A stretch of DNA of 44,789 nt from the NCBI GenBank assembly GCA_026989215.1, contig JALSJV010000298.1:1-44789 (forward strand), given 5' to 3'. Positions within the stretch are counted from its first letter, which is position 1. Each line of letters begins with the position of its first letter. The notes below the pieces were generated by a model. That model did not search any database and was not told the origin of the DNA. It saw only the letters and a list, made by a program, of their open reading frames with translations. Origin of the DNA: Acidimicrobiia bacterium (GTDB lineage Bacteria > Actinomycetota > Acidimicrobiia > Spongiisociales > ZC4RG35). The position numbers and the translations under genes were made by a program. Below, in pieces: positions 1-44,789 of the stretch.

Positions 1-1
1 C

Positions 2-109
2 GGCGTCGGGGGTGGCCGCGTCGTCGCCACCGGGACGCCCGAGGAGGTGGCCGCGGTCCCGGAGAGCTACACGGGCAAGTTCCTGCGGGACGTGTTGGGG
101 GCGGGATGA
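2..109 (+). CDS. uvrA: UvrA excinuclease ABC subunit A, C-terminal fragment (5' truncated by window)
   Basis: Frame 2 reads [35 protein letters not shown], typical UvrA C-terminus (GGG..V..GTPEEVA...S.TG.FL). Confidence 0.85.
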
Positions 110-1419
110 GGGGGGAATCCCTCAACCCCGACGAATCCGCCTCCGATACACGTCCCGAGGCTCCCTCCCAAGAGTCGGGGAACGTGATCCAGCACCTCGT
201 CGGAGACCCAGCCGTACACGCGGCCGGCGGCCCTCGCCGTCGGCTGGTCCTCGGTCTGGTCCTGATGCTCGCCGCCACCGCGGCCACGCTGCAGCTCGCC
301 AACATGGTCTACGTCGTGGCGGAGGATCCCGATGTGACCTGGGCGGTCCCCGTGAGCGATCTGGGTCGTGACGTGATCGGGTCGAGGGCGAGTCGGGACG
401 GGGGCGTTCCCTACGGCCGACTCGGCGATCTGGATGGCTCGGTGCCGTCGGAGGTACGTGCCTGGTGGGTCGCCCATACGCCCGTCGCCATCGCCGTGGC
501 GGCCGTCCTCGATTCGTGGACCGCCTCCCCGGACCGGACGGCGAGGGCGCTGACCATCGTCGGGTTGGTGGGGGTGGCCTTCGCGCTGGCGGCGGCCGGG
601 GGGCGGGGATCCCGGGGCCTGCTGCTCCTCGCCGCCGGGCTCGCGGTCATTCCGGCATGGACGGACTTCATGTGGGTCCAGCTCGGGACGCTGACCGCCA
701 TGGGGCTGCTCGCCGTGCTCGGTCTGGACTCCCGCGGTTGGCGACGAACCGCGCTGGTGCTCCTCGGCGTCCTCATCGCGTGGAGACCCTGGCTGGCCCC
801 CGTCGCCCTGGCGCTGCCGCCCCGAGGGCGTCTGTGGCGGGACCTGTGGTGGGTCGCCATCGGAGGGGCCGGCGCAACGCTCCTCGCCCTGCCCTGGGTC
901 GGGGGATGGGAGGGCCTCGTCGTCTGGTTGACGGTGGCCGCCCCCGCCAACCTCGCCCAGTATCGCCAGACGATCGGGAACCTCTCGGTGACCCAGTGGA
1001 TGGATCCGCTCCCGGCCTGGATCCTGTTCGGCGTCGGGTATGCCAGCGTGGCGTTGGCCCGGATCCACTTCGACCGCGGACTCCGGCTGGTCTGGGCCAG
1101 CGTGGTGATCTTCACGTTGTCGCTCCTCGTGTGGTCGCACTACTGGTCGGTACTGCTGGCCGTCCTGATCCCCGCCATGAGAGGGTCGCGGCGCTGGAGG
1201 GATCTCGGCAGCGTGGTGGTGGGGATCTTCTCCGGGGCGATGCTGCTCGTCCTGACGGGGCTTTCTCCCCTCGCCCCGGCGGTGAACCTCGCCGGTGCGG
1301 GAGCCGTCGTCGTGTTGGCGATCGGGCTGTGCCGCGAGCTGGTGGCATCCCCGACGTCCAGCCCCGAAGGAGAGGCCTCCGACCGTGCCGTCCCGGTCTC
1401 GGTGCCTGGCATCGGGTAG
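106..1419 (+). CDS. Polytopic membrane protein, probable GT87/DUF2029-like (GT-C) glycosyltransferase
   Basis: 437 aa, about 10 hydrophobic segments, DUF2029-like layout; ATG overlaps the uvrA stop (ATGA). Confidence 0.6.
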
Positions 1420-1482
1420 CGAGGAACCCCTCAACCACGTCGTCGCCGCTGTCGATCAGAGGGAGGACCCGGCGGTGACTCC

Positions 1483-2877
1483 ATGCTCTTCAATTCCCTC
1501 GCCTATCTCGTCTTCCTCCCCGTCACCGTCGGCGTGTACTGGGAGCTTCCACGCCGGTGGCGTCCCTGGATGCTGTTGGCGGCGTCGTACGTCTTTTACG
1601 GGGCCTGGGACGTCCGGTTCCTGGCGTTGATCCTCCTCTCGACGGTGGTGGATCACGCCGTCGGGATCCGCCTGGGGATGACCGAAGCGCCCCTCCGGCG
1701 GAGGAGGCTGGTGGCGGCGAGCGTGGTGGTGAACCTTGGGATCCTCGCCACCTTCAAATACTGGGGTTTCTTCGTCGAGAGTGCGGCCGATCTCGTCTCC
1801 CGGTTCGGTCTCCAACCCCACCTCCCCGTCTTGAGCGTGGTCGTGCCGGTGGGGATCTCCTTCTACACGTTCCAGACCATGGCCTACACGATCGACGTGT
1901 ACCGCGGGACGATCGATCCCGAGCGCCGTTTCGTCGTCTTCGCCCTCTACGTCGCGTTCTTCCCCCAGCTCGTCGCCGGGCCGATCGAGCGGGCACGGCG
2001 CCTCCTCCCGCAGCTCGCCGACCTTCCGCTCCGGCCGACCCGGGACGACCTCGAGGCGGGGATCCGGCTGATCGCGGTGGGATTCGTGAAGAAGGTGGTG
2101 ATCGCCGACACGGTCGCACCGGTCGTCGATCGGGTGTTCGGCGACCCCGCCGGTGCGGGCGCGCTCGCCCTGGCGACGGGCGTCGTCGGCTTCGCCGTGC
2201 AGATCTACGGCGATTTCTCCGGCTACACCGACATCGCACGCGGATCGGCCCGGCTGTTGGGGGTCCATCTGGTCGAGAACTTCCGTCGGCCCTACTGGGC
2301 CAGCAACATCACCGACTTCTGGCGACGATGGCACATGTCGCTCTCGTCGTGGCTGCGCGACTACCTGTACATCCCCCTGGGAGGTAATCGCCGTGGCCGC
2401 CGCCGCACCTATCTGAACATCGCGGCCGTCATGCTCCTGGGCGGCCTCTGGCATGGGGCGGCGTGGACCTTCGTCGCCTGGGGGGCCCTCCACGGGGCGA
2501 TGCTGGCTCTCCATCGCTGGAGCCGGGAACGGGGCCTGCTCGGGGGCGGGCCGACCCGGTGGGGTTGGGCCCTCACCATGCTGGGGGTGCTGGTCGGATG
2601 GGTGTTCTTCCGTGCCCCGGACTTCTCGACGGCGTGGACGGTGCTGGCGGGCATCGCGTCGGGACGGCCGGGCGCAGTCGATCCCGCGGGCCTCGTCTTC
2701 GTGACCCTCGCCGTGCTGGGCGTTTGGTGGCTCGATCGGTCCGAGCATGCCGGATCCGTCAACCCGGTGGCGTCGGCTCCCGCCCTGGTTCGGGGTCTCG
2801 CCTACGGGGTCGCCCTCGTGTTCGCGATCGTCGGCGGGGCCAGCTCCCCGAACCAGTTCATCTACTTCCAGTTCTGA
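1483..2877 (+). CDS. MBOAT family membrane-bound O-acyltransferase (AlgI-like)
   Basis: MLFNSLAYLVFLPV..., YVFYGAWD, VGISFYTFQTMAYTIDVYRG, FWRRWHMSLSSWLRDYLYIPLGGNR, LWHGAAWTFVAWGALHG. Confidence 0.93.
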   Translation: MLFNSLAYLVFLPVTVGVYWELPRRWRPWMLLAASYVFYGAWDVRFLALILLSTVVDHAVGIRLGMTEAPLRRRRLVAASVVVNLGILATFKYWGFFVESAADLVSRFGLQPHLPVLSVVVPVGISFYTFQTMAYTIDVYRGTIDPERRFVVFALYVAFFPQLVAGPIERARRLLPQLADLPLRPTRDDLEAGIRLIAVGFVKKVVIADTVAPVVDRVFGDPAGAGALALATGVVGFAVQIYGDFSGYTDIARGSARLLGVHLVENFRRPYWASNITDFWRRWHMSLSSWLRDYLYIPLGGNRRGRRRTYLNIAAVMLLGGLWHGAAWTFVAWGALHGAMLALHRWSRERGLLGGGPTRWGWALTMLGVLVGWVFFRAPDFSTAWTVLAGIASGRPGAVDPAGLVFVTLAVLGVWWLDRSEHAGSVNPVASAPALVRGLAYGVALVFAIVGGASSPNQFIYFQF

Positions 2878-3866
2878 TGCGGCGTCTCCGCGAGCGATGG
2901 GTGGTGGTCGGTGCGATGCTGGTGATCTTGGGCGCCGCCGAGTTCGGGGTTCGCTCGATCGGATCGTCCCTCCCGGAACCCACGGGGCTGCCGTCCGTGG
3001 AGTCGCGGGTCAAGGCGACCCTGCTGAGGGATGTACCTGCACGGCTCGACGTCGTGCTCCTCGGCGACTCGGTGATGGAGGGGGGCGTCGATCCTGCCCG
3101 ACTGCGGTCTCGTTTCGGGCTCGAGGCCTTCAACGCCGCCGTGCCGTTCTCCACGCCGCTGGCCATGGAGCGCTGGATCGACGTCGTGCTGGCCCGCACT
3201 CGACCTCGGCTGGTCGTCGTCGGTCTGGGGTTCGACCCGTCCGTGACGACGCTCGGTGACGATCCACTCCGCCTCGCGTTGGAGCGGGAGCCGGACACGG
3301 GGGTGTGGGAGCTGCTGGGTCGCCATTCCGAGCTGGTGCGGCGTCGGCGCCAGCTCCGCGACTGGTCCGACACGCTCCGCGACGTGCGCGCCCTCGAGGC
3401 GGGCACCTGGACTTCCCGGGGCTTTCAACGAGGGTATCTCGACGGGACGATCCGTTCGGTCGCGACCGTGGAGGAACCGGCGTCGGCGGCGGGGGGACGC
3501 ATGACGAGGGACAATGAAGAGGCCCTCGGGCGACTCGTCCAGCGTCTCGTCGAGGAGGGGATCGACGTGGTCGTGGTGATGGAGCCCATCCGATGCGACA
3601 CCGAGGCGTGTCGCCGTCGCCTGGTCGACTCGCCGTACCATCGCCAGGTCTTCGCGGTCGCAGACCGGACCGGTGCCTCCTATCTCGACACCAACGTGGA
3701 GCGATGGGATCCGGGCCTCTTCGTCGATGCTCTGCATCTCACCGGTGCCGGTGTGGAGCGTCTCACCGACGCCGTCGGTCGCCTCGTCGAAGACCATCTG
3801 TCGGACCCCGTTCGGGGGGCGCGGTGGCGACCGGGTCAGGTCGACGATCGAGACGGCCTGGGGTGA
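2877..3866 (+). CDS. SGNH/GDSL-like hydrolase or acetyltransferase partner of the MBOAT protein
   Basis: N-terminal TM segment, VVLLGDSVMEGG (block I GDS), DALHLTGAGVERL (block V DxxH); start overlaps MBOAT stop (TGATG). Confidence 0.75.
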   Translation: MRRLRERWVVVGAMLVILGAAEFGVRSIGSSLPEPTGLPSVESRVKATLLRDVPARLDVVLLGDSVMEGGVDPARLRSRFGLEAFNAAVPFSTPLAMERWIDVVLARTRPRLVVVGLGFDPSVTTLGDDPLRLALEREPDTGVWELLGRHSELVRRRRQLRDWSDTLRDVRALEAGTWTSRGFQRGYLDGTIRSVATVEEPASAAGGRMTRDNEEALGRLVQRLVEEGIDVVVVMEPIRCDTEACRRRLVDSPYHRQVFAVADRTGASYLDTNVERWDPGLFVDALHLTGAGVERLTDAVGRLVEDHLSDPVRGARWRPGQVDDRDGLG

Positions 3867-5077
3867 TCGCCGGGTCGCCGAGCTGTCCGAATCAGGACCG
3901 GTGTGGCGAGGGCGAGGAGGAGCGGGTAGGCGGGATGGAGGATGGTCGTGAACCCTTCGGCCTGCCACGAGGCGATGTCGGGGCCGTACAGGGCGACGAC
4001 GTGGAGGAGCACGGCGGCGGTGAGGAGGGACCGTCGCGGCACCCGGTCCCACAGGAGCGCACCTGCCACGGCGAGCAGCAGCCAGTCGTAGACGACCACG
4101 TGGGGCGTGATGAGCATGGTGGCGACGATGGACCACGCCAGGGCGGTGGTCGGATCATCGGCCACCCGTCGGAACACGACGACGAATCCGGCGACGACGG
4201 CCAGCGTGACCGCAGCCCAGGCCAGGGTCGCCGCCCCTCCCTCCCCGAACACCATCCGGAAGAAGTCGAGACCGCTGAAATACCAGACTCGGTTGGTCGG
4301 TCCGGGGTCGGCGAGGGTGGGGAGCCGTTCCAGGTAGGTGGCCCACCCCTGCGGGGTCGCCAGCACCGTCGCGAGCACCGAGCTCCCTCCGGAGACGAGT
4401 GCCCCCATGAGCTCGCGGCGGTGCCGTGACGGCGCGCTGAGCCACCAGAGGGCGGGTCCGAGGGCGAGCTGTGGTTTCAGGACCAGGAGCCCGATGAGGA
4501 CGCCGAGCCAGATCCGTGCCCCTCGGCGGGCCGCGACGCCGGCCAGGGCCAAGACCAGGAACGCGAAGAAGGTGTTCTGGCCCAGGGCCACGGCCCCGTA
4601 CGCGGGCACGGAGGCGAAGACGAGGATCCCGGCCGTCGGGGAGAGGCGCAGCAGACGGACGCTCGCCACGTAGGCGGCGACCCCGGCGAGGGTCCAGAGC
4701 GCGAGGGCGACACCGAGGGACGTCGCCGAGAGGGGCACGTAGGCGAACGCGGTGGGCGGCGGATATCGGAAGACGGGGCCGCCCGCCGGAAGGTCCAGCC
4801 CGGTGACCTCGTTGAACCGCGCGGCGAAGGCGGCGACGTCGTAGAGGACCGACCAGCTCCCCTCACGGGCGAGCGACCCTCCCACGTAGAACACCGAGAA
4901 GTCGCGCCCCAGGATCCAGACGTCCGGTCCCGGTGCCCAGGAGATGGCCAGCCGTCCGAGGGCGAGGTAGAGGCCCGAGACCACCACCGTCACCCAGAGG
5001 AGGGGGAGTCCGAGCAGGACGACGGGGAGCGGGCGCGTCCTCAGGAGGGACCGGAGGCTGACTGCGGCTCGGGACAC
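3836..5077 (-). CDS. GT87 / DUF2029 family glycosyltransferase
   Basis: GRDFSVFYVGGSLAREG..LYD...FRYPPPTAFAYVPL, many TM segments. Confidence 0.75.
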   Translation of the reverse strand: MSRAAVSLRSLLRTRPLPVVLLGLPLLWVTVVVSGLYLALGRLAISWAPGPDVWILGRDFSVFYVGGSLAREGSWSVLYDVAAFAARFNEVTGLDLPAGGPVFRYPPPTAFAYVPLSATSLGVALALWTLAGVAAYVASVRLLRLSPTAGILVFASVPAYGAVALGQNTFFAFLVLALAGVAARRGARIWLGVLIGLLVLKPQLALGPALWWLSAPSRHRRELMGALVSGGSSVLATVLATPQGWATYLERLPTLADPGPTNRVWYFSGLDFFRMVFGEGGAATLAWAAVTLAVVAGFVVVFRRVADDPTTALAWSIVATMLITPHVVVYDWLLLAVAGALLWDRVPRRSLLTAAVLLHVVALYGPDIASWQAEGFTTILHPAYPLLLALATPVLIRTARRPGDHPRPSRSST

Positions 5078-5087
5078 GGGAGGAACC

Positions 5088-6203
5088 CTATCCGGTGGGT
5101 CCGAACGTGCTCACCCCGAGGGGCTCCGCGGGTCGTTCGGAGACGCGAAGCGAGACCACGGCGGCGACGGTCATGAGGGCGAAGAGCGGGGCGAACACCC
5201 GGACGACGTTGTTGCCCACCGTCCACACCCAATCCGACGACACCAGGGCGACGAGCACCCACGGTGCCACCAGCCAGCGGAAGAGCAGGGAACGGGCTCG
5301 AACGGCGCACACGGCGCCGGCGACGAGCATCCCGATCCCCACCGCGACGAGCAGGCGGTCGCTCTCCGATGTCGTCGGCCAGGTCCCGAGGGAGGCGAAG
5401 ATCCCCGCGCCGGGCCAGGTCAGATTTCCGCGCGGGCTGAGACCGGCGTCCATCCTCGTCTGCAACCACAGCGCCCATCCCAGCAGCGACGTGGCGGGGA
5501 TCCCGAAGGTGGCGGCGGCGCCCCGATCCCTCCGGGCGAACCACTGGTGACCGGCGAGGGAGAGGGCGACGAGCAGGTACTGGTCTTTGGCCAGAGCCGC
5601 CAGGGCCAACAGGAGCACGGTGGTTCGTCGACGTCGGTCGAGGTAGGCGGCGACGGCCAGGGTGGCGAGGCCGAAACCGACGACGTCGGCGGTGAGCAGG
5701 CGTACGGACATCCACAGGCCGGGGTTCGCCAGCACCGCCAGATGCACCCACGGACTCCACCCGAACCGTCGCCGAATCCCTTCGAGCGCCGCCGAGGCGA
5801 TCCCCAACCCCGACGCGGTGGTGAGGACGAACCCGGCCAGGAGGGCGGGACCGTGCAGTGCCCCTCCCAGGGAGGCGATGACGGGGAGGAGGATGCGGCG
5901 GTAGCGGTATCCGGCGTCGACCAGGAGATCGCCGACCTCGGAGCCGTCGAGATCGAGGGCGATGGCGTACCCGATCTGGCCGTCGTGCCCCGACCCCTCC
6001 ACGGTGACGAGTGCGGGAAGGTCCCCTTCGATCAGCGGCCGGACGGTGGCGTCCTCACCGACCGCCAGGAGACCGCTCCATCCCCCGACCGCCGAAGCCT
6101 GGGTCCATTGGAGGAACAGGGCGGTGCCGAGGCCGACGAGCAGCCAGAGGAGAGAGGCCCGCGGGATGCTCGGGCTGGAGGCGAGAGACGACCGTCGAGA
6201 CAT
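5088..6203 (-). CDS. Polytopic membrane protein, glycosyltransferase-like
   Basis: Many TM segments; GHDGQIGYAIALD...YRYRRILLPVIA motif; start chosen at MSRRSSLASS (ORF track extends to a TTG at 6278). Confidence 0.6.
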   Translation of the reverse strand: MSRRSSLASSPSIPRASLLWLLVGLGTALFLQWTQASAVGGWSGLLAVGEDATVRPLIEGDLPALVTVEGSGHDGQIGYAIALDLDGSEVGDLLVDAGYRYRRILLPVIASLGGALHGPALLAGFVLTTASGLGIASAALEGIRRRFGWSPWVHLAVLANPGLWMSVRLLTADVVGFGLATLAVAAYLDRRRRTTVLLLALAALAKDQYLLVALSLAGHQWFARRDRGAAATFGIPATSLLGWALWLQTRMDAGLSPRGNLTWPGAGIFASLGTWPTTSESDRLLVAVGIGMLVAGAVCAVRARSLLFRWLVAPWVLVALVSSDWVWTVGNNVVRVFAPLFALMTVAAVVSLRVSERPAEPLGVSTFGPTG

Positions 6204-6277
6204 GGACCTGGGTCTAGGGTGTGGTCGATACATCGGCACGTCGACGGGTCCACTGGAGCGGGGACCAGGAGCAGACA

Positions 6278-7240
6278 ATGACGCGGTTCGCAGACGCCCG
6301 GGTCGTGGTGCTCGGAGGTGCGGGCTTTCTCGGGTCGCACCTCTGCACCCGGCTGACCGAGGAGGGGGCGGCCGTCGTCTGTATCGACAACCTCATCACC
6401 GGGACCGCCACGAACGTCGAGCACCTGATCGGAACGCCGGGTTTTCGGCTCGTGCGGTACAGCATCGTCGACTATCTGCACGTCCCCGGGAGCGTCGACT
6501 TCGTGTTCAACTTCGCGTCGCCTGCCTCGCCGGTGGACTTCACCCGTTACCCGATCCAGATCCTCAAGGTCGGGGCGCTCGGGACCCACCACGCCCTCGG
6601 GATGGCCCTCGCCAAGGAGGCGACCTACGTGCACGCCAGCACGAGCGAGGTGTACGGCGATCCCCTGGTCAATCCCCAGCCGGAGACCTACTGGGGCAAC
6701 GTCAACCCCATCGGGATCCGCGGCGTCTACGACGAGGGGAAGCGGTACGGCGAAGCCCTCACGATGGCCTACCACCGTACCCACGGCGTCGACACCCGCA
6801 TCGCGCGGATCTTCAACACCTACGGCCCCCGGATGCGGCCCGACGATGGGCGGGCCGTCCCGGCGTTCTTCTCCGCCGCCCTCCGAGGCCGTCCGTTGCC
6901 GGTTCACGGAGACGGCTCCCAGACCCGCTCGCTGTGCTACGTGGACGATCTGATCGAGGGGATCCTCCGGCTGGCCCTCAGCTCCGAGCACGAGCCGGTG
7001 AACGTGGGGAACCCCGAGGAGATCACGATCCTGGAGCTGGCCCGCACGATCCAGGAGGTCGTCGGGGTGGACACCGGCATCGAGTTCCAACCCCGACCGG
7101 TGGACGACCCGGCCGTCCGCCGTCCCGACATCAGCCGAGCCGAGAGGATCCTCGGATGGAGACCCGAGGTCCCGTTGCGGGAAGGGCTGGCACGGACGAT
7201 ACCGTGGTTCCGCCAGGCCCTCGGTGTCGACGGGTCGTGA
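6278..7240 (+). CDS. NAD-dependent epimerase/dehydratase, UDP-glucuronate decarboxylase (UXS)-like
   Basis: [10 protein letters not shown] Rossmann motif; [47 protein letters not shown] (YxxxK). Confidence 0.88.
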
Positions 7241-7947
7241 CCTGGGGAGGATCCGCCGACTGGTGGATCGCCGAAGTGGCGTCGGACCCCGCCTACCGGG
7301 AGGTGGTGGAACCCCTCATCCTGGAGCTGTGCGATCTGAGGCCGGGAGATCGGATCCTCGACGTCGGTTGCGGAGAGGGGCGGATCATGTCCGCGCTCGC
7401 CCGAGTCGGAGCCCGGCCCGTCGGATGTGATCTCGATCTCGACCTGCTCCGACGGGCCCGAGGACGGGGGCCGGTGGTTCGCTGTCGGCTCCCCGACCTC
7501 GGCTGGGCGGCCTCGGCGTCCTTCGACGGGGCGGTGATGTCCCTCGTGCTCGAGCATCTTCCGGACGTCGACCCGATGCTGGCGGAGCTGGGTCGTGTCG
7601 TGCGCCGAAGCGGGTTCCTCGTGGTGGTCGTCAACCATCCCGTCTTCACCGCTCCCGGATCGGCCCCGGTCGTCGACACGGACGGCGAGGTCCTGTGGCG
7701 GCCCGGTCGTTACCTCGACGTCGGGTACACCGACGAGCCCGCGGGGGACGGGGCGATCCGTTTCCATCACCGGCCCCTCTCGGGCCTGGTCAACGCCGCG
7801 GCGGAGGCAGGCTGGATGTTGGAGCGGATGGTGGAGCAGGGTGTCACCGCCGGGCAGGTCGCGCGGAGCCCGTCCCTCGCGGGCCAGGAGCACATCCCCC
7901 GACTGGCCGGATTTCGGTGGCGGCGGCGTGGCGGCGTCGTCGCCTGA
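7237..7947 (+). CDS. Class I SAM-dependent methyltransferase
   Basis: [15 protein letters not shown] motif I; GTG start overlaps upstream stop. Confidence 0.8.
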
Positions 7948-7964
7948 CAGCTCGCGGGCGTCGG

Positions 7965-7970
7965 TACGCT
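7965..7970 (+). promoter_or_regulatory. Putative -10 (TACGCT) of a leaderless uvrC transcript
   Basis: TANNNT with 9 nt to ATG 7980. Confidence 0.5.
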
Positions 7971-7979
7971 GAAGGGTCG

Positions 7980-9803
7980 ATGCGACGCCCCGTCACGGCC
8001 GAGATTCCCGACGGGCCCGGTGCCTACCTGTTCCGGGACTCGGTCGGTCGCGTCGTCTACGTGGGGAAGGCGAAGTCGCTTCGGAAACGGGTCGTGGGGT
8101 ACTTCGGGAGGGAGCTGCACCCCCGAACCCAGGCGATGGTCGACGCCGCCGAGAGCGTCGAGTGGATCGTCACCGCCAACGAGGTCGAGGCCCTCATGCT
8201 GGAGTACTCCCTGATCAAGGAGCATCGACCTCGCTTCAACGTCAAGCTTCGTGACGACAAGTCCTATCCGTATCTGGCCATCACCCGATCCGACGAGTGG
8301 CCACGGGCGCGGGTGATGCGAGGGAAGCGGAGGAAGGGAACCGAGTATTTCGGTCCCTACGCCCACACCTACGCGATTCGCAAGACCCTCGACCTCCTGC
8401 TCCGCACCTTCCCCGTGCGGACGTGCTCCGATGCGATGTTCCGGCGTCAGTCCGCCCAGGGGCGACCCTGCCTGCTGTTCCACATCGAGAAGTGCTCCGG
8501 TCCCTGCGTCGGTGAGGTCGAGCCGAAGGAATACGCCGAGATGGTCGACGGGCTGGCCGCCTTCCTCCGGGGGGAGACCGACGCGGTCGTCGACGACCTC
8601 ACCCGGAAGATGGCGGCGGCGGCGGAGCGTCTCGAGTTCGAGCTGGCGGCCCGGTACCGGGACCGGCTGGCCGACATCGAGCGTGCCCTCGAACGTCAGG
8701 AGGTCGTGACCGACCGGCCGGAGGATTTCGACCTGATCGCCGTGGCGGGGGACGACCTCGAGACGGCGGTGCAGGCGCTCTTCGTCCGGCGGGGGCGGGT
8801 GGTGGGACGTTGGGGCACGATCGTGGATCGGGTCGAGGAGATGAGTACCGGGGAGCTCATCGGTGCGGTGCTGCGAGAGCGCTACGGGGAGGAACGGCCG
8901 CCGCGGGAGGTGCTGGTCGCCGACCTCCCCCCCGACGCCGAGACCTGGGTGGAATGGCTGAGCGAACGCCGGGGGGCGCGGGTCTCCCTGCGGGTACCCC
9001 GGCGGGGCGCGAAGCGGCGGCTGATGGAGACCGCCACCGCCAACGCCCAGGAGGAGTTCTCCCGTCATCGTCTCCGACGCCAGACCGACCACAACGCCCG
9101 GGCCCGGGCCTTGAGGAGCCTCCAGGAGACTCTGGGTCTCCCCGCAGCTCCGCTCCGCATCGAGGCCTACGACATCTCGACGCTCCAGGGCACGAACACG
9201 GTGGCCTCGATGGTGGTGATGGAGGATGGGCTGCCCCGACGCTCGGAATACCGGCGGTTTCGGATCAGGACCGTCCCCGGCCAGGACGACTTCGCGGCGA
9301 TGGAGGAGGTGCTCCATCGACGCTTCGAGGCGTATCTGAGGGATCGAGAGGCACCCGTGGGGGATCGGCGCAGGTTCGCCTACCCGCCGTCGCTGGTGGT
9401 CGTCGACGGGGGAGCGGGCCAGCTCGGTCGGGCGGTCGCGGTCCTCGATCGGCTGGGACTCGACATCCCGGTGATCGGGTTGGCGAAACGGCTGGAGGAG
9501 GTCTACCTCCCCGACCAGCCCGAGCCCCTCCGCATCCCCCGCGACGCCGAGGCCCTCTACCTCCTGCAGCAGGTCCGCGACGAAGCGCACCGCTTCGCCG
9601 TCGCCTATCACCGCACCTTGCGGTCGAAGCGGATGATCGACTCGATCCTCGACGAGGTCCCGGGGGTGGGGCCGGCGCGGAAACGAGCCTTGCTCAGGCG
9701 TTTCGGATCGCTGCGCCGACTACGGGAGGCCGACCCCGAAGAGCTGGCGGAGGTGGTGCCCGCTCGGGTCGCCCAAGACCTCTACGCTGCACTCCATGGC
9801 TGA
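7980..9803 (+). CDS. uvrC: Excinuclease ABC subunit C
   Basis: IPDGPGAYLFRDSVGRVVYVGKAKSLRKRV GIY-YIG, EVEALMLEYSLIKEHRPRFNVKLRDDKSYPY, C-terminal HhH. Confidence 0.98.
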   Translation: MRRPVTAEIPDGPGAYLFRDSVGRVVYVGKAKSLRKRVVGYFGRELHPRTQAMVDAAESVEWIVTANEVEALMLEYSLIKEHRPRFNVKLRDDKSYPYLAITRSDEWPRARVMRGKRRKGTEYFGPYAHTYAIRKTLDLLLRTFPVRTCSDAMFRRQSAQGRPCLLFHIEKCSGPCVGEVEPKEYAEMVDGLAAFLRGETDAVVDDLTRKMAAAAERLEFELAARYRDRLADIERALERQEVVTDRPEDFDLIAVAGDDLETAVQALFVRRGRVVGRWGTIVDRVEEMSTGELIGAVLRERYGEERPPREVLVADLPPDAETWVEWLSERRGARVSLRVPRRGAKRRLMETATANAQEEFSRHRLRRQTDHNARARALRSLQETLGLPAAPLRIEAYDISTLQGTNTVASMVVMEDGLPRRSEYRRFRIRTVPGQDDFAAMEEVLHRRFEAYLRDREAPVGDRRRFAYPPSLVVVDGGAGQLGRAVAVLDRLGLDIPVIGLAKRLEEVYLPDQPEPLRIPRDAEALYLLQQVRDEAHRFAVAYHRTLRSKRMIDSILDEVPGVGPARKRALLRRFGSLRRLREADPEELAEVVPARVAQDLYAALHG

Positions 9804-10665
9804 TTCGGGACGTCGACCCCAGGTGTTGGTGGTGACCGGCATGTCCGGTGCCGGGCGGTCCACCGCGGCGAAGGTGCTGGAGGATCTCGGATATCTGGTG
9901 ATCGACAACCTGCCCCCCGACCTGATCCCGAACGTGCTCAGCCTGCACGAGGTCACCGAGCAGCGACGTCGGTTGGCGATGGTGATCGACGCCCGGGCGG
10001 GAGCGCCGACCGGCGCGGTGCGGCGGGCCCTCGACGAGCTCGACCGCGCCGGGGTCGAGTCCCTGGTGCTGTTCCTGGACGCCGAGGACGCGGTGATCAT
10101 CCGACGGTACGAGGAGAACCGTCGGCCCCACCCCCTCCAGGAGGGTGGGTTGGCGGAGGCCATCTCCCGGGAGCGGACGATGCTCGCCGAGCTTCGGGAG
10201 CTGACGGACGTGGTGATCGACACCACCGAGTTGAACGTGCATCAGCTCCGGGATCGGATCACCGAGCTGTTCGCCGAAGGGCGTCGGGATCGGCCGATGC
10301 GCGTCTCCGTCACCTCGTTCGGTTTCAAACACGGCACACCCCGGGACGCCGATCTCCTCTTCGACGTTCGGTTCCTCCCCAATCCCCATTGGGTGCCGGA
10401 GCTGCGGCCCCTTCCCGGCACGGCGGACGAGGTGGCCCGGTACGTGCTGGACCACCCCGACGCCCAGGCGTTTCTGGAGCGGGTCGAGGATCTGCTGGAT
10501 TTCCTCATCCCCCGATATCAGGCGGAGGGCAAGTCGTACCTCTCGATCGCGATCGGCTGCACGGGAGGCCATCACCGGTCGGTGGCCCTGTCCGAGGAGA
10601 TCGGGAGCCGACTCGCCGCTCGGGAGATCGCCGTCACCGTTCGCCATCGGGACGTGGAGCGATGA
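9796..10665 (+). CDS. rapZ: RNase adapter RapZ / RapZ family nucleotide-binding protein
   Basis: VVTGMSGAGRSTAAKVLEDLGYLVIDNLPP; SFGFKHGTPRDADLLFDVRFLPNPHW; IAIGCTGGHHRSVAL. Confidence 0.97.
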   Translation: MADSGRRPQVLVVTGMSGAGRSTAAKVLEDLGYLVIDNLPPDLIPNVLSLHEVTEQRRRLAMVIDARAGAPTGAVRRALDELDRAGVESLVLFLDAEDAVIIRRYEENRRPHPLQEGGLAEAISRERTMLAELRELTDVVIDTTELNVHQLRDRITELFAEGRRDRPMRVSVTSFGFKHGTPRDADLLFDVRFLPNPHWVPELRPLPGTADEVARYVLDHPDAQAFLERVEDLLDFLIPRYQAEGKSYLSIAIGCTGGHHRSVALSEEIGSRLAAREIAVTVRHRDVER

Positions 10666-11633
10666 GGGAGACCGAACTCGAGACGGAGCGGGTGCTCCTG
10701 GGGCTCGACCCGCACGGGCCGAAGGTGGTGGCCCTCGGCGGCGGCCACGGCCTCGCGGCGGCCCTCGAAGCCGTCCAGTGCTACGCGGGGGCGATCACCG
10801 GCGTCGTGTCGGTCGCCGACGACGGTGGCTCCTCCGGACGCCTCATCCGGGAGCTGGGGATCCCACCTCCGGGCGACATCCGCCGCTGTCTGCTCGCCCT
10901 CACTCCGGAGCCGTCGATCGTCGCCGAGCTGTTCGCCTATCGCTTCGCCTCGTCGGACGTGGGCGGCCACTCCCTGGGCAACCTGGTCCTCGCCGCCCTC
11001 GCCGACCTCCAGGGCGATTTCGTCGAGGCGGTGGCGACGGCGGGGGAGCTGTTGGGCTCGGTGGGGCGGGTGGTGCCCGCCGCACCGGAGGCGGTCACCC
11101 TCTCGGCGGTCGTCGGGGACGAGATCGTGTCGGGACAGGTGGCGATCGCCCGTGCCCGGGGCGGCATCCGGCGGGTCTGGATCGCCCCCGACTCGGTGGA
11201 GGCGACGCCCGAGGCCCTGGAGGCGGTCGCCGCCGCCGACCAGATCGTCCTCGGTCCGGGGAGCCTGTTCACGTCCCTCGTCGCCGTCCTCCTCGTGCCG
11301 GGGATGGCCCAGGCGGTACGTTCGGCCGGTGGCGACAAGGTGCTGGTCCTCAACCTGATCGACCAGGACGGCGAGACGCTGGGGCTCGATGGGCGCGCCC
11401 ACCTGGAGGCGCTCGAGCGGACGGTGGGCCTGGTCGGGCCCGGTGCTATCGTCGCCCACCGTGGTCCCCTGGCCGTGCCGGAGGGGCATCGGAGGGTGGA
11501 GCTCGACCCGGCGACGGCCGCCGAGTTCGGCTGGAGGCTCGTGGAGGCCGATGTCGCGGATCATGGGGCCGACTGGCCGGCCCACGACCCGTTGAAGCTG
11601 GGTCGGGCGCTGCAGCGGGCCTTCGAGACGTGA
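10662..11633 (+). CDS. yvcK: Gluconeogenesis factor YvcK/CuvA family (2-phospho-L-lactate transferase fold)
   Basis: VVALGGGHGLAAALEAVQ...ITGVVSVADDGGSSGRLIRELGIPPPGDIRRCL; ATGA overlap with rapZ. Confidence 0.96.
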   Translation: MRETELETERVLLGLDPHGPKVVALGGGHGLAAALEAVQCYAGAITGVVSVADDGGSSGRLIRELGIPPPGDIRRCLLALTPEPSIVAELFAYRFASSDVGGHSLGNLVLAALADLQGDFVEAVATAGELLGSVGRVVPAAPEAVTLSAVVGDEIVSGQVAIARARGGIRRVWIAPDSVEATPEALEAVAAADQIVLGPGSLFTSLVAVLLVPGMAQAVRSAGGDKVLVLNLIDQDGETLGLDGRAHLEALERTVGLVGPGAIVAHRGPLAVPEGHRRVELDPATAAEFGWRLVEADVADHGADWPAHDPLKLGRALQRAFET

Positions 11634-11671
11634 GGACCGAGAAGGGGAGAGACCGGAGCCGAACGGTGAAG

Positions 11672-12853
11672 ATGCGATACCTCACGGTCGAACAGATCGA
11701 GGTCACGGGTCGCCGAGTCCTGGTGCGATCGGACCTCAACGTCCCTCTGGACGGGGGAGCGGTCACCGACGATTTCCGCATCCACGCCGCCCTTCCGACG
11801 ATTCGGACCCTGAGGGCGGCAGGGGCCCGGGTCATCGTCTGTAGCCACCTCGGACGCCCCAAGGGGCCCGACCCGGCGCTCCGGATGGATCCCGTGGCGG
11901 CTCGGCTCGCCGAACTCGGCGGGTTCGACGTCCGCAAGGTCGATGACGTCGCCGGTCCGCAGGCCGAGGCGGCGGTGACCGCCATGGACGAGGGCGACGT
12001 CGTGCTCCTCGAGAACACGAGGTTCGATCCGGGGGAGACGAGCAACGATCCGGACCTCGCGGATCGGCTGGCCCGGCTCTGTGACGTCTTCGTCCAGGAC
12101 GCCTTCGGGTCGGTGCATCGCGCCCACGCCAGCACCGTCGGGGTGGCGCAGCGGGTGACGTCGGCGGCCGGCCTGCTGCTCGTCCGGGAGTTGGAGGCGT
12201 TCTCCAGGTTCCTCGACGAGCCGGAGCGCCCGTACGTGGTGGTCCTCGGCGGTGCCAAGGTGTCGGACAAGCTGGGGGTGATCCGGTCCCTGCTCCCGCG
12301 AACCGACGCGATGCTGATCGGCGGGGGGATGTGTTTCACCCTCCTCGCCGCCGAAGGGTTCGCGGTGGGGGAGAGCCTCCTCGAGGAGGAGATGGTCGAG
12401 ACGGTGCGCGAGGTGCTGGAAGGGCCCGGAGGGGACAAGATCCAGCTTCCGACCGACGTGGTCGTCGCCGACCGTTTCGCCCTCGACGCCCCCCACCGGA
12501 TCGTCGATGCGGGCGAGATCCCCGACGGAGGGTTCGGCGTCGACATCGGGCCGTCGACCGCGGAGCGATTCGCCGCGGTGGTGAGGGGGGCCGGCACCGT
12601 CTTCTGGAACGGGCCGATGGGGGTGTTCGAGTGGGAGGCGTTCCGAGCGGGCACGGCCCGGATCGCCGAGGCGATGGCGGACTCGAAGGCGTTCACCGTC
12701 GTCGGCGGCGGCGACTCGGTGGCCGCGCTTCGGATGCTCGGTCTCGAGGGTCGGATCTCCCACGTCTCCACGGGCGGTGGCGCCGGGTTGGAGCTGTTGG
12801 AGGGGCGAGCCCTCCCCGGAGTCGAGGTGTTGGAGCGGTGGGCCGATGGATGA
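11672..12853 (+). CDS. pgk: Phosphoglycerate kinase
   Basis: RVLVRSDLNVPLDGG, RVIVCSHLGRPKG, LLENTRFDPGE, GGAKVSDKL, STGGGAGLELLEG; GTG at 11666 is an alternative start. Confidence 0.98.
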   Translation: MRYLTVEQIEVTGRRVLVRSDLNVPLDGGAVTDDFRIHAALPTIRTLRAAGARVIVCSHLGRPKGPDPALRMDPVAARLAELGGFDVRKVDDVAGPQAEAAVTAMDEGDVVLLENTRFDPGETSNDPDLADRLARLCDVFVQDAFGSVHRAHASTVGVAQRVTSAAGLLLVRELEAFSRFLDEPERPYVVVLGGAKVSDKLGVIRSLLPRTDAMLIGGGMCFTLLAAEGFAVGESLLEEEMVETVREVLEGPGGDKIQLPTDVVVADRFALDAPHRIVDAGEIPDGGFGVDIGPSTAERFAAVVRGAGTVFWNGPMGVFEWEAFRAGTARIAEAMADSKAFTVVGGGDSVAALRMLGLEGRISHVSTGGGAGLELLEGRALPGVEVLERWADG

Positions 12854-13616
12854 GCGCAGGGACCTGATCGTCGGCAACTGGAAGATGCACGCCACCCACC
12901 TGGAGGCGATCCAGAAGATCCAGAAGCTCTCGTATCGTCTCCGTCCCGAGGACTTCGAACGGGTGGAGGTCGTCGTGGCTCCTCCCTTCACCGCGCTGCG
13001 TGCGGCCCAGCTCGTGATCGAGACGGATCATCTCCCGATCCGACTCGGAGCCCAGAACGTGCACTGGGAGGACCAGGGCGCCTTCACCGGAGAGGTCTCG
13101 GCCCCGATGCTGGCCAAGTTGGCGGTGACCCACGTCATCGTCGGCCATTCGGAGCGTCGGACCCTGTTCGCCGAGACCGACACGATCGTGAACCGGAAGC
13201 TGAAGGCCGTGATTCGCCACGGGATGCGTCCCATCCTCTGCGTCGGCGAGACGCTCGAGGAGCGGGAGGTGGGCTCGACCGAGGAGGTGGTCGTCCGGAT
13301 GGTGCGCGACGGACTTGCCGGCATCCCGCCCGAGGCGGTGGCCGCCACCGCCATCGCCTACGAGCCGGTCTGGGCGATCGGCACCGGCCATCACGCCGAC
13401 CCGGACGACGCCGGGGCGGTGGCCGAGCTGATCCGCGGGACGATCCGCGCCCGGGTCGGGGAGGTCGCAGACCAGATACGGATCCTCTACGGCGGCTCCG
13501 TGAACCCGGGCAACATCAAGGGGTTCATGGCGAAGCGTCACATCGACGGAGCGCTCGTCGGCGGGGCCTCGCTCGATCCCGACACCTTCGCGGCGGTGGT
13601 CCGGTACTGGGTCTGA
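12846..13616 (+). CDS. tpiA: Triosephosphate isomerase
   Basis: DLIVGNWKMHAT, VIVGHSERR, AYEPVWAIGTG, ILYGGSVNPGN. Confidence 0.98.
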   Translation: MDERRDLIVGNWKMHATHLEAIQKIQKLSYRLRPEDFERVEVVVAPPFTALRAAQLVIETDHLPIRLGAQNVHWEDQGAFTGEVSAPMLAKLAVTHVIVGHSERRTLFAETDTIVNRKLKAVIRHGMRPILCVGETLEEREVGSTEEVVVRMVRDGLAGIPPEAVAATAIAYEPVWAIGTGHHADPDDAGAVAELIRGTIRARVGEVADQIRILYGGSVNPGNIKGFMAKRHIDGALVGGASLDPDTFAAVVRYWV

Positions 13617-13662
13617 TTCGGGTCCGGTACGCTGATCCGAGCCCGAGGAAGGGGAGGACGAG

Positions 13663-14406
13663 ATGGCCTATCGGTTGGTGCTGCTTCGCCATGGGGAGTC
13701 GGTCTGGAATCTGGAGAACAAGTTCACCGGCTGGACCGACGTCGACCTCACCGAGCGGGGGATCGAAGAAGCCCGCAACGCCGGGTTCCTCCTGGCGGAG
13801 GAGGGGTTCACCTTCGATGCCGTCCACACCTCGGTGCTGCTGAGGGCGATCAAGACCGCCGACGTCACCCTGGAGACGATGGGTCTGCACTGGTTGCCGG
13901 TGACCCGTCATTGGCGCCTGAACGAGCGGCACTACGGGGCATTGCAGGGCCTGGACAAGAAGAAGACCGCCGAGGAGCACGGGGCCGAGCAGGTCCACCT
14001 GTGGCGTCGCAGCTACGACGTGCCACCGCCCGCCCTCGACCACGACGATCCCCGCCACCCGCGTTTCGACCGTCGCTACGCCGACCTCGCCCCGGAGCTG
14101 ATCCCGGCCACCGAGTGCCTGGCCGACGTGGTCGCCCGGATGCTGCCGTACTGGTACGACCGGATCGTGCCGGAGATCCGAGCGGGGCGTCGGCTGTTGA
14201 TCGTCGCCCACGGCAACAGCCTCCGAGCGCTCGTGAAGCACCTCGACGGCATCTCGGACGAGGAGATCCCTTCGCTGAACATCCCGACGGGCATCCCCCT
14301 CGTCTACGAGCTCGACGAGGATCTGCGGCCGATCACGAGCCGGTACCTGGGTGATCCGGAGGCGGCGAAACGGGCCGCCGAGGCGGTGGCGCGACAGGCC
14401 GGGTGA
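13663..14406 (+). CDS. gpmA: 2,3-bisphosphoglycerate-dependent phosphoglycerate mutase
   Basis: [57 protein letters not shown]. Confidence 0.97.
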
Positions 14407-14427
14407 GGGAGCCGACCGGAGCCCGGG

Positions 14428-14433
14428 TATACT
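14428..14433 (+). promoter_or_regulatory. Putative -10 TATACT upstream of secG
   Basis: Near-consensus hexamer in the gpmA-secG intergenic region. Confidence 0.6.
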
Positions 14434-14468
14434 GGTCGCACCCGCCCACCCGGCGGCCGGGAAGACCT

Positions 14469-14497
14469 CGAACCACGAAGAGCCCGAACCACGAAGA
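14469..14497 (+). repeat. Two direct copies of CGAACCACGAAGA, period 16, in the secG leader
   Basis: 14469-14481 and 14485-14497 identical. Confidence 0.9.
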
Positions 14498-14524
14498 CCC
14501 GAGACTTCACCCAGGTACCCCATC

Positions 14525-14767
14525 ATGGCCATCTTGACCGGCATCGTCATCGTCCTCCATCTCATCGTCTCCTTCGCCCTGGTGATCCTCATCCTGCTGC
14601 ATTCGGGTCGAGGGGGTGGGCTGTCCGACGTCTTCGGGGGCGGGATGATGTCGTCGAACCTGGGCGGGTCGACGGTCGTGGAACGGAACCTCGACCGGCT
14701 GACCGTGATCACGGGGGTGGTGTTCGCCATCACCACGGTGGCGCTCACCTGGCTGTTGGCCTCCTGA
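14525..14767 (+). CDS. secG: Preprotein translocase subunit SecG
   Basis: 80 aa, two TM segments, LILLHSGRGGGLSDVFGGG. Confidence 0.93.
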   Translation: MAILTGIVIVLHLIVSFALVILILLHSGRGGGLSDVFGGGMMSSNLGGSTVVERNLDRLTVITGVVFAITTVALTWLLAS

Positions 14768-14774
14768 CGGTCGG

Positions 14775-14780
14775 TATACT
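14775..14780 (+). promoter_or_regulatory. Putative -10 TATACT of tRNA-Leu
   Basis: 14 nt before mature tRNA 5' end. Confidence 0.65.
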
Positions 14781-14794
14781 CGGGCGGCGCTCAC

Positions 14795-14879
14795 GTCGGA
14801 GTGGCGGAATTGGTAGACGCGCTAGGTTGAGGGCCTAGTGGGAGAATATCCCGTGGAGGTTCGAGTCCTCTCTCCGACA
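14795..14879 (+). tRNA. tRNA-Leu (anticodon GAG); CCA not encoded
   Basis: 7-bp acceptor stem GTCGGAG/CTCCGAC, GGCGGAATTGGTAGACGCG D-arm, anticodon stem CTAGG-TTGAGGG-CCTAG, long variable arm, T-arm GAGGTTCGAGTCCTC. Confidence 0.95.
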
Positions 14880-14941
14880 CCGGACTGCACGCGGCCCGTC
14901 GAGGGTCGAAGGGGGTCACGAGGGGAGAGTCTGGGCCGTAC

Positions 14942-15337
14942 ATGCTCGCACGTCGCACCTGGTTGCTGATCGCAGGCGCCGTCGTCCTCTTCTCTCTGTG
15001 GGACGCGGCGCAGCCGATCAGGATCTTCGAGTTCGTCCGCTACCTGGGGGACGGAACCAAGATCGAGTCCGGCATCACCTGCGGCTCTGCGTTCCCGATG
15101 GTCTTCGCCGGGGAGTTCGACGAGGACGTACCCGGCAGGTCCACCGAGGCGGAGTGCCTGAAGGCGGCGCGCACCAAGGTGGCCGAGGTCGTCGCCCTCT
15201 GGGCGTTGGCGCTCACCGCGGTGGTGGTGGGGATGCGTTACGGGCGGGAGCCGCCGGCACCGATCGACCGGGAGCTTCCGGCACTGCCCACCGAGCTTCG
15301 GCGGATCCTCACCGGCCGGTCGCGGGACCGGAGGTGA
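14942..15337 (+). CDS. Hypothetical membrane protein, two TM segments
   Basis: 131-aa ORF with TM segments at both ends and two Cys in the extracytoplasmic loop (ITCGSAF...AECLKA). Confidence 0.65.
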   Translation: MLARRTWLLIAGAVVLFSLWDAAQPIRIFEFVRYLGDGTKIESGITCGSAFPMVFAGEFDEDVPGRSTEAECLKAARTKVAEVVALWALALTAVVVGMRYGREPPAPIDRELPALPTELRRILTGRSRDRR

Positions 15338-15358
15338 GGTCGGGGACGTGGCCGCTGC

Positions 15359-16660
15359 TCACGGCGTGGCGGTGGAGCGTTCGGGGGCACCGGCACGGCG
15401 GCGTCCGCGGGTGGGACCGAAGGCGTCGGTCCAGACCGGTGTGAACACGAGGGCGACGGCGGTGACGACCAGCAGGATCGGTGACACCGTGGCCACCACC
15501 GCGTAGTTGCCGCTCGAGTCGGCGATCGCCGCACCGAGGAGCGAGCCGATCGGGAGCGTCGCCCATCCGATCGCCCGGGCGGCGGTGATGACCCGGCCGA
15601 GCATCACCGGCGGGGTGTAGGTCTGGCGGATCGTGGCGAGGGGCACGTTGACCATCGACAGGCCGAAGAACGCGACGAAGAACATCGTCAGCCCGGCGAA
15701 CCCGAAGGGGTATTGGAGGGCGCTGAGGAAGGCGAGGCCGAACACCGCCAGACCGGTGACCATCGTCTTTCCGAGGCCGATGAACCGCACCAGCGACGGG
15801 GCGAAGGCGGCCCCTGCCACACCCCCGATCCCGAGGGCGGCCAGCAACACCCCCTTCTGCCAGTCGGAGGTGGCTCCCAAGACGTCGTCGGCGAGGACCA
15901 CGAAGGTGGCCTCCAGGAACCCCATCACGAAGTTGGCGATGGCCGCCGCGGCCGTCGAGATCCGAAGTCGGATCTCGTTCCAGAGGTACAGGAGTCCGTT
16001 GATCGCCTCACTGAGGATCCCGATCCGTGGTCCCCGTTCCGGTTTCGGGACGGGGCCGATCATGGCGATGGAGACCGCCGAGACGAGGAAGGTGAGCCCG
16101 TTGAGCACGAAGGCGGGCCAATGGCTCACCTGGGAGACGAGGACCCCGGCCAGCAGCGGCCCGAGGGCGAGGGTGGCCTGCTGGGAGGCGGCGATGCGGG
16201 CGTTGGCGACCGCCAGGTGATGCGCCTCGACGACCGAGGGCAGCATGGCGTAGAGGGCGTTGCCGAACAGGGCCGAGAACGAGCCGATCAGGAAGGCGAC
16301 GGTGAAGACCGCGTAGAGGGAGCTCTGGGGGTCGGGACCGGGGTTGGCGGCGACCCAGGCCAGCCAGAAGAAGGCCGCGGCCCGGGCGACGTCGGCGACG
16401 ATCATGAGGGGGCGGAGCCGCATCCGGTCGAGCATCACCCCGCCGAGAAGTCCGAACAGGAAGGTGGGGATGTTCTCGAGGGAGTAGGTGATCGCGAAGT
16501 CGAGGCTCGACTCGCCCCGGTTCAGGCTGAGCACGAACAGGGGGACGGTGAGGTAGGCGACGTAGTCGCCGAGCTGGGAGACGGCCTGGCCGAACCACAG
16601 CAGGTCGTAGCGACGTCCGAGCTTTGAGCGCGTCGCCTTGTGGCGCCCACGTCCGAGCAT
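15359..16660 (-). CDS. MFS transporter, MFS_3/EntS-like
   Basis: LWFGQAVSQLGDYVAYLTVPLFVLSL, 10-12 TM segments, LGRVITAARAIGWATLPIGSLLGA. Confidence 0.85.
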   Translation of the reverse strand: MLGRGRHKATRSKLGRRYDLLWFGQAVSQLGDYVAYLTVPLFVLSLNRGESSLDFAITYSLENIPTFLFGLLGGVMLDRMRLRPLMIVADVARAAAFFWLAWVAANPGPDPQSSLYAVFTVAFLIGSFSALFGNALYAMLPSVVEAHHLAVANARIAASQQATLALGPLLAGVLVSQVSHWPAFVLNGLTFLVSAVSIAMIGPVPKPERGPRIGILSEAINGLLYLWNEIRLRISTAAAAIANFVMGFLEATFVVLADDVLGATSDWQKGVLLAALGIGGVAGAAFAPSLVRFIGLGKTMVTGLAVFGLAFLSALQYPFGFAGLTMFFVAFFGLSMVNVPLATIRQTYTPPVMLGRVITAARAIGWATLPIGSLLGAAIADSSGNYAVVATVSPILLVVTAVALVFTPVWTDAFGPTRGRRRAGAPERSTATP

Positions 16661-16744
16661 GTTCCCCCGGAGATCGACGTGCGGCCGAGAGGATAACCGC
16701 GCGACTCCTCGCCCGGCGGAGATCGTCGACGGTGTGGGAGGGGC

Positions 16745-16750
16745 TAGGGT
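16745..16750 (+). promoter_or_regulatory. Putative -10 TAGGGT, leaderless
   Basis: 8 nt to ATG 16759. Confidence 0.45.
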
Positions 16751-16758
16751 TCACGGCG

Positions 16759-17058
16759 ATGACGAGCCCCAAGGAGATCCCCGAACTCGCCACGGAGCTG
16801 ATCGAGCTCTCCAAGGAGTACCTTCGTCAGGAGACGATCGAGCCGGCGAGACGTCTGGGCCGACTCGCCGGTTTCGGGCTGGCCGCAGGCCTCCTGTTCG
16901 CGGTCGCCGCGCTCTTCCTGGGACTGGGGGTGTACGCGGCCCTGCGTCGGGTCCTGCCCGACGGACCATGGTACGTGGTGTTGGCGCGGGGGCTCACGGT
17001 GGTCGTCACCGGGGGAGCGGCCGCGCTCATCGGCTGGAGGATGACGAAGGATGGTTGA
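16759..17058 (+). CDS. Small holin-superfamily-like membrane protein (actinobacterial 'phage holin family' type)
   Basis: MTSPKEIPELATELIELSKEYLRQETIEPARRLGRLAGFGLAAGLLFAVAALFLGLGVYAALRR..., two TM segments; TAGGGT box 8 nt upstream of ATG. Confidence 0.65.
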   Translation: MTSPKEIPELATELIELSKEYLRQETIEPARRLGRLAGFGLAAGLLFAVAALFLGLGVYAALRRVLPDGPWYVVLARGLTVVVTGGAAALIGWRMTKDG

Positions 17059-17245
17059 GCGCGCCGACATCGAAGCGAAGGCCCGCGAGCTGCAGGCCGC
17101 CGTCGAGGAGACCAAGGAGTCGGCCCAGAACACGGCCGTGCTGGCGGCGGTCGCCGTGGTGGTGGTCGTCGCGTTGGCCTATCTGGCGGGCCGACGGAGG
17201 GGACGGGCCGGGAAGACCGTCGTCGAGGTCTACCGGGTGCGCTGA
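17051..17245 (+). CDS. Small single-TM protein with amphipathic N-terminal helix
   Basis: MVERADIEAKARELQAAVEETKESAQNTAVLAAVAVVVVVALAYLAGRRRGR; overlaps upstream CDS by 8 nt. Confidence 0.65.
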   Translation: MVERADIEAKARELQAAVEETKESAQNTAVLAAVAVVVVVALAYLAGRRRGRAGKTVVEVYRVR

Positions 17246-17469
17246 TCCTGCCGGGCGATCTGGAGCCGGGGCTCGTCACCCGAGCCCGTCCTGATCACCA
17301 GGCCACGACCGTGGCTCAGGACCTCCCGGTGGACGAGCTCCCGACGCCGACGACGGGAGCCCCTCCACAGACCCGCCGCCACCAACGCGGCTCCGGTCAG
17401 GAGGCGGGCTTGGTCCCCGGTGCGGAGACCTCGGAAGAGGAGGGTGGTACCGCGGGCGACGAGGTTCAT
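17230..17469 (-). CDS. Small hypothetical basic membrane-associated protein
   Basis: 79-aa ORF, one hydrophobic segment (ARLLTGAALVAAGLW) then RRRRR; 16-bp convergent overlap with the 17051-17245 CDS. Confidence 0.45.
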   Translation of the reverse strand: MNLVARGTTLLFRGLRTGDQARLLTGAALVAAGLWRGSRRRRRELVHREVLSHGRGLVIRTGSGDEPRLQIARQDQRTR

Positions 17470-17540
17470 GGAAGGGGCCGGTCCGTAATACAGTGCACGG
17501 TACTGCCCATCTGCTCCGTCCGTCGAACTGTGAGGACGCC

Positions 17541-17636
17541 ATGATGAACCGCCGCTTCATCCAGATCGTCACGGCCATCGTCGTGATCGGCATGGTCATG
17601 TCCGTGCTGGCCGCCGTCATCTCTGCGCTCTCATGA
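17541..17636 (+). CDS. 31-aa single-TM miniprotein (absent from the ORF track)
   Basis: ATGATGAACCGC...TCATGA encodes MMNRRFIQIVTAIVVIGMVMSVLAAVISALS*; TGA 17634-17636 overlaps next ATG at 17633. Confidence 0.6.
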   Translation: MMNRRFIQIVTAIVVIGMVMSVLAAVISALS

Positions 17637-17833
17637 AGGTCATCCTGCGTCAGCCGCGCCGCGAGATCGAGCTGGAGGGGGTTCGGCGAGTCCGGGACCT
17701 GCTGAAGCGTCTCGACATCGTCGCCGAGTCGGTGCTCGTGATCCGGGGCGACGAGCTCCTCACCATCGACGAGCCGCTCTCCGACGACGACGTGGTCGAG
17801 CTGCGGCCCGTCATCTCGGGGGGCGCTCGATGA
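17633..17833 (+). CDS. ttuB: TtuB-like / MoaD-ThiS-fold sulfur carrier (ubiquitin-like beta-grasp)
   Basis: MKVILRQPRREIELEGVRRVRDLLKRLDIVAESVLVIRGDELLTIDEPLSDDDVVELRPVISGGAR*; recalled similarity to Thermus TtuB (VRGEELLT..., ISGG). Confidence 0.82.
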   Translation: MKVILRQPRREIELEGVRRVRDLLKRLDIVAESVLVIRGDELLTIDEPLSDDDVVELRPVISGGAR

Positions 17834-18747
17834 AGTGCCGCGTCTGCCGTGAGAAGGCGGTCATCCAGATCCGTCGGCACAACGCCAACTTCTGCAAACC
17901 GCACTTCATCGCCCACGTCCGTCGCCAGGTCGAGCGCACCATCGCCGACTACTCGATGATCGCCCCCGGTGACCGGCTCCTGCTGGGAGTGTCGGGGGGC
18001 AAGGACAGTCTGGCCCTGTGGGACATCCTCACCGAGCTGGGATACCGGGTGGACGGGGTGTACCTGCATCTCGGCATCGGGGAGTACAGCTCCGACAGCC
18101 TCCGCTTCTCCCAGACCTTCGCCGAGGAGCGTGGGCTCCGTCTCGAGGTGGTGGATCTCCCCGCCGACTACGGGTTCTCGGTCCCCGAGGCGGCACGGGC
18201 GTCCCATCGGACGGCGTGCTCGGCCTGTGGTCTCTCCAAGCGCTACATCCTCAACCGCGTCGCGGTCGAAGGCGGCTACGACACCCTGGTGATGGGTCAC
18301 AACCTCGACGACGAAGCCGCCACCCTCTTCTCGAACGTCCTCCAGTGGAATCTCGAGTACCTCGCCCGACAGCACCCGGTGCTCCCGGCCGCCGACGGAC
18401 TCACCAAGAAGATCAAGCCCCTGATCCGGGTGGCGGAACGGGAGACCGCCGCCTACGCGGTGCTCTCGGGGATCGAGTACGAGGTCGAGGAATGCCCGAT
18501 GGCCGCGGGCAACACGATCAACCGCTACAAGGAGTGGCTGAACCGCCTGGAGGAGGAGTCTCCGGGGATCAAAGCCCAGTTCCTCAAGGGGTTCCTCGAC
18601 CGGGGATCGAAGGCCTTCCGCGAGGGCGGTCCCCCCGAGCTCGTGGCGTGTGAGTCCTGCGGGAGCCCGACGACGGGGGCGGTCTGTGCGTTCTGTCGGC
18701 TCCGCGACGTCACCCTCGTCGAGATCCGTCGTCGGGAGACGGCGTGA
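17830..18747 (+). CDS. ttuA: TtuA-type tRNA 2-thiouridine (s2T54) synthetase
   Basis: N-terminal CxxC...CxxH and C-terminal CxxC..CxxC zinc motifs, PP-loop SGGKDS, LGIGEYS, CSACGLSKRYI, EECP. Confidence 0.93.
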   Translation: MKCRVCREKAVIQIRRHNANFCKPHFIAHVRRQVERTIADYSMIAPGDRLLLGVSGGKDSLALWDILTELGYRVDGVYLHLGIGEYSSDSLRFSQTFAEERGLRLEVVDLPADYGFSVPEAARASHRTACSACGLSKRYILNRVAVEGGYDTLVMGHNLDDEAATLFSNVLQWNLEYLARQHPVLPAADGLTKKIKPLIRVAERETAAYAVLSGIEYEVEECPMAAGNTINRYKEWLNRLEEESPGIKAQFLKGFLDRGSKAFREGGPPELVACESCGSPTTGAVCAFCRLRDVTLVEIRRRETA

Positions 18748-19595
18748 GCGGCCCCTTCCGGCTCGGCGACTCCCTGCTCCTCGTCGACGGCAAGGGCAGG
18801 CACTATCTGGTGAAACTGGTCGAGGGCGGGGAGTTCCACTACCACCGGGGTGTGGTCCCCCACGCCGAGCTCGTCGGGAGATCCGAGGGGTGCTGGGTGA
18901 CGTCGACGGGAGGAGGTCGCCTGCTCGTGCTCCGACCCCGCCTCGCCGACTACATCCTGAAGATGCAGCGGGGAGCCCAGGTCGTCTACCCGAAGGACAT
19001 CGGTCCGATCCTCGTCTGGGCCGATATCGCACCGGGGATGACCGTGCTGGAGGCGGGGACCGGTTCGGGAGCGCTCGCCATGGCGTTGGCGAGGGCGGTG
19101 GGGGCCGGAGGGCGCGTCGTCAGTGTCGAGCGTCGGCCCGATCACGGGGCACACGCTCGCCGAGCCATCCGTCGCTGGTTCGGTGAGATCCCTCCGCAGC
19201 TGGAGCTCCGCGAGGGGGAGGTGGAGGACGTCGTCGGCGAGATCCGACCGGAGCGGCTCGTCCTCGACCTCCCCGAACCCTGGCACGTCGTGACCCCCGC
19301 TGCCGAACATCAACCCGGCGGAGCCGTCTTCTGTGCCTACCTCCCCACGATCCCCCAGGTCCAGACCCTGGTGGAGGCCCTCCGGAGCTCGGGACGTTTC
19401 GCCGAGATCGAGACCTTCGAGACCCTCCACCGCTCGTGGAAGGTGGCAGGCCGTTCGGTACGTCCCGACCACCAGATGGTGGGACACACCGGGTTCGTCA
19501 CCGTGGCCCGCCGGGTGGAGGCGCGGGTCGACGACGTCGGGTCGGCGACCGATGATGCGGGCGGGGCGGACCCTCAGGGGGTCACGGCTCGATGA
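18744..19595 (+). CDS. trmI: tRNA (adenine-58-N1)-methyltransferase TrmI
   Basis: YPKDIGPILVWADIAPGMTVLEAGTGSGALAMAL, VVSVERRPDHGAHARRAI, LDLPEPWHV, YLPTIPQV. Confidence 0.95.
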   Translation: MSGPFRLGDSLLLVDGKGRHYLVKLVEGGEFHYHRGVVPHAELVGRSEGCWVTSTGGGRLLVLRPRLADYILKMQRGAQVVYPKDIGPILVWADIAPGMTVLEAGTGSGALAMALARAVGAGGRVVSVERRPDHGAHARRAIRRWFGEIPPQLELREGEVEDVVGEIRPERLVLDLPEPWHVVTPAAEHQPGGAVFCAYLPTIPQVQTLVEALRSSGRFAEIETFETLHRSWKVAGRSVRPDHQMVGHTGFVTVARRVEARVDDVGSATDDAGGADPQGVTAR

Positions 19596-19827
19596 AGATG
19601 CACTCGCCGGGGCACTCCTCGGCGGCCTCGATCACGATGTCCTCCTGACCGGCGGGCACCGGCGCCAGACCCTGGGCACCCTGGGGGTTCCCCTCGGACT
19701 CGGCGTAGATCGTGTCGCCGTCACGCACATAGGCGAGGCCGTCGTCGAGGAGGACGAAGACGTCGGGGGCGATCTCCTCGCACAGCCCGTCTCCGGTGCA
19801 CAGGTCCTGGTCGATCCATACCTTCAT
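19582..19827 (-). CDS. Small ferredoxin (3Fe-4S/4Fe-4S type)
   Basis: MKVWIDQDLCTGDGLCEEIAPDVFVLLDDGLAYV...AAEECPGECIFIE; Shine-Dalgarno AGGAGAAGGA. Confidence 0.9.
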   Translation of the reverse strand: MKVWIDQDLCTGDGLCEEIAPDVFVLLDDGLAYVRDGDTIYAESEGNPQGAQGLAPVPAGQEDIVIEAAEECPGECIFIEP

Positions 19828-19956
19828 GATGTGTGTTCCTTCTCCTGATACCGGCGCCCCATCGTAGTCGCCGACGGGCGCTTTCCGGGCATCCTCGAAG
19901 CCCGCGGGCAGGACGGCCGACGGAGAAGGTGTGGTCGCAATAGCGCCGACGCCCCA

Positions 19957-19962
19957 TATACT
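19957..19962 (+). promoter_or_regulatory. Putative -10 TATACT of the arc-dop-pup-prcBA transcript
   Basis: Near-consensus hexamer; leader with GAGGAGGGAC Shine-Dalgarno-like sequence before ATG 19996. Confidence 0.6.
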
Positions 19963-19995
19963 GCGCGTGGAGCCCAACGAGGAGGGACGTCGCCC

Positions 19996-21723
19996 ATGAG
20001 CCAGAACCAGGGCGCCGACGAGGCAGCCGCCCTCCGCAGGAGGGTGGCGGACCTCGAAGCCGAGATCGACGACCTCAAGCGGAGACTGCGGGACGCGCCC
20101 CGACGTCTCCACGATCTCGAAGAGCGCCTCGCCGACAGCCAGCAGCGCCTGGCGCGAGCGATGGCGCAGAACGAGAAGCTCTCCTCGGTGCTCGAGGAGG
20201 CACGGGAACAGCTCAGTGTCCTCCGGGCGGAGGTGGAGAAGCTCACCACCCCTCCCAACGCCTTCGGCACGGTCCTCCAGGTCAACGAGGACGGATCGGT
20301 CGACGTGATGACCGGCAACCGCAAGTTACGGGTCGCCGCCCAGCCGAACATCGAGGTGAAGCAGCTCCAGGTCGGCCAGGAAGTCCTGCTGAACGAGAGC
20401 TTCACCATCGTCGACGTGCGCTCCTTCGACGCCTCCGGGGAGGTGGTGCGGGTCCGGGAGAAGCTCGACGACGGCCGCCTCGTGGTGATCGCCCACGCCG
20501 ACGACGAGCGGGTGGTGGAGCTGGCCGACTCGATGCGGGACGTGCCGTTGCGAGCCGGTGACTACGTGCGGATCGATCCGCGCAGCGGACTCGTCTTCGA
20601 GCGCCTGATCAGACCCGAGGTGCAGGAGTTGGTGCTCGAAGAGGTGCCCGACGTCACCTACGAACAGGTGGGAGGCCTTCGGGAGCAGATCGAGGAGATC
20701 CGTGACGCCGTCGAGCTTCCCTATCGGCACAAGGAGCTGTTCGCCGAGTACGGGTTGGTCCCGCCCAAGGGCATCCTCCTGTACGGTCCCCCGGGATGCG
20801 GGAAGACGTTGATCGCCAAGGCGGTGGCCAACAGCCTTGCCAAGGCGGTGGCCGAGCGCACCGGGCGACCCGACGCCCGCAGCTACTTCCTCAACGTCAA
20901 GGGTCCCGAGCTGCTGAACAAGTGGGTGGGGGAGACGGAACGCCAGATTCGTCTCATCTTCCAGCGGGCCAAGGAGAAGTCGGACGAGGGCGTGCCCGTG
21001 ATCGTGTTCTTCGACGAGATGGACTCTCTGTTCCGGACCCGGGGGAGCGGGATCTCCTCGGATGTCGAGTCGACGATCGTGCCCCAGCTCTTGAGCGAGC
21101 TCGACGGGGTCGAGTCGCTGAAGAACGTGATCGTGATCGGAGCCTCCAACCGTGAGGACCTCATCGACCCCGCCATCCTCCGCCCGGGGCGTCTCGACGT
21201 GAAGATCAAGATCAACCGACCGGACCCGGTGGCGGCGCGGGAGATCTTCAAGATCTACCTGTCGAGGGACGTCCCCATCGATCCCGAGACCCTCGCCGCC
21301 AAGGGCGGCGACCGGGAGGCGGTGATCGCCGACTTCATCGAGGCCACCGTGGCGGCGATGTACGCCGAGACCGACGAGAACCGGTTCCTGGAGGTGACGT
21401 ACGCCAACGGTGATCGGGAGATCCTGTACTTCAAGGACTTCTCCAGCGGGGCGATGATCGAGAACATCGTTCGGCGGGCGAAGAAGGACGCCATCAAGCG
21501 CCAGATCGCCGGCGGCACCCGCGGGATCAAGAAGGAGGATCTGCTCAACGCCATCAAGCAGGAGTTCCGAGAGCACGAAGACCTGCCCAACACCACCAAC
21601 CCCGACGACTGGGCGAAGATCTCGGGCAAGAAGGGCGAACGGATCGTCTACGTCCGTACCCTGTTGGACGGTGACGGCGAGAGCCGGATGGTGGACGGCG
21701 TCTCCACCGGGCAGTATCTCTGA
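19996..21723 (+). CDS. arc: Proteasome-associated AAA+ ATPase ARC/Mpa
   Basis: N-terminal coiled coil, OB region, GPPGCGKT Walker [13 protein letters not shown] Walker B, C-terminal GQYL. Confidence 0.98.
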
Positions 21724-21724
21724 C

Positions 21725-23200
21725 ATGGCGCTCCGCAAGGTGCTCGGCACCGAGACCGAGTACGGGATCACGGTTCGGGGACAGCCGGACTTCAACCCCG
21801 CCGTCGCCTCCGCCCTCGTGATCAACGCCTTCCCCGGGGAGCGGGTGCGGGTCCAGTGGTCCTTCGAGGAGGAGTCGCCCGGGCGGGATGCCCGTGGGTT
21901 CGGGCACGAGGGCTACGGCGTCGCCGATCCCGACTCCGCCCTCGTCAACGCGGTGCTCTCCAACGGTGCTCGGCTCTACGTCGACCACGCCCATCCCGAG
22001 TACTCGGGTCCGGAATGCTGGGATCCCCTCCAGGGCGCCCTCTACGACAAGGCGGGCGAGGTGGTGATGCACGTCTCCGCCGTCGAGGCCTGCCGCGCCC
22101 TGCCCGAGGGTCACGAGGTCCGGCTGTACAAGAACAACTCCGACGGCAAGGGCAACTCCTATGGGGCGCACGAGAACTACCTGCTCGCCCGTGATCTCCC
22201 CTTCGGGGACGTGATCCGCTACGCGACGACCTTCCTGGTGACCCGACAGGTGTTCACGGGCTCGGGCAAGGTGGGAGCCGAGAACGGCCGCCCGTCGGTG
22301 GACTTCCAGGTGACCCAGCGGGCCGATTTCTTCGAGGAGGAGGTGGGCCTCGAGACGACGCTGAAACGTCCCATCGTCAACACCCGGGACGAACCCCACG
22401 GCGATCCCGGGAAATACCGGCGCCTCCACGTGATCATCGGCGACGCCAACCTGTCGGAGGTGCAGACCTTCCTCAAGCTCGGATCGATGGCGCTGCTCCT
22501 CGCCGCCTTGGAGGACGGTGCCCTGCCCGAGGCCTTGGAGCTCGACGACCCGGTCGAGGCCTGTTGGAAGGTGAGCCACGATCCCACCCTCTCCGAGACC
22601 CTGCCGTTGGCAGAAGGGGGTCGGGCGACGGCGCTCGAGCTCCAGTTCCGATATCTGGAGTGGATCGAGAAGTACGTCCGCTCGGAGATGGACGAGCCGG
22701 TGTGGGATCGAGTGCTGGAGGTGTGGCGGGGCGTGCTCGAGGATCTCGAGGCCGAACCCATGAGGACCGCCGACCGGCTCGACTGGGTGGCGAAATACCG
22801 ACTCCTCGAGGGGTTCAGGGAGCGGGACGGACTCGACTGGAACGCCGCCAAACTCAAGGCTCTCGACCTCCAGTATCACGACGTGGATCCCGAACGGGGG
22901 CTCTACCACCGGCTCGTGCGGAGGGGTGCCATGCAGCGGCTCTTCACCGACGAGGAGATCCTGGCGGCCGTCGGCGATCCGCCCGAGCGGACCCGTGCCT
23001 ATTTCCGGGGACGTTGCGTGCGCGACTTCCCCGATTCGCTCATCGCCGCCAACTGGGATTCGCTGGTCTTCGACATCGGCGAATCCCATCTCAAGCGGGT
23101 TCCTATGATGGAGCCCCTGAGAGGAGACCGCGACCGCGTCGGGCCGCTGCTGGATTCGGTGGCCGACGCATCCGAACTGATCGAGGCGTTAGGAGGCTGA
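21725..23200 (+). CDS. dop: Pup deamidase/depupylase Dop
   Basis: VLGTETEYGITVRGQPDFNPAVASALVINAF, LSNGARLYVDHAHPEYS, YKNNSDGKGNSYGAHENYL. Confidence 0.96.
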   Translation: MALRKVLGTETEYGITVRGQPDFNPAVASALVINAFPGERVRVQWSFEEESPGRDARGFGHEGYGVADPDSALVNAVLSNGARLYVDHAHPEYSGPECWDPLQGALYDKAGEVVMHVSAVEACRALPEGHEVRLYKNNSDGKGNSYGAHENYLLARDLPFGDVIRYATTFLVTRQVFTGSGKVGAENGRPSVDFQVTQRADFFEEEVGLETTLKRPIVNTRDEPHGDPGKYRRLHVIIGDANLSEVQTFLKLGSMALLLAALEDGALPEALELDDPVEACWKVSHDPTLSETLPLAEGGRATALELQFRYLEWIEKYVRSEMDEPVWDRVLEVWRGVLEDLEAEPMRTADRLDWVAKYRLLEGFRERDGLDWNAAKLKALDLQYHDVDPERGLYHRLVRRGAMQRLFTDEEILAAVGDPPERTRAYFRGRCVRDFPDSLIAANWDSLVFDIGESHLKRVPMMEPLRGDRDRVGPLLDSVADASELIEALGG

Positions 23201-23201
23201 C

Positions 23202-23390
23202 ATGTCGGACCAGGAGCGGGCCCGTCGTCCGGCCCGGAAGCAAGAGGAGACCGAAGAGACCGAGGTCATCGAGGAGTCGGTCGAAGCCGACGTGGAGAAG
23301 ATCGACGAGCTGCTCGACGAGATCGACTCGGTGTTGGAGGAGAACGCCGAGGAATTCGTCAAGAACTACGTGCAGAAGGGCGGCGAGTGA
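23202..23390 (+). CDS. pup: Prokaryotic ubiquitin-like protein Pup
   Basis: 62 aa, acidic, ...EIDSVLEENAEEFVKNYVQKGGE*. Confidence 0.98.
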   Translation: MSDQERARRPARKQEETEETEVIEESVEADVEKIDELLDEIDSVLEENAEEFVKNYVQKGGE

Positions 23391-24181
23391 ACCCGTCACG
23401 GATGCCTCTCCCCCTCGACGCGCCGCTGCCGGGATCCAGTTTCACCGAGCTCCTGACCGGGCTCGGCCAAGCCCCGACCTGGGACGTCCCCCCCGGGGCG
23501 GAACGGATGCTGCAGGCCCCCGAGGGGACGACGGTCCTCGCCCTCCGCTACGCGGGTGGGGTGGTGATGGCGGGCGACCGCCAAGCCACCGAGGGCACCA
23601 CCGTCGCCCATCGCCGAATCCAGAAGGTGTTCCCCGCCGATCGATACTCGGCCGTCGCCATCGCGGGGACCGCCGGACTCGCCATCGAGATGGTCCGGCT
23701 CTTCCAGGTCGAGCTCGAACACTACGAGAAGATCGAAGGGATCCGGCTCAGCCTCGAAGGGAAGGCGAACTTCCTTGCCCGACTGGTCCGGGGTCAGCTT
23801 CCGATGGTCTTCCAAGGGTTGATCGTCGTGCCGCTGTTCGCCGGGTACGACGAGCACGAAGAGCGAGGCCGTCTCTACACCTTCGACATCGTCGGCGGGC
23901 GATACGAGGAGCGAGACTACGGATCCACCGGGTCCGGTTCCCGGCTGGCGAAGTCGTATCTTCGTACCGCCTTCCGGCCCGATCTCGATCCGTCCGCTGC
24001 GCTCCGCGTCGCCCTCGGTGCGCTGGTGGCGGCCGCCGACGAGGACGTCGCCACCGGCGGTCCGGACCTGCGGCGGGGGATCCTCCCCAGCGTCTACGCC
24101 GTCGACGCCGACGGCGTGCGCGAGGTCCCCGAGGACCTGGTGCGCGAGGCGGCCGAAGCCGCCCTGGAGGAGGTCCGGTGA
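23387..24181 (+). CDS. prcB: 20S proteasome beta subunit (propeptide then catalytic Thr)
   Basis: APEG|TTVLALRYAGGVVMAGDRQATEG; GTG start overlapping pup stop. Confidence 0.97.
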   Translation: MNPSRMPLPLDAPLPGSSFTELLTGLGQAPTWDVPPGAERMLQAPEGTTVLALRYAGGVVMAGDRQATEGTTVAHRRIQKVFPADRYSAVAIAGTAGLAIEMVRLFQVELEHYEKIEGIRLSLEGKANFLARLVRGQLPMVFQGLIVVPLFAGYDEHEERGRLYTFDIVGGRYEERDYGSTGSGSRLAKSYLRTAFRPDLDPSAALRVALGALVAAADEDVATGGPDLRRGILPSVYAVDADGVREVPEDLVREAAEAALEEVR

Positions 24182-24861
24182 GCATCCCCTTCTACGTCGC
24201 ACCGGAACAGCTCGTCCGCGACAAGGCGGAGTTCGCACGCAAGGGGATCGCCCGGGGCCGGTCGATCCTCGCCATCGAGTACGACCGGGGGGTGTTGCTC
24301 ATCGCCGAGAACCCCTCCTCGGCCCTCCACAAGATCAGCGAGATGTACGACCGGATCGCCTTCGCCGGCGTCGGGAAGTACAACGAATTCGAGACCCTCC
24401 GCAAGGCGGGGATTCGTCAGGCCGACCTGATGGGATACCTGTACAGCCGCAGCGACGTCACCGCGCAGGGGATCGCCACGGCGTTCTCGCAGACGCTCGG
24501 CTCGATCTTCAGCCACGAGATGAAGCCGTACGAAGTGGAGGTGCTCATCTGTGAGGTGGGTGCCGACGGGGAGCCGAACCGGCTCTTCAAGGTGTCCTAC
24601 GACGGGACGCTGTTCGACGAACGGCGGTTCTGCGCCATCGGAGGCAAGGCCGAGGCGCTGGCCGACGCCGTCCGGGAGGGTTTCCGAGACGACATGGACC
24701 TTCCCGCGGCGATCCGTCTGGCGGTGCAGGCCTTCCGGGCTGCGGAAGAACGCGAACCCGAAGGCTGGGAGGCGGCGGTGCTCGACCTGTCGAACGGGCG
24801 ACGGGCCTTCCGTCGGCTGGGGGAGTCCGAGATCACCGCGGCCATCGAGGGCGGGGACTGA
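24178..24861 (+). CDS. prcA: 20S proteasome alpha subunit
   Basis: [47 protein letters not shown] start overlapping prcB stop. Confidence 0.97.
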
Positions 24862-24892
24862 AGAACTTCGGTCCACAAGCGCCGGGCCCGGG

Positions 24893-24898
24893 TACGCT
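24893..24898 (+). promoter_or_regulatory. Putative -10 TACGCT of leaderless pafA
   Basis: 6 nt to GTG 24905. Confidence 0.55.
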
Positions 24899-24904
24899 GA
24901 CCGA

Positions 24905-26260
24905 GTGGACCGGCGGATCTTCGGCCTCGAGAACGAGTACGGCGTCACCTGCACGCTGCGGGGGCAGCGGCGCCTCAGCCCGGATGAGGTCGCGCGCTAC
25001 CTGTTCCGGCGGGTGGTGAGCTGGGGGCGGTCGTCGAACGTGTTCCTGGAGAACGGCGCCCGCCTCTACCTCGACGTGGGCAGCCATCCCGAGTACGCCA
25101 CCCCGGAATGCGATCGGCTCGTCGACGTCGTCGCCCACGACAAGGCGGGGGAGCTGATCCTGGAGAGTCTCGTGCACTCCGCCGAGCAGCGGTTGGAGGA
25201 GGAGGGCATCCGAGGGGAGATCTACCTCTTCAAGAACAACACCGACTCGGCGGGGAACTCCTACGGCTGCCACGAGAACTACCTGGTGCCGCGCCACAAG
25301 GACTTTCATCGGACCGTCGACGTGCTCATCCCCTTCCTCGTCACCCGGCAGATCTTCCTCGGGGCGGGCAAGCTGCTCCAGACCCCACGGGGCACCAGCT
25401 ACTCCATCTCCCAGCGGGCGGAGCACATCTGGGAGGGTGTGTCCTCGGCGACGACCCGGAGCCGTCCGATCATCAACACCCGGGACGAGCCCCACGCCGA
25501 CGCCGAACGGTACCGGCGGCTGCACGTGATCGCCGGGGATTCGAACATGAGCGAATACGCCACGTTCGTGAAGGTCGGGACCGTCGTCGCCCTGCTGCAG
25601 ATGATCGAGCGGGACGTCGTGTTCCGGGATCTGACCCTCGAGAACCCGATCCGCGCCATCCGGGAGATCTCCCACGACATGACCTGTCGCAAGAAGGTCC
25701 GACTCGCCAACGGACGAGAGCTCTCCGCCCTCGACATCCAATGGGAGTACCTGGAACGGGCGCTCCGGTTCGCTCGCAGCCCGGGGTTCCCGCCGGAGAT
25801 CGAGGAGGCGATCCACCGGTGGGAACATCTCCTCACCGGCCTCGAGAAGGACCCGCTCTCCCTGGACCGGGAGGTGGATTGGGTGATCAAGCTTCGGTTG
25901 CTCGAACGGTACCGCCAGAAGCGTGGCCTCCCCATGTCCGATGCCCGCCTGGCCATGCTCGACCTGGCGTACCACGACGTGAGCCGCTCCCGGGGGCTCT
26001 ACAACCTCCTCGCCCGGGAGGGCATGGTGGACCGGGTCGTCTCCGACGACGACGTGGGCCGGGCCGTCGTCGAGCCGCCCCAGACCACCCGCGCCCGCCT
26101 GCGGGGGGCGTTCATCCGGGCGGCGAAGGCGAAGAAACGGGACTTCACGGTGGACTGGGTGCATCTCAAACTGAACGACCAGGCCCAGCGCACCGTCCTG
26201 TGCAAGGACCCCTTCAAGGCGTTCGACGAGCGGGTGGATCGTCTCATCGAGACCCTCTGA
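24905..26260 (+). CDS. pafA: Pup ligase PafA
   Basis: [71 protein letters not shown]. Confidence 0.98.
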
Positions 26261-26275
26261 GGGGTGCTTCACCCC
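26261..26275 (+). terminator. Short hairpin directly after the pafA stop (no U-tract)
   Basis: GGGGTG-CTT-CACCCC perfect 6-bp stem. Confidence 0.4.
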
Positions 26276-26290
26276 GGGGCTCGAGCGCCG

Positions 26291-26296
26291 TACAGT
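26291..26296 (+). promoter_or_regulatory. Putative -10 TACAGT of leaderless pafBC
   Basis: 6 nt to GTG 26303. Confidence 0.55.
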
Positions 26297-26302
26297 CCTG
26301 GT

Positions 26303-27217
26303 GTGCGCAAAGTCATCGAGCGGGTGCTCAACCTGTTGGCCTTCCTGCTGACCGTGGGACGGCCGGTCACCGCCGACGAGATCCGCCAGACCGTGGCCGG
26401 TTACGGCAGCTCCGGCGACGAGGCGTTCCGGCGGATGTTCGAGCGGGACAAGGACCTCCTCCGTCGCCTCGGCATCCCCCTCCGGATGGAGGCGACCGAC
26501 GCCTGGTCGGTGGAGTACGGCTACGTGGTGCCGCCCGAGGAGTATCGGATGGAGGATCCGGGACTGACCGACGAGGAACGGGCCGCGCTCTGGCTCGCTG
26601 CCCGCGTCGTGCGAGTCGGGGGTGGCCCGGTGGTCTCGTCGGCGGTGCTCAAGCTCGGCGGGGCGAGGCTCGGCGACGACGTCGAACCGATCGCGGCCGA
26701 CCTCGGTGCCGACGCCGAGACCCTGGGGGCGCTGTTCCAGGCGGTGACGGAGCGGCGGATCGTCGAGTTCGACTACCGGGGGCGGCGACGTCGTGTGCAT
26801 CCCCACGGGCTCGGGCATCGGCGGGGGCACTGGTACCTCGTCGGGACCGAGGGCGGGGCGCCGCGGACCTATCGGATCGATCGGACCTCGGGGGTGGTGG
26901 TCGGGGACGAGGCGGATGCCTTCGAGCCCGATCCGGAGGTGAACCTCGAGCGTGCTCTCCGACCCCAGCCGTGGGAGGCGGGCGCCGAGCCCCCGGTGAA
27001 GGCCCGGGTACGGTTCGATCCCGAGGTGGCGTGGTGGGCGGCCCGTCGCCTCGACGACGTCACCTTCTCACCCGGCCAACCCCTCGAGGTCGAGCTGGAG
27101 GTCTCGAATCCGGACGCCTTCATCGGTTGGGTGCTGACCTTCGGTCCCCGAGCCCGACTGCTCTCGCCACCCGAGTTGGTGCACCGCCTCGTCGAACGGG
27201 TACGGGGGGTGGCGTGA
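26303..27217 (+). CDS. pafB: WYL-domain regulator PafB
   Basis: N-terminal wHTH, IVEFDYRGRRRRVHPHGLGHRRGHWYLVG WYL core; position after pafA. Confidence 0.92.
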   Translation: MRKVIERVLNLLAFLLTVGRPVTADEIRQTVAGYGSSGDEAFRRMFERDKDLLRRLGIPLRMEATDAWSVEYGYVVPPEEYRMEDPGLTDEERAALWLAARVVRVGGGPVVSSAVLKLGGARLGDDVEPIAADLGADAETLGALFQAVTERRIVEFDYRGRRRRVHPHGLGHRRGHWYLVGTEGGAPRTYRIDRTSGVVVGDEADAFEPDPEVNLERALRPQPWEAGAEPPVKARVRFDPEVAWWAARRLDDVTFSPGQPLEVELEVSNPDAFIGWVLTFGPRARLLSPPELVHRLVERVRGVA

Positions 27218-28155
27218 CCCGGCCATCGGATCGCACCGCCGGTCGGCTGACCCGCATCCTCGCCATGCTGCCGTGGGTGATCGCCAATCCGGGAGCCACC
27301 GTGGCCGAGGTGTGTGAGCGGTTCGGCTATCGCCAGGAAGAGCTGATCCAGGACCTGAGGCTGGTGTTCATGTGCGGACTTCCCGGGTATGGGCCCGGCG
27401 ACCTGATCGTGGCCCAGGTGGAGGGGGACCGGGTGGTCGTGGAGATGGCGGATTACTTCGCTCAGGCACCTCGCCTCACACCCGCCGAGGCCCTGGCCCT
27501 GCTCTCGGCGGGGCTCGCCCTGCTCGGCGCAGGCCAGGCCTCGGACGCCCTCGAGAGCGCCGTCGCCAAGCTCAGCCGGGTACTCGTCCCCGACGGAGAG
27601 GAGTTGCTGGCGGTCGACCTGGACGCCGAGCCGGAGTTGGTGGCCGAGCTGCGGCGCGCGGCGCTCGAAGGTCGGGTGGTCACCATCGACTACGTCTCCC
27701 TCGGGCGGAACCGGGAGACGGTCCGCCGGGTCGAGCCCTGGTTGGTCTTCTCGTCCCTGGGGAACTGGTACCTGTTCGGACACGACCATCTCAGCGGGGA
27801 GGAGCGGGTGTTCAGGGTCGACCGGATCCGCACGCTCGAGATCTCCGACGAACGGTTCGAACCGCCGAGAGAGGTCCCCGAGCCGCAGATTCGGTACGTC
27901 CCCTCCGACGACGACGTCCAATGCGTCATCGATCTGGGCCCACGGGCCCGGTGGGTGATCGATTACTACCCGGTGGAGATCCTCTCCGAAGACGGAGACG
28001 CCGTCCGCGTACGGTTCTCCAGCACCGACCCGTCCGTCCCCGCCGGGCTCCTGCTCCGGCTCGGTGCCGACGCGGTGCTGGTCGAAGGCGACGAGGTCGC
28101 CGAGGCGCTCGCTCGGCTCCGCGAGGAGGTCCTGGCCCTCTACCAGGACCGCTGA
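27214..28155 (+). CDS. pafC: WYL-domain regulator PafC
   Basis: N-terminal wHTH (ANPGATVAEVCERFGYRQEELIQDL), VTIDYVSLGRNRETVRRVEPWLVFSSLGNWYLFGHDH; GTG overlaps pafB stop. Confidence 0.92.
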   Translation: MTRPSDRTAGRLTRILAMLPWVIANPGATVAEVCERFGYRQEELIQDLRLVFMCGLPGYGPGDLIVAQVEGDRVVVEMADYFAQAPRLTPAEALALLSAGLALLGAGQASDALESAVAKLSRVLVPDGEELLAVDLDAEPELVAELRRAALEGRVVTIDYVSLGRNRETVRRVEPWLVFSSLGNWYLFGHDHLSGEERVFRVDRIRTLEISDERFEPPREVPEPQIRYVPSDDDVQCVIDLGPRARWVIDYYPVEILSEDGDAVRVRFSSTDPSVPAGLLLRLGADAVLVEGDEVAEALARLREEVLALYQDR

Positions 28156-28158
28156 CGA

Positions 28159-28174
28159 TGGGTCGGCGGACCCA
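28159..28174 (+). terminator. Short hairpin just after the pafC stop (no clear U-tract)
   Basis: TGGGTC-GGCG-GACCCA perfect 6-bp stem. Confidence 0.4.
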
Positions 28175-28259
28175 AAGATCCCGGTTTCCTGGATTCGGTT
28201 CTTCAGTTCTGGAGCCCTCCGGCCGATAGGTGATCTGGAAGCGGAAGTGCGGAGCGGAC

Positions 28260-28550
28260 ATGACCACCATCAAGACCACATGCAGTCGGTGCGGCGACGT
28301 GGAGCTCACGCCCCATGACCTCGCCCTCGAGCTCGACCCCGGCGAGGATCGCGGAACCTACCGGTTCACCTGCCCGTCGTGCGGTGAGATCGAGCGGCGG
28401 CCCGCCAACGCCCGGGTCGTGAGCGTGCTGCTCGCCACCGGCGTCGTCTACGAGATCGTCCGCACCGACCCCATCACCGAAGACGAGATCGAGAGTTTCG
28501 TCTCCGCGCTCAACACCGAGCCCAACCCCTTCCGTCTGCTCACCCACTGA
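28260..28550 (+). CDS. Small zinc-ribbon protein
   Basis: MTTIKTTCSRCGDVELT...YRFTCPSCGEIERRPANARVVSVLLATGV; two CxxC knuckles. Confidence 0.75.
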   Translation: MTTIKTTCSRCGDVELTPHDLALELDPGEDRGTYRFTCPSCGEIERRPANARVVSVLLATGVVYEIVRTDPITEDEIESFVSALNTEPNPFRLLTH

Positions 28551-28654
28551 GCTCCGGCGACGCCCCGCCGGGATGAGGCATCCAGGGCGTGTCCGAGAGG
28601 ATGCGGCCTCGTCCCGCCGGGGCGCCGCCGCGTCCGGACCGTCGTCGTTACGCC

Positions 28655-28660
28655 TACCAT
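28655..28660 (+). promoter_or_regulatory. Putative -10 TACCAT of leaderless tat transcript
   Basis: 9 nt to ATG 28670. Confidence 0.4.
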
Positions 28661-28669
28661 TCTGGTGCG

Positions 28670-29146
28670 ATGCTCCAAGGTCCTGAGATCCTCGTCATCC
28701 TCCTCGTGGCCCTCGTCGTGTTCGGGCCCGAGCGCCTGCCCGAACTGGCGCGCAAACTGGGCCGCTGGACCAGTGAGCTCCGCCAGGCAGCCCGAGAGGT
28801 GCGGGCGGGACTCCAGGCGGAGGTCGACGCGGTGACCCAGGTCGCAGACGAGATCACCGGCCCGGTGAAGGAGGCCAAAGAGGCCCTGTCGGACGCGGCC
28901 GGGCCCGTCGCCGAGGTGAAGGACGCCCTCGACTCGGTGACGAAACCCCACCGCTGGGTCGGGCCCAAACCCCAATCCGGACCGAGTCCCGAGGATGCGA
29001 TGCGGGACCTGGAGGCGATCGAGGCAGGGCGTGCGACGACGATCGGCGAGCCCGAGACCGAGCCCACCGACGACGAACCGCCGAGCCCCGGATCGGACGA
29101 GGGAGAGGACGGCCCGGCGACCGACGGGGGTCCGGTGTCGGCATGA
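28670..29146 (+). CDS. Sec-independent translocase TatA/TatB family protein (TatB-like)
   Basis: ILVILLVALVVFGPERLPELARKLGRW plus long amphipathic helix and acidic tail. Confidence 0.9.
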   Translation: MLQGPEILVILLVALVVFGPERLPELARKLGRWTSELRQAAREVRAGLQAEVDAVTQVADEITGPVKEAKEALSDAAGPVAEVKDALDSVTKPHRWVGPKPQSGPSPEDAMRDLEAIEAGRATTIGEPETEPTDDEPPSPGSDEGEDGPATDGGPVSA

Positions 29147-29856
29147 CGGTGGACGAGCCGCAACCGATCCTCAGTCACCTCCAGGAGCTCCGGTGGCGGA
29201 TCGTCCGCTCGGCGGTGGCAGTCGTCGTCACGTCCCTCGTGTCCCTCATCTTCGCCGGGCGGATCAAGGACATCCTGGAGCGTCCCTACCAGGAGATCTG
29301 CCGGGACTGTGCGTTCCAGGTCCTCGGGGCGACCGAGCAGTTCTCCGTCCTGATGAAGATCGCCTTCTTCGGGGGCATCGTCCTCGCCAGCCCCTACGTT
29401 CTCTATCAGGCGTGGGCGTTCATCAGCCCCGCCCTCACCGCCAGGGAGCGCCGTTGGGCGATCCCGATCGTCTCCGCCTGCGCGGTCCTGTTCGCCCTGG
29501 GCGTCGCCTTCGGCTACTGGTCCCTGCCGCGCGGTCTCGACTTCCTCCTCAACATCTTCGAGGACGTGCGGACCGACCTGCGCCTGGTGGACTACTTCTC
29601 CTTCGCGATCCGTTTCCTCCTCGCCTTCGGACTGTCGTTCCTGTACCCGGTGTTCCTCTTCGCCGCCGCCGCGGCCGGGTTGATCACATCCGCCCAGCTC
29701 GCCCACGGCCGTCGTTGGGCCGTGCTCATCATCGTCACGGCCGCCGCCATCATCACCCCGACGGGTGATGCCCTCACGCTCACTCTGCTCTCGGTGCCCC
29801 TGTACCTCTTCTACGAGATCACGTACTGGCTGGTACGTCTGGTCCTCCACAAGTGA
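29143..29856 (+). CDS. tatC: Twin-arginine translocase subunit TatC
   Basis: SHLQELRWRIVRSAV, six TM segments, TPTGDALTLTLLSVPLYLFYEI. Confidence 0.96.
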   Translation: MTVDEPQPILSHLQELRWRIVRSAVAVVVTSLVSLIFAGRIKDILERPYQEICRDCAFQVLGATEQFSVLMKIAFFGGIVLASPYVLYQAWAFISPALTARERRWAIPIVSACAVLFALGVAFGYWSLPRGLDFLLNIFEDVRTDLRLVDYFSFAIRFLLAFGLSFLYPVFLFAAAAAGLITSAQLAHGRRWAVLIIVTAAAIITPTGDALTLTLLSVPLYLFYEITYWLVRLVLHK

Positions 29857-32369
29857 GCCTCACCGACTTCTTCGCCGGTCGACCGTTCCCTCCCGACCCG
29901 TTCCAGGAACAGGCGGGGAAGGCCCTGGAGGCGGGGCGCTCGGTGGTGGTGACGGCACCGACGGGAGCGGGCAAGACACTGGTGGCAGAGGCCGCGATCC
30001 ACCTCGCCCTCTCCGCCGGACGACGAGCCTTCTACACGACGCCGATCAAGGCCCTGTCGAACCAGAAATTCGCCGACCTCGTCGCCGAGCACGGCGCCAG
30101 GACCGTGGGGCTGCTCACCGGCGACAACGTCATCAACGCCGACGCCCGCGTCGTCGTGATGACGACCGAGGTGCTCCGCAACATGATCTACGCCGATGTG
30201 TCGGCCCTCGACGAGGTGGCGGTGGTGGTGCTCGACGAGGTGCACTACCTCCAGGACCCGTTTCGGGGAGCGGTGTGGGAGGAGGTCATCATCCACGCTC
30301 CCCGGCAGGTGCGGTTCGTCTGTCTGTCGGCGACGATCGCCAACGCCGAGGAGTTCGCCGCCTGGGTGAGGGAGCGCCGCGGACCCACCGACCTCATCGT
30401 CGCCGAAGAACGCCCCGTTCCCCTGGAGAGCCTCTATCTGATGGCGGACCGGTTCGGGCCCGAGCGTCTGCTCCTGCTCCCCACCTTCGTCAAGGCCGGG
30501 AATCGTCGGCGTCCCAACCCTCGGATCGAACGTCTCCTGCAGGCCGGCGCCCGGCGTCGGTTCACCACCCCTCGGCGCCTCGAGGTGGTGGAGCGGTTGG
30601 CGGCCGACGACCTGCTGCCCGCCATCTACTTCATCTTCTCCCGCGCCGGCTGCGACGCCGCGGCGTTGCGGATCCTGGAGTCGGGGATCCGGTTGACCAC
30701 CCCGGAGCAGCGGGAGCGGGCGCGTGCCGTCGCCGAGGCTCGGACCGCGCATCTCGACGACGAAGATCTGGCTTCGCTCGGCTACGGGCGGTGGTTGGCG
30801 ACCCTCGAAGCGGGGGCGGCGGCTCACCATGCGGGGCTGATCCCGGCCTTCAAGGAGGCGGTCGAGGAGCTGTTCGCGGCCGGTGACCTTCCGGTGGTCT
30901 TCGCGACCGAGACCCTGGCGTTGGGGATCAACATGCCCGCCCGTACCGTCGTGCTGGAGAGCCTCTCCAAGTTCGACGGGACCTCCCACCAGCTCCTCGA
31001 GCCGGGCGACTACACCCAGCTCACCGGGCGGGCAGGTCGGAGGGGGATCGACGTGGTCGGATACGGCATCGTCCTCCACTCGCGTTTCGTCCCCTTCGCC
31101 CAGGTCGCCCGCATCGCGTCGGTGGGGAGCCATCCGCTGAGATCGTCGTTCCGCCCGACGTACAACATGGCGGCGAACCTGGTCGCCAACTACCCGCAGT
31201 CCGCGGCGGAGGAGGTGCTGAAGGCCTCCTTCGCCCAGTTCCAACGTCGCCAGGCCCGGGAGCGGGCCGCGCGGACCCTGGCGCGATTGGAGCGACGCCT
31301 CGAAGCGGAGCTCGCCGACGCCGCGTGCGAACGGGGTTCGGTGGAGGAGTTCGCCCGCCTCCAGGATCGACCCCGGGAGGGGGATCTGGTGGCGACCCTG
31401 CATCCGGGCGACGTCATCGACGTGCCGGGGGGTCCCCGGGCCGGGAGGTTCGTCATCCTGCGACGCCTGGCCCGAGGTGACCGCGGCCCCCGGCTCTTGG
31501 CGCTGTCCACCTCCGGGAAGACCCAGACCCTGGGTCCGAGGGAGATCGTCCCCGGCACGAGGCGGATCGGCGTCCTCGACCTCCCCCGGCCCTACCGTCG
31601 AAAGGACCGCCGACTCGAACAGGATCTGCTTCGTCGGCTCCGCAAGGTCCCCCGGCAGCCCGCCGAACGTCCGTCCCGCAGACACATCGACCATCCGGTG
31701 GCGGCGTGTCCCGACGCCGAGGCTCATCTGGGGGCGCTCCGCCGAGCGCGACGGACGGCGCGACGGATCGAGCAGCTCCGCGCCGAGCTCGAAGGCTCCG
31801 ACGGCGGCCTCGTCGGGGAGTTCCGGAGGATCGAGGCGCTGCTGACCGCCTGGGGGTACCTGGAAGGCTGGTCGCTGACGGAACGAGGGCGACGGCTTCG
31901 GTTCGTCTACAACGAATCCGACCTCCTCGTCGCCGAGTGCTGTGAGCGCGGCCTCCTCTCGGACCTGGCGCCCGAGGAGCTGGCCGCCCTGGTGTCGGTG
32001 TTCGTGTACGAACCGCGCCGGGACGCCCCCGAGTCGGGGGAGCCCCCCACCGAGGAGGTGGCGGTCCGCTGGAGCGCCATCGAGGCCCTGTGGGAGGAGC
32101 TCACCCGCGACGAGGTCGCCCATCGACTGCCCGCCACCCGCCGCCCCGAGCCGGGCTTCATGCCTCTGGCCTTCGAGTGGGCGGCCGGGTCGTCGCTGGA
32201 GGAATTGGAGACCGGCCCCCTGGCCGCCGGGGACTTCGTCCGTGTCATGCGCCAGCTCGCCGACCTGCTCCGTCAGCTTCGAGATGCCTACCCCGACCTC
32301 GCCTCGCCGGCGCGTGCCGCGCTGGAGCAGGTGGACCGCGGGGTGGTGGCGGCCCAGGGGGTCGGATGA
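29853..32369 (+). CDS. helY: DEVH-box superfamily 2 RNA helicase (HelY/Mtr4/Ski2-like)
   Basis: TAPTGAGKTLVAE, DEVHYLQD, LSATIANAEEFA, FATETLALGINMPARTVV, QLTGRAGRRGID. Confidence 0.93.
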   Translation: MSLTDFFAGRPFPPDPFQEQAGKALEAGRSVVVTAPTGAGKTLVAEAAIHLALSAGRRAFYTTPIKALSNQKFADLVAEHGARTVGLLTGDNVINADARVVVMTTEVLRNMIYADVSALDEVAVVVLDEVHYLQDPFRGAVWEEVIIHAPRQVRFVCLSATIANAEEFAAWVRERRGPTDLIVAEERPVPLESLYLMADRFGPERLLLLPTFVKAGNRRRPNPRIERLLQAGARRRFTTPRRLEVVERLAADDLLPAIYFIFSRAGCDAAALRILESGIRLTTPEQRERARAVAEARTAHLDDEDLASLGYGRWLATLEAGAAAHHAGLIPAFKEAVEELFAAGDLPVVFATETLALGINMPARTVVLESLSKFDGTSHQLLEPGDYTQLTGRAGRRGIDVVGYGIVLHSRFVPFAQVARIASVGSHPLRSSFRPTYNMAANLVANYPQSAAEEVLKASFAQFQRRQARERAARTLARLERRLEAELADAACERGSVEEFARLQDRPREGDLVATLHPGDVIDVPGGPRAGRFVILRRLARGDRGPRLLALSTSGKTQTLGPREIVPGTRRIGVLDLPRPYRRKDRRLEQDLLRRLRKVPRQPAERPSRRHIDHPVAACPDAEAHLGALRRARRTARRIEQLRAELEGSDGGLVGEFRRIEALLTAWGYLEGWSLTERGRRLRFVYNESDLLVAECCERGLLSDLAPEELAALVSVFVYEPRRDAPESGEPPTEEVAVRWSAIEALWEELTRDEVAHRLPATRRPEPGFMPLAFEWAAGSSLEELETGPLAAGDFVRVMRQLADLLRQLRDAYPDLASPARAALEQVDRGVVAAQGVG

Positions 32370-33247
32370 GGGAGTGGGTGGTGCTGGTGAATCCGTACGC
32401 CGGACGCCGTCCGGTGGCCCTCGAACGGGTGGAGGATGCCCTCGGGCGGGCGGGGGTGGTCGCCCGGGTGGAAGAGGTCGACGGCCGGGAGGAGATGCGG
32501 GACGCGGTGACGGCGGTCTCCGGCTCCGGATTCCGCCTGGCGGTGGTGGGCGGTGACGGCACGGTGAGCCTGGCCGTCGACGCGTTGCTGGCGTCGGGGC
32601 TGTCGGAGCCGCCCCTCGTCGGCGTGCTCCCCACCGGGACGGGGTGTGACCTCCTCCGGATGTTCGGTATCCCCCAGGACCTGGAGCCGGCGGCCCGGCA
32701 CCTGCTCGGCGACTCCGAGTACCTCCTCGACGTGGGACTCTTGGAGGGCGAGTGGGGACGCCGCAGGTTCGTGAACGTCGCCCAGGCCGGTGCCGGGGCG
32801 GCGGCCGCCGAGACCGCACCGCGGCTGCCCCGGATCCTCGGATCCGCCAGGTATTCCCTGGCCTTCGCCGCCCGCCTCCCCCGATTCCCGGCCTGCGACG
32901 TGGAGCTGGTCGCGCCCGGCTGGGAGTTCCGGGGCCGGGCCCTGGCGGCGATCTTCGCCAACGCCCAGTTCTTCGCCGGCGGCTGGAACGTGGCGCCCAA
33001 GGCGAGCGTGGTCGATGGCCTCCTCGACGTCCAGGTCTTCCAGGCCACCAAGTCCGAGGCGCCGGGGCTGGTGCCGAAGATCGTGAAAGGGGTGCACCTG
33101 GGCCACCACGCCGTCCGACGCCGCAGCCTGGGCAGTTTTCGGCTCGCCACCGACGTCCCCTGGCCGGTGGAAGTGGACGGCGACCCCGTGGGGACGACAC
33201 CGATCAGCGGCAGCGTCGACCGTGGGGCGGTACGGTTGAAGATCTGA
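32366..33247 (+). CDS. Diacylglycerol/sphingosine kinase family lipid kinase
   Basis: VNPYAGRRP, VVGGDGTVSLAVDALL, GVLPTGTGCDLLRMFGI. Confidence 0.9.
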   Translation: MREWVVLVNPYAGRRPVALERVEDALGRAGVVARVEEVDGREEMRDAVTAVSGSGFRLAVVGGDGTVSLAVDALLASGLSEPPLVGVLPTGTGCDLLRMFGIPQDLEPAARHLLGDSEYLLDVGLLEGEWGRRRFVNVAQAGAGAAAAETAPRLPRILGSARYSLAFAARLPRFPACDVELVAPGWEFRGRALAAIFANAQFFAGGWNVAPKASVVDGLLDVQVFQATKSEAPGLVPKIVKGVHLGHHAVRRRSLGSFRLATDVPWPVEVDGDPVGTTPISGSVDRGAVRLKI

Positions 33248-33269
33248 ACGCGACGCGGCGCGGTGCGCG

Positions 33270-33275
33270 TATACT
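33270..33275 (+). promoter_or_regulatory. Putative -10 TATACT upstream of the DUF4193-like gene
   Basis: Near-consensus hexamer 25 nt upstream of ATG 33301. Confidence 0.6.
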
Positions 33276-33300
33276 CCCGCCGCCCGAGACGATACGGCCC

Positions 33301-33702
33301 ATGACCACCGAACCAGATCGAACCGAGATCGACATGGTCGAACCCGAGCTCGAGGAGGAGCTCGAAGACGACGTCCTGGTCGACGACGAGTACGTCGCCG
33401 ACGTGGACGTCACCGAGCTCGACGTCGAGGACGACGACGGCGAGGTCGACGAGGACGCCGACGAGGCCCTCGACGAGCTCGAGGCGGAGGAGCTGGAGCT
33501 CCTCGACGAGGAGATCGCCGAGACCCTCCCCGTCGACGAGGTGGAGGAGCTCCGGGCGATCCGCCGCGAAGAGCTCACCATGAACGTGGACGCCGAGTCG
33601 CCCCGAGAGGACGAGTTCGTCTGCCAGTCGTGTTTCCTGGTGAAGCGGATCAGCCAGCTCGCCAACCGGCGGAAGATGATCTGCGCCGACTGTGCGCTCT
33701 GA
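33301..33702 (+). CDS. DUF4193-like protein: very acidic N-terminus plus C-terminal four-Cys zinc ribbon
   Basis: About 75 residues dominated by D/E, then FVCQSCFLVKRISQLANRRKMICADCAL. Confidence 0.82.
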   Translation: MTTEPDRTEIDMVEPELEEELEDDVLVDDEYVADVDVTELDVEDDDGEVDEDADEALDELEAEELELLDEEIAETLPVDEVEELRAIRREELTMNVDAESPREDEFVCQSCFLVKRISQLANRRKMICADCAL

Positions 33703-34423
33703 CCGGGTCGCCGTCGTCGTCCCGACGTACAACGAGCGCGACAACCTCCCCGACCTCGTGACGGCGATCCGAGCTCGGGGATACCGGGTGCTGATCGTGG
33801 ACGACGCCTCACCCGACGGGACGGGGGAGCTGGCCGACGAGCTGGCCCGATCCGATCCCGGTGTGGAGGTGCTCCATCGCCCACGCAAGGAGGGGCTCGG
33901 ACCGGCCTACGCCGCGGGGTTCGACCGGGTCCTCTCCGAAGGCGCCGACGTCGTCGTCGAGATGGACGCCGACTTCTCCCACGACCCGGCGGATCTTCCC
34001 CGACTCGTGGCCGCCATCGACGCGGGGGCCGACCTCGCCATCGGATCCCGGTACGTCGCGGGCGGGGCCACTCCCGACTGGCCGCTGCTGCGGCGCTGGA
34101 TCTCGCGGGGCGGCAACCTGTACGCGCGGGCGATGCTGGGCATCCCGATCCGGGACGCCACCGCCGGGTTCCGGGCGTTCACCGCCGACGCCCTCCGTTC
34201 GCTTCCCTACCGGAGCGCCCGGGCGTCCGGCTACGGGTTCCAGGTGGAGATGGCCTGGCGGGCGGTGAGCCGGGGGATGCGGATCGTGGAGGTCCCCATC
34301 GTCTTCCGAGACCGGCGGGTCGGGCAGTCGAAGATGGGCATCGGGATCGTCGCCGAGGCGATGTGGCTCGTCACCCGGTGGGGCATCTCCCGGATCTTCG
34401 GAAGGCTAGCCTCCCGGCGATGA
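33692..34423 (+). CDS. GT2 polyprenol-phosphate mannosyltransferase (DPM1-like)
   Basis: VVVPTYNERDNLPDLV, LIVDDASPDGT, MDADFSHDP, VEVPIVFRDRRVGQSKM. Confidence 0.93.
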   Translation: MRSDRVAVVVPTYNERDNLPDLVTAIRARGYRVLIVDDASPDGTGELADELARSDPGVEVLHRPRKEGLGPAYAAGFDRVLSEGADVVVEMDADFSHDPADLPRLVAAIDAGADLAIGSRYVAGGATPDWPLLRRWISRGGNLYARAMLGIPIRDATAGFRAFTADALRSLPYRSARASGYGFQVEMAWRAVSRGMRIVEVPIVFRDRRVGQSKMGIGIVAEAMWLVTRWGISRIFGRLASRR

Positions 34424-34899
34424 TCCCCGTCGCGACTCGCCACGCCACCCCTGCCGACCTGGAACTCCTCGTGCGCCTCTACCGCGATCTGGAGGCGGAG
34501 ATGAGCGGGCTCTCGGCGATGTGGCCCCTCGCCGAAGGGCTCCCCGAACCGGTGGAGGACGCCTTCGAGACGATGCTGGCCGACCCCGACGTCGTGGTCC
34601 TGGTCGGGGAGATCGACCGAGCCGGGGTCGGGTTCCTGGTGGCACGGGTCGCCGGGCTCCTGCCCCAGGCGGGAGGGGAGCGGAGGGGGGTGATCCCCTT
34701 CGTCTTCGTGGAGGGGGAGGCCCGGGGGGTGGGGGTCGGGGAGGCATTGCTGGAGGCGGCCCTCGACGAGCTCCGGGGGCGCGGGATCAGACGGTTCGAC
34801 GCCCACGTCCTCCCCGGTCACCGCCTGGCGAAGAACTTCTTCGAATCGGGAGGATTCGCGGCACGGTCCATCATCATGTACCACGAGGATGCGCCATGA
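34420..34899 (+). CDS. GNAT family N-acetyltransferase
   Basis: VFVEGEARGVGVGEALLEAALDELRGRGIRRFDAHVLPGH...FFESGGF. Confidence 0.85.
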   Translation: MIPVATRHATPADLELLVRLYRDLEAEMSGLSAMWPLAEGLPEPVEDAFETMLADPDVVVLVGEIDRAGVGFLVARVAGLLPQAGGERRGVIPFVFVEGEARGVGVGEALLEAALDELRGRGIRRFDAHVLPGHRLAKNFFESGGFAARSIIMYHEDAP

Positions 34900-35309
34900 C
34901 CGCGGCGGGGAGCCATCCGATCCCGGGCGTGGGGGTGGCGGTCGTCCGCGCCGACACCATTCTCCTCGTCCGCCGGGGACGGGGGGCCCTGGCGGGGTCA
35001 TGGGCGGTCCCCGGTGGCAAGGTACGGTGGGGTGAGACGATGCGCGAGGCGGCCCGGCGGGAGGCGCGCGAGGAGACGGGGATCGACGTCGACGTCGGCG
35101 AGGTGCTGTGGGTCGGAGACGCCATCGGACCCGGCGACCCGCCCGCGTGGCACTACACGCTCGTCGACTTCCGCGCCACGCCGGTCGGCGGGCGTCTGCT
35201 CGCCGGCGACGACGCCGCCGAGGTGGCGTGGGTGCCCCTCGACGAGGTCCGGCGTCTTCCCCTGACACCGACGATGCCCGATCTCTTGGAGGCCCTCGAT
35301 GGTCGGTGA
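34896..35309 (+). CDS. Nudix hydrolase
   Basis: GGKVRWGETMREAARREAREETGI Nudix box. Confidence 0.93.
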   Translation: MTAAGSHPIPGVGVAVVRADTILLVRRGRGALAGSWAVPGGKVRWGETMREAARREAREETGIDVDVGEVLWVGDAIGPGDPPAWHYTLVDFRATPVGGRLLAGDDAAEVAWVPLDEVRRLPLTPTMPDLLEALDGR

Positions 35310-36660
35310 GGGCGACGCGACCGCGATCCCCGAGGTCGCCGAGCTGTGCCGACGGCTCATCAGGAACGCCTGCGTCAACGACGGCAGCCCCGAGAGCGGA
35401 CAGGAGTGGCGCTCCACCGACACCCTGGCCGAGTATTTCGGGAGGGGAGGCGAGCCGTTCGAACCGGCACCCGGGAGGCGATCGGTCCTCTACCGGGTCC
35501 CCGGGCGTGATCCGGCCGCACCCCGGCTCATGCTGATGGGCCACACCGACGTCGTGCCGGTGAACGAAGAGAGCTGGTCGGTCGATCCCTTCGGCGGGGA
35601 GATCGTCGACGGCTTCCTCTGGGGGCGCGGGGCCGTCGACATGCTGAACCTCACCGCGGCGATGGCCGTCGTCTTCAAGCCCTACCTGACCGGTGAGCGG
35701 GATCCACTTCCGGGAGACCTCTTGTACCTGGCGGTGGCGGACGAAGAGGCGGCGGGTCGTCTCGGCGCCCAGCCCCTGGTGGCGGAGCGGTGGGATCTGG
35801 TCGGCTGTGAGTACCTTCTGACCGAGATCGCCTACCCGCCCCTCGACGTCGGCGAGGAGCGGGGCTATCCGGTCTCGGTGGGGGAGAAGGGTCCCTTCTG
35901 GACGGCGCTGCGGACGTCGGGCACTCCCGGACACGGGAGCCAGCCCTTCGGACGGGAGAACGCCTTGGCCGCCCTCACCGAGGGTGTCGCCGGGCTCTTC
36001 CACACCCCAGCCCCGGTGGCGATCACCCCGATCTGGGAGGAGTTCGTCAGGTCGCTCGGGCTCCCCCCGGACCAGGTCGAAGCTCTCTGCGACCCGGACC
36101 GCGTCGATGCCGAGATCGAGCGGCTCGCGGCGACGGACGTACGCTGGGCCTCGTACGTCCATGCCTGCACCCACATGACGGTGAGCCCGAACGTCGTCCG
36201 GGGCGGGACCAAGGCCAACGTGATCCCCGACCGGGCGGAGGCGGAGGTGGACGTCCGTGCCCTGCCGGGGATGGACCGAGAGGATGTGGACCAGCATCTC
36301 CGCAAGGCGATGGGCTCGGCCGGAGCGCGCATCGAGCTGGTCCCGGTCGCCGACCACGTCGCCAACTGGTCGCCCCGTCCCAATCCCCTGTGGGAGGCGG
36401 TGGTGGACGCCACCGAAGACCTCACCGGATCCCGCAACGTGGTGCCGACCCTGATGCCCGCCACGACCGACGCCCGCTTCTTCCGGGACCGGGGGACGAT
36501 CGCCTACGGCGCCGGGCTGTTCGACACCTCGATCCGGTTCGCAGATTTCCTCGCCATGTTCCACGGGAACGACGAACGGATCTCCATCGCCTCCCTCGAG
36601 CTGACCGTCGCATTCCTCGACCGGACGCTCCAGCGGTTCGCGGAGGCGGTCGGAGGATGA
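35299..36660 (+). CDS. M20 family metallopeptidase/hydrolase
   Basis: LMLMGHTDVVPVNEESWSVDPFGGEIVDGFLWGRGAVDM, VADEEAAG. Confidence 0.92.
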   Translation: MVGEGDATAIPEVAELCRRLIRNACVNDGSPESGQEWRSTDTLAEYFGRGGEPFEPAPGRRSVLYRVPGRDPAAPRLMLMGHTDVVPVNEESWSVDPFGGEIVDGFLWGRGAVDMLNLTAAMAVVFKPYLTGERDPLPGDLLYLAVADEEAAGRLGAQPLVAERWDLVGCEYLLTEIAYPPLDVGEERGYPVSVGEKGPFWTALRTSGTPGHGSQPFGRENALAALTEGVAGLFHTPAPVAITPIWEEFVRSLGLPPDQVEALCDPDRVDAEIERLAATDVRWASYVHACTHMTVSPNVVRGGTKANVIPDRAEAEVDVRALPGMDREDVDQHLRKAMGSAGARIELVPVADHVANWSPRPNPLWEAVVDATEDLTGSRNVVPTLMPATTDARFFRDRGTIAYGAGLFDTSIRFADFLAMFHGNDERISIASLELTVAFLDRTLQRFAEAVGG

Positions 36661-37415
36661 CCGGCACCGTCGTCTGCGACCTCGACGGGGTCGTCTACCG
36701 GGGAGGTCGGGCCGTCGACGGAGCGGGCGAGGCCCTGGCGGAGCTCGAGCGTCGGGGCTGGCGCATCCTGTTCTGCACCAACAACTCCACCCGCACCCGG
36801 GCTGCGGTCGCCCGGCGGATCGCCGAGCTGGCCGGGTATCCGGCGCGGGTCGACCAGGTCGTGGGTTCGGCCGAGGCGGCCGCCGCCCTCCTCGCCGCGC
36901 AGCGGCCGCCGACCTACGTCCTCGGCGGCGACGGGATCCGCGAGGCCCTCCGGGCGGCGAAGATCCCCGAGGTCGCCGACGCCGAGGGGGCGGAGGCGGT
37001 CGTGGTCGGGTTGGCCACCGACTGCGACTACGCCGCCCTGGCGACCGCCGCCTCCGCGGTCCGAAGAGGTGCGCGGTTCGTCGCCACCAACGCCGACCCG
37101 ACCTTCCCGGCCGAGGAGGAGTTGCTGCCCGGCGCCGGTGCGATCCTGGCGGCGGTGGAGACGGCGGCCGGATGTCGGGCGGAGGTGGCGGGAAAACCCC
37201 ACGATCCGATCCGGCGCCTCCTCCGGAGCCGGGTGGGACCGGGGCCCGTCTGGGTGGTGGGGGACCGTGAGGACACCGACCTGGAGCTGGCTCGGGCCGA
37301 GGGCTGGACGGCGGTGCTCGTCCTCACGGGAGCGACCTCCCGACCCGACGAGCTGGTGAGGCCGGCCGACCTGGTCCTCGACTCGTTGGCGGCCCTCGCC
37401 GATCACATCGGGTAG
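36657..37415 (+). CDS. HAD-IIA family phosphatase (NagD-like)
   Basis: VVCDLDGVVYRGGRAV, FCTNNSTRTR, VVGDREDTDLELARAEGW. Confidence 0.92.
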   Translation: MTGTVVCDLDGVVYRGGRAVDGAGEALAELERRGWRILFCTNNSTRTRAAVARRIAELAGYPARVDQVVGSAEAAAALLAAQRPPTYVLGGDGIREALRAAKIPEVADAEGAEAVVVGLATDCDYAALATAASAVRRGARFVATNADPTFPAEEELLPGAGAILAAVETAAGCRAEVAGKPHDPIRRLLRSRVGPGPVWVVGDREDTDLELARAEGWTAVLVLTGATSRPDELVRPADLVLDSLAALADHIG

Positions 37416-38182
37416 AGCCGGGTCCTGGTTCGACGTGTTCGAGCGAGGAACCGCCGTCGATGCAGCGCCACGTAGACCATCCCGGCGAGGAACCCCGCCA
37501 CATGGGCCTCCCAGGCGATGTTCGTCTCCGCTCCGGCGAGGAGGAACTGCCCGACCAGCCAGAAGATCAGGAAGGTGGCCGCGGGGAGCACGAAGGGGAG
37601 GAAGAAGAAAGGCGGGACGATCGTCACCACCTCGGCGGTCGGATAGAGGATCAGGTAGGCCCCCATCACCCCGGCGATCGCTCCCGAAGCCCCGACGACG
37701 GGGATCGTCGATCCGGGGTTGAGGAGGATGTGGCCGAAGGCGGCGACGATTCCGGTCCCCAGGTAGAAGAGGAGGTACCGGACGTGCCCGAGGGCGTCCT
37801 CCACGTTGTTGCCGAAGATCGCCAGCACCCACAGGTTCCCGAAGAGGTGGGCGAGGCCTCCGTGGAAGAAGATCGACGCCACCACCGCCCAGAACACGTT
37901 CTTGTCGGGGAAGACGGGGGTCCCGGCCTCGGCCGAGCAACGCCCGGTGCGGATCTCGTCGATGCTGAGGGGCTCCCCGGTCAGGACCTCACAGGGGATG
38001 GCGGCCTCGGCGTACAGGAATCGTTCTCCGGCGTCGGGTGCGGAGGGCTGGACGAAGAAGAAGACGTAGACGGCCGCGGCGATGATGAGATAGGTCACCA
38101 CCGGGGTACGCACCGACGGGTTGACATCGCGGATCGGGAGCACGACGCGCTCGCAGGGTTCGGGGAGCGATAATGGCGGCAT
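37403..38182 (-). CDS. Rhomboid family intramembrane serine protease
   Basis: GGLAHLFGNLWVLAIFGNNVED, GASGAIAGVMGAYLI (GxSG), AHVAGFLAG; start at MPPLSLPEP inferred. Confidence 0.92.
   Translation of the reverse strand: MPPLSLPEPCERVVLPIRDVNPSVRTPVVTYLIIAAAVYVFFFVQPSAPDAGERFLYAEAAIPCEVLTGEPLSIDEIRTGRCSAEAGTPVFPDKNVFWAVVASIFFHGGLAHLFGNLWVLAIFGNNVEDALGHVRYLLFYLGTGIVAAFGHILLNPGSTIPVVGASGAIAGVMGAYLILYPTAEVVTIVPPFFFLPFVLPAATFLIFWLVGQFLLAGAETNIAWEAHVAGFLAGMVYVALHRRRFLARTRRTRTRLYPM
38169..38174 (+). promoter_or_regulatory. Putative -10 GATAAT of leaderless 60-aa gene
   Basis: 6 nt to ATG 38181. Confidence 0.5.
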
Positions 38183-38363
38183 GGATACTACGCAGCGAGA
38201 AGACGCCGTGGAACGGCGACCCGTCGACGAGGGATCCGACGAGGGTCCCGCGCTGGAGGCCGAGATCGACGCCATCGCCGACCTCGATCCCGTCGAGGCG
38301 GAGGAGCGGGTCACCCTCCTGACGTCCCGGCTCGCCGACCTCCTCGACGGAGGCGACGGCTGA
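38181..38363 (+). CDS. Small acidic protein of unknown function (60 aa)
   Basis: MDTTQREDAVERRPVDEGSDEGPALEAEIDAIADLDPVEAEERVTLLTSRLADLLDGGDG*; GATAAT 6 nt upstream of ATG. Confidence 0.65.
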   Translation: MDTTQREDAVERRPVDEGSDEGPALEAEIDAIADLDPVEAEERVTLLTSRLADLLDGGDG

Positions 38364-38437
38364 AGTCGTCACCGACGTCGGGTACGGTGGGATCGCCCGA
38401 GCCGCGAGGGGCTCGCCTCGTCTCTGCCATGGAGCGA

Positions 38438-38471
38438 CCATGAAACTGGGTGTCCCATGAAACTGGGTGTC
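38438..38471 (+). repeat. Perfect 17-bp tandem duplication spanning the nadK start codon
   Basis: CCATGAAACTGGGTGTC at 38438-38454 and 38455-38471. Confidence 0.97.
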
Positions 38472-39272
38472 ATCGTCAACGAGGAGCGGCCGGCGGCGCT
38501 CGCCTTCGCCGATCGGCTCCTCACCGCCGCCGGTCGACGTGGGCTGGCCGTCGTCACCGAGGGGGAAGCGGTGCCCGGTGACGACTGGCGCGGGGAGCAG
38601 GTCGACGTGGTGATCGCCGTCGGCGGGGACGGGACGGTCCTCCGTGCCACCCAACGGGCTCTCGAACTCGACGTGCCGGTCCTGGGGTTCAACCTCGGCA
38701 CGGTCGGGTTCCTCGCCGAGGCCGAACCGGAGGATCTCGAATCGGTGCTCGATCGTCTCGCCGAGGGTGCGATCCGGGTGATCCCCCGGATGACCCTGGA
38801 GGCGACCACGTCGGAGGGAGTCGTCGGGTACGGGGTGAACGACGTGGTGATCGAGAAGATCGAGAGCCAGCGCCTGGTGGCCCTCGACGTGACGATCGAC
38901 GGGAGCGAGTTCCTCACCTACCGGGCGGACGGGGTCGTCATCGCCACCCCCACGGGGTCGACGGCCTACTCGTTCTCGGCAGGCGGGCCCCTCATCGACC
39001 CCGAGATCGAGGCGATCAGCGTCACCGCCGTCGCCCCCCACGCGCTCTTCGATCGCACGATCGTCCTGGCACCGTCGGCGCGTCTCCGCTGCAGGGTCGT
39101 CGCCGACCGTCCGGTGCAGGTCAGCGTCGACGGACGGGCATTGGGCCATCTCGGCGCCGACGGATGGGTCGATGTCCGGCGGGCGTCACGGGCCGTCGGG
39201 TTCGTCACCTTCGACCACGAGACGTTCCCTCGACGGGTGCGCGACCGTCTGGGGCTGGGCAATGCTGGATGA
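38457..39272 (+). CDS. nadK: NAD kinase
   Basis: VIAVGGDGTVLRA, GFNLGTVGFLAE, GVVIATPTGSTAYSFSAGGPLIDPE. Confidence 0.97.
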   Translation: MKLGVIVNEERPAALAFADRLLTAAGRRGLAVVTEGEAVPGDDWRGEQVDVVIAVGGDGTVLRATQRALELDVPVLGFNLGTVGFLAEAEPEDLESVLDRLAEGAIRVIPRMTLEATTSEGVVGYGVNDVVIEKIESQRLVALDVTIDGSEFLTYRADGVVIATPTGSTAYSFSAGGPLIDPEIEAISVTAVAPHALFDRTIVLAPSARLRCRVVADRPVQVSVDGRALGHLGADGWVDVRRASRAVGFVTFDHETFPRRVRDRLGLGNAG

Positions 39273-40854
39273 GCTGATCGTCTCCAATCTGGGGGTGATC
39301 CGTCACGCCCGGCTCTGCCCCGGCCGGGGCCTGGTGGTGATCACCGGCGAGACGGGGGCGGGGAAGACCTTGTTGCTGGGTGCGCTGCGGCTCCTCACCG
39401 GCTCCACGGCTCGGCTCGATCTCGTCGGTCCCTTCGGAGAGGAGGCGGTCGTCGAAGGGCGCTTCGTCATCGGCGACCGAGAGGTCGCCGCGTCGAGGCG
39501 GATGACGAGCGAGCGGAGCCGTGCGTACCTCGACGGCCACGTCGTCTCCGCCGCCGCCCTGGCGGAGGCCACGTCCGGCCTCACCGAGATCGTGGCCCAG
39601 CACGACCAGGTGATCCTCGCCCGACCGGCGTCGTTGCGGCGGCTCCTCGACCGCCGTCTCGACGGGACGGGGAGGAAGCTGCGGGAGGAGTTCGAGGAGG
39701 CGTGGTCGGAGCTGACGACGGCTCGTGCCCGAGCGGAGGCGTTGGGGGGCGATCGGACCGCACTGGAACGGGAGCTCGACGTCGTCCGTCACCAGGCATC
39801 CGAGATCGAGCAGGCGGGTTTCACCTTCGGCGACGACGAGCGGCTGGAGACCGAGGCTCGGCGTCTGCGCCACGCCGCCGAGCTGCTGGAGGGTCTGGCC
39901 GAGGTGCGGCAGGTGATCGAGCAGGCGGAGGAGGCCCTCGCCGAGGCGATCGGGCACACCCGTCGACTGGCCCGACTCGACTCGACGCTGGGGGAGCTGG
40001 CCGGATACCTGGAGGGGGCGGAGGCCCAGGCGGCGGAGGCGGCGGCGGCGGTTCGCGCCCACGCCGAGGAGCTCGATCTGGACCCCGAACGCGCCGAGGA
40101 GCTGGAACGTCGGCTCCAACTCCTCGGGGACCTCCGTCGGAGATACGGACCGACCCTGCAGGACGTGCTGGACTTCGGCGTCCGGGCCGCCTCCCGAGCC
40201 GACGAGCTCGAGAGGCTGCTCACCCGGGCCGACGCCATCGCCGACGAGCTCGCTGCGGCCGAGCGCCGAGTGGACCAGGTGGGGGCCCGACTTCGGGAGG
40301 CCCGAGCCGCCGCCGCGGTTCGCCTCGTCGAGGATGCCGTCCTCCACCTGAGGGACCTCGGGTTCGGCGACCCCATCCTCCAGATCGCGGTGGAGGAGGC
40401 AGAGCCGGCTCCGACCGGTGCGGACCGTCCGCGGTTGGTGTTCGCCTCCGACCGTCGGCTGGAGGCGGGTGACGTCGGTCGGGTCGCGTCGGGCGGTGAG
40501 CTGAGCCGCCTCGTCCTGGCCCTCCGCCTGGCCGGAGGCCTCGCCGACGCTCCGACGGTGATCTTCGACGAGGTGGACGCCGGGGTCGGAGGCGCCACCG
40601 CGCTCGCCGTCGGCAAGAAACTGGCCGCCGTCTCCGAGACGGTGGACCAGGTCCTGGTCGTCACCCACCTTCCGCAGATCGCGGCCTTCGCCGATCGTCA
40701 CTACGTCGTGGAGCGGGACGGGAACGAGGCGACCGTTCGCCTCGTCACCGGGGAGGCGCGGCTGGGAGAGCTGACCCGCATGCTCGCCGGGCTCCCGGAC
40801 AGTGGGCACGGACGGGAGGCCGCAGCCGAACTCCTCGCCCTGGCAGGCCGCTGA
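39262..40854 (+). CDS. recN: DNA repair protein RecN
   Basis: GLVVITGETGAGKTLLLGAL, coiled coil, VASGGELSRLVLALRLA, TVIFDEVDAGVGG. Confidence 0.97.
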   Translation: MLDELIVSNLGVIRHARLCPGRGLVVITGETGAGKTLLLGALRLLTGSTARLDLVGPFGEEAVVEGRFVIGDREVAASRRMTSERSRAYLDGHVVSAAALAEATSGLTEIVAQHDQVILARPASLRRLLDRRLDGTGRKLREEFEEAWSELTTARARAEALGGDRTALERELDVVRHQASEIEQAGFTFGDDERLETEARRLRHAAELLEGLAEVRQVIEQAEEALAEAIGHTRRLARLDSTLGELAGYLEGAEAQAAEAAAAVRAHAEELDLDPERAEELERRLQLLGDLRRRYGPTLQDVLDFGVRAASRADELERLLTRADAIADELAAAERRVDQVGARLREARAAAAVRLVEDAVLHLRDLGFGDPILQIAVEEAEPAPTGADRPRLVFASDRRLEAGDVGRVASGGELSRLVLALRLAGGLADAPTVIFDEVDAGVGGATALAVGKKLAAVSETVDQVLVVTHLPQIAAFADRHYVVERDGNEATVRLVTGEARLGELTRMLAGLPDSGHGREAAAELLALAGR

Positions 40855-40931
40855 GGGGGCGACGGCGATAGGCTCACGATCAACCGACGATCGAGCACCG
40901 AGGCGAGGTACACCCGAGTCAGGAGTCGTCC

Positions 40932-41711
40932 ATGCAGAACGTCCGTGTCGCCCACGAGCCCCCCGTCACGACGATCACCCTGGATCGTCCCGAACGACGC
41001 AATGCTCTCAGCCTGCAGATGATGCAAGAGCTCACCGACGCCCTCCGGTCGGTGCCCGCCGACTCCCAGGTCGTGGTGCTGCGGGCCGAGGGCCCGGCCT
41101 TCTCGGCCGGCCACGACCTCTCGGAGATGATCGGGCGTGATCCCTCCTTCTACCAGCGTCTCTTCGACGTGTGCACGGTGATGATGGAGACGATCCACCG
41201 GATCCCCCAGCCGGTGATCGCCCGCGTCCACGGGGTCGCCACCGCCGCCGGATGCCAGCTCGTCGCCTCCTGCGATCTCGTGGTGGCCGCAGCGTCCGCC
41301 ACCTTCGCGACGCCCGGCGTGAAGATCGGTCTGTTCTGCTCGACCCCGATGGTCCCGATCTCACGGGCGGTGGGGCGCAAACGCGCCCTCGAGATGCTGC
41401 TGACGGGCGAACCGATCTCGGCGGAGACGGCGCAGGCCTGGGGCCTCGTGAACCGGGTCGTGCCGGTCGACGAACTCGACGACGAGATCGAGCGACTCAT
41501 CTCCCAGATCACCCGATACAGCCCCACGATCATCGGGATCGGCAAGGAGGCGTTCTACTCCCAGATCGAGTTGGACGAGCACCGGGCCTACGACCTCACC
41601 AAGGCGGTCATGTCGTCCAACGCATCCCACGTCGACGCCCAGGAGGGGATGTGTGCGTTCTTGGAGAAACGGGCACCCACATGGCAGTCGCGGACTCGAG
41701 AGGAGGTCTGA
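40932..41711 (+). CDS. Enoyl-CoA hydratase/isomerase (crotonase) family
   Basis: TLDRPERRNALSLQMMQEL, GPAFSAGHDLSEM, HGVATAAGCQLVASCDLVVAA. Confidence 0.94.
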   Translation: MQNVRVAHEPPVTTITLDRPERRNALSLQMMQELTDALRSVPADSQVVVLRAEGPAFSAGHDLSEMIGRDPSFYQRLFDVCTVMMETIHRIPQPVIARVHGVATAAGCQLVASCDLVVAAASATFATPGVKIGLFCSTPMVPISRAVGRKRALEMLLTGEPISAETAQAWGLVNRVVPVDELDDEIERLISQITRYSPTIIGIGKEAFYSQIELDEHRAYDLTKAVMSSNASHVDAQEGMCAFLEKRAPTWQSRTREEV

Positions 41712-41712
41712 C

Positions 41713-43311
41713 ATGGCACGGGTCGACATCACGCCGCTCACACCGTTGCTGTTCCTCGAGCGGAGCGCCGAGGTGTTCCCCGACCGCACCGCCATCGTGT
41801 ACGGCGACCGGAGACTCACCTACCGCGAGATGGCGGAGGAGGCGACACGGCTGGCGAACGCCCTGGAGGCGTCCGGGATCTCCTCGGGCGACCGGGTCGC
41901 CTACCTGCTCCCCAACCTCCCGGAGATGCTCATCGCCCATTTCGGGGTGCCTCTGGCCCAGGCGGTGCTCGTCGCCATCAACACCCGGCTGTCGGGACCG
42001 GAGATCGAGTACATCCTCGGCCATTCCGGAGCCCGGATCCTGGTGGTGGACTCGGAGCTGTACCCGGTGGTGGCCGACCACCTGGGTTCCTGTCCCGCGC
42101 TCGCCGAGGTGGTGGTGGTGGACGACGTGGGTCGGGGGACGGCGGAGGGGACGATCGCCTACGGCGATCTGCTCGCCCGAGGGGACGCCTCACCGCGGCC
42201 GTGGCGGGTTCCCGACGAGCTCCAGCCGATCTCCATCAACTACACGTCGGGCACCACCGGGCGTCCCAAGGGCGTCATGTACACCCACCGGGGCGCCCAC
42301 CTCAACGCCCTCGGGGAGGTGATCCACTCCCACCACGACACCGACTCCGTCTACCTGTGGACGCTGCCGATGTTCCACTGCAACGGGTGGTGCACCACCT
42401 GGGGGGTGACGGCGGTGGGTGGACGCCACGTCTGTCTCCGGACGGTGGACCCGGGGTTGGTGTGGAAGCTGATCCGTACCGAGGGCGTCACCCACCTCAA
42501 CGCGGCGCCGACGGTCCTCATCTCGCTGGCGAACCATCCCGATGCCGCACCGGTGGAGGGCGGCCTCACCGTCACGACCGCCGGTGCCCCACCGAGCCCC
42601 ACCATCATCGCCCAGATGGAGGAGCTCGGGGCGAGGATCGTCCACGTCTACGGGCTCACCGAGACCTATGGGCCCTACACCGTCTGCGAATGGCAGGACG
42701 GCTGGGTGCGTCTCGACCCTTCCGAGCGGGCACGGCTGCTGGCCCGCCAGGGGGTGGCCTTCATCGGTGCCGACCCCATCAGGGTCGTCGACGAGCAGAT
42801 GCGCGACGTGCCGAGGGACGGGGCCACCATGGGCGAGGTCGTCATGCGGGGCAACAACGTGATGGCGGGGTACTACGCCGACCCCGAGGCGACCGAGCGG
42901 GCGTTCCGCGGCGGCTGGTTCCACTCGGGCGACCTCGCCGTCTGGCATCCCGACGGCTACATCGAGCTGCGGGATCGGGCGAAGGACATCATCATCTCCG
43001 GAGGTGAGAACATCTCCACGATCGAGGTGGAGCAGGCGGTGATGTCGCATCCGGCGGTGCTCGAGGCGGCGGTGGTGGCGATGCCCCACGACCATTGGGG
43101 CGAGCGACCCAAGGCGTTCGTGGTGTTGAAGCCGGGGCGTTCGGCGGAGCCGGACGACATCATCGCCCATGTGCGGGATCGGATCGCCCATTTCAAGGCG
43201 CCCGACGAGGTGGAGATCGTGGAGGAGCTCCCCAAGACCTCCACCGGGAAGATCCAGAAGTACGTCCTTCGGGAGCAGGTCTGGGAGGGCCGGGAGAAGC
43301 GGATCAACTGA
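41713..43311 (+). CDS. AMP-binding acyl-CoA synthetase/ligase
   Basis: YTSGTTGRPKGVMYTHRG, VYGLTETYGPY, GWFHSGDLAVWHPDGYIELRDRAKDIIISGGENIS, KTSTGKIQKY. Confidence 0.96.
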   Translation: MARVDITPLTPLLFLERSAEVFPDRTAIVYGDRRLTYREMAEEATRLANALEASGISSGDRVAYLLPNLPEMLIAHFGVPLAQAVLVAINTRLSGPEIEYILGHSGARILVVDSELYPVVADHLGSCPALAEVVVVDDVGRGTAEGTIAYGDLLARGDASPRPWRVPDELQPISINYTSGTTGRPKGVMYTHRGAHLNALGEVIHSHHDTDSVYLWTLPMFHCNGWCTTWGVTAVGGRHVCLRTVDPGLVWKLIRTEGVTHLNAAPTVLISLANHPDAAPVEGGLTVTTAGAPPSPTIIAQMEELGARIVHVYGLTETYGPYTVCEWQDGWVRLDPSERARLLARQGVAFIGADPIRVVDEQMRDVPRDGATMGEVVMRGNNVMAGYYADPEATERAFRGGWFHSGDLAVWHPDGYIELRDRAKDIIISGGENISTIEVEQAVMSHPAVLEAAVVAMPHDHWGERPKAFVVLKPGRSAEPDDIIAHVRDRIAHFKAPDEVEIVEELPKTSTGKIQKYVLREQVWEGREKRIN

Positions 43312-43344
43312 GCTCGGATCCCCGGGTCCGTTCCCGGACCGTGC

Positions 43345-43350
43345 TACGGT
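43345..43350 (+). promoter_or_regulatory. Putative -10 TACGGT of pyrG
   Basis: 8 nt to GTG 43359. Confidence 0.5.
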
Positions 43351-43352
43351 GA

Positions 43353-44789
<1,437 letters not shown>

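What the first reader, a model, noticed from the sequence alone, without database searches (positions are those of the whole stretch)
38429..38471. Chain of two mini-uORFs (MERP*, MKLGVP*) coupled by ATGA overlaps into nadK, created in part by a 17-bp tandem duplication of the start site
ATG GAG CGA CCA TGA (38429-38443) ends on ATG 38440; ATG AAA CTG GGT GTC CCA TGA (38440-38460) ends on the nadK ATG 38457. The three frames are all different. CCATGAAACTGGGTGTC is perfectly duplicated (38438-38454, 38455-38471), so nadK's native N-terminus MKLGV is copied out-of-frame in front of itself. GGAG (38431-38434) is correctly spaced for the uORF ATG but 22 nt from the nadK ATG, so NAD kinase may be translated by termination-reinitiation, a possible attenuation/tuning device or recent slippage event.
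Basis: seen in the sequence. Interest (0 to 1): 0.66.

Follow-up and report, generated by a model that had tools for sequence, protein, structure and literature searches.

The report
Duplicated start site before NAD kinase
In one uncultured actinobacterium a small recent copying slip doubled 17 bases over the start of the single-copy gene nadK, leaving a six-codon decoy reading frame that ends on the real start codon; it is a real but mostly ordinary mutation that can be read as a known kind of translational coupling.

Summary
The sequence claim is correct to the base: CCATGAAACTGGGTGTC is duplicated head to tail (38438-38454, 38455-38471) over the start of nadK in a draft genome of an Acidimicrobiia-like bacterium. 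It occurs nowhere else in the genome. The one congener held has a single copy, with its Shine-Dalgarno (SD) site 6 nt before ATG, so the duplication is derived and recent. In 1.04 Mb of the same genome only two other exact tandem duplications (unit at least 10 bp) have a length not divisible by 3.

The ATGA coupling follows from geometry: nadK starts ATG-A and the unit is 17 bp (2 mod 3), so each extra copy makes one MKLGVP* frame ending on the next ATG. Only MKLGVP* is credible as a translated uORF, because it inherits the ancestral nadK SD. MERP* predates the duplication, lacks an SD and is absent from the congener.

Most likely this is a tolerated micro-duplication, with nadK translated by a mix of ATGA reinitiation and direct initiation. 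Coupled uORFs of this kind are known. Nothing supports a regulatory or phase-variable device. Interest is low to moderate.

The parts
38438..38454 (+). Copy 1 of the 17-bp tandem duplication; its ATG (38440) is the position homologous to the nadK start of the congener
38455..38471 (+). Copy 2 of the 17-bp tandem duplication; carries the start codon now in frame with nadK
38440..38460 (+). Mini-ORF MKLGVP*, overlapping the nadK start by ATGA (-4 spacing)
38429..38443 (+). Mini-ORF MERP*, overlapping ATG 38440 by ATGA; no SD, not in the congener, probably chance
38431..38434 (+). GGAG, ancestral nadK SD (about -5.6 kcal/mol with an assumed 16S tail), now serving ATG 38440
38448..38452 (+). GGGTG inside the mini-ORF, SD-like site (about -6.3 kcal/mol with an assumed 16S tail) 4 nt before the nadK ATG
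38457..39272 (+). nadK, NAD kinase, 271 aa, single copy in the genome
38383..38388 (+). TACGGT inside a stretch CGTCGGGTACGGTG identical in the congener; possible -10-like promoter element (inference; consensus scan found none)

Best explanation
A recent replication-slippage event duplicated 17 bp across the nadK start site. Shown: the first copy keeps the old SD and start codon but now reads only MKLGVP and stops on TGA, which overlaps the start codon of the second copy (ATGA), where the intact nadK frame begins. Inferred: ribosomes bound at GGAG translate the six-codon frame, terminate with the nadK ATG next to the P site and partly reinitiate there, and some 30S subunits initiate directly at the nadK ATG through the SD-like GGGTG inside the mini-ORF. 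The duplication is tolerated because the gene start (ATG-A) and the unit length (2 mod 3) make every extra copy a self-closing, coupled mini-ORF. No regulatory role need be assumed.
For: Exact geometry. Single copy and a well-placed SD at the homologous start in the congener, 86% identical in protein. nadK intact with its NAD-kinase domains and the only copy in the genome, with dN 0.09 against dS 0.73 to the congener, so it is very likely expressed. NTGA coupling is the usual start configuration of nadK in this family: in about 18 of 27 relatives the nadK start overlaps the stop of the upstream gene (tlyA or a small coiled-coil gene) by NTGA. SD energies -5.6 for ATG 38440 and -6.3 for ATG 38457. 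Published precedent that -4 spacing couples efficiently (PMC12548453, PMC6728339), and an AUGA uORF required for ppe2 translation in M. tuberculosis (PMC11260477).
Against: No expression data. The SD energies are weak: about 15-20% of random 11-nt stretches of this genome are as strong. The 16S gene is missing from the assembly, so the anti-SD tail is assumed. The mini-ORF ends Pro-TGA, a context reported to slow termination in some bacteria (PMC7246954), which could lower reinitiation.
Confidence: 0.6

Rival explanations
1. Direct initiation only: the duplication copied start codon and downstream sequence, and GGGTG in copy 1 (codons LGV of the native gene) acts as a new SD for the nadK ATG. 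MKLGVP* is a competing decoy that lowers nadK output but does not deliver ribosomes to it.
For: GGGTG, 4 nt before the ATG, pairs with the assumed 16S tail at least as well as GGAG does for ATG 38440. Coupling and direct initiation are not exclusive in E. coli, and one of five tested pairs (bioBF) was not coupled (PMC6728339).
Against: GGGTG is a chance by-product of coding sequence. -4 spacing is among the most efficient for coupling (PMC12548453).
Confidence: 0.25
2. Assembly or strain-mixing artefact: the draft genome carries a false or minority duplication.
For: The genome is a 340-contig draft. No second genome of the species and no reads are available. The 34-mer has no match in viral contigs.
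Against: The site is 6 kb from the contig end. Of about 25 exact tandem duplications (unit at least 10 bp) in 1.04 Mb of this assembly, only three have a length that is not a multiple of 3, so the assembly is not scattering frame-breaking duplications. De Bruijn assemblers tend to collapse short tandem repeats rather than create them (general knowledge). nadK stays intact when read from the second copy.
Confidence: 0.1
3. Selected device: the duplicated start is an attenuator or slippage-driven tuning switch for NAD kinase, where copy number n gives n-1 coupled mini-ORFs.
For: Perfect tandem repeats can change copy number, and by geometry each copy adds a coupled MKLGVP* without breaking nadK.
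Against: Absent from the congener and all other family members read. No structure better than shuffles. No RNA family. Only two copies. No sensing codons.
Confidence: 0.05

Closest known systems
AUGA-coupled uORF uPPE2 upstream of ppe2 in Mycobacterium tuberculosis (PMC11260477)
   Same: Actinobacterial leader with an out-of-frame uORF that has the SD and shares AUGA with the start of the gene.
   Different: uPPE2 is longer, partly conserved, under a B12 riboswitch and shown by reporters to be needed. MKLGVP* is six codons, species-specific, without a riboswitch and untested; the nadK start also has an SD-like site of its own.
MIRU insertions at start codons in mycobacteria (as described in PMC12548453)
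   Same: A sequence inserted at a start codon brings an ORF coupled to the gene with -4 spacing, so the insertion is tolerated.
   Different: MIRUs are dispersed repeats found in many places. Here a local 17-bp duplication, unique in the genome, does the same by geometry.
Bicistronic-design leaders and short 'nonsense' upstream ORFs used in synthetic biology (PMC13255528; PMC10367133)
   Same: A short ORF with an internal RBS ends at or near the start of the target gene.
   Different: Engineered and optimised; here natural, with weak SD sites.
NTGA overlap between tlyA (or a small gene) and nadK in related genomes
   Same: Same four-base stop/start overlap at the same nadK start codon.
   Different: In relatives the upstream partner is a real gene; here it is a six-codon by-product of a duplication.

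Membership tests
NUGA-coupled upstream ORF (termination-reinitiation) | uORF stop overlaps the downstream start as NUGA | tested here: met
   ATGA 38457-38460
NUGA-coupled upstream ORF (termination-reinitiation) | uORF has a usable start and SD | tested here: met
   MKLGVP*: GGAG 5 nt before ATG 38440, -5.6 kcal/mol, the ancestral nadK SD. MERP* fails (-1.0 to -2.8).
NUGA-coupled upstream ORF (termination-reinitiation) | Downstream start is poorly initiated on its own | tested here: inconclusive
   An SD-like GGGTG lies 4 nt before the nadK ATG, -6.3 kcal/mol
NUGA-coupled upstream ORF (termination-reinitiation) | uORF is translated and the downstream gene depends on it | not testable with these tools
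   Needs Ribo-seq or reporters
MIRU-like dispersed element | Repeat present at several places in the genome | tested here: not met
   The 17-mer with up to 2 mismatches occurs only at these two adjacent positions
Phase-variable simple sequence repeat | Multi-copy tandem array at the locus | tested here: not met
   Two copies only
Phase-variable simple sequence repeat | Copy number varies between cells or strains | not testable with these tools
   No reads and no second genome of the species; the congener has one copy
NAD kinase | NAD_kinase N- and C-terminal domains | tested here: met
   PF01513 and PF20143 above their cut-offs; solved-structure hit 1u0r

The most novel reading that the evidence does not exclude
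A slippage-tuned translational ladder on a single-copy metabolic gene: because the start is ATG-A and the unit is 2 mod 3, each gain or loss of a 17-bp copy adds or removes one coupled MKLGVP* mini-ORF without breaking nadK, so NAD kinase output could be adjusted reversibly by copy number.
Probability: 0.06. Interest if true: 0.55.

Novelty: new member of a known kind. Interest (0 to 1): 0.25.

Why it matters
It is a clean natural example of how a micro-duplication over an ATG-A start creates a coupled uORF in one step and is therefore survivable even in a gene with no second copy. It suggests a simple rule: unit length 2 mod 3 over an NTG-A start gives self-closing -4 coupled mini-ORFs. That rule could be surveyed across genomes to ask how coupled uORFs arise. 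As a single, recent, unconserved case it does not itself show a regulatory mechanism.

Tried and rejected
Regulatory RNA in the leader: folds of the leader and start region are no better than shuffles (z 0.64 and -0.29), and there is no Rfam match (one sub-threshold snoRNA hit elsewhere).

Conserved longer uORF: the frame ending at 38443 can be opened from GTG 38387 (18 codons), and the congener has a similar GTG frame ending 3 nt before nadK. By hand count on the alignment, substitutions fall about evenly on the three codon positions, so there is no sign of coding selection.

Leader hairpin CGAGCC/GGCTCG (38398-38415): a hairpin also lies at about the same place in the congener, but similar sequences elsewhere in the genome are near control level.

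Alternative nadK start: no ATG/GTG/TTG in frame between the stop at 38361 and ATG 38457; only CTG 38424.

MIRU-like mobile repeat: rejected.

Exact 34-mer in viral contigs: none. The 16S 3' end could not be read because 16S is missing from the assembly.

Crude survey of mini-ORFs coupled to other genes: 22 candidate starts among 547 long ORFs have an NTGA-overlapping mini-ORF, so such geometry alone is not rare. nadK itself was dropped by that survey's overlap rule, because a longer spurious frame lies on the other strand.

Full report
Observation. The sequence at 38429-38471 is as described. CCATGAAACTGGGTGTC occurs twice head to tail, identical in 17 of 17 positions, and nowhere else in the 2.98 Mb genome even with two mismatches. 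nadK (38457-39272, 271 aa) is an intact NAD kinase, the only copy in the genome.

Ancestral state. The only other genome of the genus (G001, also WFOA01000100.1, an Acidimicrobiia MAG) encodes a nadK 86% identical in protein. There the start region is GGGAGTGACCG-ATGAAGCTGGGTGTG: one copy, with the SD 6 nt before the ATG. The start homologous to the congener's is ATG 38440, and the duplication pushed the nadK frame 17 bp downstream. None of the other relatives whose starts were read shows a duplicated start. The copies are identical while dS to the congener is 0.73. With roughly 21 freely varying sites and no change, the duplication is likely younger than about 0.14 substitutions per site, well under half of the branch (rough inference).

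Not noise in the assembly. In 1.04 Mb of this genome (about a third) there are some 25 exact tandem duplications with a unit of at least 10 bp. All but three have lengths divisible by 3: the 17-bp nadK case, a 19-bp one in an intergenic region and an 11-bp one whose context was not settled. Reads were not available, so an artefact or minority allele is unlikely but not excluded.

Geometry. Because nadK begins ATG-A and the unit is 17 (2 mod 3), a frame opened at any upstream copy reads ATG AAA CTG GGT GTC CCA TGA and closes on the next copy's ATGA. The coupling is therefore an automatic consequence of the duplication, not evidence of design. MERP* also ends in ATGA, but on copy 1, so it does not need the duplication. 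It lacks an SD (-1.0 to -2.8 kcal/mol) and has no counterpart in the congener.

Initiation. With the standard 16S 3' tail assumed (16S is absent from the assembly), GGAG before ATG 38440 scores -5.6 and GGGTG before the nadK ATG -6.3 kcal/mol. About 15-20% of random 11-nt stretches are as good, so both are modest. Termination-reinitiation and direct initiation are both possible, and they coexist in characterised E. coli pairs (PMC6728339). Coupling is most efficient at -4 to +3 nt spacing (PMC12548453). Both mini-ORFs end Pro-TGA, a context linked to slow termination in some bacteria (PMC7246954).

Family context. In about 18 of 27 relatives with a resolvable start, nadK overlaps the stop of its upstream gene (tlyA, or a small coiled-coil gene) by NTGA; the others follow the upstream gene by up to about 60 nt. 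The naming of tlyA rests on the C-terminal sequence and the usual actinobacterial gene order (own knowledge, not searched). The window's genus has a longer gap (80 nt in the congener, 76 nt to ATG 38440 in the window). The duplication thus recreates, with a six-codon by-product, the configuration usual for nadK in this family. This may help explain why it is tolerated (inference). recN overlaps the end of nadK (ATG 39262), so its translation may be coupled in turn.

Comparison. Coupled short uORFs are known in actinobacteria (ppe2, PMC11260477), MIRUs insert at start codons with the same -4 coupling (PMC12548453), and synthetic bicistronic leaders use the same logic (PMC13255528). The locus works like these in outline, but dependence of nadK on the uORF was not tested. 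No paper on uORF control of bacterial nadK was found.

Verdict. A real, recent, local micro-duplication that probably yields a coupled decoy ORF. It is a tidy example of a known kind, with no evidence for regulation or phase variation.

Noticed in passing
38181-38363 (+): Small gene (60 aa, weak match to coiled-coil DUF7310, below cut-off) between the divergent rhomboid gene and nadK. Similar small proteins (ELADLLxxILDxLE) precede nadK in several relatives, where they or tlyA overlap the nadK start by NTGA.
   Followed up: partly
38376-38389 (+): CGTCGGGTACGGTG is identical in the congener although the flanks have diverged; possibly the nadK promoter (-10-like TACGGT).
   Followed up: partly
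39262-39272 (+): recN start (ATG 39262) overlaps the 3' end of nadK by 11 nt.
   Followed up: no
L110:3710-3747: Exact 19-bp tandem duplication (CTCGTCCAGGAATGGGGGA) in the intergenic region between a divergent amidohydrolase-like gene and a glucose-6-phosphate isomerase-like gene of the same genome.
   Followed up: partly
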